Assembly (NCBI RefSeq): GCF_023630175.1
Contig: NZ_JALLIN010000040.1
Span: 1 to 64,000, forward strand
Reading direction: 5' to 3'
Origin: Streptomyces cellostaticus
GTDB lineage: Bacteria > Actinomycetota > Actinomycetes > Streptomycetales > Streptomycetaceae
Length of the DNA: 64,000 nt
A program made the translations under genes and the position numbers. The notes under the pieces were generated by a model. The model worked only from the letters and a program-made list of their open reading frames with translations. It was not told where the DNA came from and searched no databases. How positions within the stretch are numbered: position 1 is the first letter of the stretch; the number at the start of each line of letters is the position of its first letter. Below, piece by piece: positions 1 through 64,000 of the stretch.

Positions 1-343
1 GGCAGTGCGACGAACGGCCCCGCCGGACGGTGTTCCGGTGGGGCCGCTGCCGTTCGTCCGGCGGACCGCGCGTGGCACGACCGTCTCGGAGGTGCCCCGT
101 GGCGGAGTGCGTCATTCCGACCACGGCAGCGATCTGTTCCCCACCGGGCTGCTCGACCACACGCTGGTCGAGCACCTCATGCCGGGACGGGACGGCGGGC
201 GCGCGGCACCGCCCCGGATTCCTGTAGGGGGCATCAGTATTACCGGTGGACTGTGGCCGAATCAGGCATCTGACGGGTGTTCGGATGTCGCGATACTCGG
301 GAGTCCGGGCAATCCGCCCGGACTCACCCTCCGGAGGCCGCCG
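1..343. other. Upstream region of lanA, possible gene tail
   Basis: The reading frame that continues into lanA stays open from the window edge and has high GC at third codon positions over roughly bases 1-200. It could be the remains of an upstream gene running in from outside. I recognise no family in it, and no stop separates it from the precursor. The last part before base 333 should hold the promoter and leader of the lanthipeptide genes, but I see no convincing promoter. Confidence 0.2.
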
Positions 344-544
344 ATGCCGCAGTCCAGTGTTCACACCGCCGCCGTGCTCGAAGCCTGGCTGTCGGGCGCC
401 GAGAGCGCCCAGGGCCAGATCAACCCTGCCGGCCCGCTGTACGTCGGCGGCGCCGCCACGGAGGCCGCGCTCAACGACCCCAGCGACTCCCTGTACGGCT
501 TCTGTTCCAGCCCGAGCGGGTCGCACGGCAGCTGGTGCTGCTGA
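344..544 (+). CDS. lanA: Class II lanthipeptide precursor (LanA)
   Basis: This 66-aa peptide is the likely substrate of the LanM just downstream. The ATG at 344 follows a GGAGG at 333-337 at 6-nt spacing, which fixes the start. The N-terminal half is a leader-like stretch rich in Ala, Glu and Gln. A 'VGGAA' at residues 34-38 resembles a double-glycine cleavage site. The C-terminus 'LYGFCSSPSGSHGSWCC' (50-66) has Cys54, Cys65 and Cys66 with Ser at 47, 49, 55, 56, 58, 60 and 63, so there are enough Ser/Cys pairs for up to three thioether rings. I do not recognise the core from cinnamycin, mersacidin or lacticin types. Seen: small peptide, RBS, position. Inferred: substrate role and ring potential. 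Confidence 0.8.
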   Translation: MPQSSVHTAAVLEAWLSGAESAQGQINPAGPLYVGGAATEAALNDPSDSLYGFCSSPSGSHGSWCC

Positions 545-646
545 ACGTGCGAGCGGGGGAGCCGCGCGCGAGGCGGCGCGGCTCCCTCCTCCCGTCGGTG
601 GGGCCAGCGGGTCATGGACGTGGTGTGGAGAGGGAGACGGCGAACG

Positions 647-3502
647 GTGAGCGAACCGGTGGCACAGCTGCAGGAGACGGGCGAGACCGAGTGGTTCGCC
701 CGGCCCGTACGGAACATCGCCCGGCCGTGGCGGGACGAGCTGGCCCGGCGGCTGGCCGCCGTGGACGACCTGGACCGCGCGGAACGCGCCACGGTGCTGG
801 AGGCCGGTCACACCGCGCTGCTTCGGTCCCTGCACGCCAAACTGTCCCGCGTGTTCCTGATCGAACTGCACGCGCTGCGCATGACGGCCGGGGGCGGACC
901 CGCGCCCGAGGCCGCAGCGGCGGGGACCGACACACGGACCTGGACCGAGTTCATCGAACAGGCCGGCGAGGACGGCTACCTCGACCGGCTGGCCGGCCGG
1001 TACCCGACCGTCGCAGCCCGTGTCGCCTCGGTGGCTCGTCTGTCGGTGGCGGCGACGACCGGTTTCGCGGGGCGGCTGGCCGATGACCGGGTGCTGCTCC
1101 GCCGGCTGCTGGGGTCGCAGGCGGGCGAGTTGCGCGCCGTCACCTTCGGGGCGGGTGACAGCCACCGGGGCGGCCTGACGGTCAGCCGGGCCGACTTCGC
1201 CGGCGGGACCGTGATGTACAAGCCGCGTCCGCCGGAGACCGACGTGGCGCTCGGCGGGCTGCTGGACGAGGTCTACGCGGACTTCCCCGACGCCCCGGCG
1301 CCCGGGGAACGCATCCGGGTGCCGCGCATGCTGGGGCGCGGCGGTTACGGCTGGGCCGAGTTCGTCGGCCATCGCCACTGCGCCGACGACACCGAGTTCG
1401 CCGCGTTCTACCGCAACATCGGACACTGGCTGGCCGTCCTGCGCTTCACCGGCGGAACCGACATGCATGCCGAGAACATGATCGCCTCGGGCCCGGTGCC
1501 CGTGATCGTGGACGCCGAGACGCTCTTCGACGCGCCCGCTCCCTTCCCGCCCAGCGGCCGGGGCGACGCGGTGGACGTGGCGGCCGCGGCGATCCGCCGC
1601 ACGGTGCTGCGCACCGGGCTGCTGCCCGTGCGCGGTACCGGCTTCGCGCTCGGCGGGGTGGACATCTCCGGAGTCGGGGCGCTGCCCGGACAGCAGCCGC
1701 TCATCCCGAACCCGGTGATCGCGGACGGCGGCACCGCGGCGGCCCGCTTCCACGTGGACCTGGTGGCCGTGTCCGGTGCGGGCAACCACCCCAGTCCCAC
1801 CCCCGTGCTGAGCGCCTACTGGGACCGGGTCCTGGCGGGCTTCAAGGAGATGACCGCGCACCTGCGCCGGCCCGGGACCGACCCCTACCGGCTGTTGCGC
1901 CGTTTCGAGGGCGCCCGGGCGCGCCGGATCCTGCGGCCGACGCAGGCGTACGTCGACATCGGCCGGATGCTGTGGCACCCGGCGTCGCTGCACGACGAGC
2001 CGGCGGCCGTGGAACGGGCCCGGGACATCCTGCTGCGCAACGCCGAGGTACTGCCCGGCGCGCCGACGGACCGGGAGACGATCGACGGCGAGATCGCGGA
2101 ACTCCTGGTCGGCGATGTCCCCATGTTCACCTTCACCGTCGACGCGGCGGCCGTACGGGCCACGGTCGAGGACTGGCGCACGGCCGACCTCACGCTGGAG
2201 GAGGCGGTGATCCAGGACGCGCTGGTGGGTGCCTACCTCAACGAGCGCTCGCTGCCCGCGAGGGTGCGGGAGGCCGCGCGCGATCCGCACGCACGCGACG
2301 CGGAGCGGCGGCGCCGGGAGCTGGCCGCGCGGATGGTGCGCCGGTTGTGCGACGGCGCGGTGCGCGGCGAGGACGGCACGGTCACCTGGATCAGTCCCGT
2401 CTTCACACCCGCGGGATGGTCCATCAGGGTGCTGCCCGCCGACCTGTACACCGGTCAGGGCGGGGTCGCCCTGACCCTGGCCGAGTACCTGACCGAGGCG
2501 CGGGCCGGACGGGCCGACGAGGTGCCGGGCGTCGCCGAGACGCTCGAGGGCACGCTGCGGGTGCTGGCCGCTACCGAGGAGCGGACGCCGACTCCCTCGG
2601 CCGGGGCGTTCAGCGGCGCCGCGTCGCAGATGTGGACCTGGCTGGCGCTGCACCGGGTGCTGGGCGAGGACTGGGCGCCGCGCGAGGACCGGCTGCTGGA
2701 GCGGGCGGCCCGCCGGGCTGAGCTGCTGGAGGGCCCGCTCGTCGACGACGACATCGAGGTCGACCTGCTGAACGGGGCGGCCGGCGGCATCGTCCCGCTG
2801 CTCGACCTGGCCGAGGCGACAGGGCACGACCGCTGGCTGGCCGCCGCCGCACACATCGGGCGCAGGCTGATCGGGCTGGCCACCGTGGACGAGAGCGGCG
2901 CCCGCTGGACGACCCGGCTCAACCCCGAGGGCATCGGGGGCTTCGCCCACGGCGCGACCGGCATCGGCTGGGCGCTGGCCCGGCTCTCCCTGAGCGAGGC
3001 GGGGTCAGCGGCTGACCGGAGCGACTGGAGCCGGCTCGCCGAGCGGGCCTTCGCCTACCAGGAGTCCCTGTGGCGGCCCGGAGCCGGCAACTGGCAGGAC
3101 GCCAGGGTCGGCGCGGAGGAGGACTTCTTCACGAGCTGGTGCCACGGCAGCGCCGGGATCGGGATCGGCATGCTCGACCTCCACCGGCGCACCGGCGATC
3201 CGGCCCGCCTGGACATGGCCCGGCGGGCAGCGGCCGCCTGCGCCGCCGAGGGCTTCGGCTGGAGCCACACACTGTGCCACGGGGACCTCGGGCTGTGGCA
3301 GTTCCTCACCGCCGTGCAGTTCGGCGAGCGCGCCGAGCTGGACGGTGAGATCCTCACCGGCCTGGAACAGCGCGGCCCGGTCGGCGGGCTGGCCCGGGAA
3401 GCCTTCTCCCCGAGCCTCATGTCAGGGCTCGGGGGCGTCGTGCACACGTTGCTGCGCATGCACCCGGTGGCTTCCCTGCCCGATCCCCTGCTCCTCGACT
3501 GA
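647..3502 (+). CDS. lanM: Class II lanthipeptide synthetase LanM
   Basis: This bifunctional enzyme of about 951 aa dehydrates Ser/Thr in the precursor and then forms (methyl)lanthionine rings. The N-terminal dehydratase domain carries family signatures: 'YKPR' near residue 190, 'GTDMHAEN' near 271 and 'VDAETLF' near 288. The C-terminal LanC-like cyclase has the zinc ligands Cys832 in 'SWCHG' and Cys877-His878 in 'LCHGD'. Length fits LanM (900-1100 aa). I chose the GTG at 647, behind AGGGAG at 631-636; an in-frame ATG at 614 lacks a clear RBS. It lies 102 bp after lanA, probably in one transcript. No LanT transporter, protease or immunity gene follows, so export functions must lie outside the window or elsewhere. 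Confidence 0.92.
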   Translation: MSEPVAQLQETGETEWFARPVRNIARPWRDELARRLAAVDDLDRAERATVLEAGHTALLRSLHAKLSRVFLIELHALRMTAGGGPAPEAAAAGTDTRTWTEFIEQAGEDGYLDRLAGRYPTVAARVASVARLSVAATTGFAGRLADDRVLLRRLLGSQAGELRAVTFGAGDSHRGGLTVSRADFAGGTVMYKPRPPETDVALGGLLDEVYADFPDAPAPGERIRVPRMLGRGGYGWAEFVGHRHCADDTEFAAFYRNIGHWLAVLRFTGGTDMHAENMIASGPVPVIVDAETLFDAPAPFPPSGRGDAVDVAAAAIRRTVLRTGLLPVRGTGFALGGVDISGVGALPGQQPLIPNPVIADGGTAAARFHVDLVAVSGAGNHPSPTPVLSAYWDRVLAGFKEMTAHLRRPGTDPYRLLRRFEGARARRILRPTQAYVDIGRMLWHPASLHDEPAAVERARDILLRNAEVLPGAPTDRETIDGEIAELLVGDVPMFTFTVDAAAVRATVEDWRTADLTLEEAVIQDALVGAYLNERSLPARVREAARDPHARDAERRRRELAARMVRRLCDGAVRGEDGTVTWISPVFTPAGWSIRVLPADLYTGQGGVALTLAEYLTEARAGRADEVPGVAETLEGTLRVLAATEERTPTPSAGAFSGAASQMWTWLALHRVLGEDWAPREDRLLERAARRAELLEGPLVDDDIEVDLLNGAAGGIVPLLDLAEATGHDRWLAAAAHIGRRLIGLATVDESGARWTTRLNPEGIGGFAHGATGIGWALARLSLSEAGSAADRSDWSRLAERAFAYQESLWRPGAGNWQDARVGAEEDFFTSWCHGSAGIGIGMLDLHRRTGDPARLDMARRAAAACAAEGFGWSHTLCHGDLGLWQFLTAVQFGERAELDGEILTGLEQRGPVGGLAREAFSPSLMSGLGGVVHTLLRMHPVASLPDPLLLD

Positions 3503-3862
3503 CCGGCCGGTGCCCCGGATCAGCCGTCGCCGAGCACGACCGCCGAGCGACGAGACTCAGTGGGCGGGACCCGGCTCGCGGCAGGCTTCCCCAGCCGCTG
3601 GACGTACACCGCGCGCGGCTGTACTCACCCGATCGGAGGTCCCGTACCGCGAGCCCCGGTCCGCCTGAGGTGAGCAGCGCTGCGGTGCCCTCGGTATCCC
3701 GAGCGAGCACCGGCGGGCCGCGGCGGCGAACCGGGACTGTTGCACGGTCGATCGGCGAACCCGGCGACCGATGAACTCGGTCGGTCGGCGAGCCGATTCA
3801 TGCCCCTGCCGCATAGCGTTGCCTATGCCGGATCACGCAGCAGTCGCGCGGAGAGGAACGTC
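3503..3862. other. Intergenic region with repeated CGGTCGG/CGGCGA motifs
   Basis: No gene is supported here. Around 3745-3800 there are several interleaved short repeats (cggtcgatcggcga, cggcgaccgatg, cggtcggtcggcgagccg) that form imperfect dyads just upstream of the next gene and may be a regulator site. No strong terminator hairpin follows lanM. Confidence 0.3.
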
Positions 3863-4591
3863 ATGAAGATCGCAGTCATCGGCGGTACCGGTCTGATCGG
3901 TTCGCAGGTCGTCAGGAACCTCAGCGCCGCCGGACACGAGGCCGTACCACACTCGAAGTCGACCGGAGTCGACGTCATTGGCGGACAGGGGCTGGACGAG
4001 GCGGTGACGGGAGCCGACGCCGTCGTCAACCTGACCAACTCCCCGACCTTCGACGAAGCCTCGCTCGCCTTTTTCCAGACCTCGATGGACAACCTCCTCG
4101 CCGCGGCCCAGAAGGGCGGCGTCGGCCACTTCGTCATCCTCTCGATCGTCGGCGCGGACCAGGTGCCGGAGCTCGACTACTACCGCGCCAAGGTGCTCCA
4201 GGAGAAGATCCTCATGGCCGGGCCGATCCCCTACTCGATCGTGCGGGCCACACAGTTCATGGACTTCATGGACGCGGTCCTGTCCTGGACCGCGGACGCC
4301 GACACCGTCCGGCTGCCCGCCACGCCCATTCAGCCCATCGCTTCCAAGGACGTAGCCGACGCGGTGGCGGAAGTCGCCGTCGGGGCGCCGCTGAACGGCA
4401 TCCGCAACATCGCGGGACCCGAGGTCTTCCCCCTGGACGAGCTGGGCCGGATGACCATGTCCCACAGGGGCGACAGCCGCACCGTCGTCACTGACCCCAC
4501 CGCCGGCATGTTCGCCGTCGTCAAGGGTGATGTCCTCACCGACAAGAACGCGCGCCTCGCCCCCACCCACTACGCCGACTGGCTCTCCTGA
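3863..4591 (+). CDS. NmrA-like / atypical SDR NAD(P)-binding protein
   Basis: This 242-aa Rossmann-fold protein starts with the nucleotide-binding motif 'GGTGLIGSQVV' (residues 7-17). 'ADAVVNLTNSP' and 'HFVILSIVGAD' follow in the places expected for atypical short-chain dehydrogenases of the NmrA/HSCARG type. These proteins bind NAD(P)H and act as reductases or redox sensors. The YxxxK motif is present as 'YYRAK' near residue 110. The ATG at 3863 follows GAGAGGAA at 3851-3858. It appears to be a single-gene unit, and its physiological substrate cannot be told from the sequence. Confidence 0.8.
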   Translation: MKIAVIGGTGLIGSQVVRNLSAAGHEAVPHSKSTGVDVIGGQGLDEAVTGADAVVNLTNSPTFDEASLAFFQTSMDNLLAAAQKGGVGHFVILSIVGADQVPELDYYRAKVLQEKILMAGPIPYSIVRATQFMDFMDAVLSWTADADTVRLPATPIQPIASKDVADAVAEVAVGAPLNGIRNIAGPEVFPLDELGRMTMSHRGDSRTVVTDPTAGMFAVVKGDVLTDKNARLAPTHYADWLS

Positions 4592-4789
4592 GATCCCCGC
4601 CTCGTGTCCGTTGAGCGGTCGACTGAGGTGGACAATCGTGACCGTCACCCTCACCGTCATCAGGGGATGGACCGACGTGCCGCGGTGTCACCCAGATGCC
4701 CCGAGGAGTGATCCGGCACTTCGCGCGCTGCGCGGGAATCAGGCAGCCATCCGCCGCGAGCGGCGCCTCCAGGTTGATCCGACGTCTTC

Positions 4790-5353
4790 TCACCGTTCGA
4801 CCGGTCGCGACAGAGCGTGCTTGACCTCCCCGGTCCGCTCGTCGGCAGGACTTCACCCCGGTCGTCCGCCAGAGCGTCCATGGCCTGCTCCGCGACGTCC
4901 TCCGCGCTGATCATCGGTGCGTTCGCAAAGCAGCTGAGATCCGTCTCCACGAAACCGGCGTGGACGCCGATCACGAGCGCTCCCTGCTCGCGCAGACCTT
5001 CCCGCAGTGCGCCCGTCAAGGACCACTGGGCTGCCTTGGAGGCCGCACAACCGGGGTAGTCCGGCCGGGACGTCCAGGAGGTCACCGACAGCATATTGAT
5101 CAGTGCGCCGCCGCCGTCGCGGGCCAGGACTGGGGCGAAAGCACGGGACACGGCCCAGGTCCCGAAAGTAGTTGATCTCCATTGCCCCGCTCGCGCCGTC
5201 GAAGGAGCCCGCCAGCAGCTCGGTGTCGAAACCTCCGACACCCGCGTTGTTGATCACGATGCTGACGTCATCGGCGGCCGCGGCAGCCGCGGCGACGTCC
5301 TCCGGAGCGGTGACGTCCACTGGTGTGCCGGGAAGCCGGTCCCAGACCAGCAA
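4790..5353 (-). pseudogene. Broken short-chain dehydrogenase
   Basis: This is the remains of an SDR-family oxidoreductase. 'VINNAGVGGFDTELL' is in one frame. The reading then shifts near 5170 to continue 'AVSRAFAPVLARDGGGALINM' and 'LREGLREQGALVIGVHAGFVETD', and shifts again near 4860 to a tail 'ADERTGEVKHALSRPVER'. The N-terminal glycine-rich cofactor motif is missing. The catalytic Tyr position of the YxxxK motif reads Cys ('CAASK', codon tgt), a second independent lesion. The broken MFS gene abuts it upstream, so a deletion probably joined the two. It is not expected to make active protein. Confidence 0.85.
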
Positions 5354-5365
5354 CCGGATGGTTTG

Positions 5366-6043
5366 TCAGTCCCCCTGCGAACCGTCCCGGTTCATCGCGA
5401 CTCCACCGCGCCATCGTGGTGCCTGTTGCCCAAGGCGGCGACTTGACGAGCCTGACCTCCGGGATCCACTTCCACGCACCCCGCTGGCGAGCACCCCACA
5501 CACCAGGGCGACTGCGGCGGGCAGCCAGAAGAGCATCGCGTACGCGTCCATGCCGACGAACGCCCGGCCGATCAGAGGTCCCGCACCGGCTCCGAAGCTG
5601 TACGTGGTGATCCACAGGGAGTAGCCGAGGGTACGCTCCGACGTCTCGGGCAGTCCGCCGATGACCGAGGCGACGCTGGAGACGATCAGCGCGTAGCCGA
5701 AGCCCTGGATGAACCGGCTAGCCGTCCACGTCGCCGCCGAGTCCAGCAGTGCGGGACTCGCCCCCGCGAGGGCGAAGACGAAGAGGCCGGTCGCCAGCGT
5801 CACGCCGGGACCCAGGCGTGCGCCTAGACGCGAGCCGAGGACGACGCTGGAGGCGAGGGCGATCGTGTATCCGTCGATGAACCACAGGCGCCATGACTCG
5901 GTCAGGACTGGCAGGTCGTAGGCGATGGAGTTGAACAGTGTGGAGTCCACACCGCCCAGGAACATGGGGACCAGCAGCAGTGGGAGGAGGACCTTCTTCG
6001 ACACGGCGGTGGACGGCGCTGGAGCAACGACAGTTCCGGTCAT
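5366..6043 (-). pseudogene. Truncated MFS transporter
   Basis: The first ~185 residues look like the N-terminal half of a DHA2-type major facilitator. There are hydrophobic helices such as 'VLLPLLLVPMFLGGVDSTLF', a loop with 'LGSRLGARLG' resembling the motif A region, and 'ASRFIQGFGYALIVSSVASVI'. After about base 5480 the sequence turns into Arg/Ser-rich nonsense and stops at 226 aa, where a full transporter needs 400 or more. The remaining six or more helices are gone. The reading ends beside the broken SDR, consistent with one deletion removing the 3' end of this gene and the 5' end of the SDR. Confidence 0.82.
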
Positions 6044-6458
6044 GGCAGACCTCGTCTCGGTTGGCCTTCTTCGGCGAGCGCAGCAAGGGAAGGACCACTG
6101 CGACGACGCCCGGCAGGACTGCTAAATCAGCCGTCGGTCTTCTCTCTCCGAGCCCGGTGGGGCGTGTGTGCGCCGCAGGGCGCTCAGGGCTGGCTTTCGA
6201 GGGCGCCATGAAGTCTCCGAGTCGAGGTGAACCATCTAAGGCGGTTCTATCAGCCTGTGATTCCCGTGGCAATCGGCCAAGCCGGTTCCACACTCCTGCC
6301 CGGGGCGCCGCGCGAGTAGCGTGCCGGAGCCGACCCCGCGATGGATCGGCGGCCGGAACTGCATAAGTCGAGCCCCGGCCCGTGCGGCGCCCGGAGAGGA
6401 GGCGCGGACACGGCCGGGGCCAGCAGGCCTCACCTGTACGGCGACGAACGTGGGCGCC
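6044..6458. other. Intergenic, no gene seen
   Basis: This stretch lies between the starts of a broken transporter and the tail of the ectD remnant. Open frames here have no recognisable protein features and no consistent codon bias. It may hold the former transporter promoter. Confidence 0.3.
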
Positions 6459-6878
6459 CTACATGCCCTGCGGGGAGGGGAATTCGCGGTTGCTGAGGTA
6501 CTGCGGACGCGGCGTGTCCGCGGCGTAGGGCGCCCCCCCGCGTGATCTCCGCGCTGTTCAGACGATGAAGATGTTCGAGCGCGTGAACGGCGAGAGGTTC
6601 CCGTTGGAGCCGTGCAGCAGGTTCCAGGATGATGCGCTCGCCCGCGCGCAGCTCCGGGTCCTCACCGAGGCGTCGGAGTTCGGACAGGTAGAGGTCCACC
6701 TCCTGCGCGGAGGGCAGGTCGTCGAGGACCGGGTAGCCGCTGGCTCGTACTGCTCCAACTGCTCGCCGTCGAGCGGACCCAGAGCCCCTCCCCGCACCGA
6801 CGGGTTCGTCCGCGGCTGAGGAACGGCCTCACCGAGGACTCGGGTCGGATGCAGGTCGGGACGCTGAGCGACAGTCAT
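6459..6878 (-). pseudogene. ectD: Ectoine hydroxylase (EctD/ThpD) remnant
   Basis: These are fragments of the Fe(II)/2-oxoglutarate dioxygenase that makes 5-hydroxyectoine. A clean start (ATG at 6878 behind AAGGAGGA) gives an EctD-like beginning 'DLHPTRV' and 'GPLDGEQLEQYE'. A frameshift leads to 'VDLYLSELRRLGEDPELR'. The whole catalytic core, including the metal ligands, is missing. The tail returns with 'LLHGSNGNLSPFTRSNIFIV', then a frame disruption with a stop, then 'APYAADTPRPQYLSNREF'. So the start and end of the gene survive around a large internal deletion. No ectABC genes are nearby. Confidence 0.85.
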
Positions 6879-7235
6879 AGGCTGTCCTCCTTCTCAGGGG
6901 AGCGGCAGCTCTTCTGCCCCTGTAGGGGCGCAATTCATCGGCTCGCGGGGCGAGGCGCCGGAATTCCAAGGCCTTGCTTTCTCGCGGCTCACTGGCTCGT
7001 CCTCCGGCCCTTTCGATACTGCAAGCTCGCAGAGGGCCAAGGAAGATCCTACGAGCGTCCTGAATCGCCCTCGACGTAATCAGGACCGCGAAGTGCGCCG
7101 TCCGTCCACGGAGACGCCGCCCACGCGCTGCGGGCGCGGGGGTGCGGGCCGGGTGTCGTACCCTCCAGCACTGCGGAACCACCTGGAGCGGTTCTCCTGC
7201 TTGTCCTCGATACAGCAACCGGCTAAGGTGGTTCC
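6879..7235. other. Intergenic, no gene seen
   Basis: This region holds the promoter side of the former ectD gene and of the CGNR regulator. The reverse-strand frames are Arg-rich and match no family I know. AAGGTGG just before 7236 is a usable RBS for the regulator. Confidence 0.3.
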
Positions 7236-7811
7236 ATGCCCGTCGAGCATTTCCCCGAGTTCCGTCTTGGCAAGGTGCTGGCGACCAGCTTCACTGCGAC
7301 CCTCACGGAACGGTGCGGTGAACCCGTCGAACGCGTTCCCGTCCCCGAGCGACTGGTCGACTGGTTGGCGGTCAACGGACTCAAGGTCGATTCGTGCAGC
7401 GACTCTCAACTGGAGCATGCTCGGCAACTGCGTGAAGCGATCCATGAAGCCGCTACCGCCGTCGCGACGCAGGTCCCCATTCCCGCCGCGGCCGTCCAGG
7501 TCATCAATGACTGCAGTACGGGCGGCCGGGCCTCGGCGGTCCTTTCGCCCCAGGGCGGACAGGAGTGGCACCTGGGTTCCGCCTCCGTCGAGGACGCCCT
7601 CAGCGTGATCGCCGCCGACGCGGTCGACATCGTCTCGGGCGCGCGTGAGGGGAAGATGGCGTTGTGCGCGTCCCCGACGTGCCGGGCCGCCTTCTTCGAC
7701 ACCAGCCGGGGTGCCACGCGCAGATGGTGCGAGATGAACACCTGCGGGAACCGCGAGAAGAAGGCGCGTTTCCTCGCCAACAAGCGCCAGGACCCGATAC
7801 GCGCCGGCTGA
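7236..7811 (+). CDS. CGNR zinc-finger transcriptional regulator (ABATE domain)
   Basis: This 191-aa protein is of the actinobacterial stress-regulator type. An N-terminal ABATE-like domain (residues ~15-130) is followed by a C-terminal CGNR zinc finger (~145-185). The metal ligands are visible as 'CASPTC' and 'CEMNTCGNREKK', with the family hallmark CGNR in the second pair. Such proteins are putative DNA-binding regulators, but their targets are mostly unknown. The ATG at 7236 has AAGGTGG just upstream. It appears monocistronic and no partner gene is evident. Confidence 0.9.
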   Translation: MPVEHFPEFRLGKVLATSFTATLTERCGEPVERVPVPERLVDWLAVNGLKVDSCSDSQLEHARQLREAIHEAATAVATQVPIPAAAVQVINDCSTGGRASAVLSPQGGQEWHLGSASVEDALSVIAADAVDIVSGAREGKMALCASPTCRAAFFDTSRGATRRWCEMNTCGNREKKARFLANKRQDPIRAG

Positions 7812-7968
7812 AGTCGCACCGGCGCGGCCCGCGCCGCGGAGTGCTGCTCGTGAGTTCGGAATGCTGCCGCTCGGCAACCGTCGGGCACTGCTGACGACGA
7901 GGGCAGGGCGTTGTTGCCATCAGACTCCCTCGTCCCGCCACCGCACGCAGGTGCAGAGGGAGAAGTGC

Positions 7969-8160
7969 ATGCTGGACGCTCTGGGAATCGACGCCACGGC
8001 GGAAGTGGTCTACCGAGAGATGCCGGCGCATCCGCAGGAGGGCGTGGCCGAGCTGGTGCGCGGGCTGGGCTGGCCCCGGGTTCCGGTCCGTACTGGCGCC
8101 GGTTGGCGTGACTTCGCGATGGAACTCGAGCCATCAAGCGTGCTTTCGCTCATCTGCTGA
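7969..8160 (+). pseudogene. N-terminal scrap of a TrmB/LuxR-type HTH regulator
   Basis: The first ~30 residues, 'MLDALGIDATAEVVYREMPA' and 'GVAELVRGLG', match the start of large Streptomyces regulators that begin with a TrmB-like winged helix and end in a LuxR HTH. The sequence then diverges to an unrelated tail and stops at 63 aa, where such regulators exceed 300 aa. AGAGGGAG at 7955-7962 remains as RBS. It looks like a 5' gene fragment left after a deletion. Confidence 0.5.
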
Positions 8161-8207
8161 GGGCGAAGCGGCGAGTGCACGGCTTCGACGGTGCCTAGGT
8201 TGTTCCT

Positions 8208-8915
8208 ATGGAGAGCGTTGAGCTGTTGCCGGAACTGCGTCTGCTTCGTTTCGAGGTCGGGCAGGCGTATCTGTGGCGTGACGCGGACGGGCTCACGTTG
8301 ATCGATTCTGGAGCTGCGGGGGCCGGTCCGGCAGTCGCCGATGCCATCCTGAGTTTCGGGTCGAAGCCCGGGGACCTGCGGCGTATCGTGCTCACCCACT
8401 TCCATGAGGACCATGCCGGCGGTGCTGCCGAGATCGCCGCGTGGGGTGGGGTCGAGGTGTTCGCGCACCGTTTGGACGCCGGGGTGATCCGGGGGGAGTC
8501 ACCGGCTCCGCCACCGGTCTTCGCGGATGCTCCGGACTGGGAACGCTCCTTGTTCGAGAGCAAGCCGAAGCTGCCGCCGGCACCGCCGGTAGCGGTGGAC
8601 CATGAGGTCGGTGATCAAGATGTGCTTCCCTTTGGCGGTGGGGCTCGCGTGGTGGCTGCGCCGGGTCATACTCCAGGCAGCACTGCGCTTTATCTCCCTG
8701 CCTTCGGGGTGCTCTTCCTGGGCGACGCTGCAGCGAACGTGGGAGGCAAGACCATGGTCGGCGTGTTCAACACCGACCGCTCTCGTGCACTGGAATCCTT
8801 GCGGGCCTTGAGCCGGCTGGATGCGGATGTGGCGTGCTTCGGCCACGGTGAGGCGATCGTGGGATCGGCTTCGGCAGCTCTGCGTGCTGCGGCAGTTTCC
8901 TCGAGCGGCAGTTGA
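8208..8915 (+). CDS. MBL-fold metallo-hydrolase
   Basis: This 235-aa enzyme of the metallo-beta-lactamase superfamily has the signature 'THFHEDHAGG' near residue 65-74, which supplies two-metal ligands. 'APGHTPGS' near 152, the Asp of 'FLGDAA' near 172 and 'FGHGEAI' near 212 complete the usual ligand set. It resembles cytosolic glyoxalase-II-like or quorum-quenching-like members more than secreted beta-lactamases, because there is no signal peptide. The substrate is unknown. Confidence 0.9.
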   Translation: MESVELLPELRLLRFEVGQAYLWRDADGLTLIDSGAAGAGPAVADAILSFGSKPGDLRRIVLTHFHEDHAGGAAEIAAWGGVEVFAHRLDAGVIRGESPAPPPVFADAPDWERSLFESKPKLPPAPPVAVDHEVGDQDVLPFGGGARVVAAPGHTPGSTALYLPAFGVLFLGDAAANVGGKTMVGVFNTDRSRALESLRALSRLDADVACFGHGEAIVGSASAALRAAAVSSSGS

Positions 8916-8939
8916 GGATACGGCGGACATGACAGTGGA

Positions 8940-9070
8940 TCATTTGTCCGAACCTTGCTGCCTGGCTTTGGTCCGGGCAAGGCGGTAGGACTTGGTGCCG
9001 GCCTCGATGATCGTGCCGTTGCAGGTGAGGCGGTCGACGATGGCGGCTGCTATCTCGCCCTCGTGTTCCG
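8940..9070 (-). mobile_element. istB: IS21-family istB 3' fragment
   Basis: The reverse strand encodes 'AAAIVDRLTCNGTIIEAG' and 'SYRLARTKARQ', then a stop at 8940-8942. This is the typical C-terminus of the IstB ATP-binding helper protein of IS21 elements. Nothing of the ATPase core is attached. The matching N-terminal part of an istB lies at 10.4-10.8 kb in the same orientation, so both could derive from one copy split by later events. Confidence 0.72.
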
Positions 9071-9165
9071 AATCCCGCTGGTGTGCAGCAGCTCATGTCG
9101 TGGACGGATGGCTTCGACTGCTGCCACGGCCTGGGTGTCAGAGGGGCTTTGTAGGGTCTGGCTCC

Positions 9166-9759
9166 GTGAGTATGGATCGCGAGAAGATCGCCCGAGTCGT
9201 TGCCTTGATTGAGCCCGCGGACGTTCTGGAGGCGGATCATCAAAAGGCTGCGCTCGAATGGATCGATTCCGGCGCTGGGTTGCACCGGATCGTGCCGCCG
9301 GACCAGCCGCCCATGCACCTGGTGTCGTACTTCGTCCCGTTCGACGACGCCACGGGCTCGATGTTGCTGACGGAACACCGCAAGTCCGGTCTGATTCTTC
9401 CCCCGGGCGGCCACTGCGAGGTCGGCGAGCTGCCGTGGCAGACGGTGCGGCGTGAGTGTGTCGAGGAACTCGGCATCTCTGCGTCTGCGGTGCCCTGGCT
9501 CGGCCCCGAGCCGCTGTTCGTCACGGTCACCGAGACCCAGGGCCTTGCGGTGCGGCAGCACACGGACGTGAGTTTGTGGCACGTGATCGAGGTTGCGAGC
9601 AACGATCATCGGCTGCGGCTCGATCCTGGCGAGTTCGATGGCGCGCGCTGGTGGTCGTTCGATGAGCTGCTGTCCGAACCCGTCGATCGTTTTGACCCGC
9701 ATATTCACCGGTTCGCTCGGAAGCTGCGTTCAAGGCACACCTCTAGCCTTCGCTGTTGA
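9166..9759 (+). CDS. Nudix hydrolase
   Basis: This 197-aa protein has a perfect Nudix box (GX5EX7REUXEEXGU): it begins 'GGHCEVGE', runs through 'RRECVEELGI', and lies near residues 84-107. Nudix enzymes hydrolyse nucleoside diphosphates linked to other groups; the substrate cannot be read from sequence. The GTG at 9166 is followed two codons later by an in-frame ATG at 9172. It sits between two halves of an IS21 element. Its stop overlaps the reverse-strand end of a transposon fragment by a few bases, so its 3' end may have been altered by that junction. Confidence 0.85.
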   Translation: MSMDREKIARVVALIEPADVLEADHQKAALEWIDSGAGLHRIVPPDQPPMHLVSYFVPFDDATGSMLLTEHRKSGLILPPGGHCEVGELPWQTVRRECVEELGISASAVPWLGPEPLFVTVTETQGLAVRQHTDVSLWHVIEVASNDHRLRLDPGEFDGARWWSFDELLSEPVDRFDPHIHRFARKLRSRHTSSLRC

Positions 9760-9890
9760 GACGGGCGGGCTGCGCGGAGTTGGCCGTGGGCGTGGGCGAG
9801 GGCATCGCGGAGCTGTTGGTTCTCGGTGCGGAGTCGGCTGATGCGCTCGTGCAGCAGACCCGTTTTCGTGAACAGACGCAGGAGCCTCCG
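9743..9890 (-). mobile_element. TnpC-like (DUF6262-type) C-terminal fragment
   Basis: The reverse strand encodes 'ERISRLRTENQQLRDALAHA', then 'HGQLRAARLNSEG' and a stop at 9743. A coiled, Leu/Glu/Arg-rich tail like this is found at the C-terminus of the small accessory protein of Tn554-like recombinase transposons. The N-terminus is missing. It follows the recombinase fragment below, as in the intact gene order. Confidence 0.5.
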
Positions 9891-9904
9891 CTGCCGCAGC
9901 AACT

Positions 9905-10445
9905 ACTTGCGGTGGCTGCGCCGTTGATGATTGCGAGGAGGTTCTTCTCGACCGCGCGGTTCATCTCGGCGAGCCGTTGATGGCCGTTGTGGTCGGCTTT
10001 GGCGATCAAGGCCCGGGTCTGCTCGAGCTGGTGGCGGTGCTGGGGCAGGAACTCGGCGGTGGTCACGAAGACCGGGCAGGTCAAGCAGGCATTGGCGAAC
10101 TCGCTCTTCTGCTGCAGCCGAAGAGCGCAGTAGCCGTTGGGCAGTGCCGTCTTCGCTCGGGCGAGGTTGTTCTTCATCCAGACAGCATCGGCCAACGGGC
10201 TGGATTTGATGGCGAGTTGTGCACCAGCGATGTTGAGCTTCCGAGCCCGTTCCCACTGCTGGCGGATGGTCGTGTCCGACAGACGGGCGTAATGGGCGGT
10301 CATCGCGTGCGAGTCGTGATCACGCAGGCGGCGGACGGTCTCCTGCGGGACCTCGTTGTTGATCACCGGGTGCCGAAGGTGTGACGCCACTGGTGCGGCG
10401 TGACATGGACCGGACGCCCGTGCTCGTCGCGGCCGCCGCAGACCC
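9905..10445 (-). pseudogene. Tn554-like tyrosine recombinase, C-terminal part
   Basis: This is the C-terminal catalytic half of a transposase-type tyrosine recombinase. 'HVTPHQWRHTFGTR' carries the HxxR box. After a 1-bp frameshift near 10376 it continues 'VINNEVPQETVRRL' and 'SHAMTAHYARLSD', the latter with the catalytic Tyr. A zinc-ribbon-like tail with 'CALRLQ', 'CLTCPVFVTTAEFLPQH' and 'NRAVEKNLLAIING' is typical of Tn554 TnpB relatives. The N-terminal half is replaced at about 10445 by istB sequence, so this piece arrived by insertion or recombination into an IS21 remnant. It is not functional as read. Confidence 0.72.
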
Positions 10446-11880
10446 GAGCGGCTCGCCCTTCTCGCCCTTCTTGACCCATTCACAGGTCGCGAGGTTGTTG
10501 ATCAGAGCCGGGGCGACGCTCGCGTTCGCGGTGTAGTCGAAATCGGACAGCCACTTCTGGCGGGGAAAGCCAGCCGCGCGGATGCGCCGTTCTGACCGGC
10601 GGCGGTCGCGGTCCTCGCAGTCGGCCATCAGCAGTTCGACAAGGAAAGCCGGTTGGACAGGTGCTCGCGTTCCGCGCGGGCGACGGTGTCGGCGAACTGG
10701 GCCCGCATGGTCGGCAGCCGCAGCACCCGGCAAGCGGTGTCGATCGCGGCGTCGGAGGCGGGTTCGGTCAGGGTGTGGCGCGGCCCAGTCAGGGCGCTTC
10801 CCTTCAGGACGGTGCAGCAGTTGGTCCCAGCGGTCGAGGCGGGCAGCCGATTGGCCCGGCGTTCAGTCGGACTGGGCAGCCGCTGGTCGGGCGGCGTGAC
10901 CGGGTCGGGCAGCGGTGTGGTGACGGTGACCGTCGGCGAGCGGCCCTCGGACTCGGCGGCCGTGCGTGCCTGCACCGCGACCACGTCCGCGGTGCAGGCA
11001 TTGATCGCGAGGGCGGCTCGATTCCCGGCGACTACGTCGCGGTGCTGCAGGTGCCGGTGCAGCAGCAGGACATGAACCAGGGCCTTGGGCCCCTCGCTCT
11101 CGCCCAGGCCGTGCTTGGCCGCGGACCAGAACGCCTCGTGAGCCAGGGTGAAGGTGCCCTCGCGGCGGGCCTGGTCCAAGGCTTCGGAGCCGACCAGCGC
11201 GCCCGGCTTGGCCAGCAGCACTTCCAGGAAGTGGTCCAGTACGAGCCCTTCGGCGCCCTTCGTGGTCAGCCTGCGGTGGCGGGCGATCTCGGTGCGGCCG
11301 TGGAAGACACCACCTCGCTGGATCGCAGCATCACGTGGACGGTGCGGCTGATGAACCGGACAGGCGCCGAGTAGCGGCAGACCCGGACTGCGACCATGCC
11401 GGAGCGGTCGACTCGCGGGGTGAACGCGATGCCGGTCTCGAACCCTGCCTCGGGCAGCGGCAGCGGGGCCTCCTGGGCGAAGTCCTGGCCGATGGTGCGG
11501 ATTCGCATCCCGACCCGCCCGGCCTCCTCCGCCCTCTCGAACTCCGCGAAGCGGGCGTTGAGCTCTTCGAGGGAGTCGACCCGCGGCACCGGGGTCAGGC
11601 AATTGCGGCGCCAGTAATCGACCTGGCCCTCCACGCCTCCCTTCTCGTGGGCGCCGCGAAGTCCCGGCTCGCAGTAGAACGGAGCGATGCCGAAAGTCCT
11701 TCCACCGCGGATGCTCTTCTCGCGACCGGATCTTGCGGATCACCCTCGACACGGCTGGCGAGAGGTTGTCGTAGCGGTTCTGGCGCCCGGAACTCCGCCC
11801 AGCGTGCGAAACGCGTGGACGTGTCCTTCCAAGAAGGCCTCCTGGCCGCAGGAAGCTGTGATGCTTCTCTGCACTTGAAA
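10445..11880 (-). mobile_element. istA: Decayed IS21-family element (istA 3' half and istB 5' part)
   Basis: IstA (DDE transposase) pieces occur in several frames: 'KGGVEGQVDYWRRNCLTP', 'LEELNARFAEFERAEEAGR', 'FHGRTEIARHRR' and 'LVLDHFLEVLLAKPGAL'. The frame must shift at least three times between 11880 and 10900. The istB N-terminus follows: 'TACRVLRLPTMRAQF', then after another shift 'FLVELLMADCEDRDRRR' and 'WLSDFDYTANASV'. It breaks at about 10445, right before the IstB Walker A region. The element is dead. Confidence 0.85.
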
Positions 11881-11990
11881 ACGATCACTCACGGTGACGT
11901 CATCACGGGGTGGGACCGGAATAGGTCAGAAACCTGCCGTGGTGACCGGTACGCGCTGCTAATCGGGTGGCCGAGCTTGGACTGACCAGC

Positions 11991-12716
11991 TCACTCCGTC
12001 ACGGGCAGGCACTCGACGAGCAGGTCGACGACGTCGCGCCAGGCTCGCTGTGCGTGCCGTGGATGGTAGCCGACGCCGGGGACCACGGGGTGGTCGACCG
12101 GCGGGTGGTGGAAGGCGTGCAAGGCGCCGCCGTAGACTGCGAGGCGCCAGTCGACCCCCGCGGCCTGCATCTCAGCGGTGAACGCGTTCCGTTGCGCGGG
12201 CGGCATGATCGGGTCTTCCGACCCGACCCCGGCCCACACCGGGCAGCGAATGCGCGCCGCCTCGCCCGGTCGGCCCGTGGTCAGTGCGTTGACTGTCGCG
12301 ATCGCGCGCAGGTTGACGCCGTCGCGCCCGAGTTCCAGCCCGATGGCGCCCCCGGTGCCGTAGCCGACGGCGGCGATCCGGTCGCGGTCGGTCCGCGGTT
12401 CGGTGCGCAACACGTCGAGAGCCGCGTGGCCGATGCCCCGCATCCGGTCGGGGTCGGAGAGCAGCGGCATGCAACGGGCCAGCATCTCCTCGGGGTCGCG
12501 CAAATAGCGCCCGCCGTGGAGGTCGAAGGCCAACGCTACGTATCCCAGTTCGGCGAGAGCATCGGCTCGGCGGCGCTCGACGTCGCTGAGCCCCATGCCC
12601 TCTGGTCCGAGCAGCACCGCGGGCCGGCGGTCGACACCGGCCGGGAACGCGAGGTGCCCGATCATCGTCAATCCGTCGGCCGGGTACTCGACCGTATGCG
12701 TCGTAACCGTCGTCAT
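11991..12716 (-). CDS. Dienelactone-hydrolase-family protein
   Basis: This 241-aa alpha/beta hydrolase resembles dienelactone hydrolase across its length: 'VLLGPEGMGLSDVERRRAD' near the N-terminus, 'HAFHHP' with the catalytic His near residue 203, and 'GSEDPIMPP' with the acid region near 176. The nucleophile elbow reads 'VGYGTGGAIG' where classical members have GYCFGG. The usual Cys is a Gly, so hydrolysis by the standard mechanism is doubtful. It could be a divergent or inactive member. It stands alone, downstream of the IS21 wreck. Confidence 0.8.
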   Translation of the reverse strand: MTTVTTHTVEYPADGLTMIGHLAFPAGVDRRPAVLLGPEGMGLSDVERRRADALAELGYVALAFDLHGGRYLRDPEEMLARCMPLLSDPDRMRGIGHAALDVLRTEPRTDRDRIAAVGYGTGGAIGLELGRDGVNLRAIATVNALTTGRPGEAARIRCPVWAGVGSEDPIMPPAQRNAFTAEMQAAGVDWRLAVYGGALHAFHHPPVDHPVVPGVGYHPRHAQRAWRDVVDLLVECLPVTE

Positions 12717-13059
12717 GAGACTGGACTGTAGTGATCGTCGAGCCCGGTCCGGCCGGTGTTCTGCCGCGGGCAGAACACCGCGGGTGTGCCTCTGAAATGC
12801 GGCGATGGCTCACAAGACCAGTCACCAACCCCGTTCCCGCGGCCGCGTTATCGGGATCACCTGCCCTGGCCACTGTGTGCTGGAGACTGACCCGCGCGGG
12901 TCCACTTGCGCGGCTGTCCAGTCTTCCCACCCAAGGCCAGGCACCTGATCCCCCTCCGTGACGCTACTGGAGCCCATCCTGGGGTACCTCGGAGCAGGCA
13001 CGCCTGCCATGCAAGAGCCGCGCGGAGACTCCGCGGTGACCGTCCGAGGAAAAGCGATG

Positions 13060-13211
13060 GGTTCGCCGGTCAACAGCGGGTCCGCCGGCTCACCGCCGAC
13101 AGCCGCACTCTCGACGAGCGGCTCAAGGCCGCCCGCTCGAACCTGCGCTTCCAGGACCGACGCGTCGCCGAACTCGAAGTCCGCATCACCGAACCACGGC
13201 CAAAGTCCTGA
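13060..13211 (+). pseudogene. C-terminal coiled-coil fragment, possibly a TnpC-like protein
   Basis: The frame ending at 13211 encodes 'LTADSRTLDERLKAARSN' followed by 'RFQDRRVAELEVRI', a heptad-like coiled coil resembling the tail of DUF6262/TnpC-like accessory proteins of recombinase transposons. No plausible N-terminus joins it. The family call is tentative. Confidence 0.3.
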
Positions 13212-13226
13212 TCCCTTCCACCCAGG

Positions 13227-13276
13227 CACTCCATGGCCCGTCCACCATCCCGGTGGACGGGCCGTCCCATGGAGTG
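13227..13276. terminator. Strong hairpin, probable bidirectional terminator
   Basis: A perfect 12-bp stem (13235-13246 with 13252-13263, 5-nt loop ATCCC) is extended by an outer 8-bp arm (13227-13234 with 13269-13276) across a small bulge. It lies directly after the coiled-coil scrap and upstream of the aldo/keto reductase. No U-tract follows, as is usual for terminators in these organisms. Confidence 0.65.
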
Positions 13277-13516
13277 GCGATCACCTTGTCCGGCCGCGCT
13301 GAACGCAGCCACCATCGTCTGCCGCCTCGCCGGGACAGCAGCACAAGGTCTGAAACTTCGCCCTGGCCGACGCTCTCTTGTCAGTTCCAACGGCCTTGCG
13401 AAGATGGTTAGTTCCCGATAGAGATGTGACGTTTCGCCCAGCCCGTTGACCTGTCGCAGCAGACCGTGACGGCCCCATACTCCAGGACCTGACGAACCGA
13501 CGGGCGAAGGAGCACG

Positions 13517-14422
13517 GTGAGCGCAGCAGCGGCAGCAGGGACCTGGAAGCTCGGGGACCTGGAGGTGAACCGCATCGGCTACGGCGCGATGCGGCTGACG
13601 GGCAACGGCATGATGGGGAACTCCGACGGCCCGCCGATCGACCGCGATGTCGCCGTCCGCCTGCTGCACAGCGCGTTCGAGCAGGGGGTCAACCACGTCG
13701 ACACGGCCGCCTTCTACTTCTCGCCGCTGCGGTCCGCCAACGAACTCATCAACCGCGCCCTGTCGTCCTGGCGCGGCGACGTGGTCGTGGTCACCAAGGT
13801 CGGCCCGGGACGCGATCCCTCCGGCGAGTGGCTCTACATGGTCCGCCCCGACCAGTTGCGTGGCCAGGTCGAGGAGAACCTGCGCCAGCTCGGCCGGGAC
13901 TGCCTGGACGTGGTGAACCTGCGCGCCGGCGGCCCCCGCACGGCCTCGATCGCCGAGCACTTCGGCGCCCTCGCTGAGCTGCGCGAGGCCGGCCTGGTCC
14001 GGCACCTCGGGCTCTCCGCTGTCCTGCCCGAGCACGTGGCCGAGGCCCAGAAGATCGCGCCCGTGGTCTGCGTGCAGAACTCCTACAGCCTGGACTGGCG
14101 CCGCGCCGACGAGAGCGGGCTGGTGGACCTGTGCAGGAAGCAGGGCATCGCCTTCTTCCCGTTCTTCGCGGTCTCCGGCCTGCGGCGCGAGGCGGCCGCA
14201 GGCCGGGAGCACGACACCCGTGTCCACTCCGTCGCCCGCGCCCACCATGCGACGCCGGCCCAGATACGGCTTGCCTGGACCCTCCACCGCGGCCCGCACG
14301 TGCTGGCCATTCCCGGCACCACAAACCCAGCGCACCTGGCAGAGAACATCACCGCCGGAAGCCTGCGTCTGACCGAAGAGGAATTGGCCCTCCTCGACAA
14401 GCCGGACGAGGGCACCGCCTGA
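13517..14422 (+). CDS. Aldo/keto reductase
   Basis: This 301-aa NADPH-dependent oxidoreductase has a TIM-barrel fold. The catalytic tetrad region is visible: the Asp of 'NHVDTAAFYF' with Tyr two residues later in the loop, and the Lys of 'VVVVTKVGPG'. The usual His position reads 'VNLRAGG' (N/R in place of a clear His), so the fourth tetrad residue is unusual. The C-terminal cofactor loop 'AIPGTTNPAHLAENI' is intact. The GTG at 13517 follows GAAGGAG at 13505-13511. It is monocistronic and the substrate is unknown. Confidence 0.88.
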   Translation: MSAAAAAGTWKLGDLEVNRIGYGAMRLTGNGMMGNSDGPPIDRDVAVRLLHSAFEQGVNHVDTAAFYFSPLRSANELINRALSSWRGDVVVVTKVGPGRDPSGEWLYMVRPDQLRGQVEENLRQLGRDCLDVVNLRAGGPRTASIAEHFGALAELREAGLVRHLGLSAVLPEHVAEAQKIAPVVCVQNSYSLDWRRADESGLVDLCRKQGIAFFPFFAVSGLRREAAAGREHDTRVHSVARAHHATPAQIRLAWTLHRGPHVLAIPGTTNPAHLAENITAGSLRLTEEELALLDKPDEGTA

Positions 14423-14550
14423 AACTCTGCCAGCGATGCATGGTGAGCTTCCCCAGTCTGCTGAGAACCGGACCGGGTGGGGCGAGAAGTATCCCTTGTC
14501 GTTTTCAGGAATCGCTGTCAGCGGACATGTAGTGTATGAATCGTCGCAGT

Positions 14551-15216
14551 TCAGAACCGGTGCGCGAGCTTCCTGCGGTCGGTAAACCCGCACACGATCC
14601 AGGTAGCCAGCAGATGCTCCATCTCGTCCAGGGTCCAGACCGCGTCGCCCTCCGGGTCGGCACCCCGGTCGGCGACATCCCGCCCGCGGTAGCCGAGAAG
14701 CAGTTCCAGCAGCAGTGACTGGATTCCCAAAAAAGCGCGTTCGCAGGCCGCCTTGTCCTGAGCTCGCATCGCCCTCGCCGACAGCACCACCCGGGAACGG
14801 TGCAGACACTCCGCGTGGACCGCGTGAATCGCCTCCGCCACCTGCAACGTGACCTTGCGGTGCCCCCGCAGCACGGGGGTGAGACGGCCGTCCGCCAGCC
14901 CCATGATTCCCTGTTCAGGCCAGGCTGCAGACCACCGTTGCAGCGTGCGCTCGCTGACCTGCCCCAGACCCAGCTGACGGGCATCGTCCGGGTGCAGAGC
15001 CTTCAGCTCGGCCACTTTGGCGAGCCGCCGCTCGGCCAGCGTGGTCCGCTCCTGGTCGTACTCGGGCCGGGGCTCACCCTCCTGGGGCCAGTGTCGGCTG
15101 CCGCCGCGGAAGCCGCTCTCGGCCTCCAGGAAGTGGGCCACCCTCAGCCGGAGCCGCTTCTGGTCATCGTCCTTCAGGTCCTCGAGCCGGGCAGGCTGCT
15201 GCTTGTCATCCATCAT
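14551..15216 (-). pseudogene. tnsB: TnsB/Mu-like transposase with internal deletion
   Basis: The N-terminal part has the DNA-binding arrangement of Tn7-type TnsB: 'DARQLGLGQVSERTLQRW' and 'ADGRLTPVLRGHRKVTLQVA'. The sequence then jumps from 'HRSRVVLSARAMRAQ' straight to 'DKAACERAFLGIQSLLLEL' and 'GDAVWTLDEMEHLLATWI', the end of the integrase core. The DDE catalytic middle and the C-terminal domain are lost; about 220 aa remain of an expected 600 or more. The start at 15216 overlaps the tnsA end, as in working Tn7-like operons. Confidence 0.75.
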
Positions 15217-16096
15217 GGCCTCCCGCCGGATAGACCCAGGCCGCATCCCCGAACGGCAGAGTCAGGTCGACGGCCATCCGCCGGCGCCAGAGGAGACGGA
15301 CCGCGTGCGTGCGGGCCACCGCCGGAACATGCGTCTGATCCACCAGCTCCGCGAACCGCCACGGACGCCGGACAACCGCAGCCAGCAGCTGCCGCTCAAG
15401 CCCGAGCGGATCGGCCATCGGACGGCGCCGCACCGACAACGCGTCGATCCCCGCCGGCACCTGCCGGCGCCAGCCGGTCACCACCATGTAGCGTCAGCCC
15501 GCGGCGGCCGCCACCTGCGCTGCCACCGCGAACCGCACCTCGTCCCCCTCGCCGATCAGGCCCCCAGGACGCACGTCCACCAGCCACGAGGCTCCCGCCG
15601 CGAGCACGAGGAAGTCCGTAGTGTGCGAGCCCTTGCCCTCCGAGGAGGAAAACCGCAGACGGAACGGCTGGGACAGCACCTCGTCGAACCCGCCGACGAA
15701 GTCCAGGACCAGCAGCAGCCAGCGTTCGGCCAGACTCTCGAAGCCGTGCTGCCGACGGGTCGTCACCAGGCACTCCAGCCCGAGCCGGGGACGCTGACCG
15801 GTCCGCCAAGAGAACCGCCGAACCGGCACCGGCGCCATCGCTGGCCCCGCCGACAGGTCCTTCACCGGGACGATGACCTCGGACTTCCCGGTCTTCCACG
15901 TCTCCGTCCACGTACGTGTCCATCCCGGCCCCAGATCCAGGCACTCGGTGGCCCACTCGGGCAGTGCGTACGGCAGCGCAAGGTCGTCCAGCCGGCAGGC
16001 ATGGGACCACACCGGCACCGGAATCTCGACGACCTGTACGTCACCCAGGACGAGAGCACACCGCAGGGCACGCGCCGTACGCGGGGAAAGGCCCAA
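15206..16096 (-). pseudogene. tnsA: TnsA-like transposon endonuclease with in-frame TGA
   Basis: Residues ~105-190 resemble the Tn7 TnsA endonuclease domain: 'GFESLAERWLLLVLDFVGG', then 'SQPFRLRF', then 'HTTDFLV' and 'SWLVDVRPGG', the regions that hold the acidic nuclease residues. The gene would run on, in the same frame, to 15206 (296 sense and stop-interrupted codons). A TGA at 15494-15496 interrupts it between 'AQVAAAAG' and 'RYMVVTGWRRQV', where Trp (TGG) is a likely ancestor. It overlaps the downstream tnsB by about 11 bp. TnsA nicks the 5' transposon ends in heteromeric transposases. No tnsC, tnsD or tniQ is visible. Confidence 0.75.
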
Positions 16097-16178
16097 AACA
16101 ACATCAACAACTGGGCTGTACCAGTACCCTGCTCAACTCGCCAGACGAAGCACTCACGCGGAAGGGCAACCCCTAGGG

Positions 16179-17324
16179 TCAGCTCCGGTCTTGCGCGTAC
16201 TGAGCCGCGTACCAACTGGAGTCGATGGCGGGGTTGCGCAGCGCCCCCCAGAATCGGTCGTCAGGTATCGGTGGCAGTGGCGGATTACCTAGGTCCGCAT
16301 GCAGATCTGCACGCCAGTCGACAGTGAAGTGACTCCGGATCTCCGCGCTCTCGCACACGGACCTGTAGGGGGACCCCCAGATCCCGAGGGCTATCTTCTC
16401 TGCGGCCCACCTACGAATGCTGTCTCGGTCGGTGTCGGCCTGCGCGAGCACCGCGCGGAGTCGCAAGGCGAGCGGGCCGGTCTGGTCCGGCTGTGGCGGG
16501 GCCACACCGCGCTCCCAAGCGTCCAGGGCTGCCTTGACCTCCGGGTAGTTGTTCAGGCCCGTTTCGACCGCCAGTCTGCGCAGCTGCTTCCGCGCGGCGT
16601 CGACCACCCGCTCATGCGGCAGGATCGCGATCAGCGCACCGAGTTCCTCATGCCCGTCCAGGTGGCTCACGTGGAGCAGGTCGGTGGGACTGTAGGACAG
16701 CTCCAGCTCTGGCAGCTGCTCATCCGGTCCGGGAAGGGGCTCGTCGGCACTGCACTGCGGCCTGGCAGGCAGAGGCCCCTCCCAGAACAGCCGGCCGTTT
16801 AACGTGACGACACCAGCGTCCTGGCCGCGCTCAAACTTGCCGGCCAATTCGGCCAGATACTCACCCAGCGAGTCGGCCTCCCCGAAACTGGTGCCGGTCT
16901 CGTCGAAGAACCGCCCGATCGCACCGAAGAAGTCCCGCCCGGTACGGCAATCCGTCAGAAGACCGTCCGACGTCACGTCGTATGAACCGAACTTCACGTA
17001 GTCGTGAAGCCAGTAGCCCTCGGTCTCCCCGTCGAGGCCTTGGTCGATGCCGCGCATGAACCCAGTGTCCCCGAGGATTCCGCTCACTCCGAGCAGCCGG
17101 TCGCCTGTGCTGAACCGGAAAGCCTCAGGTCCCTCCAGCGCCCCGTTGTGCCGGAGGAGTGAAGCGACCAGGTCTGGAGGAAAGGTGACACCGAGTTCCT
17201 CTTGCGCTGCCGCGATCTCGTCGTCCCCTGCGGGCGGCCGTAGCGTGGCAAAAGTGCGGGGTGCGTGCTCGCGCAGCCACGCGTCGATGCGAGTCCATGA
17301 GGCCTGGACCAGGTCTGCTGTCAT
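16179..17324 (-). CDS. SMI1/KNR4 (SUKH) domain protein
   Basis: This 381-aa cytosolic protein has an N-terminal SMI1/KNR4 fold (~15-180): 'RPPAGDDEIAAAQEELGVTF' then 'PPDLVASLLRHNGA', the typical SUKH start. The C-terminal half is Trp/Pro/Arg-rich and unassigned. SUKH proteins are often immunity proteins for polymorphic toxins, but many longer Streptomyces members have no toxin partner. None is seen here, so an immunity role is only a possibility. I chose the ATG at 17324; an in-frame ATG at 17348 is also possible. Confidence 0.8.
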   Translation of the reverse strand: MTADLVQASWTRIDAWLREHAPRTFATLRPPAGDDEIAAAQEELGVTFPPDLVASLLRHNGALEGPEAFRFSTGDRLLGVSGILGDTGFMRGIDQGLDGETEGYWLHDYVKFGSYDVTSDGLLTDCRTGRDFFGAIGRFFDETGTSFGEADSLGEYLAELAGKFERGQDAGVVTLNGRLFWEGPLPARPQCSADEPLPGPDEQLPELELSYSPTDLLHVSHLDGHEELGALIAILPHERVVDAARKQLRRLAVETGLNNYPEVKAALDAWERGVAPPQPDQTGPLALRLRAVLAQADTDRDSIRRWAAEKIALGIWGSPYRSVCESAEIRSHFTVDWRADLHADLGNPPLPPIPDDRFWGALRNPAIDSSWYAAQYAQDRS

Positions 17325-17828
17325 AAGGCTGACCCTAGAGGCCGCCACTGACAGTTTGATCGTCGCTCATCGGTCTTGTCCGCCGTGGTGGCGTTCAGGC
17401 CAGCAGATTCGAGTGGCCCCTTGCCCCGACTCACCAAGCCGTCGATACCGGATGTTCCGGTCACCGACTCACGTGCTCACTCGCCAACTGAAGCGCTCAG
17501 TCACAGTTGTGTGACTGAGCGCTTCAGTTGGCGAGTGAGCGCGCGGTTTGGCGAGTGGAGCGGGGCCGCGTCGACGGCTTGAGTGAGCTGGGCCGTGGCA
17601 GTGGGGTGGGCTGAAGCTCAACCACCAGAGCGGTCAGCTCCTCGTAGAGGTAACGGGGGGTGGAAGACACAAGATCTCTATCGGATCACAGTGACCACCC
17701 CTCGCGCCTTCACCCCAGCATGCGAGCCGTTGTAAACAGCTACGGACGCTTTTCTGCGGGGACTTTCCGGCCCGCAGCTTGCGGCTTCAAGCCAGATGTG
17801 ATCAGCAAACGGAACTGTCATGTCCAAT
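17325..17828. other. Intergenic with long palindrome
   Basis: Apart from the 31-bp inverted repeat at 17475-17540 I see no supported gene. A 48-codon reverse frame (17524-17670) starting GTG and ending inside the palindrome has acceptable codon use but no family match and no RBS. Confidence 0.3.
17475..17540. repeat. Perfect 31-bp inverted repeat with 4-nt loop
   Basis: Left arm 17475-17505 and right arm 17510-17540 are exact reverse complements around GTTG. The arm starts GCTCACTCGCCAACTGAAGC. A partial direct copy of the outer motif (TTGGCGAGTG) follows at 17548-17557. It is too long and perfect for a normal terminator. It could be two abutting transposon ends, a recombinase or replication site, or a cruciform-forming terminator. 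Confidence 0.9.
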
Positions 17829-18375
17829 TCATTCGCCGGTCATCTGCTGTCGTGAGTCTCGCCCGAGTACGTCGATCACGGGAGCGCAATCCAAGTTCGC
17901 CAAGCGGGGGTCCGACGGCGAGGCGAGCGTCACCGGGTTCGTTGGCACGAGGCCGCGCTGGGCCGCGATGCCGTACAGCAGCTTCAACGCGGCCTGCTCC
18001 TTCGCCCACGTGCCGCCGTCGACCGGCGCCGGATTCGTCGCCCCGCGCCGGCGCCAGTCCTCCCAGTCCTCGACGTCGTCCTCCGACGCCTCGTCCCAGT
18101 CCAGCCCGCGCTGCCACAGAAACGTGAAGAACAGCCGGTAGAGCGGGGCGTACGTGACCTGCGTGCCCTGTGCCTTGGCAAGAGAACGCCGAGCGTCGCA
18201 GGCACTCATTCAGCCGAGGATCAACCCGGCCATTCGGCGAGATGGGGATCGGCTGCCGCTCGCGCAGCCCGAGCGCCCGCTCGCGCTCCTCCAAGTCCTC
18301 CCAGCCGGGCACGGGCCGGCCTTCTGCCGGACTGCCCCCGGCTCCCACCCAGAACAGACGCCACTCGTAGACCAC
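17829..18375 (-). pseudogene. Truncated tyrosine integrase (N-terminal half)
   Basis: The N-terminal part of a phage/ICE-type site-specific integrase appears as 'YEWRLFWVGAGGSPAEGR' and 'ISPNGRVDPRLNE'. After a frameshift near 18195 it continues 'YAPLYRLFFTFLWQRGLDWD' and 'WAKEQAALKLLYGIAAQRGL', the SAM-like core-binding domain. The catalytic domain with R-H-R-Y is missing after about 17860. It marks a lost mobile element. Confidence 0.65.
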
Positions 18376-18438
18376 TTGACTCGCTCAGCCGCAACACGAT
18401 CTGAGGCAGCACAGCGTATGTCCACAGAACATCGTTAC

Positions 18439-18467
18439 GTCCTCCCCGCCGACGCGGGGGTGTTCCG
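18439..18467 (+). CRISPR. Solitary type I-E-like CRISPR repeat
   Basis: A 29-nt unit begins GTCCTCCCCGCCGACGCGGG, ends GTGTTCCG, and has a CCCCGC/GCGGGG dyad. It closely matches the form of the 29-nt type I-E repeats common in Streptomyces. No second copy occurs 61 nt up- or downstream and no cas gene is in the window, so this is a single orphan unit and not an array. Confidence 0.5.
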
Positions 18468-18701
18468 TCTCCGGGGATGCCGTTGTAACCAACTTCAGGG
18501 CAAGTACGTCTGCGCATCGTAAGGTCAGGCACTGACATTGATGCTGATACTCAGGTTCCGGTGGTCGTGGCTCGGGCACTGACTGACGCCCTGCTGGGCT
18601 GTCCTCCCGCTGTTCTGTCCGGCTGCCGGAACCTGTTCTTACGGCTCCGGCCGGGCGGAACATGACCTGATAGGAGCTTGGTCAGAACCCCCCTCAATGT
18701 C

Positions 18702-18727
18702 TGAGCCGAAGCACGGTAGTTGTCACC
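18702..18727 (+). repeat. Left terminal inverted repeat
   Basis: Exact reverse complement of 20845-20870; the outer flank is ATGTC. Confidence 0.9.
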
Positions 18728-19000
18728 GAGGCAGGCTTGTTGTCACCGACTGGTGTGACGTTGACCGACCGGCCAATGGATCACTTGAGGCATCGGGTGG
18801 TGGGGCGGCCATCCCAGCGGCAGCGGCGCGTCGTGCCGTAGTCGCTCATCCACCCGTGTGTGCGCTCCGCCTCCCCGCGCTTGCCGACCTGGACGGGGGC
18901 GGCTACGCCCCTGCGGCGGTGCAGCGGTCCTCCGGCGCGTGGAGCCAGCCGTGAACCTGTGCGCCGCTCATGCACAGGTTGTCTTTCTCGTTGTTCGAGA

Positions 19001-19591
19001 TCAGTCCTCGTCGGCCTGAGTGATGGCTGTGCGCAACAACTTGGCCATCGATCGGCCGGCCACCAGCAGTGGTTCCGGATCACGGGCAGCCCGGCTGAGC
19101 ATGAAAGCCCCCTCCAGCATCATGACCATCGAGTACGCGAGAGACTGCGCCGTCTTCGGTTCGGTCACCCAGCGGCCGAACCACCCTGTCGCCGTGCCGA
19201 CCCACTCCTCGAAAACCTCCGCCGTCGCGATCCGCAACACCTCATTGCTGCTTGCGACCTCCAGGGCCACGGTTCCGATCGGGCACGCGTCGGCATAGTC
19301 GGCCGCTGCAAGGTCGTCCGCGGCCGCTTCGAATGCGTGCACGAGGGACTCCATCGGGTCCGGCGCGCTTTCCAGCAGCGCCAGGACCATTCGGCCGTAC
19401 TCGGTTCCGGACGTGCGGATCATGTCCTCGGCCAGTTGCTGCTTGCCGCCAGGGAAGAAGTGGTAGATCGAGCCGAACGGTGCGTCCGCCTCTGCCGCGA
19501 TCCGCTTCAGGCCGGTGGCCGAGTAGCCGTGTCGGCGGAACAGCACCGTGGCGGCACTCTGGATCCTGGCTCGCGTGTCCGTCTGTCCCAT
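19001..19591 (-). CDS. TetR/AcrR regulator, LmrA/YxaF type
   Basis: This 196-aa repressor-type protein has an N-terminal HTH: 'SAATVLFRRHGYSATGLKRI' then 'FGSIYHFFPGGKQQLAE' (residues ~12-60). The 'YHFFPGGKQQLA' motif is typical of the LmrA/YxaF branch, with a ligand-binding C-terminal domain. The ATG at 19591 has GGAAGG just upstream. It is divergent from the hydrolase, with 61 bp between starts, and probably represses it through the intervening site. Both genes lie inside the 2.17-kb transposed unit, so regulator and target move together. Confidence 0.9.
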   Translation of the reverse strand: MGQTDTRARIQSAATVLFRRHGYSATGLKRIAAEADAPFGSIYHFFPGGKQQLAEDMIRTSGTEYGRMVLALLESAPDPMESLVHAFEAAADDLAAADYADACPIGTVALEVASSNEVLRIATAEVFEEWVGTATGWFGRWVTEPKTAQSLAYSMVMMLEGAFMLSRAARDPEPLLVAGRSMAKLLRTAITQADED

Positions 19592-19652
19592 TGCCTTCCA
19601 CCCCTTTTCCTTTCAAGGTTACAGTAGAACGATCTATCAAATGGGGGTTGGG
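19592..19652. promoter_or_regulatory. Divergent promoter/operator of the TetR-hydrolase pair
   Basis: The short divergent gap contains TAGAACGATCTA (about 19625-19636), an imperfect dyad of the form often bound by LmrA-type TetR proteins. Operator function is inferred from position. Confidence 0.45.
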
Positions 19653-20510
19653 ATGCCGAGAATCGAGTTGTCGTCCGGACCGATCGACTACCAGGACACC
19701 GGTGGTGAGGGGCCTGTGCTCGTGTTCGGCCACGGTCTACCGATGAACGAGACCCAGTGGCGCAAGGTGGTCCCGCTGCTGGACGGATACCGCTGCGTCC
19801 TGCCCACGCTGCCTCTGGGTGGTCACCGTCAGCCGATGAACCCGGATGCCGACCTGTCCCAGCGCGGTGTCGCCCGGCTCCTGGGCGATTTCATCGAGGG
19901 GCTCGGTGCGGGCCAGGTGACACTCGTGCTCAATGACTGGGGCGGGGGCCAGTTCCTGGTGTCGGAAGGGCAGGATCAGCACATCGCGCGCCTGGTGCTG
20001 GTGACCTGCGAGGCCTTCGACAATTTTCCCCCAGGGCCGGCCAAGGCCATGGCTCAGGTGTGCAGGGTTCCCGGCGGCGTCTGGCTCCTGACACGGCTCA
20101 TGCGCGTTCCCGCCTTCCGTCACAGCCGGGGCGGATACGGCGGGATGAGCCTGCGTGGGGTCCCCGACGAGGTCATGGACGACTGGTTCGCGCCCGCCAC
20201 CCACAGCAGGGCCATCCGCAGAGACTTCGCCAAATTCGCCACCGGGGCACCCGCGCGCAAGACCTTGCTCGCCTGGAGCGAGCGACTGCGTGACTTCGAC
20301 CGCCCGGTACTGGTCGTCTGGGCGACCGAGGACCGGTTGATGCCGCGTGAGCATGGCCCCCGGCTGGCTGGGTTGTACCCGCAGGGCCGGCTGATCGAGA
20401 TCGCCGACTCATCCACCCTCGTCCCCGAGGACCAGCCCGAACGACTCGCCCAAGTACTCACCGACTTCCTGATCGAAACCGGAGCAGAGCCGGTCCGACA
20501 CGTCTCCTGA
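19653..20510 (+). CDS. Alpha/beta hydrolase, haloalkane dehalogenase-like
   Basis: This 285-aa cytosolic hydrolase has the oxyanion motif 'FGHGLPMNETQW' (~30-41) and a nucleophile elbow 'LVLNDWGGGQFLV' with Asp as nucleophile (~95). The acid region 'VWATEDRLMP' is present. At the usual catalytic His position the sequence reads 'IADSSTLVPEDQP', so His is absent; many relatives share this variant and their chemistry is unclear. I chose the ATG at 19653 behind GGGGGTTGGG; an ATG at 19641 is possible. It is the cargo partner of the divergent TetR gene. Confidence 0.85.
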   Translation: MPRIELSSGPIDYQDTGGEGPVLVFGHGLPMNETQWRKVVPLLDGYRCVLPTLPLGGHRQPMNPDADLSQRGVARLLGDFIEGLGAGQVTLVLNDWGGGQFLVSEGQDQHIARLVLVTCEAFDNFPPGPAKAMAQVCRVPGGVWLLTRLMRVPAFRHSRGGYGGMSLRGVPDEVMDDWFAPATHSRAIRRDFAKFATGAPARKTLLAWSERLRDFDRPVLVVWATEDRLMPREHGPRLAGLYPQGRLIEIADSSTLVPEDQPERLAQVLTDFLIETGAEPVRHVS

Positions 20511-20730
20511 GCGCGGGGACGGCAGGTGGGTCCGACAGTCCCTACCGCCGTCCCGCCAGCCGAAGCTGCAAGCCAGGTCGGTGCCGCTTGGCGCCGGGTG
20601 AAGTGGCGCATCGGATCACCCGACAGCACCAGCTCGTGTACGAGGCACTGTACCGAGCCGGACGCCTCGTCCCCACCAGCCCCCCATCAGACCGTCCATC
20701 GGCCCCAGACAGCCCGCAGCTTGCGATCTT

Positions 20731-20806
20731 CGCTACTGGTGACAAGAAGGCTGCCGAACAAGCACTTGTGACAAGCCGTGTGCCTCACTGGTGACAACCA
20801 GCCTGC
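20731..20806 (-). repeat. Subterminal repeat block of the mobile element
   Basis: On the reverse strand three GTCAC-centred units recur at about 25-30-nt spacing. The block is clearly similar to 32911-32984, with the same order and spacing, so a relative of this element once inserted there. Confidence 0.7.
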
Positions 20807-20844
20807 TTCGCCCGGTCACATTCACCAGCTCAACCGGCTCTGCG

Positions 20845-20870
20845 GGTGACAACTACCGTGCTTCGGCTCA
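20845..20870 (-). repeat. Right terminal inverted repeat
   Basis: Exact inverted copy of 18702-18727; the outer flank is ATGTC. Confidence 0.9.
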
Positions 20871-20928
20871 ATGTCCTGTCTGCGCCACCCGGCCGGTGCC
20901 CACCTCCGGTTGGGAAGGCATCATCAGC

Positions 20929-21810
20929 ATGGCATCAGAGGCTGCGCAGGACATCGGCGACCAGGACGTGTTCGGCGGGGTCGACTCCCATGCCGACACC
21001 GTCCACGTCGCGGTCATAGGCGACAACGGCGGCCACCTCGCAGACGCAGAGTTCACCACCACCGCAGCCGGATACGCCGCGGCCCTGGCCTTCCTGGATG
21101 CCCACGGCCACGTGATCGCGATCGGGGTGGAAGGTACTTCCTCCTACGGTGCCGGCTTCACCCGCGCCGCCCGCTCACACGGGCACACGGTCGTCGAGGC
21201 CAACCGGCCCGACCGGGCCGAACGCCGACTGATCGGCAAGTCCGACCCCATCGACGCCTACGCCGCCGCCCGCGCCGCTCTGTCCGGACGGGCCTCCAGC
21301 GTGCCCAAGGACGGCACCGTCGCCGGCATACGCGCTCTGCACAACGCCGCCCGCTCCGCCGTCAAGGCACGCACCGCAGCCGTGAACCAGATCACCCGCA
21401 TCCTCTTCACCGCGCCCGAGAGCATCCGCGCAAAATACGGGCAGCTCAAAGGAACGGACCGCACCGACACCCTGGCCCGGCTGCGGTCGGCCGGGGACGC
21501 GGTCCACGCCGCTGTCCTAGCCGCGCTCAAGATCCTCGCCCGACGCGTCAAAGAGCCGACCGGCGAGCACGAGGCCCTGACCAAAGCCCTGGACAGCGAG
21601 GTCACCGTCCAGACCCCGGGTCTGCGGGCCGCCTACGGAGTCGGACCCGACACCGCGGCCCAGCTGCTGATCACGGCGGGACGCAACCCCGAACGCATGC
21701 GGACCGGGGCCTCCTTCGCCGCGCTCTGCGGAGCCGCACCGGTCCCCGCGTCCAGCGGCCGGCCGAACCGGCACCGCCTCTCACGCGGCGGCGACCGGGC
21801 CGCTAACCGC
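20929..21810 (+). pseudogene. IS110-family transposase, C-terminally truncated
   Basis: The DEDD (RuvC-like) domain is intact: Asp in 'GGVDSHADTVHVAVIG', Glu in 'IGVEGTSSYGAG', and Asp pair in 'GKSDPIDAYAAA' (residues ~18-110). The serine-type second domain begins with 'FAALCGAAPVPASSGRP' and 'RHRLSRGGDRAANR', then ends abruptly where 'ALW...' should follow. About 50-60 residues of the C-terminus are replaced by unrelated sequence, so it is very likely inactive. The start is the ATG at 20929 after the IS leader. Confidence 0.85.
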
Positions 21811-21834
21811 CGATCATCTGCTGGTCAGGACGAA

Positions 21835-21866
21835 GGGGCGGGCTGCCAGCCCTGGCAGCCCGCCCC
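21835..21866. terminator. Intrinsic-type terminator hairpin
   Basis: A 14-bp perfect GC-rich stem (21835-21848 with 21853-21866) with a GCCC loop lies just beyond the stop of the reverse-strand gene ending at 21883, whose transcript it should end. Confidence 0.8.
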
Positions 21867-21882
21867 TCAGCGACTCCGCCCG

Positions 21883-22575
21883 TCAGGCCAACGGCACGCT
21901 GCGGTCGGCGTGCACGACCGTCCCGTCGGCCAGGCCCACGTAGGGCCGCATCTGCGTGTACGGGATGCGGTGCTCTCGCACTACCCGTCGCAGCTCATCG
22001 GCTCGGATCAGGAACCGTGCGGGAGGGGCGCCGGGAGCGAGCACGTGGGGCAGCGGAGTTGCCCAGTTCTCGCCTCGCGTGACGAACATGCGCCGGTCAC
22101 CGGGGAGCTCGATGCCCCAGCTGGTGATGGCGATCGGCTGGTCACCGGTGTTGACCGCCTCCACGCTGACGAAATGATCGCCCAGGTCCTGGCTCCCGTC
22201 GCGCAGGTCGTACACAGGGATGGAATTGGAGACCTGGAGGATGACCCGGGGGCCTACGGGAGCGGGCAGGTAGGTCGCGATGTGGAAGCGGTTCTCCTGC
22301 TGGTTGTGGTTTCCGACCTGCAGAGCGGCGGGGCCATTGAAGGTGTTGCCGACTACGCCTTGGCGGGCCGCGAATTCCTGCTGCTCGGCCACCAGTGCCT
22401 GAAGCTCGGTCGCGACCTGCTGCTGCTCGGAGTCCTCCAGGTTCTCCAGGAGCGACTCGAAGCGGGTCTGCCACGATGCCTCCTGGCGCAGGCGCGTCCG
22501 CTCCGTCTCGCCGGTGGCGTCGGCCTCCTCCAGAACCTGCGCAGTGCGGTCGAGGAGTGCGTCAGGGCGCAGTTC
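21883..22575 (-). pseudogene. C-terminal part of an uncharacterised Streptomyces protein
   Basis: The readable protein (about 230 aa) begins mid-family with a coiled region 'EEADATGETERTRLRQEA' and 'FESLLENLEDSEQQQ'. The hinge 'NTFNGPAALQVGNHNQQ' is typical of actinobacterial proteins of unknown function with a repeated G-N motif. A beta-rich C-terminal domain follows ('ITSWGIELPGDRRMFVT'). No start codon lies at the 5' edge. The frame runs backwards into the end of the PadR gene with a 14-bp overlap, so it looks N-terminally truncated by the junction. Translational coupling from padR with a non-standard start cannot be excluded. Confidence 0.5.
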
Positions 22576-23095
22576 GGCTGAGCGTGTCGATGGCCTCGCG
22601 TAGCCATTGTCGCTCCGCTGTCCCGGTGGCCCGGGCGACGCGCAGCATGCCTTCCCGGAACAGGTCCCCGGCCTCCTCCGCGCGCACCGGCTCGCCCTCC
22701 CGGTAGAAGAAACTTGATGGAGTCTCCAGGAAGTCCAGGCGGCGGCGCAGCACCGCGGCCTGCTCGGCGGGGTCGCCCAGGTGCCGCAGGAAGGCCAGGA
22801 CCGTGTTGAACCGGACATGGTCGGTGATCTCGGCCTGCTTGGGCGTACGCAACCGGGCCAGCAACTGCGCGCGGCCTTCATCGGTCAGGGTCAGCACCCG
22901 GCGCGGGGCCGCGCTCGCGCCGCCTTCCGTGCGCTGGTCGAGCAGCCCGGCGGCGAGGAGCCGGTTGATGGCCGGGTACAGCGCGCCGTCACTGACCGGG
23001 CGGACATGCCCGCTCAGCGTCTTGATGCGCTCCTTCAGCTCGTAACCGTGCAGCGGCGCCTCGGCGAGGAAGCCGAGGATCGACAACTCCAGCAC
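22562..23095 (-). CDS. PadR-family transcriptional regulator
   Basis: This 177-aa protein has a winged-helix DNA-binding domain: 'LELSILGFLAEAPLHGYELK' then 'GALYPAINRLLAAGLLDQR' (residues 2-70). An alpha-helical dimerisation domain follows ('FLRHLGDPAEQAAVLRRRLD'). This fits PadR subfamily-2 repressors. The GTG at 23095 follows GGAGGAGAA; an ATG at 23128 lacks such an RBS. It is divergent from a MATE exporter, and a palindrome between the genes is the likely operator. It probably senses a MATE substrate or related compound. Confidence 0.92.
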   Translation of the reverse strand: MLELSILGFLAEAPLHGYELKERIKTLSGHVRPVSDGALYPAINRLLAAGLLDQRTEGGASAAPRRVLTLTDEGRAQLLARLRTPKQAEITDHVRFNTVLAFLRHLGDPAEQAAVLRRRLDFLETPSSFFYREGEPVRAEEAGDLFREGMLRVARATGTAERQWLREAIDTLSRTAP

Positions 23096-23144
23096 GCCTT
23101 CTCCTCCTTGCGGTGCCCTGGACACCATGATACCTCTTTTCGGG

Positions 23145-23163
23145 CTACCTCGATCCGAGGTAG
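23145..23163. promoter_or_regulatory. PadR operator palindrome
   Basis: CTACCTCGATCCGAGGTAG is a perfect 8-bp dyad around ATC. A second half-site, TACCTC, lies at 23131-23136. The palindrome sits in the divergent gap between padR and the MATE gene, where PadR operators usually lie. Confidence 0.75.
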
Positions 23164-23192
23164 CTCTTTGGGTGAGGTCGAGGAGGCCGGAC

Positions 23193-24515
23193 GTGAACCC
23201 CCACCGCAGGCAGCTCATATCGCTCGCCCACCCCGTCTACTTCTCGCTCCTCGCCTCGGTCGCATCCGGGATCGTCAACACCGTCTGGGTCTCCCGGCTC
23301 GGTGGCGCCGCCGTCGCCGCCGTGGCCGTCGCCACCAACACCGAGAACGTGCTGCTCGGTGTCGCCCTGGTCTTCGCCTCCGGTACGACCGTGCTGGTGG
23401 CGCACGCCCGGGGCGCCCGCGACCCGGCCGCTGTACGGGCCGCCGTACGCGGCGGTTGGGTGCTGTGCGGGCTGGTCAGCCCGGTCGTCGCGGTGGGCGG
23501 GTTCCTGTTGCGTGGGCCCCTGGCCCGGCTGGTCCTCGGCAGCGCCGACCCCGAGTCCCTGCGGCTGGCCACGGCCTACTTCGCGATCTCCCTGCCCGGC
23601 ACGGCTGTCTTCTTCGCCCAGCAGCTCATCGACGGCATCCTCAAGGGCACCGGCGACACGCGCACCCCCCTGCGGCTCGCCCTCCTGGCCAACGGGCTGA
23701 TCCTGCTGTGCGACCCTGTCCTCATCCACCTCTACGGCGTGCTGGGCGCCGCCGCCTCCACCGTGCTGTGCCGCTGCGCGGCCCTCGCGGTGGGCCTGCG
23801 CTCCCTGCGCCGCAACGCGCTGCTGCGGACGGCCGCCAAGGCCCGTCCCACCGACCCGCTCCCCGCCGCCCTGCACCGCGCGCTCACCACCGGGCTGCCC
23901 ATGTCCGCCGACTTCACCGTGCGGCAAGGAGGGGCACTGGTACTGGTCGCGATCGTCGCCCGGCTCGGCGTGACCGCGGTGGCCGCCTACGCCATCGCGT
24001 ACAAGGTGATGTACGTCGCCACCATGGCCTTCTACGCGGCACGGCAGGCCGCCGCCATCCACACCGCGCACACCCGGGGCGCGGGCGAGGACGCACGGAG
24101 GGACATCGGCCGGCAGGCGGTACGACTCTCCGGGACGCTGGGGCTCGGTGCCACCGCTCTGTTCGCCGCCGCCGCACCCTGGATCATGGCCGCGTTCGGC
24201 GCCGGACCCGACGTCGCCCACCAGGGCGTGCTGTTCCTGCGCTGCATCGGCCCCTACCTACTGCTGATGGCGTGCTTCATCGCGCTCGGCGGGGTCTTCG
24301 AGGGCAGCGGGGGAGCACCCGCGCTGGTCCGGGTCACCCTGCTCGGCACCGCCGTCCAACTGCCCCTGGCGTACGCCCTGTCCGGCCTCGGCCTGCCCGG
24401 CGTCTGCCTGGCGCTGGGGCTCGCCATGGCCGTGCAGTGCGCGGCCGCCGCGGTGCTGCTGCGGCGCGCCCGGAGTCAGGCGGAGACGAGGGTGTCCTTG
24501 GTGCGGGTGGGCTGA
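23193..24515 (+). CDS. MATE-family efflux transporter
   Basis: This 440-aa integral membrane protein has about 12 hydrophobic segments and MATE/DinF-like sequence: 'VYFSLLASVASGIVNTVWVS' at the N-terminus, 'GTGDTRTPLRLALLANGLIL', and in the second half 'GLPMSADFTVRQGGALVLVA'. MATE proteins export drugs or metabolites using Na+ or H+ gradients. I chose the GTG at 23193 behind GAGGAGG at 23178-23184. It is divergent from padR and almost certainly under its control. Substrate unknown. Confidence 0.9.
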   Translation: MNPHRRQLISLAHPVYFSLLASVASGIVNTVWVSRLGGAAVAAVAVATNTENVLLGVALVFASGTTVLVAHARGARDPAAVRAAVRGGWVLCGLVSPVVAVGGFLLRGPLARLVLGSADPESLRLATAYFAISLPGTAVFFAQQLIDGILKGTGDTRTPLRLALLANGLILLCDPVLIHLYGVLGAAASTVLCRCAALAVGLRSLRRNALLRTAAKARPTDPLPAALHRALTTGLPMSADFTVRQGGALVLVAIVARLGVTAVAAYAIAYKVMYVATMAFYAARQAAAIHTAHTRGAGEDARRDIGRQAVRLSGTLGLGATALFAAAAPWIMAAFGAGPDVAHQGVLFLRCIGPYLLLMACFIALGGVFEGSGGAPALVRVTLLGTAVQLPLAYALSGLGLPGVCLALGLAMAVQCAAAAVLLRRARSQAETRVSLVRVG

Positions 24516-24967
24516 GGCGGCAATAGCCTTGTTCATGAGATCGGGTGAACAAGGCCATGCGGCGCGCTCAGATCCGATCGGCAGGATCGGGACGAGCTCG
24601 CAGACGTGGAACACGTCGGTGCCGGGACGCGGCCCGGGGCGTGTTCGGCAAGATTCATTCCGAAGTTCGCGCCCTCCCAGGCCAGTTGAGGGAGCCGACC
24701 GAACCGTGGGCAGGTGATTCTCACTGGTCATCGATGCATCCTCCATGATCGGGAGTCACGCCGAACGATTTACAGTCCCTCGGTCATCGAAGCCACCCTC
24801 TGCCCCCTTTACCCGCTGGGCTGTGCAGCGGTTCAGCTCTTCGCGATCGGGGTGCTCCGGCCGGGGGAACCCGGGTGACACCCCCGGGCGTGGTCCCCCG
24901 TGCGCGGACGGCGGGGCTGCCACCGTGTACGACTGACGCCCAGTTGAGCCTGTGTGGAGGCCACCCC
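24516..24967. other. Intergenic, no gene assigned
   Basis: Short frames on both strands at 24530-24750 have no family features. 24860-24900 is very GC-rich with nested CCCGGG dyads that could form a hairpin before the next gene. Nothing else is supported. Confidence 0.3.
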
Positions 24968-25357
24968 ATGCCCATTAGTCAGTCAGTCGGCCGGAACGGC
25001 GCGAATCTGCGGCGTGAAGTGCAGTACGTCCAAGGGCTGCTCAACATTTTCCGCGCCGAGCGCGGTCAGACGGTGCTGGCCCTCGATGGACTCGTCGGCC
25101 CCCGAACCATCGGAGCGATCGAGGAGTTCCAGACCGTTGTGACGGGGATCGTCGACGGCCGGATCGATCCCGGAGCGCAGGCCATCACGGCGCTCGAAGA
25201 GCAGACGGTGGGGGTGCTCGACGAGCTGCGCACCGTCACCATGTTCGCGCTGCTGCTTTCTCACCGGCCGGTCGAGGAGGAGCCACCGGTCGTGGAGGAC
25301 CCGGTGCTCGACGACGCCGAGCTGCAGACCCTCGTCCAGTCGATCTTCGCGGAGTAG
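24968..25357 (+). CDS. Peptidoglycan-binding-domain-like protein
   Basis: This 129-aa protein has no signal peptide. Residues ~12-60 resemble a PGBD-1 fold: 'LRREVQYVQGLLNIFRAE' then 'LDGLVGPRTIGAIEEFQ', the DGxxGPxTxxAIxxFQ signature. The remainder is acidic and helical. The ATG at 24968 follows GGAGG at 24955-24959. The next gene starts 11 bp after its stop, so the two form an operon. Lack of export signals makes cell-wall binding in the classical sense uncertain. It may instead be a structural or adaptor domain. Confidence 0.7.
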   Translation: MPISQSVGRNGANLRREVQYVQGLLNIFRAERGQTVLALDGLVGPRTIGAIEEFQTVVTGIVDGRIDPGAQAITALEEQTVGVLDELRTVTMFALLLSHRPVEEEPPVVEDPVLDDAELQTLVQSIFAE

Positions 25358-25368
25358 GAGCGCAGGCC

Positions 25369-26163
25369 GTGGATCCGACTGAAGAACTCATCCTGGAGCT
25401 TTCCCAGGCCCTTCTCGCGCTCTTCAACTCCTCACGCGGCGCGATGCACGGCATCTACCAGGGTTCGCACGAGGCCGCGCTGTTCGAAGCCCAAGGCGGG
25501 GTCATCGGCCCCGGCGGGTTCAACCACCTCGGGGACGTGCTGAACACCGCCCGTAACATCCAGAGCAACCGCGACGTGGCTGAGCTGGTCCTGAACCGTT
25601 TGCAGGGCGTTGGACCCGCGCTCGGCGTGCGCGTACGCAGCCTGTGCGACCCCGTCCTCAAGCTTGCGGATGACTACTTGAGGATCGCCCGGGAGACGAA
25701 CAACGCGGCGACCGTGCTGCGGCAGACCGATCCCACTCGCCTGCAGGGGGTCGTGCTCGGGCAGGGCGGCCTCGGTCCCGAAATCGGCCGCACCCCGCAG
25801 GCCCTCGTCACCAACCAGCTGAACGCCATGTCTGCTCAGCTGACCGCCCGCAATATCGAGCCACGACTGATCCCCTCCACCCAGTCCGCCCTCCAGCCCG
25901 TGCTCACCTCCATCCGGCAGCTGCCCCTCAACGGCCGGGAGGCCGCGGCGAAGCTGGCCGGGGTGCTCAGTGCAATGCGTGTGCTGATCGGCCAGACAGC
26001 CGTGCGGGCCGGGGTGATCGGTCGGGCCAGGCTCACTGCTGCGCTGCTCGGCATCGAAACGGCCCTGGTCGAGTTCGGCGGCCGCCTGACCACGCCGATC
26101 ATCATCATCGACCGCCGCCTGCTCCACCAGCTCATGGGCGTACCGTACGTCGACGGCGCCTGA
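25369..26163 (+). CDS. Uncharacterised helical protein
   Basis: This 264-aa protein matches no family I recognise. The start is a GTG at 25369 with GGAG ten bases upstream. Composition is Leu/Ala/Arg-rich and predicted largely helical. 'SQALLALFNSSRGAMHGIYQ' lies near the N-terminus and a C-terminal stretch reads 'LTTPIIIIDRRLLHQL'. There is no signal peptide or clear membrane helix. It is co-transcribed with the peptidoglycan-binding-like gene and converges on two large proteins of unknown function, with which it may be related by transfer history. Confidence 0.7.
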   Translation: MDPTEELILELSQALLALFNSSRGAMHGIYQGSHEAALFEAQGGVIGPGGFNHLGDVLNTARNIQSNRDVAELVLNRLQGVGPALGVRVRSLCDPVLKLADDYLRIARETNNAATVLRQTDPTRLQGVVLGQGGLGPEIGRTPQALVTNQLNAMSAQLTARNIEPRLIPSTQSALQPVLTSIRQLPLNGREAAAKLAGVLSAMRVLIGQTAVRAGVIGRARLTAALLGIETALVEFGGRLTTPIIIIDRRLLHQLMGVPYVDGA

Positions 26164-26174
26164 CACCGTGTCCT

Positions 26175-26290
26175 ACATGGTCAGCGTGAGGAGGCGTTTG
26201 TAGCAGCAGATCACGGTGAAGGCCAGGAAGTGGCTCGCCGTCACCGCCATCTGCTGCACCCTCATCTGCTTACGCGGCGTCACCAAGACG
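26175..26290 (-). mobile_element. Possible IS5-type transposase tail
   Basis: The reverse frame ends 'ASHFLAFTVICCYKRL', resembling the C-terminus of IS5-family transposases. Only ~35 codons remain between two genes. Confidence 0.35.
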
Positions 26291-26375
26291 ATGTGGGCGT
26301 CTTGAGGATTGTGTGAGCCTTCTGTATTTGCTCTACGGAGCCGGAGTCCGGCAGGCCTGCGTCCGTACACGCGGC

Positions 26376-27448
26376 CTATGTCCGCAGGACGGGACGGCGC
26401 CTCCGGCCTCGTCGAGGGATGCCGCCATCTATGCCCGTCGGCCCGGCAGGCCCTCTGCGCGTCGGCGCCGGGACGACGAGCTCACCGAGCACGTTGCCGC
26501 CCGCGGTGGCGTAGGCGACCATCATCAGCCGGCCGAGGTCGTGCGGGGCGGCGTCCACGGAGCCCAGGTCGATCCTGGCGTCCTCCATCTCCCAGAAGCG
26601 GTTGGCGGGCATGCCGCCGTACCGGGCGGGGGCAGGTACCCCGCGCAGGAAGAGATCGTGCGGCTCCGTGCCCTCGCCGGGCGCGAACGTGGGGACGGCG
26701 TCCAGGGCGTACCACTCCAGGCGCCCGCCGGTGTACTCGGAGGCGGCCAGTTCGGTGTCGCCGAGTCCGGAGGCCCGTACGGAGAAGGCGTACTCGAGGC
26801 GGTTGTCGTTCCAAGCTGCCGGGCGCCGTCCGGTGGCGCCTTCCGGCTGGGCGGGGGCAGGTGCCCTGGTCTGCCACCACTTGAGCCACGCGGCCGCCGG
26901 CGCGGCGAGGGCGGCCCGGGCGGCCGCATCGAGCCCCAGAGCTTGGGCCTCGGCCGCCGCGGCGGCGCCGTCGGGACCGGTCAGTACGCGCAGGCCGGTG
27001 GCCAGGGCGGCACCGTCCGGCAGCCGACGGTGCAGGGCGGCCGCCAGTCCGCGCGATGCGGGATGCCCGCCCGTGAAGCCGTAGCGGACGGCAAAGACGG
27101 GCAGTTTCGCGGCGAGCGCCGCATCAGCGAGCTGCCGGGCGAAGCGGGCGCCCGCCGTGACCCGCAGCCGCGGATCGGTGCCGGGGGCGGCGGGCTCCTC
27201 CTCGACCAGCCGCTCCAGGGGCTCGGCACCGGGGTCGTAAGGGCGGAAGGCGAACTCGGTAGCCGGGCGCCAGCCGTCCAGAGGGTGCGTGTCGGCGTTG
27301 ACGTCGACCTGGACGGCGGAGCCCGCGTCCTCGCCGACGAACTCGCCGAACTGCCACTGGCGGCTCAGCATCCACAGCGGATCGTGGACGCGTGCGCCAC
27401 CCCGTCGCCGACGCCGTTGTCGCGGGGCACTGGTTCGAAGCGGCTCAC
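26376..27448 (-). pseudogene. Frameshifted large protein, unrecognised family (gene B)
   Basis: GTG at 27448, 5 bp after the stop of the upstream gene, gives 'VSRFEPVPRDNGVGDG'. A missing base near 27387 must be restored to reach 'RVHDPLWMLSRQWQFGEF' and the long remaining frame (about 330 aa). Recognisable blocks include 'VGEDAGSAVQVDV', 'WLKWWQTRAPAP', 'GRLEWYALDAVPTFAP' and 'RFWEMEDARIDLGSVDAAP'. I have no name for this family; it appears soluble. The C-terminus after 'AGGNVLGEL' degenerates into Arg/Gly-rich sequence, suggesting truncation as well. Confidence 0.6.
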
Positions 27449-27453
27449 TGGTC

Positions 27454-28953
27454 TCAGAGCTCCCCGAAACCCACCATGAAGGGCTGCTCGAGCGGCAGTG
27501 GGCCGCGCATCTCGGGCAGGTCGATGAGGTCGAGGGCCCGGATCCGGGCGAGGTCGAAGGTCTCCTCGATGACAGCGTGCACGTCCTGCATCCGCCAGCC
27601 CCGTGACCGGTCGGGCGGCACGGCCAGCAGCAGGGCTTGCGGGGCGCGGGCACCGGGTCGAGCCGCGTGGAAGGCGAAGGCGGCGACTTCCTCCGCCGTA
27701 CCCGGTTCACGTCCCTCCCACGGGACCGATTCCGTCCAGGCGTCCACCACCAGGCCCGCGAGGCTGTGCGGATCGGGGGTCGCGGTGGATCCGGTGCCCG
27801 TGACGGCGTCGGTAGCCAGGACGCAGCAGGAGCGTGCCGCCGACCGCCCGCTGCCCAGTGCCTCGCGGGCAGCCAGCAGTGCGGCGAGGTCCTGCCCGGA
27901 GCGTACGCCGTCCAGCAGCGCGAGGGCGCTGCGCACCCGGCGGGAGGTGAGGTTGACGGCGAAGGCGTCCTGGTTGCTGTGGGCGAGCCAGCCCGAGCGG
28001 AGCACCGCCGCCGTCGTGGCATGGTGCAGGGAGGGAGCCACGAGGTACCCGTCGCTGGCGATGCGGTGCGCGGGCTCCGCGGGTGCCACGTCCACCAGCC
28101 AGCCGTAGGCGCCGGTCCGCAGCCCGGACGGCTGGTCGCGGGTTGCGGCCAGGCGGGCGGTGGCCAGCGAGGTCACCCAGGCGTCGAGGCGGTGGGCGGC
28201 GGTGTCCAGGCACTCGCACAACAGGCGTTCCACCAGCGGCAGGTCGAGTTCGGCCTGTTCCTCGAGGAAGACGACGTCCTCGGCCAGGCTCCGCAGCCGG
28301 CCGAGTATCGCGCGCCAGCGGTCGACCATGTCCGGGTCCTGCCACAGCTCCGACCCGACGAAACCGGCGAAGAACCCGGCGATGATGCCGCTCGCCACGA
28401 TGGGCACGCCCAGCGCGTACAGCACGCCGGCGGAGTCCGAATCCACCAGCGGTGCCAGGCGGGCCTTGATGTCGGCCCCTTCGGCCCTGAGGAAGACGAG
28501 CTCCGGCGGGGCCTCGGTCGCCGGGTCCCAGGCGGCAAAGGTGTCCAGACGTGCGAAGGCGATGTCAGCGAGGGCGGTCAGTGGGCGGTCGGCGACGAGG
28601 TCGAGCATCTCCGGTGCGGGTTCGGTCATGGCCGAGAGTTCGGTTCGGGGCGGCGCCTGGGGTCCGCGCACGGCGAAGGGGCTGGTGGCGCCGACTACGC
28701 CGATCGTGGCAGGGGGCGCGAAGGACCGTCTGACGTTGACGGGGTCGTTGTTGCTGCGCCGGATCCGGCGGGAGGAGGGCCGGAGGCTGAGCAGGTCGAG
28801 CAGGACCGCGTCCTGGTCGAGCCCTGTTCCCACCCTTGGAGCGCGCGGGATTCTCAGGGCGAAGGCGTCATGGACGGAGGCCACCACGGCGGTGACGATC
28901 TCCGGTGCGACGAGCACAGCCCTTGCGGCGGGGCGATACGGCTTCCTGGTCAC
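27454..28953 (-). CDS. Large protein of unrecognised family (gene A)
   Basis: About 499 aa from a GTG at 28953 (starts at 29052 or further in are possible; no strong RBS). Blocks with clear coding character include 'VASVHDAFALRIPRAPRVG', 'LVASGIIAGF'-like glycine-rich sequence near residue 195 ('VPIVASGIIAGFFAG'), 'GLRTGAYGWLVDVAP', 'ASDGYLVAPSLHHATTAAVL' and 'RRVRSALALLDGVRSGQDL'. It has no signal peptide. It is tightly coupled to gene B (5-bp gap). Seen: long intact frame, operon. Function is not known to me. The two proteins may be parts of one assembly. Confidence 0.65.
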   Translation of the reverse strand: MTRKPYRPAARAVLVAPEIVTAVVASVHDAFALRIPRAPRVGTGLDQDAVLLDLLSLRPSSRRIRRSNNDPVNVRRSFAPPATIGVVGATSPFAVRGPQAPPRTELSAMTEPAPEMLDLVADRPLTALADIAFARLDTFAAWDPATEAPPELVFLRAEGADIKARLAPLVDSDSAGVLYALGVPIVASGIIAGFFAGFVGSELWQDPDMVDRWRAILGRLRSLAEDVVFLEEQAELDLPLVERLLCECLDTAAHRLDAWVTSLATARLAATRDQPSGLRTGAYGWLVDVAPAEPAHRIASDGYLVAPSLHHATTAAVLRSGWLAHSNQDAFAVNLTSRRVRSALALLDGVRSGQDLAALLAAREALGSGRSAARSCCVLATDAVTGTGSTATPDPHSLAGLVVDAWTESVPWEGREPGTAEEVAAFAFHAARPGARAPQALLLAVPPDRSRGWRMQDVHAVIEETFDLARIRALDLIDLPEMRGPLPLEQPFMVGFGEL

Positions 28954-29411
28954 GACCAGAAAGACCGCAGTACGGTGATGGCCGTTACGATCACGGGCGC
29001 CCAGTCCAGAAAGGCTTGACGCAAGGTCAGAGCGCTCTCGTGACAGGCGCAATGCTCGTGCTGGTCCATCGGTGCCTCACCTCACTTGAAGGCCGAGAGC
29101 AGTGCGCCGCCGACGTCCGGCAGGGTACGGGCGGTGTCGGTCGCCGCGTGGGTCCGTGGCTGTGGCGCGGGCAGCACAGCGCGCACCAGCCGGCGGCGTA
29201 CGCCGAGGCGCGCTCGACGTCGCCGAGTTCGAGGTGGGTCCCGACATCCGACGCTCGGAGTGCGCCTCTTTTCAGCCATGCTCTTATCGCGTCTGTGTAC
29301 GGAAAGGTACTTCCTCGAAAGGCCATGCACCTGACAATCTTGCAACGACCACTCGTTTCGTACGGCCCGGCCGGTGCCCTCAGCACGGCCGGGCCGTCTT
29401 CGGAGGACGCA
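28954..29411. promoter_or_regulatory. Divergent region with 5'-leader hairpin before subtilase
   Basis: A 12-bp perfect stem (29362-29373 with 29386-29397, 12-nt loop) sits 5 nt ahead of the GGAGG and 15 nt ahead of the TTG start of the subtilase. It would lie in the mRNA leader and could attenuate transcription or mask the RBS. The rest should hold the divergent promoters. Confidence 0.6.
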
Positions 29412-31211
29412 TTGATACCCCACATATCCAGCCGCCCTAGACGCACGCTGGTGCTGGCCGCCGCGCTCGGCGCCGCCCTCGCGTTCGGCGCCCCAGGAGC
29501 CCTCGCGGGCACGCTCCCCGTCGTCCCCTCCACCGCACCGGCCGCCAAGGCCCACGCTCCGGCCGCCGTGCCGGCATCCCAGACGGCGACCTGGGTGGCC
29601 GGGACCCGTGCCTACCTCGTGATCACCGCCCCCGGCGACAGTTCGGCGGTCCGCTCGGCGATCACGTCCAACGGCGGCACCGTCTTCTCGAACTTCGACG
29701 CCATCGGCGTGATCGTCGCCCACTCGGCGTCCAGCTCATTCGCCGCGACCATGCGCGGCGTCGGCGGCGTGCAGCAGGTCGGCGCCACCCGTACCTCGGA
29801 CGTCCCGGCCGCCGCCTACGACCCGGCGCTCCCGCCCAATCCGGCCCAGGCCTCGACCCCTGCCGGAGAACCGGTCCGGGCCGACATGAGCCAGATCAAG
29901 GCCGACCAGGCCTGGGCCGTGAACCCGGGCTCCGCCTCCGTCACGGTCGGCATCCTCGACACCGGTGTGGACGACCAGCACCAGGACCTGGCGCCCAACT
30001 TCGACGCGGCCGACTCTGTCTCCTGCGCCTACGGCAAGCCCGACACCCGTGCCGGGGCGTGGCGGGACGTCGACACGCACGGCACCCACGTAGCGGGCAC
30101 CGTCGCCGCGGCCAAGAACGGCAAGGGCGTCGTCGGCGTGGCACCCGGGGTGAAGATCGCCGCGGTCCGGGTCGCCGAGCCGGGCAACTCCTTCTTCTTC
30201 GCCGAGAACACCATCTGCGGCTTCGTCTGGGCCGGTGACCACGGCTTCAAGGTCACCAACAACAGCTACTACACAGACCCGTGGCAGTTCAACTGCCCGG
30301 ACAACATCGACCAGGCCGCCATCATCGAGGGCGTCAAGCGCGCCCAGGAGTACGCCGAGGGCAAGGGCTCCCTCCAGATCGCCGCCGCGGGCAACGAGAA
30401 CTACGACCTCGCCCACAAGACGACCGACTCCGCGAGCCCGAACGACTCGACGCCGGTCACCCGCACCATCACCAACGCCTGCCTCGACATCCCGACCGAA
30501 CTGCCGGGCGTGGTCACGGTCGCGGCCAACGGCACGGGCGTCACCAAGGCTTCGTTCTCCAACTACGGTCAGGGCGTCATCGACGTCGCGGCGCCGGGCA
30601 GCAGCGTGTACTCCACGGTCCCCGGCGGCGGCTACGGCAGCAAGAGCGGCACCTCGATGGCCACCCCGCACGTGGTCGGCGTGGCGGCCCTCATCGCCAG
30701 CGCCAACCCGGGCATCACACCGGCGCAGCTCCGCGCCAAGCTGGCCGCCCAGGCGAACGACATCGCCTGCCCCTCGGACAGCCGCTGCACGGGCACGACG
30801 GCCAACAACTCGTTCTTCGGCGAAGGCCAGGTCGACGCCCTCAAGGCCGTCGGGACCACCCCGCCGCCCGGCACGTACTTCGAGAACCTCACGGACTTCG
30901 CCATCAACGACAACGCGACCGTGGAGAGCCCGATCGCCGTCACCGGTGTGGCCGGCAACGCCCCGGCCACCCTCAAGGTGGGTGTGGACATCAAGCACAC
31001 CTACATCGGTGACCTGAAGGTCGACCTGGTGGCGCCGGACGGCACCGTCTACACGCTGCACAACCGCACAGGCGGCAGCGCCGACAACATCGCCCAGACC
31101 TACACCGTGAACGCCTCCTCGGAGGTCGCGAACGGCACCTGGAAACTGCGCGTCAACGACAACGCCGCCTTCGACACAGGCAAGATCGACGCCTGGAACC
31201 TGACCTTCTAG
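29412..31211 (+). CDS. Secreted S8 (subtilisin-like) protease with P-domain
   Basis: This 599-aa exported serine protease begins with a Sec-type signal ('RRTLVLAAALGAALAFG', cleavage near 'GALAG'). A prodomain with 'AYLVITAPGDSSAVRSAI' and the S8 catalytic domain follow. The triad is Asp183 in 'VGILDTGVDD', His223 in 'DTHGTHVAGT' and Ser415 in 'SGTSMATPHVVG'. The last ~100 residues form a proprotein-convertase P-domain ('DIKHTYIGDLKVDLVAPDGT', 'WKLRVNDNA'). Start: TTG at 29412 with GGAGG at 29402-29406; upstream ATGs would add unrelated sequence before the signal. A hairpin covers the leader. Confidence 0.93.
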   Translation: MIPHISSRPRRTLVLAAALGAALAFGAPGALAGTLPVVPSTAPAAKAHAPAAVPASQTATWVAGTRAYLVITAPGDSSAVRSAITSNGGTVFSNFDAIGVIVAHSASSSFAATMRGVGGVQQVGATRTSDVPAAAYDPALPPNPAQASTPAGEPVRADMSQIKADQAWAVNPGSASVTVGILDTGVDDQHQDLAPNFDAADSVSCAYGKPDTRAGAWRDVDTHGTHVAGTVAAAKNGKGVVGVAPGVKIAAVRVAEPGNSFFFAENTICGFVWAGDHGFKVTNNSYYTDPWQFNCPDNIDQAAIIEGVKRAQEYAEGKGSLQIAAAGNENYDLAHKTTDSASPNDSTPVTRTITNACLDIPTELPGVVTVAANGTGVTKASFSNYGQGVIDVAAPGSSVYSTVPGGGYGSKSGTSMATPHVVGVAALIASANPGITPAQLRAKLAAQANDIACPSDSRCTGTTANNSFFGEGQVDALKAVGTTPPPGTYFENLTDFAINDNATVESPIAVTGVAGNAPATLKVGVDIKHTYIGDLKVDLVAPDGTVYTLHNRTGGSADNIAQTYTVNASSEVANGTWKLRVNDNAAFDTGKIDAWNLTF

Positions 31212-31221
31212 CGCAAGGCCC

Positions 31222-31287
31222 GGCAACGCCCTGCAGATCTGGTCCTGCACAGGCACCACCAACCAGCAGTTCCACCTGCCGGCCTGA
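31222..31287 (+). pseudogene. Ricin-B-type lectin domain remnant
   Basis: Ten bases after the protease stop the frame reads 'GNALQIWSCTGTTNQQFHL', then Pro-Ala-stop. This is the last repeat of a beta-trefoil (QxW) carbohydrate-binding domain. No start precedes it. It may be the tail of an adjacent lectin-bearing enzyme or of an ancestral longer protease. Confidence 0.6.
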
Positions 31288-32090
31288 CAAACCGCACGGC
31301 CGCCGTCCGCGGCCCCGAACCGGTCACCACCGCCGCCCTGCCTTGGACCGCCGACTGCGGCGGCCCGGAGCAGGGCGGCGTCAGCACGACGAGGCTACGA
31401 GCACCCCGCCTGGCTCATCTGACCGGTCTTCAGCATGATCTAGGGTCCGTATTCAAACGGATCTTGCCCAGATCAGGAACGATGCGAGGGCGACCGCTGC
31501 TTCATAGGAGGTCGCAGCCGTCCTCGGCCGCTGCGTGGACGGGCCGGCCGGCGGGCGCTGCTTTTGGCACGGTCAGTGCGGGTACACGCGTGTCGAGGCC
31601 GTACGGCACGCAGGTCACGGGGTCGGTGATGCCGACGGCGGGCCCGCGCAGTTCCGGGAGTGGCCGTCGGCGTCTTTGCCGACCAGCCAGGCGCCGACCG
31701 CCAGCGGCAGGGCGAAGAAGGCCAGGGTGCGCTCGAGCACGGGTGGGCGGGAGGGAGGGCCGCTCAGGCGGTCTGCACGACGTCGTCCTGGCGCAGCGGC
31801 ACCGCGCCCTCAGCGTGCTTCAGCGCCTGCCGGGCAGCGACCATCGCCGGACCCTCGACGCCCTGCTCCCGGCAGCGCGCCCACCACGGACGCAGTTCGT
31901 ACGCGCTGCTCTCAGCGGAGCTGGCAGCGGGTGAGCGGACTGTCGGGGATGACGAGAGCGGGGTACACCCCGCACATCAGTGGGCAGCCTAGCCAACCAA
32001 CCACCTCGTCACGCGCAGCAGTTCACGAGAAGAAGCAGGTCATGGCCCTGTGCGGCACGTCAACGACGAGAGTCCGACATCGTGTGGGAG
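31288..32090. other. Gene-poor stretch with short decayed fragments
   Basis: Three reverse-strand scraps are visible. About 31453-31518 encodes 'SYEAAVALASFLIWARSV', like an IS5 transposase end. 31764-31940 encodes 'LRPWWARCREQGVEGPAM' and 'ARQALKHAEGAVPLRQ' with good codon bias but no start. A 41-codon frame at 31615-31740 starts 'VLERTLAFFALPLAVGAWL'. I assign none of them a function. Confidence 0.3.
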
Positions 32091-32789
32091 CTACCCGGGT
32101 AAGGCGGCTGTCGCCGTGGTGCGTCGGTCGGCTGCGGCGCGGCTGCGGGCGCTGTCGGCGGGGTGGATGCCGTAGCTGGCCGGGTCGCGGCCGATCAGGT
32201 CGCGGTGCAGGCGGCGTATCCGCAGCGCCAGGTCGAGGTGGAGGCGGGGGCGCCTATCGCGGACCTCGGCGATCGTACGGGCGTTGACACCCAGGCGCAG
32301 GGCGAGTGTGGTGGCGGGCCATCCGGCACGTGCCAAGTCGGCCAACAGCCGCGATGCTTCCGCGGAGTCGGTCAGGCCCGGGGCGTCGGGGGTGCGACGG
32401 TGGGGGAGCGGGATGCCGAGGATGGCGTCCGCAGTGGTGCGGGCGATGTTCCGGACTGTGGTGCCTTGCGTGGGGGTCCGGAGCACGCGGCGGATCAGGG
32501 TCACGGAGAGCCCGGCTCGGTCGGCGATGTCCTGCGCGGACATGCCGTGCTCGCGCAGCCGGACCGCCCACCGAGCGGCGGCGTGCGGTGGGACACGGGT
32601 GGACAGACCGCGCGCGCGGTCCTGGTCGCGCCGGCGGCGGGCACGCAGTGCTGCGTGGCGGCACTCGGCACGGGTACAGCCGTAGTCGGCGCACGATGCC
32701 TGGCCGTGACGGACTGACGACCGCCGCGGCCGACGCCGGCGCGCGGCCGGCACGGCGACGGAAGCGGACTGCTCCCCGGTGAGTGGCAT
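32091..32789 (-). CDS. HTH-domain DNA-binding protein
   Basis: This basic protein of about 232 aa is Arg-rich in its first 70 residues with a Cys cluster 'SCADYGCTRAECRHA' that could bind metal. Two helix-turn-helix-like segments follow: 'MSAQDIADRAGLSVTLIRRV' and 'ATTLALRLGVNARTIAEVRD'. Proteins of this build occur on actinomycete plasmids and integrative elements, but the exact family is unknown to me. The ATG at 32789 has AGGAA upstream. An ATG at 32882 would extend it without an RBS. Confidence 0.6.
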   Translation of the reverse strand: MPLTGEQSASVAVPAARRRRPRRSSVRHGQASCADYGCTRAECRHAALRARRRRDQDRARGLSTRVPPHAAARWAVRLREHGMSAQDIADRAGLSVTLIRRVLRTPTQGTTVRNIARTTADAILGIPLPHRRTPDAPGLTDSAEASRLLADLARAGWPATTLALRLGVNARTIAEVRDRRPRLHLDLALRIRRLHRDLIGRDPASYGIHPADSARSRAAADRRTTATAALPG

Positions 32790-32910
32790 GGCGATTCCTG
32801 CTGCGAGTGCGGTGTGTCGGCTCACGTTACGCGCCGCCACCGACAAAGCAGCCCCGTTGGGCACGCGATAGCTGAGCAGCATCCGAAGGACCGCATCCCA
32901 TGAGGACGAC

Positions 32911-32984
32911 GCAGCGTGGTTGTCACCAACAAGGCACGCGGCTTGTCACAGATGCTCATTCAGCAGCCTTTCTGTCACCAGTCC
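32911..32984 (+). repeat. Second copy of the mobile-element subterminal block
   Basis: Three TGTCAC-centred units at 32920, 32943 and 32971 align in order and spacing with the reverse complement of 20731-20806. It is probably an end of a related element left after decay or imprecise loss. It forms the 3' end of the XRE-cupin gene. Confidence 0.65.
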
Positions 32985-33585
32985 CGCGACCAGCCGCTGG
33001 AGGGGTGCGCGGCCGTAGGCGCTCGCCCTGCGGTCCGAACATGATCAGGTACTCGACGGGACCGCCGGGGCTGGCGTTCGCCACCCCGTGCGGGGTGCGG
33101 GTGTCGAACTCGGCGACGTCCCCGGGGGTCAGGATGAGGTCTTGGTCGCCGAGCGCGAGCCACAGCCGCCCGTACAGGACGCACAGCCACTCGTGGCCGT
33201 CGTGGGAGATCTGACGGGGCCGCGCGGGCGGGTCCTCGAGGGCGGGCAGGATGTGCTTGTGGGCGTGCAGGCCGCCGACGTACCGGGTCAGCGGCAGCAC
33301 CGCCTTGTCGTCGCCGAAGCTCAGCGGCGCCGTAGCGCGCGGCTCGGCCGCGGGGGCGGGTGCGGCGCCGGCCAGCTCGTCCAGGGAGACGCCGTACTCC
33401 TTCGACAGCTGCAGCACTGCCTCCAGGGTGGGCTTGCGCCGGCCGGTCTCGATCCGCGACAGCGTGCTGGTCGAGATGCCGGTCGCACAGCTGACACCGG
33501 CGAGCGTCGCGCCATGCCGCTCGCGCGCGGCCCGCAGCCGGGGCCCCATCGCGGCCAGTGTGCCGTCCACGTCGTCGACTGCCAC
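32956..33585 (-). CDS. XRE-cupin transcriptional regulator
   Basis: This 209-aa regulator has an N-terminal HTH_3 domain ('CATGISTSTLSRIETGRRKP', residues ~30-65) and a C-terminal cupin ('HDGHEWLCVLYGRLWLALGD', 'FDTRTPHGVANA', ~110-190). It probably senses a small ligand in the cupin pocket. The GTG at 33585 follows AAGGAGCGGGAGG. It is divergent from the epoxide hydrolase, a likely target. The last ~10 codons and the stop lie in transposon-derived sequence, so the original C-terminus may be lost. Confidence 0.9.
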   Translation of the reverse strand: MAVDDVDGTLAAMGPRLRAARERHGATLAGVSCATGISTSTLSRIETGRRKPTLEAVLQLSKEYGVSLDELAGAAPAPAAEPRATAPLSFGDDKAVLPLTRYVGGLHAHKHILPALEDPPARPRQISHDGHEWLCVLYGRLWLALGDQDLILTPGDVAEFDTRTPHGVANASPGGPVEYLIMFGPQGERLRPRTPPAAGRGTGDRKAAE

Positions 33586-33734
33586 CCTCCCGCTCCTTAC
33601 TTGCCGTGCCGCTCCATCGCCCTGTCCTGCAAGTTTGCCAGAATGGCAAGCCTGGTCGCGTCGGGCGGGTGCCGCGCCCCATGATCGATGGGTAGCCGCC
33701 TCCCTCCCCCCCCCCGCGATCCGAGGAGAAGCCC

Positions 33735-34733
33735 ATGCAGCCCATGCAGCCCGAGCCGACCGCCGAGCTCCGCCACCGCACCGTCGAGGCTCCGGCCGGG
33801 CGCCTGCACCTGGTGGAGCAGGGCATCGGCCCGCTGGTCCTGCTCGTGCACGGCTTCCCCGAGTCCTGGTACTCCTGGCGCCGCCAACTCCCGGCCCTCG
33901 CCGCGGCCGGGTACCGGGCAGTGGCGATCGACGTGCGCGGCTACGGCCGCTCCTCCAAGCCGGAGGCGACCGACGCCTACCGCATGCTCGACCTGGTGGA
34001 GGACAACGTCGCCGTCGTGCGCGCCCTCGGCGAGGAGAACGCGGTGGTCGTCGGCCACGACTGGGGCTCCAACATCGCCGCCACCTCCGCCCTGCTCCAC
34101 CCCGAGGTCTTCCGCGCCGTCGGCCTGCTGAGCGTCCCCTACGCGCCGCCCGGCGGTCCCCGCCCCACCGACATCTTCGGCCAGATCGGCGGCCCCGAGC
34201 AGGAGTTCTACGTCTCCTACTTCCAGAAGCCCGGCCGCGCCGAGGCGGAGATCGAGCCCGACGTCCGGGGCTGGCTCGCGGGCTTCTACACGGCCCTGTC
34301 CGCCGACACCATGCCCGCCCAGGGCGAGCCCGACCCGCACTTCGTCGCCCGCGGCGGCGGCCGGCTGCGCGACCGCTTCCCCACGGGAGTCCTCCCGGCC
34401 TGGCTGAGCGAGGACGACCTCGACGTCTACGCCGGGGAGTTCGAGCGCACAGGGATCACCGGCGCACTCAACCGCTACCGCAACATGGACCGAGACTGGG
34501 AAGACCTCGCCCCGCACCGCGGAGCCCCGATCAAGCAGCCGTCCCTGTTCATCGGCGGCGCCCTGGACGCCTCCACCACCTGGCTGTCCGACGCCATCGA
34601 CACCTACTCCACCACTCTCCCCGGCCTGTCGGCCTCCCACCTCTTGGACGGCTGCGGCCACTGGATCCAGCAGGAGCGCCCTGATGAGGTCAACCGCCTG
34701 CTGACCGACTGGCTTGCCACCCTCCAGGGGTGA
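33735..34733 (+). CDS. Epoxide hydrolase-like alpha/beta hydrolase
   Basis: This 332-aa enzyme has the oxyanion motif 'HGFPESWYSWR' (~38-48), nucleophile Asp in 'VVGHDWGSNIA' (~112) and catalytic His in 'DGCGHWIQQERPDEVN' near the C-terminus. These are hallmarks of soluble epoxide hydrolases, which open epoxides to diols. Start: ATG at 33735 after GAGGAGAAGCCC. It is divergent from the XRE-cupin regulator with 149 bp between starts. There is no export signal. Confidence 0.9.
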   Translation: MQPMQPEPTAELRHRTVEAPAGRLHLVEQGIGPLVLLVHGFPESWYSWRRQLPALAAAGYRAVAIDVRGYGRSSKPEATDAYRMLDLVEDNVAVVRALGEENAVVVGHDWGSNIAATSALLHPEVFRAVGLLSVPYAPPGGPRPTDIFGQIGGPEQEFYVSYFQKPGRAEAEIEPDVRGWLAGFYTALSADTMPAQGEPDPHFVARGGGRLRDRFPTGVLPAWLSEDDLDVYAGEFERTGITGALNRYRNMDRDWEDLAPHRGAPIKQPSLFIGGALDASTTWLSDAIDTYSTTLPGLSASHLLDGCGHWIQQERPDEVNRLLTDWLATLQG

Positions 34734-35420
34734 ACCAGACGGGCTACCTGGGCAGCTTGGCGGTTCGTCCGGAGTCGTCCTGTCGCAATGCAGGTGTCTC
34801 TTGATCTTGTTGGGAGCTGCGGCGTCGCCACCGTGACTGAGACGGCCGGGGTGCGGCGTATCAATCGATCGTGGCTTCTCGATGGACATCGTCCGGGCAG
34901 CAGCGGAGATCCTCACCCTCCCGAGTGACGGAACCGACAGGTGCCGTGAGAATCGAGCCCTCAGCGACAGTCCCTGTCCCGTCTCATTAGGTCTTGCAGA
35001 GACAGGGTCGCTGACCTGCGGGCTGACAGGTTGAGTCGAGACTCAGGGCAGGTGGAACGGGGCGTCTCGGGAGAGCCGTGGACGGAGCCGAGCGCTCGTC
35101 TCATCGATCATGCCGAGGGAGGGGGTCCTGAGCTGGGATTCTCGGTCTGCTTCTGGTCACCGAGCGCCGTACGACCGGGCGCTGGTGCAGGTGGTCCCGC
35201 CGCTACTGAGATTCCTCGCGTGATGTCGCTGGACGGTCTGCCCTGACCTGCCGCCACCAATGGCTGTGGCGCGACACCAGGCGAAGATCATCAGTAACGG
35301 CGGCCCTACCGTCCCGGGCTGACGGAGACCCCGGCGCGAGCTGCCATCATGGGCACGGTGAAGACCCCGCCGGAGCGGGGTCTTCACTGTGCGGTCAGGC
35401 TGGTGACCGTGGTACGGGTG
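34734..35420. other. Intergenic, ends with a terminator
   Basis: No gene is supported on either strand. The only clear structure is the hairpin at 35358-35387. Confidence 0.35.
35358..35387. terminator. Terminator of the secreted-protein gene
   Basis: A perfect 12-bp stem GTGAAGACCCCG / CGGGGTCTTCAC (35358-35369, 35376-35387) with a 6-nt loop lies 33 bp beyond the stop of the reverse-strand gene. Confidence 0.85.
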
Positions 35421-36266
35421 TCAGGTCACGTCGACGTAGTCGCCCGAGGAGTTGCTGGCACCGGTGGTGGTGTTGCCGCTGTACCTCCAGCGCCAGGTGC
35501 CGTCCTGGGAGGCTGTCACGGTGGTCTTCAGGTGGCCGGTGCTGCTGGAAGTCACCGACTTGACCGTGGAGTAGCTGCTGGAACCGGCGGGCTTGAACTG
35601 CAGTTTCACCAGCCGGTCACCATAGTTGTCGTAGCGGTGCCGACTCCAGTTGGCGCGCTGCACGGTGCCGGTGACGGTGATCGGCTTGCCCTTTGCGACG
35701 GGTTCGGGGGACGCGTTCGCCTTCTGGATACGCGAGGCACGCTGGAGGCGGACCGTCGCGGAGAGCAGGTCGGTGTCGTAACCGCCGTTCTTCTTGATGC
35801 CCGTCCCGAGGGTCTTCCACGCCGCGGCGTCACTGTTGACGAGATGGTTGCCGTTCCCGCCCGGCATGCCGTCCGGGTCGATGGTCATCGTCTCGGCGCA
35901 GTCGCGGAATGTGTAGCCCCCTGCGGAGGATGTCCTGCAGCTCCACCGAGTCGTGGAGATCGCAAGCAGGTACTTAGTGGTCCCGTTGGTGCGGTAGGCC
36001 TCGACCCACCAGTCGTCGAGTGACACGCTGCTCTTGACCGTGTAGGTCAGCGGGGCCTCGACCTCGGCACTGAGGCCGACGACGATGGGCTTGCCGTTGT
36101 TGAGGACGACGTTCGAGAACGAGATGTCGCCTTCGGCCGCGTGTGCCGCCGGCGCCGTGAGCCCCACCCCCACCATCGCCATGCCCCCGGCCACCGCCGT
36201 GGCGGCTACCCGCCGCACGGTCGTCGGCATTCTCCGCTGCACAGCAGCAGACTTTTCAGTGATCAA
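35421..36266 (-). CDS. Secreted protein of unknown function
   Basis: This 281-aa protein has a long signal peptide: basic 'RRMPTTVRRVAATAVAGGMA' followed by a hydrophobic stretch and 'APAAHA' before cleavage near residue 43. The mature part is beta-rich, with two Cys in 'RWSCRTSSAGGYTFRDCAET' that could pair. Its C-terminal Ig-like half is of the type 'ITVTGTVQRANW' ... 'VKLQFKPAGSSSYSTVKSV' ... 'GTWRWRYSGN', common in Streptomyces exported proteins. The catalytic or binding role is unknown. Confidence 0.8.
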   Translation of the reverse strand: MITEKSAAVQRRMPTTVRRVAATAVAGGMAMVGVGLTAPAAHAAEGDISFSNVVLNNGKPIVVGLSAEVEAPLTYTVKSSVSLDDWWVEAYRTNGTTKYLLAISTTRWSCRTSSAGGYTFRDCAETMTIDPDGMPGGNGNHLVNSDAAAWKTLGTGIKKNGGYDTDLLSATVRLQRASRIQKANASPEPVAKGKPITVTGTVQRANWSRHRYDNYGDRLVKLQFKPAGSSSYSTVKSVTSSSTGHLKTTVTASQDGTWRWRYSGNTTTGASNSSGDYVDVT

Positions 36267-36734
36267 TCCCCACCCCTGAGTCGAGTATCCGAACGGCGGA
36301 TCGACTGCCGCCGCCGGAACTCTAGATCATCCAGGGGCGGTACCCGACACCGCTCTCGATGGCAGGCCCCAACAGGCCGGACCACGACTCAGCCGGCAAC
36401 GTACGCAAGCGGCACCTGCGGCGGCTTCATCGCCCGGCCGTTACGGGCCAACGCCGAAAAGAGGAGAAACCAGCCATACTTGCACCCGTGAAGGTGCCCG
36501 ATTAAACATGCTCAACTCGTCGGATGAGCTCTGGAGATGGCTGATTTTAAAAACCAGTTAAGCATACATTCCGCGTCGGCGGTCAAGAAGCCAGCTGTGA
36601 CCGAGGACGGTAGTTGGCACATGGAGTGTGCTAGTTGGCAAATCTTGATGCGCCGCCCTCACTCGATTGTGACTCAGCAGGCTAGCTGTCGTGTCGGCAT
36701 GCAATCTGTCGTCCAGGGCGGGCTATGACTCAAA
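36267..36734. other. Lower-GC intergenic stretch
   Basis: About 36500-36700 is visibly richer in A/T than its surroundings and holds repeated AGTTGGCA motifs (36612 and 36633) and TGTCGT motifs, suggesting mobile-element end sequence. No protein is supported. Confidence 0.35.
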
Positions 36735-37182
36735 ATGATCAGACGCCCGCCCACTTGATCAAGTAGCGCCCCGGTGTCGATCTTCTTGACGAGTAGGTCA
36801 CCTTGCTGGAGAAGGAGCTTTCGTAGGGCCGCGTAGTGGTTCAGGGCGTCCGGGCGGGAGAGTTGGAACCAGGTGTTCGCCCGGCGCTGTCGCCAGGCTT
36901 GGCGAGCGTCCGGAGGCTGTTCGGATTCGGCTGGAGTATTGGGCGGACCGACGCCGCCCAGGGACTCCAGCCCCAGTGCTGCCAACAGGCCGGGAAGGAC
37001 CTCCGCCTCGACTGGTTCCGCCAGTTCGTACGTTCCGGCCTCGCCGCGGCCGTTGGACTCCTCCGCCCAGTTGGCCACCGCTGCGGTAGCAGCCTCTCCG
37101 GGATCGGCTTGCCCGTCTCGATCACGATGCGTATCGCACCCTCACGGAACTCGGCGTCGTACTTATGTTGCTTGGAGCCCAT
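36735..37182 (-). mobile_element. IS3-type orfA fragment
   Basis: Starting at 37182 the frame reads 'MGSKQHKYDAEFREGAIRIV' and 'ETGKPIPE', the beginning of an IS3/IS3-like OrfA (HTH) protein. It then shifts and degrades. The following reverse frame ('ALRKLLLQQGDLLVKKID') is unassigned. No orfB is present. Confidence 0.55.
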
Positions 37183-37382
37183 GAACCTCAACTTCCCCTG
37201 GTATCACGGACTCCACATGAGGGGACCTTCAGCGTCGCTGGAGGCCGACAGCAAGGCCGCCCAGCAGGAATTCCTGGAGCCGGCCGGGCAGGTGAGCGGG
37301 TTCGTCCCGCCCGGCCGGGCCTGGGCGAGCAGCGCGGGCGGGAACGGGCGGAACGATCGGGCGGCCAGGTGCTGTCGGGGCG

Positions 37383-38453
37383 TCAGCCGGTCTGCCCGGG
37401 GACCTGCTTGTTGGCGTCGACGACTGCGCGCTGGGTGATCGCGCTGGTATGCGTGACCGTGCCAACCGTGAACTCGCTGTCCTTCACGGGCTTGACCACC
37501 ACGACACGCTCGCCGAGGAACTGCAGGGTCTTCTTGTCGAAGATCCACTCGGTGCGCTGGCCGTCGGCGTCGTTCTCCCGGGCGATCGCGATTCCGTGCC
37601 GGCCCGTGGCGTCGGCCGCGTCGTCCACCGCGGTGACCCCCGGGATCCTGGCTGCGGCTTTGTACAGGGCGGCGCTGACGTCGGCGGGCGGGTAGCTTTC
37701 GGTCAGCAGGTCACCGATGGCAACGAACGCCGCCTGGTCGCGCGGGACTTCGGGGTCCCGGTAGGTCTCCGACTCGCTGTAGATCTTCCGCAGCAGTGCG
37801 TCGGGGTCGGTCGGCAGCTTGGCCAGGGCGTTGTAGGCCCCACTGTGGGGGACGTCGCTCGCCAGGGTCATGCCGTTGTCGCTCGTCTGGCCGGCCTCGA
37901 TCAGCCAGCCGTCCTTGCCGTCGAGGGAGCTCCAGGCCTGGCGGGAGTGCAGTTCGTCGCTGACCACCCGGGACTTGTCGTCGACGGTCTTGACGTAGGT
38001 GTCGGCTACCTTCGAGGCGATGTAGACGTACTGGCCGGCGTGCGGGGCGGGCGCGGAGGTGCCGGCGGCGGCCAGGGAGATGCGGTCGAGGAGTTCGGGG
38101 GCTCCCTTGGCGTTGGCGACGCCGATCCGGGTGGTCAGTGCGGGGCCGGTGGCCAGCGCGGTCTTCCCGTCCGTCTTGCCGCCGGTGAAGGCGAGGCCGC
38201 CCACGACTGCGCCGGCCAGGGCGAGCGCCGCGGTGGGCATCAGGACCGTGCGTCGCAGGAACGGGTTGGACCGCTTCGCAGGTGCGACGCGGGCGGCAGC
38301 GGCGGTGCGGAGGTCTTCCTGGATCTGGGTCATCATCTGCTCCTTGTGGAACTGGTGGCGGCCCGCCGGCAGATCCCGCTCGGTGGCGGGCAGAAGGCTC
38401 TGCGTCTCCGTCCACTCAGCCGGGTGAGGCTGGTGGGAGGGGCTGGCGTTCAT
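37383..38453 (-). CDS. CU044_5270-family membrane protein (ECF sigma partner)
   Basis: This 356-aa protein has a ~65-residue cytoplasmic N-terminus, one membrane helix ('VLMPTAALALAGAVVGGLAF', ~68-90) and a large extracytoplasmic domain containing 'AGQYVYIASKVADTYV' and 'EWIFDKKTLQFLGERVVVV'. This arrangement is typical of CU044_5270 proteins, which are encoded directly after ECF sigma factors. Its ATG overlaps the sigma stop codon (ATGA), implying translational coupling. A role in controlling or responding to the sigma factor is inferred from this constant pairing. Confidence 0.88.
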   Translation of the reverse strand: MNASPSHQPHPAEWTETQSLLPATERDLPAGRHQFHKEQMMTQIQEDLRTAAAARVAPAKRSNPFLRRTVLMPTAALALAGAVVGGLAFTGGKTDGKTALATGPALTTRIGVANAKGAPELLDRISLAAAGTSAPAPHAGQYVYIASKVADTYVKTVDDKSRVVSDELHSRQAWSSLDGKDGWLIEAGQTSDNGMTLASDVPHSGAYNALAKLPTDPDALLRKIYSESETYRDPEVPRDQAAFVAIGDLLTESYPPADVSAALYKAAARIPGVTAVDDAADATGRHGIAIARENDADGQRTEWIFDKKTLQFLGERVVVVKPVKDSEFTVGTVTHTSAITQRAVVDANKQVPGQTG

Positions 38454-39082
38454 CGGTTTCCTTCCTGCGCGGACCGGACCGCGTATCCGCGGTCACCTGT
38501 TATCTGCCGGTTCGCGCGGTTGAGTTCCCGTTTTCCTTCGAGCAGTTGTGTGTCGGCGAGTCTGCGCAGCTTTGCGCGGGCACGGGAGAGGCGGGAGCGG
38601 ACGGTGCCGATCGGAATGCCGAGGGCACGGGCCGCGTCGGCGTACTCCATCCCCTCCCACATGCACAGCGTCAGGACCTCGCGCTCAGGACGGTTGAGCA
38701 GACTGAGCGCGGCCAGTGTGGCGTTGATACGACGCTGGTCGTCCAGGCGTCCGACGGTCTCCTCGGCGTGGTCCTCGACCTGTTCCTCGGTGGCGTTCGC
38801 GGCGGCTGCGGCGCTTGCCGCCTTGAGGTAACGGCGGTTGCTGCGGTAGTGGGAGCGGGCGACGTTGGTGGCGATACCCAGCAGCCACGGCCGCAGTGAG
38901 CCTCCTTCGGCCTCGACCGAGGCACGGCGCCGCCACGCCTCCATGAAGGTCGTCGACATGACGTCCTCGGCCAGCGACCAGTCGGCGGTCAGCCGGAAGG
39001 CATGGTTGTACACCGCGCGGGCGCACTCGTCGAAGAGCTCCGCGAAGGCATCCGGATTCCCGTCTCGCACCCGGGTTCGCAT
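38450..39082 (-). CDS. ECF RNA polymerase sigma factor
   Basis: This 210-aa sigma-70 family factor has region 2 ('FRLTADWSLAEDVMSTTFME', residues ~30-60) and region 4 ('EYADAARALGIPIGTVRSRL', ~150-185), with no region 3 or 1.1, as in ECF types. The ATG at 39082 or the GTG at 39094 are both plausible; neither has a good RBS. It forms an operon with the overlapping membrane-protein gene, which probably reads a surface signal. Confidence 0.92.
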   Translation of the reverse strand: MRTRVRDGNPDAFAELFDECARAVYNHAFRLTADWSLAEDVMSTTFMEAWRRRASVEAEGGSLRPWLLGIATNVARSHYRSNRRYLKAASAAAAANATEEQVEDHAEETVGRLDDQRRINATLAALSLLNRPEREVLTLCMWEGMEYADAARALGIPIGTVRSRLSRARAKLRRLADTQLLEGKRELNRANRQITGDRGYAVRSAQEGNR

Positions 39083-39218
39083 ATCTGTGGTCACATCTAC
39101 AACTGACGGTCGAAGCGGACGAGTTCCCGTGAGCCGCGTCACACCCCTCGCGCAGCCCGCCAGGGCGGCGACCGTACAGGAACGTGACGGAGACGGATCC
39201 CGGCGAGCGCCGCAAACG

Positions 39219-39602
39219 GCGTGAACATGCAGGTCGTTGCCGACCTCGCGGGCAAGCCGGCTGTGGGTCTCGTCCGCACTGCCCGGCCGCACTCACGATC
39301 TCACTGCGGCCCGCACCCACCGCATCATCCGGATCTGCGAACGCCAGGGCGTGTCCGTCCTCGCCGGCTGCGCGTGCATCGGGGCCGGCTCCTGGGTGAC
39401 CACGCCGATCAGGCGTACTCCGCACCAGAGCCTCACCGCGAGCCAGCGGACGCTCAACCGGGCCCTGTCAGCGGCACGAGCACCGGCCGAACGAGGCGTG
39501 GCGAGACTGGGGTCCTGGCGCGTCTTCCACGGAGCTCGCTGCAGCCTCAACCGCATGACGGTCATCGTCGTTGCCGTCCCTGCTCCGGAGCGTCAACGCT
39601 GA
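39219..39602 (+). mobile_element. IS5-family transposase 3' fragment
   Basis: 'NMQVVADLAGKP' continues after a 1-bp insertion near 39257 as 'WVSSALPGRTHDLTAARTHR' and ends 'RCSLNRMTVIVVAVPAPERQR'. This is the DDE_Tnp_4-type C-terminal half of an IS5-family transposase. The N-terminal half is missing. Confidence 0.78.
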
Positions 39603-40007
39603 GAATGCTCATTGAGTTGCAGAGCGAGGGAAGAGGCGGTCTGCGGCGCGCGGCCCCGCGTCGGGGTCAGGGCCGGGAAGGGCGGCGACGCCCGCGCGGA
39701 GACAGGTCCTGCGGTTCCGAACCATCAGGAATCCGGACCACGGCTGAGTTGCTGTTCCTGGTGCTGTCTCAGCCCGGCACCGGTGACTGACCGTGCAGTC
39801 TTGGGTAGGGCGAGATCGATGAGTGGACGTCCCTTGCGGAGGTGGCCATCCTTCCTGGCACTGAGGAGTTGGAGGGTGGGGCCGAGCCCCCTCAATCTCG
39901 CCGGCCCACCGTTCGGCCTGGGACCGGACTGAGTCACCGCCATCACGGTCCCGCCCTCACGTGCGAGCGGCCTTGCCATCGCAGGGACGTCGCACGCCAC
40001 CCGGATG
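39603..40007. other. Intergenic, no gene seen
   Basis: This lies between the IS5 scrap and the convergent end of the hydrolase. No frame shows family features, and I see no strong hairpin. Confidence 0.3.
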
Positions 40008-40748
40008 TCATGCGGTCCCCCAGAACCGGTTCAGCACCTCCGCGCCCCGATCGGGGTCCTGCTGCATCCAGTAGTGGGTGAGGTGGTCCAGTTCCACTGC
40101 CTGCGCCCCGATTCGCCTGGCCACGTCCAGGTCCATTGCAGGCTGGGCCATGGGGTCGCCAGTCGGGATCAGGACGAGCCCCGGCGCCGGAGCGGGGCGG
40201 TCGAAGCTCTGGCCCCAGTCGGTGTGGAAGTTGGGCCAGGCCGAACGGTAGAGCGTCAGGATGGCCGTGCTCATCTCCTCGTCGTGGACGCTGTCGACCT
40301 CTGCGGCCAGATCGGCGCTCATCCCTCGGGGGCGGAGGAAGTCGCCGAAGCTGGGACTGCCAGGAGTCTGCGTGCGCAACGAGGCGAGCAACTCCTCACC
40401 GTCCGGGCTCTTCTGGAAGAGGGTCGCCGCTTCGTGCCACTGATAGTCGGGGTGCCAGCCGTGGGCGACGTCGGACACCCAACTGCGCACCGGAACCTCG
40501 TAGGCGGAGACGATCCGCATCACCAGGTGCGCACCCCAGTCGTGGCCGACAAGGTCGACGGGCTCACCGAGGGCTCGCAGCTCGTTCGCCAGCCAGGCGG
40601 CGTATGCCTCCTTGCCATCCAGGCGAGCCGGGCGAGGGCTGCCGAATCCGGGCAGTCGCACGGTTGTGGTGGGGCGGTCGATCCGCTCCCGGAGCTCGTT
40701 CCAGACAGAGGGCGTCTCGGGCACTCCATGGATCAACACGACGGTCAT
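40008..40748 (-). CDS. Alpha/beta hydrolase
   Basis: This 246-aa compact hydrolase begins directly with the oxyanion motif 'VVLIHGVPETPSVWNEL'. The nucleophile Asp lies in 'DLVGHDWGAHLVMRI' (~85) and the His in 'LDHLTHYWMQQDPD' near the C-terminus. The N-terminus is shorter than in many relatives. The ATG at 40748 follows AGGAGCGGTC. It is divergent from a TetR gene, with a 33-bp palindrome between them, so it is very likely the regulated target. Confidence 0.88.
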   Translation of the reverse strand: MTVVLIHGVPETPSVWNELRERIDRPTTTVRLPGFGSPRPARLDGKEAYAAWLANELRALGEPVDLVGHDWGAHLVMRIVSAYEVPVRSWVSDVAHGWHPDYQWHEAATLFQKSPDGEELLASLRTQTPGSPSFGDFLRPRGMSADLAAEVDSVHDEEMSTAILTLYRSAWPNFHTDWGQSFDRPAPAPGLVLIPTGDPMAQPAMDLDVARRIGAQAVELDHLTHYWMQQDPDRGAEVLNRFWGTA

Positions 40749-40761
40749 GACCGCTCCTGAC

Positions 40762-40794
40762 AGAGTGAAGTGGATTATCTATCCACTTCACTCT
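40762..40794. promoter_or_regulatory. 33-bp TetR operator palindrome
   Basis: AGAGTGAAGTGGAT (40762-40775) and its exact complement (40781-40794) flank TATCT, 14 bp before the hydrolase start and 45 bp before the tetR start. Symmetry, length and position fit an operator bound by the TetR product, controlling both genes. Confidence 0.85.
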
Positions 40795-40838
40795 AGCACC
40801 CGCCTGATAGGCTATCCATATTGATTTCGAGGAGGGCC

Positions 40839-41381
40839 ATGAGAGCCGACGCCGCACGCAACAGGCAGAGGATCTTCGAGGAGGCCCACAGCGCCGTCAT
40901 GCGCGGGGAGACCACGCTCACCCTCAACGAGCTCGCACGCAAGGCGGGAGTAGGCGTGGGGACGGTCTACCGGGTCTTCCCCACGCAGCGGGCCATGCTG
41001 GAGTCCGTCCTGACCGAGGCGGTCCGAGAACTCATCGATGCCGCGAACGCAGTCGGCAGACACCCCGACCCCACCAAGGCCCTTGTTGACTTCCTCCGCA
41101 CGGCACTCCTGGCAGCCATGGCCCAACCGGGCCTCACTGACGTTCTGATCACCGGGTCCGACGAGACGGACTCTTTGCACCGGGCCAAGACGGAGCTGGT
41201 GGAAGTCACCTCTCACCTGCTCGCTCGTATCAACCCGGTCGCTGCCCTCACCGGCGAGAACCTGCTCAAGCTCCTGTGCGGACTGATTCACGCTGTCAGT
41301 GAGCACCCTGCGGAGCGGCAGGGTGCAGCGATCGACAACTACCTCGGCATCCTCCAGGTTGGCCTCGCGCCCACCCCCTGA
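40839..41381 (+). CDS. TetR-family repressor
   Basis: This 180-aa protein has an HTH: 'LNELARKAGVGVGTVYRVFP' (residues ~28-48), preceded by 'RADAARNRQRIFEEA'. The C-terminal helical domain is of SbtR-like type ('LLKLLCGLIHAVSEHP'). The ATG at 40839 follows GAGGAGGG at 40829-40836. It is divergent from the alpha/beta hydrolase and probably binds the palindrome between them. The inducer is unknown. Confidence 0.9.
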   Translation: MRADAARNRQRIFEEAHSAVMRGETTLTLNELARKAGVGVGTVYRVFPTQRAMLESVLTEAVRELIDAANAVGRHPDPTKALVDFLRTALLAAMAQPGLTDVLITGSDETDSLHRAKTELVEVTSHLLARINPVAALTGENLLKLLCGLIHAVSEHPAERQGAAIDNYLGILQVGLAPTP

Positions 41382-41439
41382 CGGCCACATCCGGAGGTGG
41401 GGCCCGAGCCTGGTGATGGGGCCGGAGGCCGCATGGTGC

Positions 41440-42470
41440 TTCGGAGTGTGCGGGCCCATGGATGTCCGGCAGTTGCCACATCGGCTCTGGCTGGCGTCGG
41501 CGGAAGAAGCGGCGGGTTTCGGCCAGCGAGTTCGGCTTGATCCCGGGCTCGGTGCTGCCGGGGCAGGCTGTGCTCGAGGTCGGCGTTGACCAGCTCGTCG
41601 GGGTTCGGCTCGGGCGAGTACGGCGGCAGGAAGTGCAGCTCGACAGCCTCGGGGTGGGCGGCGAGCCAGTCGCGGACCTTCCAGGAACGGTGGGCGGAGT
41701 GCCCGTCGACAACGAGGTGGATCTTGTGGTCGAAGTGGCCGGCGAGCCGGTCCAGGAAGCGGCACATCACCTCGGCGGTGAAGCTCTCGGTGAAGACCAT
41801 GAAGTGCATCCGGCCCTTGGCGCTGATGGCGGACATCGCGTTCACGGAGAAACGGTTCCCGCTCCGCCGCACCACGGGCGTCTTCCCCTTCTCTCCCCAG
41901 GTGCGGCTGGTGACCTGATCGGAGCGGATGCCGACCTGGTCGGCGAAGAGGATCTCACCGCCGTCGGCCTTCGCCTTCGCGTGGATCTTCGGCCAGGTCT
42001 CCTGGTGCCAGCGACGCACGGCCTCGGGCTGCTCGACGGTCCGTTTGTCCGGGCGCTGGAAGAACAGCCCCAAGCGTCGCAGGTACTTGCCCACCCCCGG
42101 GTCGGTCAGCCGTACCCGGTACAGCTTCGCGATCAGGTCACCGATCAGCCGCCGCGTCCACAACTGCCCGCTCAAGCCCGCGTCACAGGGCCGGTGATCG
42201 AGGACCGCCTGCCGCACAGCGGCCTGCTCGGCCTCCCCGAGCACCTGGTGCACCCCGACCCGGCTCACCCCGCGGGCGCATGACGAGCGCCTCACGGCCG
42301 CCGGCCTGCGACTTCGCCCACCAGGTGTCGACCGCCTTCAGCGACACCCCGAAGACCGCCGCCACGTCCTCACGGTCGTGCCCCGCCACCAACGCGGCCA
42401 CCGCCCGCAGCCGCAGGGCCTCCTGTGCCGACGGCGACGGATGCCGCGCGCTCCCCACCGGATCGCTCAC
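41440..42470 (-). pseudogene. IS630-family transposase, frameshifted
   Basis: The HTH part ('HDREDVAAVFGVSLKAVDTW') shifts frame near 42290 into 'GVHQVLGEAEQAAVRQAVLD'. The DDE domain keeps all three acids: Asp in 'LFADQVGIRSDQ', Asp in 'LVVDGHSAHRSW' and Glu in 'YSPEPNPDELVNADL'. A second shift near 41560 leads to 'LAETRRFFRRRQPEP'. Some IS630 elements use programmed frameshifting at the first site; the second makes this copy probably dead. Confidence 0.82.
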
Positions 42471-42506
42471 ACCCCACCAAGGAACCAGAACCCAAACCGT
42501 TTCGGA

Positions 42507-42890
42507 TCAATGGCTGAGGCGGCGAATGGAGGACCGGACAGCTTGGACGAAGCTTGTGATCCGGGATGTTGAGGAGTCGGAGTCTACGGTGAAGCCGCCA
42601 GACTTGAGAGTGGTGACGGCCTGCTCGACCAGCGCCAGGATCTTCGCGCGGGACCGGTTGACGGCCTGCTGGTCTGCGGACAGCGTCTCCCACCGGCCGG
42701 GGTGAGGAACACGGACCGTGCCCCCGGTTCCTTGGTATCCCGTGTCGGCCCAGCAGACGATGCGGGCCCCTGAGAGAGCGTCGATGACACGGTGCTCGCG
42801 GGCCGGGCGGACGTCGTGGAGGGCCCCGGGCAGGGGAGGGGAAGGCCACGGTGGCCGACCGAACGGATCGGCGACGACCTCCATGCTCAC
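42507..42890 (-). mobile_element. IS5-family transposase 3' fragment
   Basis: 'LSGARIVCWADTGYQGTGG' and 'VNRSRAKILALVEQAVTTLK' belong to the C-terminal half of an IS5-family (DDE_Tnp_4) transposase. It abuts the IS110 fragment at about 42890, indicating nested insertion. Confidence 0.75.
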
Positions 42891-42894
42891 CCCG

Positions 42895-43190
42895 TGTAGC
42901 GTTTCAGGCGGCGCATTGCCTCGCGCTTCCCTTTTCCTTCGGTGGCGCGCCGCTCCCCATTGATGCGGGTGGCTTCGTCCAGTCGCATGCGGGTGACGCG
43001 ATGCGGTGCAAGGCGGCGTTGGTCTGTCTGTCCCCACTCCGGTTGAGCGGTCGATGCCGGCTCTGGCCCGAGAGGACTGCTCGACGAGACTGACGCAGCA
43101 GAGGGCGGCGAAGGAAGCATCGCTGCCCAGTCGCTCCGGGGTGTCGCCGACTACGATCGACAGGGCCGCTGCGCTGTCCGGCCCGATCTC
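42895..43190 (-). mobile_element. IS110-family transposase C-terminal fragment
   Basis: 'GDTPERLGSDASFAALCCVS' followed, after frame shifts, by 'RMRLDEATRINGERRATEGK' and 'REAMRRLKRY' is the end of an IS110 transposase. It is a different copy from the one at 20.9 kb, whose C-terminus is missing. Confidence 0.65.
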
Positions 43191-43247
43191 AGAGGGACTG
43201 TGCTGTGCCGCCTGGCACTTCTGGTTCGGATCTCGCTGGGCTCGTGG

Positions 43248-43290
43248 GGGGCCACGCCCTACCACCGCGGTGTAGGCGGTGCGTGGCCCC
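43248..43290. terminator. Terminator of the two-component operon
   Basis: GGGGCCACGC (43248-43257) pairs with GCGTGGCCCC (43281-43290), with further pairing inside. It lies 22 bp beyond the kinase stop codon. Confidence 0.75.
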
Positions 43291-43311
43291 GTCCGCGCCC
43301 GTCGCCCGGTT

Positions 43312-44589
43312 TCACCGGGCGCCGTCTGCGTCTCCCCTTCTCGCCCCGCGATGGCCGCCGTGGGAGCGGGGCGGGACCCAACGGGGGAGGGTTGCGGTGA
43401 CGATGAGTCCGCCGTGCTTGCGAGGATGCGCCGAGACCTCGCCGCCGTGGGAGCGTGCGATGGCCCGGACGATGGCCAGGCCGAGGCCCGATCCCCGCTC
43501 GGATTCGGTGCGGTCCGCTGCCAGGCGACGGAAGGGCTGGAAGAGCGCCTCGACGTCGTCGCCCGCGACCACGGGGCCGGTGTTCTCAACCGTCAGGGCG
43601 GCGCCGCCGTCCGGGGCGGTGCCGGTGGTGAGGCGTACCCAGCCATGCGGCCCGTTGTAGCGGACGGCATTCTCCAGCAGGTTGTGGATGATGCGTTCCA
43701 CCATCACGGCGTTGCCCGAGGCGATGACCGGTCGGATCTCCAGCCGCAGGCCGATGCCTGCCGCGTCCGCTTGCGGCTGGTGCAATTCGGCGGTGTGACG
43801 GGCGAGCGCGGCGAGGTCGACGGGCGTGTAGTCGGCGATCCCCGCCTCCCCCTTGGCCAGGGCAAGGAGGCCGTTGATCAGGCGTTCGTTGCGTTCGTTG
43901 ACGGTGAGCAGGGAGAGACCCAGGCGCCGGGTGTCTTCGGTGGCCGTCCTGCGGCGTAGGGCCACCTCGATGAGGGTGCGGTTGATGGCAAGAGGCGTGC
44001 GCAGTTCGTGGGAGGCGTCGGCGATGAAGCGCTGCTGGTCCTGGAAGGTCTTCTCCAGGCGACCCATCATTGTGTCGAAGGTGTCGGCGAGCCGGGTGAC
44101 CTCGTCGCGGGAACCGGTGAATGCCAGCCGCTCGGCGAGGTCGCCGCGGGAGGCGATGCGCTGCGCGGTCTGCGCGATCCGGTCCAGGGGACGCAGCACC
44201 CGGCCGGCCATCACGTAGCCGAAGAACGTCGCCACGACCGTGAGTCCGCCCAGCGCGAGGGCGCCCTGGCGCAGCAGGGACTGCAGGGCCACGGCCCGGT
44301 AGCTCTCCTCCAGCTCACGCAGTCCGGGACTGCTGGCTGCCGGGCTGGCCCGGAGGTCCTGCGCGAGGGGGGCATGTGAGGCTTCGGACACCCAAGTGAT
44401 CCCGTCCTCCCTGGTGACGAACAGGGCCCCCGCCGCCTGGAACCGGTCGGCCAGCCCTGCTTCGAGCAGCAGGTAGGTCACGCCGAGCAGAATCACCCCG
44501 CAGGCCATGAACAAGGTGCCGTACAGGAGCGTGAGCCGGATGCGGATGGGCGGCTGCGGCAGTCGCATCGACCGCGCGAGGCGCCTCAC
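43312..44589 (-). CDS. Sensor histidine kinase
   Basis: This 425-aa kinase has two membrane helices ('LLYGTLFMACGVILLGVTYL' and 'ALALGGLTVVATFFGYVMAG') bounding a ~90-aa extracellular loop. A HAMP domain, the H-box 'FIADASHELRTPL', N-box 'HNLLENAVRYN' and G-box 'GSGLGLAIVRAI' follow. The GTG at 44589 overlaps the regulator stop (GTGA). It probably senses an envelope signal and phosphorylates the regulator. The short extracellular loop and the linked ABC exporter fit detection of an antimicrobial or envelope stress. Confidence 0.93.
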   Translation of the reverse strand: MRRLARSMRLPQPPIRIRLTLLYGTLFMACGVILLGVTYLLLEAGLADRFQAAGALFVTREDGITWVSEASHAPLAQDLRASPAASSPGLRELEESYRAVALQSLLRQGALALGGLTVVATFFGYVMAGRVLRPLDRIAQTAQRIASRGDLAERLAFTGSRDEVTRLADTFDTMMGRLEKTFQDQQRFIADASHELRTPLAINRTLIEVALRRRTATEDTRRLGLSLLTVNERNERLINGLLALAKGEAGIADYTPVDLAALARHTAELHQPQADAAGIGLRLEIRPVIASGNAVMVERIIHNLLENAVRYNGPHGWVRLTTGTAPDGGAALTVENTGPVVAGDDVEALFQPFRRLAADRTESERGSGLGLAIVRAIARSHGGEVSAHPRKHGGLIVTATLPRWVPPRSHGGHRGARRGDADGAR

Positions 44590-45242
44590 AGGATTCGGTA
44601 CCCCGCGCCCGGGACGGTCAGGATGACCTGCGGCTGGCCGAGCTTCTTGCGCAGTTTCATCACCGTCACGCGGACGACGTTGGTGAAGGGGTCGATGTTC
44701 TCGTCCCATGCCCGCTCCAATAACTCCTCGGCCGAGACGACCGCGCCGTCCGCCCGGAGCAGTTCCAGAAGGACGGCGAACTCCTTGCGTGCCAGGGACA
44801 CGTGGTGACCGTCGCGGTAGACCTCGCGGCGAGCGGTCTCCATTCGCAGACCTGCTCGCTCGTAGGAGGGCGGGCCCGCAGGCCGAGCACGGCGGGCCAA
44901 GGCGTGCACGCGGGCGACGAGTTCCTCGAAGGCGAACGGCTTGGGGAGGTAGTCGTCGGCGCCCAGGGCGAGACCGTCGATGCGGGAGGGAACGTCGGAG
45001 GCTGCGGTGATCATCAGCACCCGGGTGCTGCCGCCGGACTCCACGACGGCCCGGCACACCTCATCGCCGTGCACCACCGGCAGATCGCGGTCCAGCAGGA
45101 GCACGTCGTAGTCGTGCACGGAGAGGTGTTCCAGGGCGGAGTCGCCGTCGTGCACCAGGTCGACGGCGAACGCCTCCTCGCGCAACCCCTCGGCGAGGGC
45201 GAAGGCCAGCATGCGCTCATCCTCGGCGATCAGCACTCTCAT
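44586..45242 (-). CDS. OmpR-family response regulator
   Basis: This 218-aa regulator has a receiver domain with phospho-acceptor Asp51 ('YDVLLLDRDLP'), acidic pair 'AEDE' at 6-9 and Lys in 'YLPKPF'. The C-terminal winged helix reads 'TNVVRVTVMKLRKKLG' and 'ILTVPGAGYRIL'. The ATG at 45242 is 130 bp from the divergent lipoprotein gene, whose operon it likely controls. Confidence 0.94.
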   Translation of the reverse strand: MRVLIAEDERMLAFALAEGLREEAFAVDLVHDGDSALEHLSVHDYDVLLLDRDLPVVHGDEVCRAVVESGGSTRVLMITAASDVPSRIDGLALGADDYLPKPFAFEELVARVHALARRARPAGPPSYERAGLRMETARREVYRDGHHVSLARKEFAVLLELLRADGAVVSAEELLERAWDENIDPFTNVVRVTVMKLRKKLGQPQVILTVPGAGYRIL

Positions 45243-45372
45243 GCCGCACAGGATGGCAGAGGCGCGGATAACCGGAACGTAAACACTTCCGGTTACGCCG
45301 GTGATACCGGGCCCCACCTCTACTGGTCCCCGACGCCGGGAGACGCCCGGCACGGAAGGGATTGTCGAGCGC

Positions 45373-45885
45373 ATGCGTACCAAATCGCGCACTCGCTGGG
45401 GCCTGCTGGCCGCCATACCGCTGATGAGCCTCCTGCTCGCCGCCTGCGGGGGCGACAACGGCGGCGACGACAGTGTCGCCTCCGCGGGCGGTGACAAGCA
45501 GAAGGGCGAACAGCAACTCACCGCCGCCGAGAAGAGCAAGAAGTACACCGCCTGCCTCTCCGAGCGAGGCGTGGCGCCACCCGGCGGAAAGGCCGGCGAG
45601 GACGCGCCCGAGCAAATCGCCTCGCCCGAGGAAGTGGAGGCCGCGCTCGCGGCGTGCAAGGAGTTCGCACCCACCGCGCAGGACATGCAGGACAAGCCCG
45701 ACGCGAAGCAACTCGCCCAGATGCGCGAGTACGTCAAGTGCCTGCGCGCCAACGGCTACGACGCCCCGGACCCCGACCCGGAGACAGGTGGTATGCCGGT
45801 CGACCAGGACGCCATGAAGGACATGGACAAGCTCCGGGCCGCCGCGGAGAAGTGCAAGGACGTCAACCCCGCCTCCCAGCGGTGA
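45373..45885 (+). CDS. Lipoprotein
   Basis: This 170-aa exported lipoprotein has 'RTRWGLLAAIPLMSLLLAACG', a signal peptide ending in the lipobox LLAAC, then a Gly/Asp linker. Two repeated motifs carry Cys: 'YTACLSERGVAPPG' and 'YVKCLRANGYDAPDPDPETG', a pattern seen in actinobacterial lipoproteins next to MacB-type exporters. It is first in the divergent operon, 14 bp before the adaptor gene, and may deliver or sense the exported molecule outside the membrane. Confidence 0.88.
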   Translation: MRTKSRTRWGLLAAIPLMSLLLAACGGDNGGDDSVASAGGDKQKGEQQLTAAEKSKKYTACLSERGVAPPGGKAGEDAPEQIASPEEVEAALAACKEFAPTAQDMQDKPDAKQLAQMREYVKCLRANGYDAPDPDPETGGMPVDQDAMKDMDKLRAAAEKCKDVNPASQR

Positions 45886-45899
45886 CGGGCGGCGACGCC

Positions 45900-47126
45900 A
45901 TGACACACACACCCGACACCGGCACCGCGGACGATAGGCCCAAGCGCACCGACCACCTCCCCACTCCGGCGGACCCAGCACAGACACCCGCACACAACCC
46001 GCCGGACACGCCTCTCGACGACACCCGGCAGGGGCCGCCACGCACCCGCCGCCCCCGCACCGTCGTCGCCCTCGTCGCGGTTGCCGTCGCGGTCGTCCTG
46101 GGGACCGTCGGGGTGGTGGCGTACGGCGCCGGCGACGAAGGCGGGAAAACTGACAAGGGCAGCGGCCTGCCACCGGCGACCGCCACCGTGACCCGCTCCG
46201 ACCTCGCCCGCGAGGACACCGTCACCGGCAGCCTCGGCTACGGCGACAAGCAGCCACTGCTGAGCGGCGCATCGGGCACCCTGACCTGGATGCCGAAACC
46301 CGGCACCACCATTGCGCAGGGTCAGAACGCCTTCAAGGTCGACGGGCAGCCCGTCCCTCTCATCTACGGCGACACCCCGCTCTACCGCGCACTGCGCCCC
46401 GGAGCGAAAGGCCCCGACGTTGCCGAGGTGGAGCGTGCGCTGGCCGCCCTCGGCTACACCGGCTTCACTGCCGACGAGGAGTACTCCGACAAGACCGCGG
46501 CAGCGGTCAAGCGCTGGCAGAAGAGCCTCGGCGTGCCGCAGACGGGCACGGTCGAGCCCGCCGACCTGGTCGTCGCCGGCGGCAAGATACGCGTCACCGG
46601 ACACGAGGTGAAGCCGGGCGAGCCCCTCCGGCCCGGCTCACCCGTCCTGACGTACACCAGCACCGGCCGGCTGGTCGTCATCGACCTCGACGCCAAGAAG
46701 CAGAACCTCGTGCGCCGCGGCGACGCGGTCGCCGTCATCCTGCCCGACGGGGCGCGCGCGGCCGGCACCGTCTCCTCCGTCGGCAAGGTGGCAAGCACCG
46801 AGAACGGCGGGGGAGGGCCGGGAGGGGACGACGGCAAGACGGTCATCAAGGTCACCGTCCGGATCGACGACAAGGACAAGGACAAGCTCGGCAGCTACGA
46901 CGGCGCGCCCGTCGACGTGGAGATCACCTCCGAGAAGAAGAAGGACGTGCTGACCGTGCCCATCTCCGCACTCCTCGCCCTGTCGGAGGGCGGCTACGGC
47001 GTCCAAGTCGTCAAGGGCTCCGTCACCACCACCGTCGCGGTGAAGACCGGCATGTTCGCCAACGGCCGGGTCGAGATCACCGGCGACGGACTGAAGGCGG
47101 GCGACAAGGTCGGGGTGCCGCGATGA
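45900..47126 (+). CDS. Efflux adaptor with peptidoglycan-binding domain
   Basis: This 408-aa single-span membrane protein has a Pro-rich cytoplasmic N-terminus, the helix '[20 protein letters not shown]' (~52-72), then an HlyD/MacA-like extracytoplasmic part. A peptidoglycan-binding domain is embedded near 165-210 ('[20 protein letters not shown]', '[16 protein letters not shown]'). This is the usual form of the MFP-like partner of Gram-positive MacB exporters. The stop overlaps the ATPase start (ATGA). It probably links the ABC transporter to the wall. Confidence 0.9.
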
Positions 47127-47848
47127 CCTCCACCGTCGTGCGCCTTGACCGCATCACCCGCTCCTACCCCGGGGGCGTCACCGCCCTCGACGGCGTCAGC
47201 CTCGACATCCGCCACGGCGAACTGGTCGCCATCGTCGGCCCCTCCGGGTCAGGCAAATCGACCCTCCTCAACATGATCGGCAGCCTGGACCGGCCCGACC
47301 ACGGCACCGTCACCGTAGACGGCCACGACGTCGCCACCCTCGGCGACCGGGAGCTGTCCGCGCTGCGCGCGCTGCACATCGGCTTCGTCTTCCAGCACTT
47401 CCATCTCACCGCCGGTGTCCGCGCCCTCGACAACGTCGCCGAGGGCCTGCTGTACGCGGGCATCCCGCTCGCTCAGCGTCGCGTCGCCGCCCGGGCAGCC
47501 CTGGAACGGGTCGGCCTCGGCCACCGCGTCTACCACCGGCCCCACGAGCTGTCCGGCGGCGAGAAGCAGCGTGTTGCCATCGCCCGCGCCCTGGTGGGTG
47601 AGCCGAGCCTGCTCCTCGCGGACGAGCCGACCGGGGCCCTGGACTCCCGTTCAGGAACCACCGTGATGAACCTGCTGCGTGCCCTGAACGCCGAGGGCAC
47701 CACTGTGGTGATCATCACCCACGACCGGGAGATCGCCGCCTCCCTGCCCCGCCAGGTCCACGTGCGCGACGGCCGCATCGTGCACGACTCCGCGCCCGGT
47801 GCCACGCAGACCGGCGCGGCCGACGCCCAGGCGGTGTCGCCGTGCTGA
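47123..47848 (+). CDS. ABC transporter ATP-binding protein (MacB/LolD type)
   Basis: This 241-aa ATPase has Walker A 'GPSGSGKST' (~41-49), Q-loop 'FVFQHFHL', signature '[15 protein letters not shown]', Walker B '[13 protein letters not shown]' and 'ITHD' H-loop. It fits the MacB/LolD class that powers mechanotransmission exporters. It overlaps both neighbours, so the three proteins are made in fixed ratio. Confidence 0.95.
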
Positions 47849-49032
47849 AGGTCTCTCGCATGAACACGCGCGACATCGTCCGCGTCGGAGCCTTCGGACT
47901 GCGAGCCCGCCCGCTGCGGGTCTTCCTGTCCGCGCTCGGCATCGCCATCGGCATCGCGGCGATGATCGGCGTCGTGGGAATCTCCACCTCCAGCCACGCC
48001 GAACTGCAGCGCACCCTCGACCGCCTCGGCACCAACCTCCTCACCGCGACCCCCGGCCGGACCTTCAGCGGCGGCGAGGCCAAGCTCCCCGAACGCTCCA
48101 TCGACATGGTCGGCCGTATCGCCCCGGTCGAATCCGCGACCGGCACCGGCAAGGTCAAGGCGTACGTCTACCGCAACGACCGCATCCCGGCCGCCGAGAA
48201 CGGCAGCATCAGCGTCCGGGCCGCCCGCCTCGACCTCCTGGACACCGTTGGAGGCACCCTCGCCCGCGGCAGCTGGCTCAACTCCGCCACCTCCAGGTAT
48301 CCGGCCGCTGTGCTTGGCGCAGGCGCCGCCGACCGGCTGGGCATCGGCAGCATCAGCCCCGACTCCCAGGTATGGCTGGGCGGCCAGTGGTTCAGCGTCG
48401 TCGGCGTCCTCGACGAGGTGGCCCTGGCACCCGAGCTCGACGACAGCGCACTCGTCGGCTGGGACATCGCCAAGCGACATCTCGCCTTCGACGGACACCC
48501 CACCACGCTCTACGTCCGCACCACCGACAGCGCCGTCACCGCGGTGCGCGAGGTCCTCGCCGCCACCGTCAACCCCGAGGCACCCACCGAAGTGCTCGTC
48601 AGCCGCCCCTCGGACGCTCTCGCCGCCAAGGGCGCCACCGATGCGGCCTTCACCGGCCTGATGCTCGGCCTCGGCGGGGTCGCCCTCCTCGTCGGCGGGG
48701 TCGGCGTGGCCAACACCATGGTCATCTCCGTCCTGGAACGCCGCGGTGAGATCGGCCTACGCCGCGCTCTCGGCGCACGGCGCGGCAATATTCGCACACA
48801 GTTCCTCGCGGAGTCCCAGCTGCTGGCGGGCATCGGCGGGATCGCCGGAGTCGTCATCGGGGCGGCCGTCACCGCTGTCTACGCCTTCTCTCAGGGCTGG
48901 CCGGCCGTCGTCCCAGTCTGGGCGATGGCCGGCGGCCTTGTCGCCACCCTCGCGATCGGCGCCCTGGCCGGGCTCTACCCGGCCGTACGGGCCTCCCGAC
49001 TGCCCCCGACCGAGGCGCTGTCCGGGGCCTGA
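47842..49032 (+). CDS. MacB-like ABC transporter permease
   Basis: This 396-aa permease has one N-terminal helix ('[20 protein letters not shown]'), a large extracytoplasmic domain (~50-270) and three C-terminal helices with '[20 protein letters not shown]', the FtsX/MacB signature. The GTG at 47842 overlaps the ATPase stop by 7 nt. With the adaptor and ATPase it makes a complete MacB-type exporter, probably for a peptide, lipoprotein or amphipathic antibiotic. Confidence 0.93.
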
Positions 49033-49171
49033 TCCCGGCACACGCCACGGCCCTCCCCTTTCCTGCCCCCGAGCAGGCTCACCGGGAACTCCCGTTCCCC
49101 GGAGCCCGCCCGGCGTCCCCCGTCCTCGCCCGATCCCTCAGCGAACCATCAGTGACCGGAAGGAACGCCCG

Positions 49172-50641
49172 ATGACATCGATGCACTCGCATCAGCAGCC
49201 ACAGGGGATATCCCGGAGAGGGGCGCTGGGCGCGATAGCCACGGGCTTCGTGGCCTCGACGGCCCTCGGCGGGCAGGCGTACGGTGCCACACCCACCTGC
49301 CCGCCTGTGGAGAGCGCGGGCAAGCGGGTGCGGCAGCACCTGCGCGTACTGGACGCCGTCGCCGCCCGGCACGGCGGCGACCGGGCGGCCGGCCGGCCCG
49401 GCTTCGAGTACTCCGCCCGCTACGTGGAGCACCGGCTCCACGCGGCCGGCCTGCGCACCCGGCGTCAGCACTTCGGCTACGTCCGTACGGACTTCGTACG
49501 CGACACCGTCGAGCAGATCCGCCCGCGGCGGCGCGACGTGATCCACTTCCCGGCGCATGGCTTGGCGGCGTCGCCCGACGGCGGACACATCGGTGAACTC
49601 GTCGTCCCGCGCAACCCGTTCGGCGACGCCGCAGACAGCTGGGAGGGGATCGACGCCCGCGCGAAGGTGGCGCTTCTGCAACTGCGCCCGAACACGCTGC
49701 GCGGAGCCCGGCAGGAACGCCGCACTGGCTGCCACACAGGAGGCGGACCGTCCGTCCACCAGCGGATCGCGGACGACCAGACCGCCATGGCCCGCCAAGC
49801 CTTGGTCTACGCCCGCGCCGCCGGCGTCTCGGCGGTGCTGTTCTACCTCGACCAATTCGACTTTCTCATCGGCCTGTCCTTCGACGCCCCCGGGGACATC
49901 AGCCTGCCCCCGGCTGCCGCCGTCTACTCCAGTGCCGCCACCGCACTGCGGCAGGACATGGATGCCGGGGGCGCGACAGTGCGTGTCGATCTCGAACTGC
50001 GAGAGCGCCAGGTCGACACTTTCAACGTCCTGACCGTGCCGCCCGACATCACCGCCCCCCGCCATCTCTTCGGAGCCCACCTCGACAGTGTCCCAGCGGG
50101 CCCCGGCATCGACGACAATGCCTCCGGCTCCGCGCTCCTGCTCGACCTCGCCCTCTCCCTGGCCGCCCGCGCCGGACGCCGTGCCCAGTTCTGCTGGTGG
50201 GGCGGCGAGGAGGACGGGATGCGCGGCTCTCGGCACTTCGTCGCCACCGAACCGCTCGGACTCGTCCGCGGCTACTTCAATACCGACATGGTCGCTGCCC
50301 CCAACTACGTCATCAGTGTCTACGGCGACGGCCCGCAGCGCCACTACACCGACCACCTCGCTGCCGTCGGCCGACCCTGGCTGGAGGGCCCGATCGACGG
50401 CATGTCCGACCAAGTACCCTTCCTGGACGCCGGCATCCCGGTCGCCGGGATCGACACCGTCAACAGTGCCCCCGCGCGCCTCAAGGACGACCACGAGGCC
50501 GCCGTCTTCGGCGGCGTCGCCGGCCAGCCCTTCGACCCCCAGTACCACGCCCCCGGCGACACCCTCACCAACATCAGCACCACGGCCCTGGGTATCTGCA
50601 CCACCGCCTCCCACGCCGCACTCCGCGCCACCACCCGGTAA
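49172..50641 (+). CDS. Tat-exported M28 aminopeptidase
   Basis: This 489-aa zinc peptidase starts with a twin-arginine signal ('GISRRGALGAIATGFVASTA'). A PA-like insert lies at ~120-260. The M28 catalytic part carries the metal ligands: His and Asp in 'FGAHLDSVPAGPGIDDNASG', Glu pair in 'WWGGEEDGMRGS', Asp in 'FNTDMVA', His in 'QYHAPGDT'. It resembles Streptomyces aminopeptidase S. The ATG at 49172 follows GGAAGGAA. It lies downstream of the exporter operon but with its own 139-bp upstream region. Confidence 0.92.
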   Translation: MTSMHSHQQPQGISRRGALGAIATGFVASTALGGQAYGATPTCPPVESAGKRVRQHLRVLDAVAARHGGDRAAGRPGFEYSARYVEHRLHAAGLRTRRQHFGYVRTDFVRDTVEQIRPRRRDVIHFPAHGLAASPDGGHIGELVVPRNPFGDAADSWEGIDARAKVALLQLRPNTLRGARQERRTGCHTGGGPSVHQRIADDQTAMARQALVYARAAGVSAVLFYLDQFDFLIGLSFDAPGDISLPPAAAVYSSAATALRQDMDAGGATVRVDLELRERQVDTFNVLTVPPDITAPRHLFGAHLDSVPAGPGIDDNASGSALLLDLALSLAARAGRRAQFCWWGGEEDGMRGSRHFVATEPLGLVRGYFNTDMVAAPNYVISVYGDGPQRHYTDHLAAVGRPWLEGPIDGMSDQVPFLDAGIPVAGIDTVNSAPARLKDDHEAAVFGGVAGQPFDPQYHAPGDTLTNISTTALGICTTASHAALRATTR

Positions 50642-50702
50642 CAGCGCGCCCCAAGCCGCGGAAGGATTCTCACAGATGACCATTCAGGAGAATGATCACG
50701 AG

Positions 50703-51641
50703 TCAGCTGAAGGTGCGTCGGTAGGTTTGCGGGCTGACGCCGGTGGTGCGTTTGAAGCGGTCGCGGAAGGCGGTGGGCGAGCCGAATCCGACCTGGTGGC
50801 CGATGCGTTCGACGGAGTGCTCGGTGGTCTCCAGCAGGTGTTGTGCCTGGCGGATGCGGGCCCGGTGGAGCCACTGGAGCGGGGTGGTGCCCGTCTGGGT
50901 GCGGAAGCGTCGGATCAGGGTGCGGGTGCTGGTTCCGCAGTGCGCGGCGATGTCGCCCAGGGTGAGGTCGCGGGCGAGGTTCTCGCGCAGCCAGGTCAGC
51001 AGCGTCTCCAACTCGGACCCCTGCGGGGGGAGGGCATGGTCGTAGACGATGAACTGAGCCTGTCCGCCCTCGCGTTCGAGTGGCATCACGGAAAGACGGG
51101 CGGCATCGGCGGCGACGGCCGAGCCGTAGTCACGACGGATCATGTGCAGGCACAGGTCCATGCCGGCGGCGGCGCCTGCCGAGGTGAGGAACTGGCCGTT
51201 GTCGACATAGAGCACGTCCGCGTCGACGGTGACGTCGGGGTGCAGGGCGGCCAGTAGGTCTGCCGCACGCCAGTGGGTCGTGACGCGCAGCCCGTCGAGA
51301 AGACCGGTGGCCGCGAGGGGAAACGTGCCCACGCACAGCGAGGCGATCCGTGTCCCGGACGCGGCGGCCGACCTCAGAGCGTCGCGTACGGCAGGAGGGA
51401 GCGGGGCCGTGGGGTCGGCGATTCCCGGCACGACGATCGTGTCCGCGTTCTTCAAGCCCTCCAGGTTCCACGGCGCGCGCAGGGTGAAGGCGCCGGCGTC
51501 GATCTCGTTGCGTTCTGCGCAGACCCGCAGCTGGTAGCCGGGCCGCCCGTCGGGCAGGCGGGTCCGGGTAAAAACCTCGATAGGCGTGGACAAGTCGAAC
51601 GGGATCACCTGGTCCAGCGCGAGAACGGCGATGGTGTGCAT
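50703..51641 (-). CDS. GlxA-type AraC transcriptional regulator
   Basis: This 312-aa protein has an N-terminal DJ-1/PfpI-like sensing domain ('MHTIAVLALDQVIPFDLSTP', 'ASLCVGTFPLAATGLLDG' with the elbow Cys) and a C-terminal AraC double HTH ('LTLGDIAAHCGTSTRTLIRR', 'SVERIGHQVGFGSPTAFRDR'). It is divergent from a DJ-1/PfpI gene, whose operon it probably activates. The sensed molecule is unknown. Confidence 0.93.
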   Translation of the reverse strand: MHTIAVLALDQVIPFDLSTPIEVFTRTRLPDGRPGYQLRVCAERNEIDAGAFTLRAPWNLEGLKNADTIVVPGIADPTAPLPPAVRDALRSAAASGTRIASLCVGTFPLAATGLLDGLRVTTHWRAADLLAALHPDVTVDADVLYVDNGQFLTSAGAAAGMDLCLHMIRRDYGSAVAADAARLSVMPLEREGGQAQFIVYDHALPPQGSELETLLTWLRENLARDLTLGDIAAHCGTSTRTLIRRFRTQTGTTPLQWLHRARIRQAQHLLETTEHSVERIGHQVGFGSPTAFRDRFKRTTGVSPQTYRRTFS

Positions 51642-51839
51642 GGCGGGAACCTATCTGTTCGAAGCACGACGAATCCCGGGCCAAGATGCCAGTACGCCCA
51701 TGTGACACCAGGTTTGATGCCCGTAGAAGGGTATGGCAATTTTCCGTTGAAACATGTCACTCCTGCCTCTGGGCGATCGAGTCCGCAGCCGGTTGGCTTC
51801 ACCACGACGCAGCAAACCCGATCCCGGAGGAACGACCCC

Positions 51840-52529
51840 ATGCACGTCCAGATCAGCCTGTTCGACGGCTTCGACCCGCTCGATGTCATCGCCCCCTACG
51901 AGGTGCTGTACGCCGGCGGCACAGCCTCGGAGGGAGCGGTGACCGTGGAACTGGCCTCCGCGGAGGGGCCTCGCGAGGTGATCAGCGGTACCGGGGGGCT
52001 GGTACTGCGCGCCACCGCCGCACTCGACCCGGAACGTGCGGACATGATCCTGGTGCCCGGCGCCTCCGGCCGCGTCGGCGAACCCGGCGAGGTCCCGGAG
52101 GAGGAAGCGGGGACCGGTGAGTGGAAGCAGAGCGAGTTCATCCCCGTGCTGCTCGGCCGCACGCTGACCACCGAGCTGCCCGCGCTCCTGAAGCAGGCGA
52201 TGGACGCCCCGGACGTGACCGTCGCCACCGTCTGCGGCGGCTCGCTCGTCCTGGCCATGGCCGGCTTGCTGGAGGGGCGACACGCCACCACGCACCACAC
52301 GGGCCTGGACATGCTGGACGCCACCGGAGCGCACGCGGTACGCGCCCGTGTCGTCGACGACGGCGACCTGATCACCGGCGCCGGCGTCACCTCTGGACTC
52401 GATCTCGGCCTGTACCTGCTGGAACGCGAGGTCGGCCCACGTATCGCGCACGCCGTCGAGGAACTCTTCGCCTACGAGCGACGCGGCACCATCTGGCGCG
52501 CCAAGGGCCCCACTCCCGCCACCTTCTGA
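51840..52529 (+). CDS. DJ-1/PfpI-family protein
   Basis: This 229-aa class I glutamine-amidotransferase-like fold protein has 'ISLFDGFDPLDVIAPYEVL' at the N-terminus and the nucleophile elbow 'TVCGGSLVLAMAGLLEG' (Cys ~125). This is the pattern of isonitrile hydratase/ThiJ relatives. The ATG at 51840 follows GGAGGAAC. It is the first gene of a small operon divergent from the GlxA-type regulator, which has a related sensing domain. Confidence 0.9.
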   Translation: MHVQISLFDGFDPLDVIAPYEVLYAGGTASEGAVTVELASAEGPREVISGTGGLVLRATAALDPERADMILVPGASGRVGEPGEVPEEEAGTGEWKQSEFIPVLLGRTLTTELPALLKQAMDAPDVTVATVCGGSLVLAMAGLLEGRHATTHHTGLDMLDATGAHAVRARVVDDGDLITGAGVTSGLDLGLYLLEREVGPRIAHAVEELFAYERRGTIWRAKGPTPATF

Positions 52530-52601
52530 GCCCCCGGCCCGCACCCACCGCCGCGGGCCCGCCCCTCACGCCTGTATCGCATCACGAGAAAGAGCATCAC
52601 C

Positions 52602-52922
52602 ATGCCCGTTGAAGGCACCTGGAACCTGTCCATCTCCACCCCCATCGGCAAGATCGAGACCGTGGTGGAACTGCGCAGGCAAAACGACGGCACCCTGACC
52701 GGCGTCGCTCACGGAACCGGCGAGGAGGTACCACTCAGCGACATCGCCTTCGACGGCGGCCGGCTCACCTGGAAGCAGGCCATCATCATGCCCATGCGGC
52801 TCAACCTGGCCTTCGACGTGACCGTGGACGGCGACACGCTCAACGGCACCTCCAAGGCCGGTCGCCTCCCGGCCTCGATGGTCACCGGCGAGCGCCGGGC
52901 GGCCGTGGAGCACCAGGCGTGA
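52602..52922 (+). CDS. Small beta-rich protein of unknown function
   Basis: This 106-aa cytosolic protein has a regular strand pattern ('MPVEGTWNLSISTPIGKIET', 'GTLTGVAHGTGEEVPLSDI', 'DVTVDGDTLNGTSKAG'), like lipocalin-type or DUF-annotated small proteins that measure a ligand. ATG at 52602. Its stop region overlaps the next gene's GTG (GTGA), so it is part of the DJ-1 operon. Confidence 0.8.
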   Translation: MPVEGTWNLSISTPIGKIETVVELRRQNDGTLTGVAHGTGEEVPLSDIAFDGGRLTWKQAIIMPMRLNLAFDVTVDGDTLNGTSKAGRLPASMVTGERRAAVEHQA

Positions 52923-53386
52923 CCGAGATTCTGCTGTCCCTGCACGTCCTGGCCGCCATCCTGGCCGTCGGCCCCGTCACCGTTGCTGCCAGCATGTTCC
53001 CCGGGACGCTGCGCCGTACGGCCAGCGACCGGGACGGCACCCGCACGACCCTGCAGACGCTGCACCGCATCTGCAGGGTCTACGCAGGCATCGGCATCGC
53101 GGTCCCCATGTTCGGCCTTGCCACAGCCAGCAGCCTCGGTGTCCTCGGCGACGCCTGGCTGATCACCTCGATCGTGCTGACCGCAGCGGCCGCCGGCGTC
53201 CTGATCCTGCTCATCCTGCCCGGTCAGGACCGTGCCCTGACCGACACGGTGAGCACGGCCGAGACGCCGTCGCTGGCGCACGCAGACGCGGGCCGTCTCG
53301 CCCTGGCCACCGGCATCTTCAACCTCCTCTGGGCGACTGTCACCGTCCTGATGATCATCCGCCCCGGCTCGACCACAGGAGCGTGA
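52919..53386 (+). CDS. Integral membrane protein, DUF2269-like
   Basis: This 155-aa protein has four hydrophobic helices ('ILLSLHVLAAILAVGPVTVA', 'YAGIGIAVPMFGLATASSLG', 'SIVLTAAAAGVLILLILPG', 'ATGIFNLLWATVTVLMII'). His in the first helix and general layout resemble small DUF2269-type membrane proteins. It starts with a GTG overlapping the previous stop and ends overlapping the next start. Confidence 0.75.
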   Translation: MTEILLSLHVLAAILAVGPVTVAASMFPGTLRRTASDRDGTRTTLQTLHRICRVYAGIGIAVPMFGLATASSLGVLGDAWLITSIVLTAAAAGVLILLILPGQDRALTDTVSTAETPSLAHADAGRLALATGIFNLLWATVTVLMIIRPGSTTGA

Positions 53387-53667
53387 CCATGCATCCGCGT
53401 TCACCGCGCCACCTGCGCATCGCAGCTCACGCCGAGCTGATCTCCCTGATCGTGATGCTGGCCAACGTGTTCACCGTCCATCTCAAGCCCATCTCGTCCG
53501 TGATGGGCCCCACACACGGCTGCGCGTACCTGTTCGTAGTGATCGCAACATGGCGCCTCAAGCCTGCCCCGGCCGTCGACATCGCAGCCCTCGTGCCGGG
53601 CGTCGGTGGGCTGCTCGCGCTGCGGCTGCTCGACCGTGGCGATGCGGCCGTAGGCCAGCAGACATGA
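53383..53667 (+). CDS. Small membrane protein
   Basis: This 94-aa protein has two or three hydrophobic segments ('ELISLIVMLANVFTVHLKPI', 'GCAYLFVVIATWR', 'ALVPGVGGLLALRLL') and resembles DUF3817-like proteins, which carry a similar 'GP.HG..Y' loop ('GPTHGCAYL'). The GTG at 53383 or the ATG at 53389 are both possible. It is the last gene of the DJ-1 operon; no terminator is obvious behind it. Confidence 0.75.
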   Translation: MTMHPRSPRHLRIAAHAELISLIVMLANVFTVHLKPISSVMGPTHGCAYLFVVIATWRLKPAPAVDIAALVPGVGGLLALRLLDRGDAAVGQQT

Positions 53668-54130
53668 CTGCGAGTTGAACATCTGTCGCTACCGTTCCTC
53701 ACATGGCAGACCACGACTGCCGCGCTCACACAGGACATCCAGCACCGTTTCGGTGCTCTGCGCCAACAGCCCCGCTGTGATCACGATCATGGTCTCGACG
53801 CGCCACGCCGACCATCCACGAGCTCGTTTGGGAGACCTCACTTTTGTCCTCCGCGATCGAGTGCACTGCTGGGCGGCAGGGCAGGGGATGTACGCGGGGA
53901 ACTCCCACGCACTGTGCCTCTCCCGCGACAGCGCTCCAGGCAACGTGGTTTGGCACGGCCGGGGAACGATCAAGGACATGGGACAGCCAGGGTCCCCAGG
54001 GTGCTCAGAAGCCAGAGCCCCGTTACGCGGTGCGCGCCCGCGTCCACACTGCCGGGACCGTGGCGAGCGGTATGCGAGTCACCGTCGACGAGGTCGGACG
54101 AGCCACGGCAGACCGGGATGATCGGAGATG
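53668..54130. other. Intergenic, no gene seen
   Basis: Short frames on both strands lack family features. It separates the end of the DJ-1 operon from the convergent glycosyltransferase. Confidence 0.3.
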
Positions 54131-55411
54131 TCACGCGCCGTCGATGATGTCGAGGATGGCGCGCACCGGTTCGGCTGCCTGGTAGTCCGCGCTCAATTCC
54201 CGTGCCCGGCGTCGGAACGCCGCCTCGTCCAGCACCCGCCGGACGGCCTGCCCGACCGCGGCGGTCTCCGGTCGGCCGGTGCGCAGGTCGACACCGACGC
54301 CGAAGTCCGCAACCCGGGCGGCCACCGCGGGCTTGTCCTCGCTGCCGCCTGCCACGACGAGCGGCACGCCGTGGTGGAGAGCGAGCTGTACGCCGCCGTA
54401 CCCACCGTTGGTGACCACGGCGTCGGCCAGCGGGAACAGCGCGTCGAACGGGATGAAGGACTCGATGTACGCGTTCGGCGGCACGCGCAGGTCACTGTGG
54501 ACGATCTCGCGGCCGCCGAGCGCTGCCACGACGAGCACGTCCTCGTCGGCCAGCGCGTCGAGCGTCGGTTGGACGAGGTCGGTCAGGTCGTGGTTGGCGA
54601 CCGTGCCCTGAGTGAGCGCGACGACCCGGCGCTGCGACAGCTCAGGCCACCATGAGGGCGGCTCCCATGCGGTGAGCGGTTCGGGCGGCAGGGCCCCGAC
54701 CAGCCGCAGCGTCGGGGGTGCGTCGACTCGGGGGTACTCGAAGGATGGCACGGTGAGCTGAGCGAACACGTCGGGGAGTAGGACCTGAGCGTCGCTGATC
54801 ACCGGCAGCGTGGCGGTTGCGCCCAGGACCGACATGACCTGCTGGGCGTGCGCGGTGGCGCTGGCGAGTTGCGCGGCGAGTTCGGCGTTGAAGGCCGCAG
54901 CCGCTCCCCGCACGTCGAGCCCGGCGCGCGGCGGAGGAGGCCCCATCATCGTCAGCTCAGCGCCGCTGAGGGTCAGGGGGAACACTCCGAGGCCGACGGT
55001 GCGCCGCGGTCGGATCCCGGGAGCACCCAGTAGCTGCGGCCACGTCCCGTAGAAAGCGGCCTCGTGGACGACTGCGGCGTCCGGCTGCTCCGCCAACACC
55101 TCCTGCAGCACCGCGTTCTGCGTCGGCGCCATGTCGGTGAACCAGCCGAACATGGCCTGCAGGAACTCCGGACCCGGTGCCAGCTCGTGCAGCCACGGCT
55201 GCAGCTCATTGAGGTGGCGGTCGTCGAAGTCTGCCGGTCCGGCCAGCGGGACGAACGCCGCCCCCGCCGCTGCAGCCTGCGGCGCGAACCGGCTGCCGCT
55301 GACGACCGTGACGCGCCGTCCGGCGGCGACGAGGTGGCGGGCGAGTTTCAGGACCGGCCGGATGTGACCAGTGAGCGGGGTCGCGGCGAGCACGATGGGT
55401 GCGGCTGTCAT
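54131..55411 (-). CDS. MGT-type glycosyltransferase (GT1)
   Basis: This 426-aa GT-B enzyme resembles macrolide glycosyltransferases. N-terminal acceptor domain: 'LAATPLTGHIRPVLKLARHL' (~5-24) and 'AAVVHEAAFYGTWPQLLG'. C-terminal nucleotide-sugar domain: 'VVALTQGTVANHDLTDLVQP', 'ESFIPFDALFPLADAVVTNG' and 'GYGGVQLALHHGVPLVVAG'. The usual 'HGG' donor motif reads 'TNGGYGG', as in many family members. ATG at 55411 behind GAGGAAG. It lies 135 bp behind the AfsR-like regulator on the same strand, so co-transcription is likely. Sugar and acceptor are unknown. Confidence 0.92.
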   Translation of the reverse strand: MTAAPIVLAATPLTGHIRPVLKLARHLVAAGRRVTVVSGSRFAPQAAAAGAAFVPLAGPADFDDRHLNELQPWLHELAPGPEFLQAMFGWFTDMAPTQNAVLQEVLAEQPDAAVVHEAAFYGTWPQLLGAPGIRPRRTVGLGVFPLTLSGAELTMMGPPPPRAGLDVRGAAAAFNAELAAQLASATAHAQQVMSVLGATATLPVISDAQVLLPDVFAQLTVPSFEYPRVDAPPTLRLVGALPPEPLTAWEPPSWWPELSQRRVVALTQGTVANHDLTDLVQPTLDALADEDVLVVAALGGREIVHSDLRVPPNAYIESFIPFDALFPLADAVVTNGGYGGVQLALHHGVPLVVAGGSEDKPAVAARVADFGVGVDLRTGRPETAAVGQAVRRVLDEAAFRRRARELSADYQAAEPVRAILDIIDGA

Positions 55412-55546
55412 GGGGAGGGCTTCCTCGGAGTCGGCGGAGGTCGGCCGTTCTCGCGGCCGACCTGATGAACCCGATCCTTGCCACCCCGCTCGGGGGAGAC
55501 CACCGGACACCGACCGGACACCCCCGGTACGGGCGGACGGCCGAGC

Positions 55547-57751
55547 TCAGCCTCGCCCGGCCACGGTGTCGGCACGCCGGAGGAGCTCCCGGAGCCGCTC
55601 GCCAAGTTCATCGGCGTCCAACGAGGCTGCGGCCGACCTTGCCACGCCCTCCCACCACTTCGCCGACGTCACGTCACCGAGGTCGGCCGCCAGGGCCGCG
55701 GCCACGCCCGCCAGGTGTGCCTGCGGCCGGTGCCCGTCCTGTCGGGGGGCCAGCTCGCCAGCGACAGCGAGCATCACGGCCGCGTCGTCCAGGCGTCCTT
55801 CGCCGCGGGCGGCATGCGCGCACTCAACAAGGACCGCGGCCACCGAGAACCCGCTGCCCAGCTCCTGCGCCGTGGCTGCGGCAGTCCGCCAGTGCTGCGC
55901 CGCCGCGGACCGGTCACCGCGCAGCAGCGCGCCGTCTCCGCAGCCGATGGGTACGTGCACGGCTGCCCACACGTCGTGTTCGACGTCGAGGCGTTCCTTC
56001 ACGTGGACCTCGGCCCTGGCCAGCAGAGCACCCGAACGATCGAAGTCCTCCAGGCGCAGCGCCGCCGCCGACGCGAAGATCGCCGCTTCCGCGGCCAGGG
56101 AGGCGTCATCGATCCGTTCGGCCAGCCGCATTGCCCGTTCCGCGGTGGCGAAGAGGTCCGTGGCGACGCGGTTGAACCCGGCGCGTGCCACCAGCCAGCG
56201 GGCCCGGCCCCGTTCGCTCAGGTTGTTCTCCTGCAGGCGGTCGGTCCAGGCGAGGCCCTCGTGGGTGTGCCCGGTCATCCACAGCGGCAGCCATATCGAC
56301 CACAGCAACTCGGCGGCGTCGCCGTGCCGACCGGCGTCGACGAGCTGGTCGAAGCCGAGGCGCAGCACGTGCCGATCGACCTCGACCTGCTCGACCGCCG
56401 TCATGTCGCCGCGGCCCCGGATCCGCACACCGTGTTCCCGCGCCGCCCGCAGGGCCCATTGCGCCACGCCTCGACGGGCCTGTTCCCGGTCGGACGGTTC
56501 GAGCGTCTCAAGCGTGTGCCGGCGGACCGGTTCCAGCAGCCGGAACCGCGCGACCAGCCCTGCGTCGTCGCCGCGGGTGACCAGGGAGTGTTCGATCAGC
56601 TCGGCGAGCGCGCCCATCGCACCCGCCGCGTGCGGCGCGGCTATCGCGTCGACGATGTCGAGGGAGAAGCTGCCCGGGATCATGGCGAGCCGGGGGAGCA
56701 GTCGCCGGGCTTCAGGGCCGAGCATCCGGGAGCTCCACTCGATGGCGGCCGCCATGGTGCGTTGCCGTGCGGGCAGGTCCCGCGGCCTGGCCACGGGCAG
56801 ATTCGTCAGCTGCTCGCCCCGCTCCAGCAGTGCCCGTGGCCCGAGTCGGGCCGCCGCGGCGGCCAGGAGCTCGATGGCCAGTGGCAGTCCGTCGGCCCGC
56901 CCACACAGCTCCGCGACGGCATCCTCGTCCGCGCTCCCGGCGGGCGGTGGCGCGCCGGCGGCGGCCAGCCGCTCGCCGAGGAGCCGCACTGCGGCCGCCT
57001 GTCCGAGCGGGGCGATGCGCACCTCACGTTCCCGGCGCACCCTCAGCGGGACGCGGCTGGTGGCCAGGACCACTGCGTCGGGGGAGGCGGTCAGCAGCTC
57101 GATCAGATGTGGGCCGCAGGCTGTCACGCGTTCCAGGTTGTCGAGCACGAGCAGGGCCGATGTCCCCGCGAGGTGCGCGGCGAGGCCGGTCACCGTATCG
57201 GCGTGGGATCCCGCGGCGCGGGCCATGACGGCGACGGCGTCGTCGGGGTCGGTGACGTCGGTCAGGTCGGCGAAGTACACGCCGCCAGGGTGATCGGCGG
57301 CCACGACATCCGCGACCACCAGCGCGACGGTGGTCTTGCCCACCCCGCCCGGACCTGTGAGCGTCACCAACCTGCCCGTCGTGCCGCGAAGGACGGTGAC
57401 GATCTCGGCGACCTCGTCGTCTCGCCCGACCACCGGGACGGCCGGAGGCGACGGCGAGCGGGGCGTCAATGTGCGGAGCGGCATCTCGAGGGACTTGTCC
57501 CCGGCCCGGCCCAGGGCGGACAGCAGCGCCATGCGGTCGGTGTCACGGAGCTGCAGCGCAGAGGCCAGCGACCGCACCGTGTGAGGCTGGGGCTGGGTCC
57601 GCCGCCCGCGCTCCAAGGCGCTGACGGCGTCAACGGACAATCCGGCGGCGGTTGCCAGTTCCTGCTGGGTCAGCGACCTGGCCTCCCGCAGGTCACGCAG
57701 CATGGCCGCGAAGTCACTCGTCTTCCGCGCCCGTTCTGACGAATCGTTCAC
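55547..57751 (-). CDS. AfsR-like XRE-NTPase regulator
   Basis: About 734 aa: an N-terminal XRE HTH ('ARSLTQQELATAAGLSVDAV', residues ~20-60), then an NB-ARC/AAA-type NTPase with Walker A 'GPGGVGKTT' (~137) and 'LLVLDNLERV' Walker B. The long helical C-terminus is TPR-like ('AAAIFASAAALRLEDFDRSG'). It lacks the SARP domain of AfsR itself. The GTG at 57751 is my preferred start; an ATG at 57838 is also open. Such STAND proteins act as ligand-triggered switches, probably here for the glycosyltransferase and/or the divergent gene. Confidence 0.9.
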   Translation of the reverse strand: MNDSSERARKTSDFAAMLRDLREARSLTQQELATAAGLSVDAVSALERGRRTQPQPHTVRSLASALQLRDTDRMALLSALGRAGDKSLEMPLRTLTPRSPSPPAVPVVGRDDEVAEIVTVLRGTTGRLVTLTGPGGVGKTTVALVVADVVAADHPGGVYFADLTDVTDPDDAVAVMARAAGSHADTVTGLAAHLAGTSALLVLDNLERVTACGPHLIELLTASPDAVVLATSRVPLRVRREREVRIAPLGQAAAVRLLGERLAAAGAPPPAGSADEDAVAELCGRADGLPLAIELLAAAAARLGPRALLERGEQLTNLPVARPRDLPARQRTMAAAIEWSSRMLGPEARRLLPRLAMIPGSFSLDIVDAIAAPHAAGAMGALAELIEHSLVTRGDDAGLVARFRLLEPVRRHTLETLEPSDREQARRGVAQWALRAAREHGVRIRGRGDMTAVEQVEVDRHVLRLGFDQLVDAGRHGDAAELLWSIWLPLWMTGHTHEGLAWTDRLQENNLSERGRARWLVARAGFNRVATDLFATAERAMRLAERIDDASLAAEAAIFASAAALRLEDFDRSGALLARAEVHVKERLDVEHDVWAAVHVPIGCGDGALLRGDRSAAAQHWRTAAATAQELGSGFSVAAVLVECAHAARGEGRLDDAAVMLAVAGELAPRQDGHRPQAHLAGVAAALAADLGDVTSAKWWEGVARSAAASLDADELGERLRELLRRADTVAGRG

Positions 57752-57881
57752 GGGATCGATTATGCCTTCCAGGGCCGGGGCGGTGTCCGGGCGGTGTCCA
57801 GGCGGTGTCCGATTGTCGGGCAGCCCCCCGATGTTCATGCTCGAGGGTGACAGAACGAATCAGATCTAGGAGATCGACAGC

Positions 57882-58685
57882 ATGCTCCCCCAGACCCTCG
57901 AGGCCCTGCGCGAGGCGATCAACTCCCATATCCCGGAGCGGATCGCCGACTGCTTCACCGACGACTACGTGGCCGAACGACCGCTGCGGCCGGCCGAGGG
58001 ATTCATCGGTTCCGACCAGGTCGCCGCGAACTGGACGAAGATCTTGGCCGGGCTGCCCGACGTGCGGGCCGAGATCCTGCGCCACGCCCAGAACGGTGAC
58101 GAGCTGTGGTCGGAGTGGGAGTGGCAGGGCACCGCCCCGACCGGGGCGACGGTCGTACTGCGCGGCCCGGTGATACTCACCACCCGCGACGGACGGATCG
58201 CCTGGGCCCGGTTCTACCCCGACCCGGTCACCACGGACAACCCGACCCACATCACTGTTTCCCGTGTCCTGGACGCCCCGGCCGGACGGATCTTCGCGGT
58301 GCTCCGCGACCCCCGCCGCCACCCCGAACTCGACGCCACCGGCCTCCTGCGGCACGCCGAAACCTCCCGCCCGGTCGACGGCGTCGGCGATACCTTCGTC
58401 ATGGCCATGCACAACGACGAGATGGGCGACTACCGGATCGAGAACCACGTCGTAGCCTTCACCAAGAACCGGGTCATCGCCTGGGCCCCCGGCCAACCGG
58501 GCCAGCGCCCGGCAGGCCACCGCTTCACCTGGATACTCACCCCGACCGACGACGGCCACACCGAGGTTACCCAGACCTACGACTGGACGGCCGTCACCCA
58601 CCCGGCAGAGGTGTCTCGACTGCCGGTCGCCTCCGCCGACGCACTCGACGGGTCGTTGACCCGCCTGGCCGCCGCGGTGGCGTAG
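57882..58685 (+). CDS. SnoaL-like/SRPBCC fusion protein
   Basis: This 267-aa protein joins two small-molecule-binding folds. Residues 1-120 form a SnoaL/NTF2-like domain ('LREAINSHIPERIADCFTDD', 'WEWQGTAPTGATVVLRGP'). Residues ~125-267 form a START/SRPBCC (polyketide cyclase/dehydrase-like) domain ('VSRVLDAPAGRIFAVLRDP', 'HTEVTQTYDWTAVTHPAE'). Single domains are common; the fusion is less so. ATG at 57882, divergent from the AfsR-like gene. It may bind or convert a compound handled by the neighbouring glycosyltransferase. Confidence 0.88.
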   Translation: MLPQTLEALREAINSHIPERIADCFTDDYVAERPLRPAEGFIGSDQVAANWTKILAGLPDVRAEILRHAQNGDELWSEWEWQGTAPTGATVVLRGPVILTTRDGRIAWARFYPDPVTTDNPTHITVSRVLDAPAGRIFAVLRDPRRHPELDATGLLRHAETSRPVDGVGDTFVMAMHNDEMGDYRIENHVVAFTKNRVIAWAPGQPGQRPAGHRFTWILTPTDDGHTEVTQTYDWTAVTHPAEVSRLPVASADALDGSLTRLAAAVA

Positions 58686-59278
58686 GGCCGCCAAAGGACT
58701 CGGACACGGTCCGTATCCCGGCTGAAGCGACTTCGCGGCGGTCCCTGACCGTCGTGGCGACCCAGGGCATGGGAGTGCCGCTCTTGGCCAACGGCTTCGA
58801 CGAGTGGGGGACGGCAGTGCGTCACCGAACGGCTCCGGCAGAACGTGGTTCAGACTAGATCGAGCCCGGGCAATCACGCGGGTACGGTCCGGTCAACGGG
58901 GCCGGAGCCACTGACATCGGCTCCGGCTCCGTGAGCTGATGGTGAAGGGCTGTCAGTCGAGGTCCGCGTGCGACTCAAGAGGGGTGCATGCCGGATAGAC
59001 ACAGCGACGCGCCCCGAACACACCTCAGTGCGCTGCTGTACTGCGTATCCCCGAATCGATCTGCCACCAACTCGCCGTGGCCTTGCAGGTGTTGTCCCAG
59101 CAGCTGGACGAGTGGCAGCGACGGCCGACGATGGGGGCCGAGGCCGGGATTTTGGATGACGGCGGCATTCGGGCGGTTGCTCGGACGGCTCATGCCAGCG
59201 AGACGACGGTGCTAGGGATTGGGTCGTGATCAGTCTGCGAGGTTGCCTTCGCGGCAGGCCCTGGACTGGTAGGCCATC
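58686..59278. other. Gap with transposase N-terminal scrap
   Basis: Only one decayed item is visible: about 59050-59229 encodes 'LQVLSQQLDEWQRRPTMGAE' and 'GILDDGGIRAVARTAHASET', similar to the N-terminal HTH part of ISAzo13-like transposases, ending at a TGA. Nothing else is supported. Confidence 0.4.
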
Positions 59279-59822
59279 TTGGGTGAGCGAGTGCAACTGA
59301 CTTATGCGGAGGGGGAGTTCATCGCCTCGTACTTGCCGATCGGTGAGTACAGTCCGTATCCCGAGCGGCTTCGGCAGCAGTTCGAGGGCGTGATCTGGCG
59401 GTTCAAGACGGGCGGGCGGTGGCGGGAGATGCCGACGGAGTTCGGCGCCTGGTCGACGGTCCACAACCGGTTCCGGCAGTGGCGTGACGCCAGGGTCTTC
59501 GAAGCCCTCATGGAAGGCCTGATCGCAGAGGCCGCGAAGCGGGGCGAGGTGGACCTGTCCCTGGTCAGCATCGACTCCACCACCGTCCGGGCCCACCACG
59601 GCGCGGCCGGCACGCACTGGGACGAGGACGTCCTCACCGCTTTGGAGAAGGCTGCCGCCGAGGCGGAGAAGGCCAGGTCAAAGGGGGCGACCGCGGCGAG
59701 CGGACCGGACACGGGACCGAAGGCGATCCCGGGCGGGAAGCGCGACGGCGCATCCGGCGGTGACGCAGACTCCGGCTGAAGGCCGCCCTGCCCGGACGCT
59801 CCAGAGGTGGACAGATCACTCT
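59279..59822 (+). pseudogene. IS5-family (IS427-type) transposase, truncated
   Basis: 'VQLTYAEGEFIASYLPIGEY' and 'WRFKTGGRWREMPTEFGAWS' begin an IS427-group transposase; the first catalytic Asp is in 'LVSIDSTTVRAHH'. The first frame stops at 59779. A second frame ('LKAALPGRSRGG') continues for a few codons, as in two-frame IS5 members, but ends at about 59822 where S9-peptidase flank sequence begins. The remaining DDE residues are lost. Confidence 0.82.
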
Positions 59823-59920
59823 GGGACGTTCCGTCCTTGAGTGACATTGCCATCAGTGACCGATGGATGTCACTGCCTGCACCGCGGTCGCACACCTGCT
59901 TATCCCGGAAAGGCCCGGAC

Positions 59921-61381
59921 ATGGCACTGCCTGATCCCGTCCCCGTCGCGGAACTCTTCACTCCGCCCGCTCGTGCGGCCGTCTCACTGTCGCCGGATGG
60001 TACGCAAATCGCGTACTTGGCGCCCTGGATGGGGCAGCCGAACGTCTGGATCGAGGGGATCGACACACCTGAGGACGTCAGATGCCTCACCCGCGAGGCA
60101 CGTGGGGTGCACCGCTACTACTGGACGAGCGATCCGCGATGGGTGCTCTATACCCGGTACCAGGAGAGCCACGGGCGCTGGCACCTCTACCGCATCGATC
60201 AGCACGCCCCCGATGCCGAGCCCGTCGACCTCACACCCGGTTCACTGACACGGGTCCTGCACATCGACCTGCCTCCCGGACGACCGAACAAGGCGATCAT
60301 CCAGGTCAATCTGCGGGACCCTGCCGAGTACGACCTGATGGAACTGGACATCGCCACCGGCGAACTCGCCATCGTCGTGGAGAAGTTTGGTGGTCACGGG
60401 TGGCTGTACAGCAACAGCATGGTGTTTCGGAGCACGACGAGGGTCGATGGGAACCTGGAGCTGTCGCGCAGGAACCGGAGGACCGGTGCGACACCGCCCC
60501 TTGTCGTGTTCGACGGTACGGACCATCCAGTGGGCATCTATCCGATGGAAATCACGCCGGATGGTACCGGCGTATGGGTGGGCTCGAACCGTGGCACCGA
60601 CCGGACCCGCCTGGTGCGGGTCGACCTCGGCACCGGCGAGGAGACCGAGGTCGACTCGCACCCCGTCTACGACCTCGACGTGCGCGCGGGAGTCTTACCT
60701 CAACTGCCCTCACCGCTCATCCGGCGCCGCAGTACCGGCGAACTGATCGGTGCCCGCTACCTGGGCGAACGACAGGTGATTCACGCTCTCGACCCGCACT
60801 TCGCAGATGTGCTCAAGAACCTGGAGAAACTCCACGACGGAGACATCGACGCCCTCGGCTCCGACCTGGACGAGCGGCACTGGGTGGTCACCTTCACGCA
60901 CGACCGCGACCCCGTAACGTTCTACTACCACCACGCCACAGGCGAGGCCCGAATGCTCTTTCGGAACAGGCCCAACCTGGACCCGGCGGAGCTGGCACCG
61001 ATGGTGCCGGTGACGATCACCGCCCGCGACGGGCTGCCCCTACCGTCGTACCTGACCCTGCCTGTTGGGATCGAACCGGACCGGCTGCCCATGGTGCTGC
61101 TCGTGCACGGCAACCCCTGGATCCGGGGCAGCTGGTGCTTCGACCCCGTCGTGCAGTTCTTCGCCAATCGCGGCTACGCGGTCCTCCAAGTCAACTTCCG
61201 CGGCTCTACCGGATATGGCAAAGCCTTCGCCAGGGCGGCTATCGGACAGTTCGTCAGCAAGATGCACGACGACCTCGTCGACGGAGTGCGATGGGCGGTG
61301 GCGAAGGGTTACGCGGACCCCGATCGAGTGGCGATTCTGGGTGAATCCTGCGGGAGATACGCGGCTCTACAGGGTGTCTGA
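59921..61381 (+). pseudogene. S9 prolyl-oligopeptidase-family peptidase, truncated
   Basis: 486 aa are readable from the ATG at 59921 (GGAAAGG upstream). A seven-blade beta-propeller occupies ~15-370 ('RAAVSLSPDGTQIAYLAPWM' onward). The start of the catalytic alpha/beta hydrolase follows: 'MVLLVHGNPWIRGSWCFDPV', 'VLQVNFRGSTGYGKAF', and the nucleophile elbow 'AILGESCGRYAALQGV' where the gene stops. S9 enzymes need ~150 more residues for the catalytic Asp and His, so this protein cannot be a normal peptidase. The elbow is also atypical (GESCGR for GxSxGG). Confidence 0.85.
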
Positions 61382-61513
61382 AAGACCGGTCCGCGTGCTG
61401 ATCCTGCGATGAGGCGCAGGAGGAGCGGCCATGGCCAAGCGCCTTCAGTGCCGATCCGGCACCCTCGACGGCTTCATGGCAAGAGCCTGGCCATAGCCTG
61501 GTCAAGACGGCTC

Positions 61514-62083
61514 TCACGAATGCTTGGGGGTAAGCCCGTCAATGACGACTTTCAGCATGCGGTCTAGTTGAGTGCGCTGCTCAGGAGCGCCGGCCACGGA
61601 AAGTAGGCCGGCGAGAATGCTGCCGACGTCGACCGGATCGATGTCGCTGCGCAGTTCTCCCGCTTCGGCACCGGCTTTGAGCATCATCCCCAGGACTTGC
61701 TGAATCTGGTCGCAGACCGGTCCGGTGCCGAAGCGTCCGGAAGCGCTCATGGCGACCAGAGCTTCGCAGATGCTTCGCCGCTCGCCCGCCCATTCGGCGA
61801 AGCAGTGCATCCAGGCGTGCAGAGCCTGTGCGGGCCGCTCGGTTTCCAGGAGGAGGAGCGCGTCATCGCGCAGCGGGCGGATCTGGTCGCGGTAGACCTC
61901 TTCGACCAAATCCTCACGGGTGGGGAAATGCCGGTACAGGGTGGCGTTCCCCACGCCCGCGCGTTTGGCGATCGCGTCCAGTGAGATCGCCTGTCCGGAG
62001 GCGAAAGCCTCAGTGGCGGTGGCGATCAGGTGCTGGCGGTTGCGTTGGGCGTCGGCGCGCAGGGTGCTTCGTGGAGGTGTCAT
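61514..62083 (-). CDS. TetR-family regulator (SbtR-like)
   Basis: This 189-aa repressor has the HTH 'ISLDAIAKRAGVGNATLYRH' followed by 'FPTREDLVEEVYRDQI' (residues ~30-62). Its C-terminal domain is of the TetR_C/SbtR type ('AGELRSDIDPVDVGSILAGL'). ATG at 62083; longer in-frame starts would run through the divergent promoter. It is divergent from an SDR and an aldo/keto reductase, the likely targets. Confidence 0.9.
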   Translation of the reverse strand: MTPPRSTLRADAQRNRQHLIATATEAFASGQAISLDAIAKRAGVGNATLYRHFPTREDLVEEVYRDQIRPLRDDALLLLETERPAQALHAWMHCFAEWAGERRSICEALVAMSASGRFGTGPVCDQIQQVLGMMLKAGAEAGELRSDIDPVDVGSILAGLLSVAGAPEQRTQLDRMLKVVIDGLTPKHS

Positions 62084-62213
62084 GACCTTCGCGATCGAGA
62101 GGGGTGGGTGAGATGCGGGCGATCGAATCGGGGATGTCCCCGGTACTGTACAGTGAGCGAAAACGGGGTACTCCCCGCTTGTCGCGACCTGCTCGCTGAA
62201 CGAGAGGCCCACC
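62084..62213. promoter_or_regulatory. Divergent promoter region with ACTGTACAGT palindrome
   Basis: A perfect 10-bp palindrome ACTGTACAGT lies at 62145-62154, between a GGGGATGTCCCC dyad and a GGGGTACTCCCC dyad. Such symmetric sites in the tetR/SDR gap are good operator candidates. Confidence 0.55.
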
Positions 62214-62925
62214 ATGCCCGCAGCGCTGATCACCGGCGGTACGACCGGAATCGGCAGAGCGACCGCTGAACTACTGCACGCCCGTGGCTACCGCGGCGCC
62301 GTCACCGGGCAGAACCCCGACTCCCTTGCGCGACACGGGCCGAGCTTCCCGGCGACGTGCTCGTCATCCGGTCCGACGCCGACGATCTCGTGGCAACGGT
62401 GACCGAAGGTTTCGGCTCTCTCTACGTGCTATTCCTCAACGCCGGGATCTTCCGGCCTGCGCCGGTTGCCGACGTGACGGAGGAGTCGTTCGACGAGCAC
62501 GTCGACGTCAACTTCAAAGGCCAGTACTTCACCCTCCAGAAGGCGCTTCCGCTCATGAACGATGGCGGAGCAATCGTCCTCACGGTGGGAGTCGGAACCC
62601 GACTCGGCAGCCCCGGCGCCACGCTGGGGGTGGCGACGCGCGGCGCCCTGCTGGCGATGCTGCCCTCGCTCGCCTTGGAACTGGCCCCGCGCAGGATCCG
62701 CGTCAACGCCGTGAGTCCCAAGGCGACCGAGACTCCGCCCCTCGACGAGGTGGGATTGCCTCAGAGCGGTCTGGAGGTCATGCGCACGAAGATCCCGTTC
62801 GAGCGCTTCGGATCCAGCCAGGAGGTCGAGGAAGTCGTCGCCTTCCTCGCGTCGGACGCCGCCGGCCACGACACCGGTCAGGACGTGTCCGTGGCAGGCG
62901 GGTTCGGGCTCGGCGTCTGCGACAC
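62214..62925 (+). pseudogene. Short-chain dehydrogenase with frameshift
   Basis: 'MPAALITGGTTGIGRATAEL' gives the classical cofactor motif. A missing base near 62330 then shifts the frame to 'LVIRSDADDLVATVTEGFGS' and 'YVLFLNAGIFRPAPVADVTE'. The usual YxxxK segment reads 'LGVATRGALLAM', so Tyr is replaced by Gly and Lys by Arg; a subset of SDRs shows this, and they are poor catalysts or regulators. The C-terminal 'GQDVSVAGGFGLGV' has no stop afterwards. Frame loss plus missing stop argue for decay. Confidence 0.75.
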
Positions 62926-62984
62926 GGACGCATGTCGGCCACCGGCCCCCGATACCACGCACCACAACTATCAGGAGAAGTCTG

Positions 62985-64000
62985 ATGTCATTAACTCTCG
63001 ACACCTACCGGCTGCTCGGCCGTTCCGGGCTGCGGGTCTCACCACTGGCGCTGGGTGCGGCAACTTTCGGCACGGAATGGGGTTGGGGCGCCGAGCGAGA
63101 GGAAGCACGCAAGCTCTTCGACCGCTACACGGAGCTCGGCGGCAACTTCTTCGACACCGCCAGCACTTACACCAACGGCAGCTCCGAGCGGCTGCTGGGC
63201 GAGTTCGCCCGCGGCAATCGCGAGAGTCTGGTGCTGGCGACGAAGTACTCGACGCTGCGCCGGCCCGGCGACCCCAATTCCGGGGGTACGCACCGCAAGA
63301 GCATGTCGGCGTCAGTGGAAGCCAGTCTGCGACAGCTGGACACGGACTACATCGATCTGCTCTATCTGAACGTCTGGGACTTCAGGACGCCGGTGGAGGA
63401 GATCCTGCGCGGCCTCGACGACCTGGTGAGGCAGGGCAAGGTGCTGTACGTGGCGATCTCCAGTGCCCCGGCCTGGCAGGTGTCGCGCATGCAGGCGATC
63501 GCCGATCTGCGGGGCTGGTCGCCGCTGGTCGCGCTGGAGATCGAGTACAGCCTGATCGAACGTACCGCGGAGCGTGACCTGATCCCGATGGCACGCGAGA
63601 TGGGACTGGCCGTGGTCTCCTTCTCCCCGCTGGGAGGTGGGGTGCTCACCGGTAAGTACAGCCGGGAGGACCAGAACCCGGCAGGTCCGGTCGTCGGGGA
63701 AAGCACCAGCAATCGCAAGAGCCTCAACGCCGCCCTGGGATGGGTCACCGACCGTAACCTCGCCATCGCCGATGCGGTGAAGGAGGTGGCTACGGACCTG
63801 GGCTGCACACCCGCCCAGGTCGCACTGGCGTGGGCCCTGCACTCCCCGGATGTGACGGCGCCGATCATCGGCGCCCGCACGGCCGCGCAGCTGGAGGACA
63901 ATCTGGGCGCCCTGCAGGTCGACCTGACTTCTTCCCAGCTGGCCCGCCTCGACGAGGTCAGCGCCATCGACCTCGGCAACCCGCACGGACTGCTCGCCAG
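62985..64000 (+). CDS. Aldo/keto reductase (partial, runs off window)
   Basis: 338 residues are visible from the ATG at 62985 (AGGAGAAG upstream), with the 3' end beyond the window. The AKR signature is 'NFFDTASTYTNGSSERLLGE' with catalytic Asp and Tyr, then Lys in 'LVLATKYSTLRRPGDPNSGG'. The His position reads 'LLYLNVWDF' (Asn), an uncommon substitution. The cofactor-binding 'APIIGARTAAQLEDNLGAL' is intact. It lies 60 bp after the broken SDR in the same orientation, so both were probably one TetR-controlled operon. Confidence 0.9.
   Translation, partial: MSLTLDTYRLLGRSGLRVSPLALGAATFGTEWGWGAEREEARKLFDRYTELGGNFFDTASTYTNGSSERLLGEFARGNRESLVLATKYSTLRRPGDPNSGGTHRKSMSASVEASLRQLDTDYIDLLYLNVWDFRTPVEEILRGLDDLVRQGKVLYVAISSAPAWQVSRMQAIADLRGWSPLVALEIEYSLIERTAERDLIPMAREMGLAVVSFSPLGGGVLTGKYSREDQNPAGPVVGESTSNRKSLNAALGWVTDRNLAIADAVKEVATDLGCTPAQVALAWALHSPDVTAPIIGARTAAQLEDNLGALQVDLTSSQLARLDEVSAIDLGNPHGLLA

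Follow-up and report, generated by a model that had tools for sequence, protein, structure and literature searches.

A transposase-free regulator-hydrolase cassette in Streptomyces cellostaticus carries the ends of a Tn7-like transposon family that often inserts behind tpg

Introduction

A unit of 2169 bp (18702-20870), bounded by perfect 26-bp inverted ends and flanked by ATGTC on either side, lies in the window, the 64,000-nucleotide stretch of Streptomyces cellostaticus contig NZ_JALLIN010000040.1 analysed here. It contains divergently transcribed genes for a TetR-family regulator and an alpha/beta hydrolase, and its own tns genes are reduced to a tnsA stub with none complete. The locus thus raises the question of where such a unit comes from and what moved it. 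An initial annotation of the sequence had described a putatively self-regulated cassette of no named kind, presumably driven in trans by an IS21-like transposase. The comparisons presented here make it very probable that the unit arose by deletion from a Tn7-like transposon of actinomycetes, is non-autonomous, and was moved in trans after the loss of its transposase genes.

Structure and insertion site of the unit

The two arms (18702-18727 and 20845-20870), 26 nt each, are 100% complementary, and the perfect ends and the 5-bp ATGTC duplicates that had been annotated are confirmed (Table 1), as are the iterated TGTCAC motifs within both ends. In the left end, here termed the 2-site end, these motifs begin 20 and 40 bp from the tip; in the right end, the 4-site end, they begin 20, 75, 98 and 127 bp from the tip. 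The annotation had also stated that the ends delimit exactly the tetR/hydrolase pair; the divergent pair is present, and a remnant of the N-terminus of tnsA lies inside the ends as well. Judged from its sequence, this stub is the trace of a deleted transposase operon and, as the only tns sequence retained, makes the unit a Tn7-like derivative and not a member of that group.

Table 1. Features of the mobile unit, its insertion site and a second cassette in the window.
Feature	Position	Strand	Evidence or remark
IS110-family element, left part	18527..18701	+	88-94% identity to uninterrupted copies in four genomes
Left ATGTC, copy of the 5-bp target duplication	18697..18701	.	Present once in the empty site of G038 and G019
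2-site end	18702..18748	+	Terminal repeat 18702-18727; profile of 2-site ends
TetR-family regulator, 196 aa, cargo	19001..19591	-	Pfam PF00440, PF21993
Alpha/beta hydrolase, 285 aa, cargo	19653..20510	+	Pfam PF00561, PF12697
tnsA N-terminus remnant	20563..20770	-	tblastn with TnsA of L051: 49% over 67 aa plus 9 aa
4-site end	20732..20870	-	Terminal repeat 20845-20870; profile of 4-site ends
Right ATGTC, copy of the target duplication	20871..20875	.	
IS110-family element, right part, with IS110-type transposase gene	20871..21812	+	
Second, worn cassette of the same family	32900..34764	+	90% identical over 1869 bp to the intact L049 cassette
XRE-cupin regulator of the second cassette	32956-33585	-	
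Alpha/beta hydrolase of the second cassette	33735-34733	+	

When up to three mismatches are allowed, the 26-mer occurs in the genome of the window (7.14 Mb in 141 contigs) as this one pair and nowhere else, and a reversed control pattern of the 26-mer gave 0 matches in every one of the 295 genus genomes searched; the end pair is therefore not a product of chance. The stretch between the 2-site end and tetR (18757-18916) has matches in plasmids at positions that carry the annotation IS5 family transposase, and a Pfam search of it returned no domain.

The unit interrupts an IS110-family element. A query made of the joined flanks matched 5 of 120 genomes and spans the junction in four of them (G038, G019, G069 and G062), the fifth being the window's own genome, matched in two pieces. 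The empty site in G038 and G019 reads CTCAATGTCCTGTC, with one ATGTC, and insertion of the unit into the IS110-family element would have generated the 5-bp duplication.

Full Tn7-like elements with the same ends

Elements that share these ends encode a complete set of Tn7-like proteins. One of the first 20 regions compared that have inverted end pairs, the 7037-bp contig NZ_AGBF01000267.1 of S. zinciresistens K42 (L051, also listed as L264), encodes a TnsA-like protein, a TnsB-like protein (rve), a TnsC/TniB-like AAA protein and TniQ. An 8119-bp element on a plasmid of S. nojiriensis NBC_00471 (L111; NZ_CP107888.1), flanked by the duplication GTCGA, carries TnsA-TnsB-AAA-TniQ together with NUDIX and GNAT cargo. 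All four tns genes are likewise found in a 7679-bp contig of Streptomyces sp. A012304 that is bounded by the tips (L235). Because two other contigs of A012304 (L217 and L247) end shortly inside the 2-site end, this assembly appears to hold several copies of the element, and Streptomyces sp. AV19 likewise seems to have more than one copy.

In L051 and L111, Pfam places TnsA-like, rve, AAA_22/TniB and TniQ domains in one operon, the rve matches of both elements and the TnsA match of L111 lying below the curated cutoff. TnsB of L111 matches solved TnsB chains at an E value of 3e-9, TnsC found no match among solved structures, and the TniQ profile gave weak matches to solved structures, the best being TnsD (E 0.026); the predicted structure of TniQ has a mean pLDDT of 38, too low for use. 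The layout of the full relatives is 4-site end, tnsA, tnsB, tnsC, tniQ, cargo and 2-site end, with the 4-site end adjoining tnsA in L051, L111 and L235. Cas effector genes, which a CRISPR-associated transposon would contain, were absent from the L051 ORFs examined and from the genes annotated in L111.

The asymmetry of the ends recurs across the family. In an initial comparison of 21 elements, TGTCAC-type motifs lie at about 20, 75, 98 and 127 bp in one end and about 20 and 40 bp in the other; strict motifs are found at all four positions of the 4-site end in 11 of the 21 and at both positions of the 2-site end in 18, at least one strict motif of the 4-site end being missing or shifted in the other 10. 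The repeated motifs, with their conserved spacing and unequal distribution, are putative TnsB sites to which TnsB would bind. Tn7 tips begin TGTGGG, whereas the tips of this family read TGAGCC. Among further TnsB-like loci with 70-94% DNA identity to L051, a weak 4-site end was found at 2 of 20 and none at 18 of 20, the latter including the closest, a 455-bp fragment in G003 that is 94% identical. The link between TnsB lineage and end type has few full elements behind it, a point against the deletion-derivative reading.

Insertion downstream of tpg

The 3' end of one gene often faces the 2-site end, across elements with unrelated cargo. All five products compared from beside 2-site ends (5/5) match the telomere_Tpg model (NCBIfam NF047541) above cutoff, with E values from 7e-52 to 2e-87. 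Tpg is the terminal protein of linear Streptomyces replicons according to the text available for PMC3572947. A profile built from five proteins beside such elements, themselves within the count that follows, located a Tpg C-terminus no more than 60 bp away from 49 of the 116 distinct 2-site tips outside arrays, the distance being 36-42 bp for 46 of these, and from 0 of the 71 distinct 4-site tips outside arrays, which served as the control for the same profile (all sets, among the matches listed). Tips were counted as distinct by their outer 40 bases, and some of these insertions may share descent. By content, 13 of the 23 clusters tallied have at least one member at tpg.

The family therefore often inserts just behind tpg, a preferred site at a fixed distance, unlike the copy in the window. 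TniQ would recognise the 3' end of tpg and direct the element to a point about 36-42 bp beyond it, the 2-site end being turned towards tpg. Thirteen element-element junctions, with 4-10 bp between the elements, were found; 12 run head to tail, the pattern that serial insertion at one site would give, and one has facing 2-site tips (L129).

A methyltransferase gene in L126 (7684-8499) ends in the last part of tpg just before the 2-site end, forming a fusion. Repeats of the GACTGAGCG type lie outside the 4-site end in L034, L036, L040, L046, L047, L115, L130 and L186, and are perhaps the native region downstream of these tpg genes, or the end of another element.

The sites away from tpg bear on how the family selects its targets. 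No tpg match lies within 60 bp of 67 of the 116 distinct non-array 2-site tips, among the matches listed. A site matrix trained on the positive sites, with p values from 4000 random places in the fetched loci, was applied to the 27 first-set sites without a tpg match, including the window, and detected a tpg-like 3' end at 38-45 bp in four of them (L049, L050, L122 and L184; p <= 0.001), that of L050 sitting behind a GH16-CBM6 gene (p 0.001). No tpg-like sequence was seen at the insertion site in the window (p 0.48). These figures would fit a variant of the deletion-derivative explanation with two targeting pathways, in which TniQ leads to tpg and another factor, or none, acts elsewhere, as in the window. 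Such a variant is possible yet doubtful: no second target-selector gene was recognised in L051 or L111, and decayed or rearranged tpg sites could account for part of the rest. Under the simpler form of the deletion-derivative reading, the window copy may represent an off-target event inside the IS110-family element.

Probable origin by deletion and later movement

Elements at different stages of loss connect the full transposons to the unit. Deletion derivatives that join tnsA or tnsB to tniQ at varied points are seen in L110, L200, L202, L203 and L215, the tail of tniQ alone is retained in L122, L191 and L244, and the tail of the last ORF of L051 is retained in L040. In the window unit, an internal deletion would have removed the tns genes apart from the tnsA stub and left the tetR/hydrolase pair between both ends. 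The pair itself was probably captured from elsewhere, as it also exists without ends in L164-L168, where the sequences are 81-86% identical over the gene pair only. A further locus (L163, in G110) is 91% identical over 18794-20686 with the tnsA stub still present, and is thus a cassette that lost its ends.

The same tetR/hydrolase derivative with the tnsA remnant is found at CCCGG (L048; 2171 bp aligned, 94% to the window) and at GAAGG (L050; 2187 bp aligned, 92%), giving, with ATGTC in the window, three perfect and different duplications in three genomes. One derivative with a tnsA stub at three sites implies movement after transposase loss and lends indirect support to mobilisation in trans. 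Plasmids of Streptomyces sp. Mg1, S. goshikiensis and Streptomyces sp. ADI95-16 carry the cassette too; there it lacks a perfect duplication and is separated by 10 bp from a truncated tns element, whose 4-site end adjoins it.

These three sites are what separates a moving cassette from a dead relic, that is, a full transposon that inserted in the window, lost its tns genes in place and never moved as a cassette. In-place deletion does happen, as a 1046-bp element in S. avidinii occupies the same site, with the same GTCGA duplication, as the 8119-bp element of S. nojiriensis, and the lack of a cognate driver among the 141 contigs of the window's genome would suit a relic as well as count against the preferred explanation. 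The derivative with its stub at ATGTC, CCCGG and GAAGG requires movement after the deletion, leaving the relic improbable and already hard to hold. It is most likely that the cassette was driven in trans, and the shortened unit would have moved by TnsA/TnsB transposition supplied by another element.

An IS21-like driver, as first annotated, is highly unlikely: IS21 elements do have iterated end motifs and a short target duplication, which would fit here too, and TnsB of this family has sub-cutoff similarity to IS21 and IS481 models, but the full elements that share these ends have genes for TnsA, TnsB, TnsC and TniQ, and the stub inside the unit is tnsA. Among the elements found by their ends, no IS21 element was met.

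In other respects the annotation fared better. Its proposed genome search for the 26-bp end gave at least one match in 73 of 295 genus genomes, with inverted pairs enclosing varied cargo, and the intact element with the same ends that it sought exists as a Tn7-like transposon (L051, L111 and L235), not as an IS21. A mobile regulator-enzyme cassette without a transposase is borne out by the three sites with their own duplications and by the empty site in other genomes. The annotation had named, as grounds for refuting its reading, the case of ends belonging to a known insertion sequence that had simply lost its transposase, with the cargo fixed elsewhere without them; in part this was found, as the ends are those of a transposon from which the transposase genes have gone, and the pair also occurs without ends. 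Since the loss of the transposase predates the movement of the unit, it is still a mobile cassette.

Related features in the window and its genome

In a second cassette of the family in the window, the 2-site end is missing entirely and the 4-site end lacks its outer part. The window holds two family cassettes, both with a regulator beside an alpha/beta hydrolase. The closest TnsB in the genome, on contig C45 (L056), is 54% identical to that of L051 and belongs to an intact-looking tnsA-tnsB-tnsC operon (L056 8546-13481) directly upstream of a gene that reads as argC. With no TniQ match, no ends of this family and this level of TnsB identity, the operon was rejected as an own-genome driver, and from the sequence of this 141-contig assembly the unit looks stranded at present. 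A decayed tnsA-tnsB pair at 14566-16012 on the negative strand was rejected as a source, being of a different lineage (about 47% to L051) with no such end adjoining.

A lone type I-E-like CRISPR repeat lies at 18439-18467, some 235 bp to the left of the unit. In S. rochei S32 (L193) this repeat is arrayed in 17 copies next to cas genes and a 4-site end, and L125 has three copies of it. CRISPR guidance of insertion was considered and rejected, as nothing links the repeat near the unit or the array in L193 to insertion.

Diversity and distribution of the cassettes

The first set of 45 paired elements falls into 23 content clusters, and 2 of the 45 elements have all tns genes. Because elements were identified from their ends, with partners sought up to 12 kb away on slices no longer than 20 kb (8 kb in the contig scan), long full elements are under-counted. 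A perfect 5-bp duplication flanks 23 of the 44 testable paired elements, those with flanks on both sides, against 0.06 expected from base composition, and is absent from the other 21, among them the three plasmid copies of the window's cassette. These 21, the 10 elements with an incomplete set of strict motifs in the 4-site end and the lack of a tpg-like sequence at the window site count against the deletion-derivative reading. In the contig scan it flanks 15 of 28 pairs among the matches listed, L216, L221, L231 and L264 among those 28 being repeats of earlier pairs; L181 and L182, which repeat L044 and L043, were left out.

The cargo includes TetR with hydrolase, XRE-cupin with alpha/beta hydrolase, an MmyB-like regulator with an SDR, and LysR with an SDR. 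Further cargo comprises an HxlR regulator, TetR with aldo/keto reductase and flavodoxin, a single SDR, Abhydrolase_3, HEAT-repeat, DUF6193 and FG-GAP proteins, and unknowns; the combination of regulator and enzyme is recurrent and not the rule. One cargo gene (L117 7480-8765) matches the aminoglycoside/hydroxyurea phosphotransferase family.

The contig scan yielded at least 80 loci, mostly in Streptomyces. Other genera among the matches listed are Wenjunlia, Actinacidiphila, Embleya, Nonomuraea, Actinomadura, Actinoplanes and Paractinoplanes, and one match listed is on a contig labelled as a Mucilaginibacter MAG. In a plasmid collection the 4-site end occurs in 33 of 72,556 records, namely 29 of Streptomyces, 2 of [Kitasatospora] and 2 of Embleya. 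The chances appear evenly balanced that one Tn7-like machine serves a shared Streptomyces pool of transposase-free cassettes, moved in trans and stacking head to tail 36-42 bp behind tpg.

Comparison with known systems

The earlier statement that no element of this kind has a name was too strong, as mobile insertion cassettes (MICs) are a named kind. In the text available for PMC3913671, MIC231 and other mic elements consist of inverted transposable-element ends around passenger genes, without a transposase and with a target duplication, and their movement in trans is presumed or shown. The window unit likewise shares its ends with autonomous elements (L051, L111 and L235), has passenger genes (tetR and hydrolase) and no intact transposase, and is flanked by ATGTC twice where the empty site has it once. 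MIC231 belongs to IS231, an IS4-type insertion sequence in that text, whereas the parent here is Tn7-like: its ends are asymmetric and bear several motifs, many cargoes make up the pool, and one attachment site is preferred. The window unit is thus a non-autonomous Tn7-like cassette that works like a MIC, with mobilisation most plausibly in trans.

As far as the available parts of PMC8649781 and PMC10293859 describe Tn7-like elements (Tn7, Tn6022 and the actinobacterial clade of Benler 2021), the parents resemble them in TnsA, TnsB, TnsC and TniQ, in repeated motifs at both ends, in the 5-bp duplication and in insertion near the 3' end of a conserved gene. They differ in that the attachment gene of this family is tpg, not glmS or comM, and the window unit differs in having no complete tns gene. 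Benler 2021 calls the actinobacterial Tn7-like clade uncharacterised, and its available text makes no mention of tpg, terminal protein, telomere, Streptomyces or non-autonomous elements. The available text of Faure 2023 does not mention tpg, telomere, terminal protein or non-autonomous elements, and names Streptomyces solely as a reagent source. At the level of titles and abstracts, with most subscription papers outside the scope, no description was found, among the papers listed, of tpg with Tn7 or TnsA, or of non-autonomous Tn7-like elements.

Integron arrays are alike in outcome only, with different small cassettes stacked in line at one site. This family has transposon-type ends with duplications, a difference that makes the likeness one of resemblance and not of membership.

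Biological significance

These results name a likely driver for an orphan mobile cassette and trace its origin to the internal deletion of a cargo-bearing Tn7-like element. They also assign the family an attachment site at tpg, the gene by which linear chromosomes and plasmids of Streptomyces retain their ends, and suggest a system for site-specific insertion into linear replicons. How small regulated gene cassettes near the telomeres of Streptomyces arose thereby becomes testable, and the attachment site tells where more of them should be sought. If the shared pool exists, its small cargoes would be numerous and unrelated, with a regulator and an enzyme often paired, and it would amount to integron-like accretion based on a DDE transposon and linked to the gene responsible for maintaining replicon ends.
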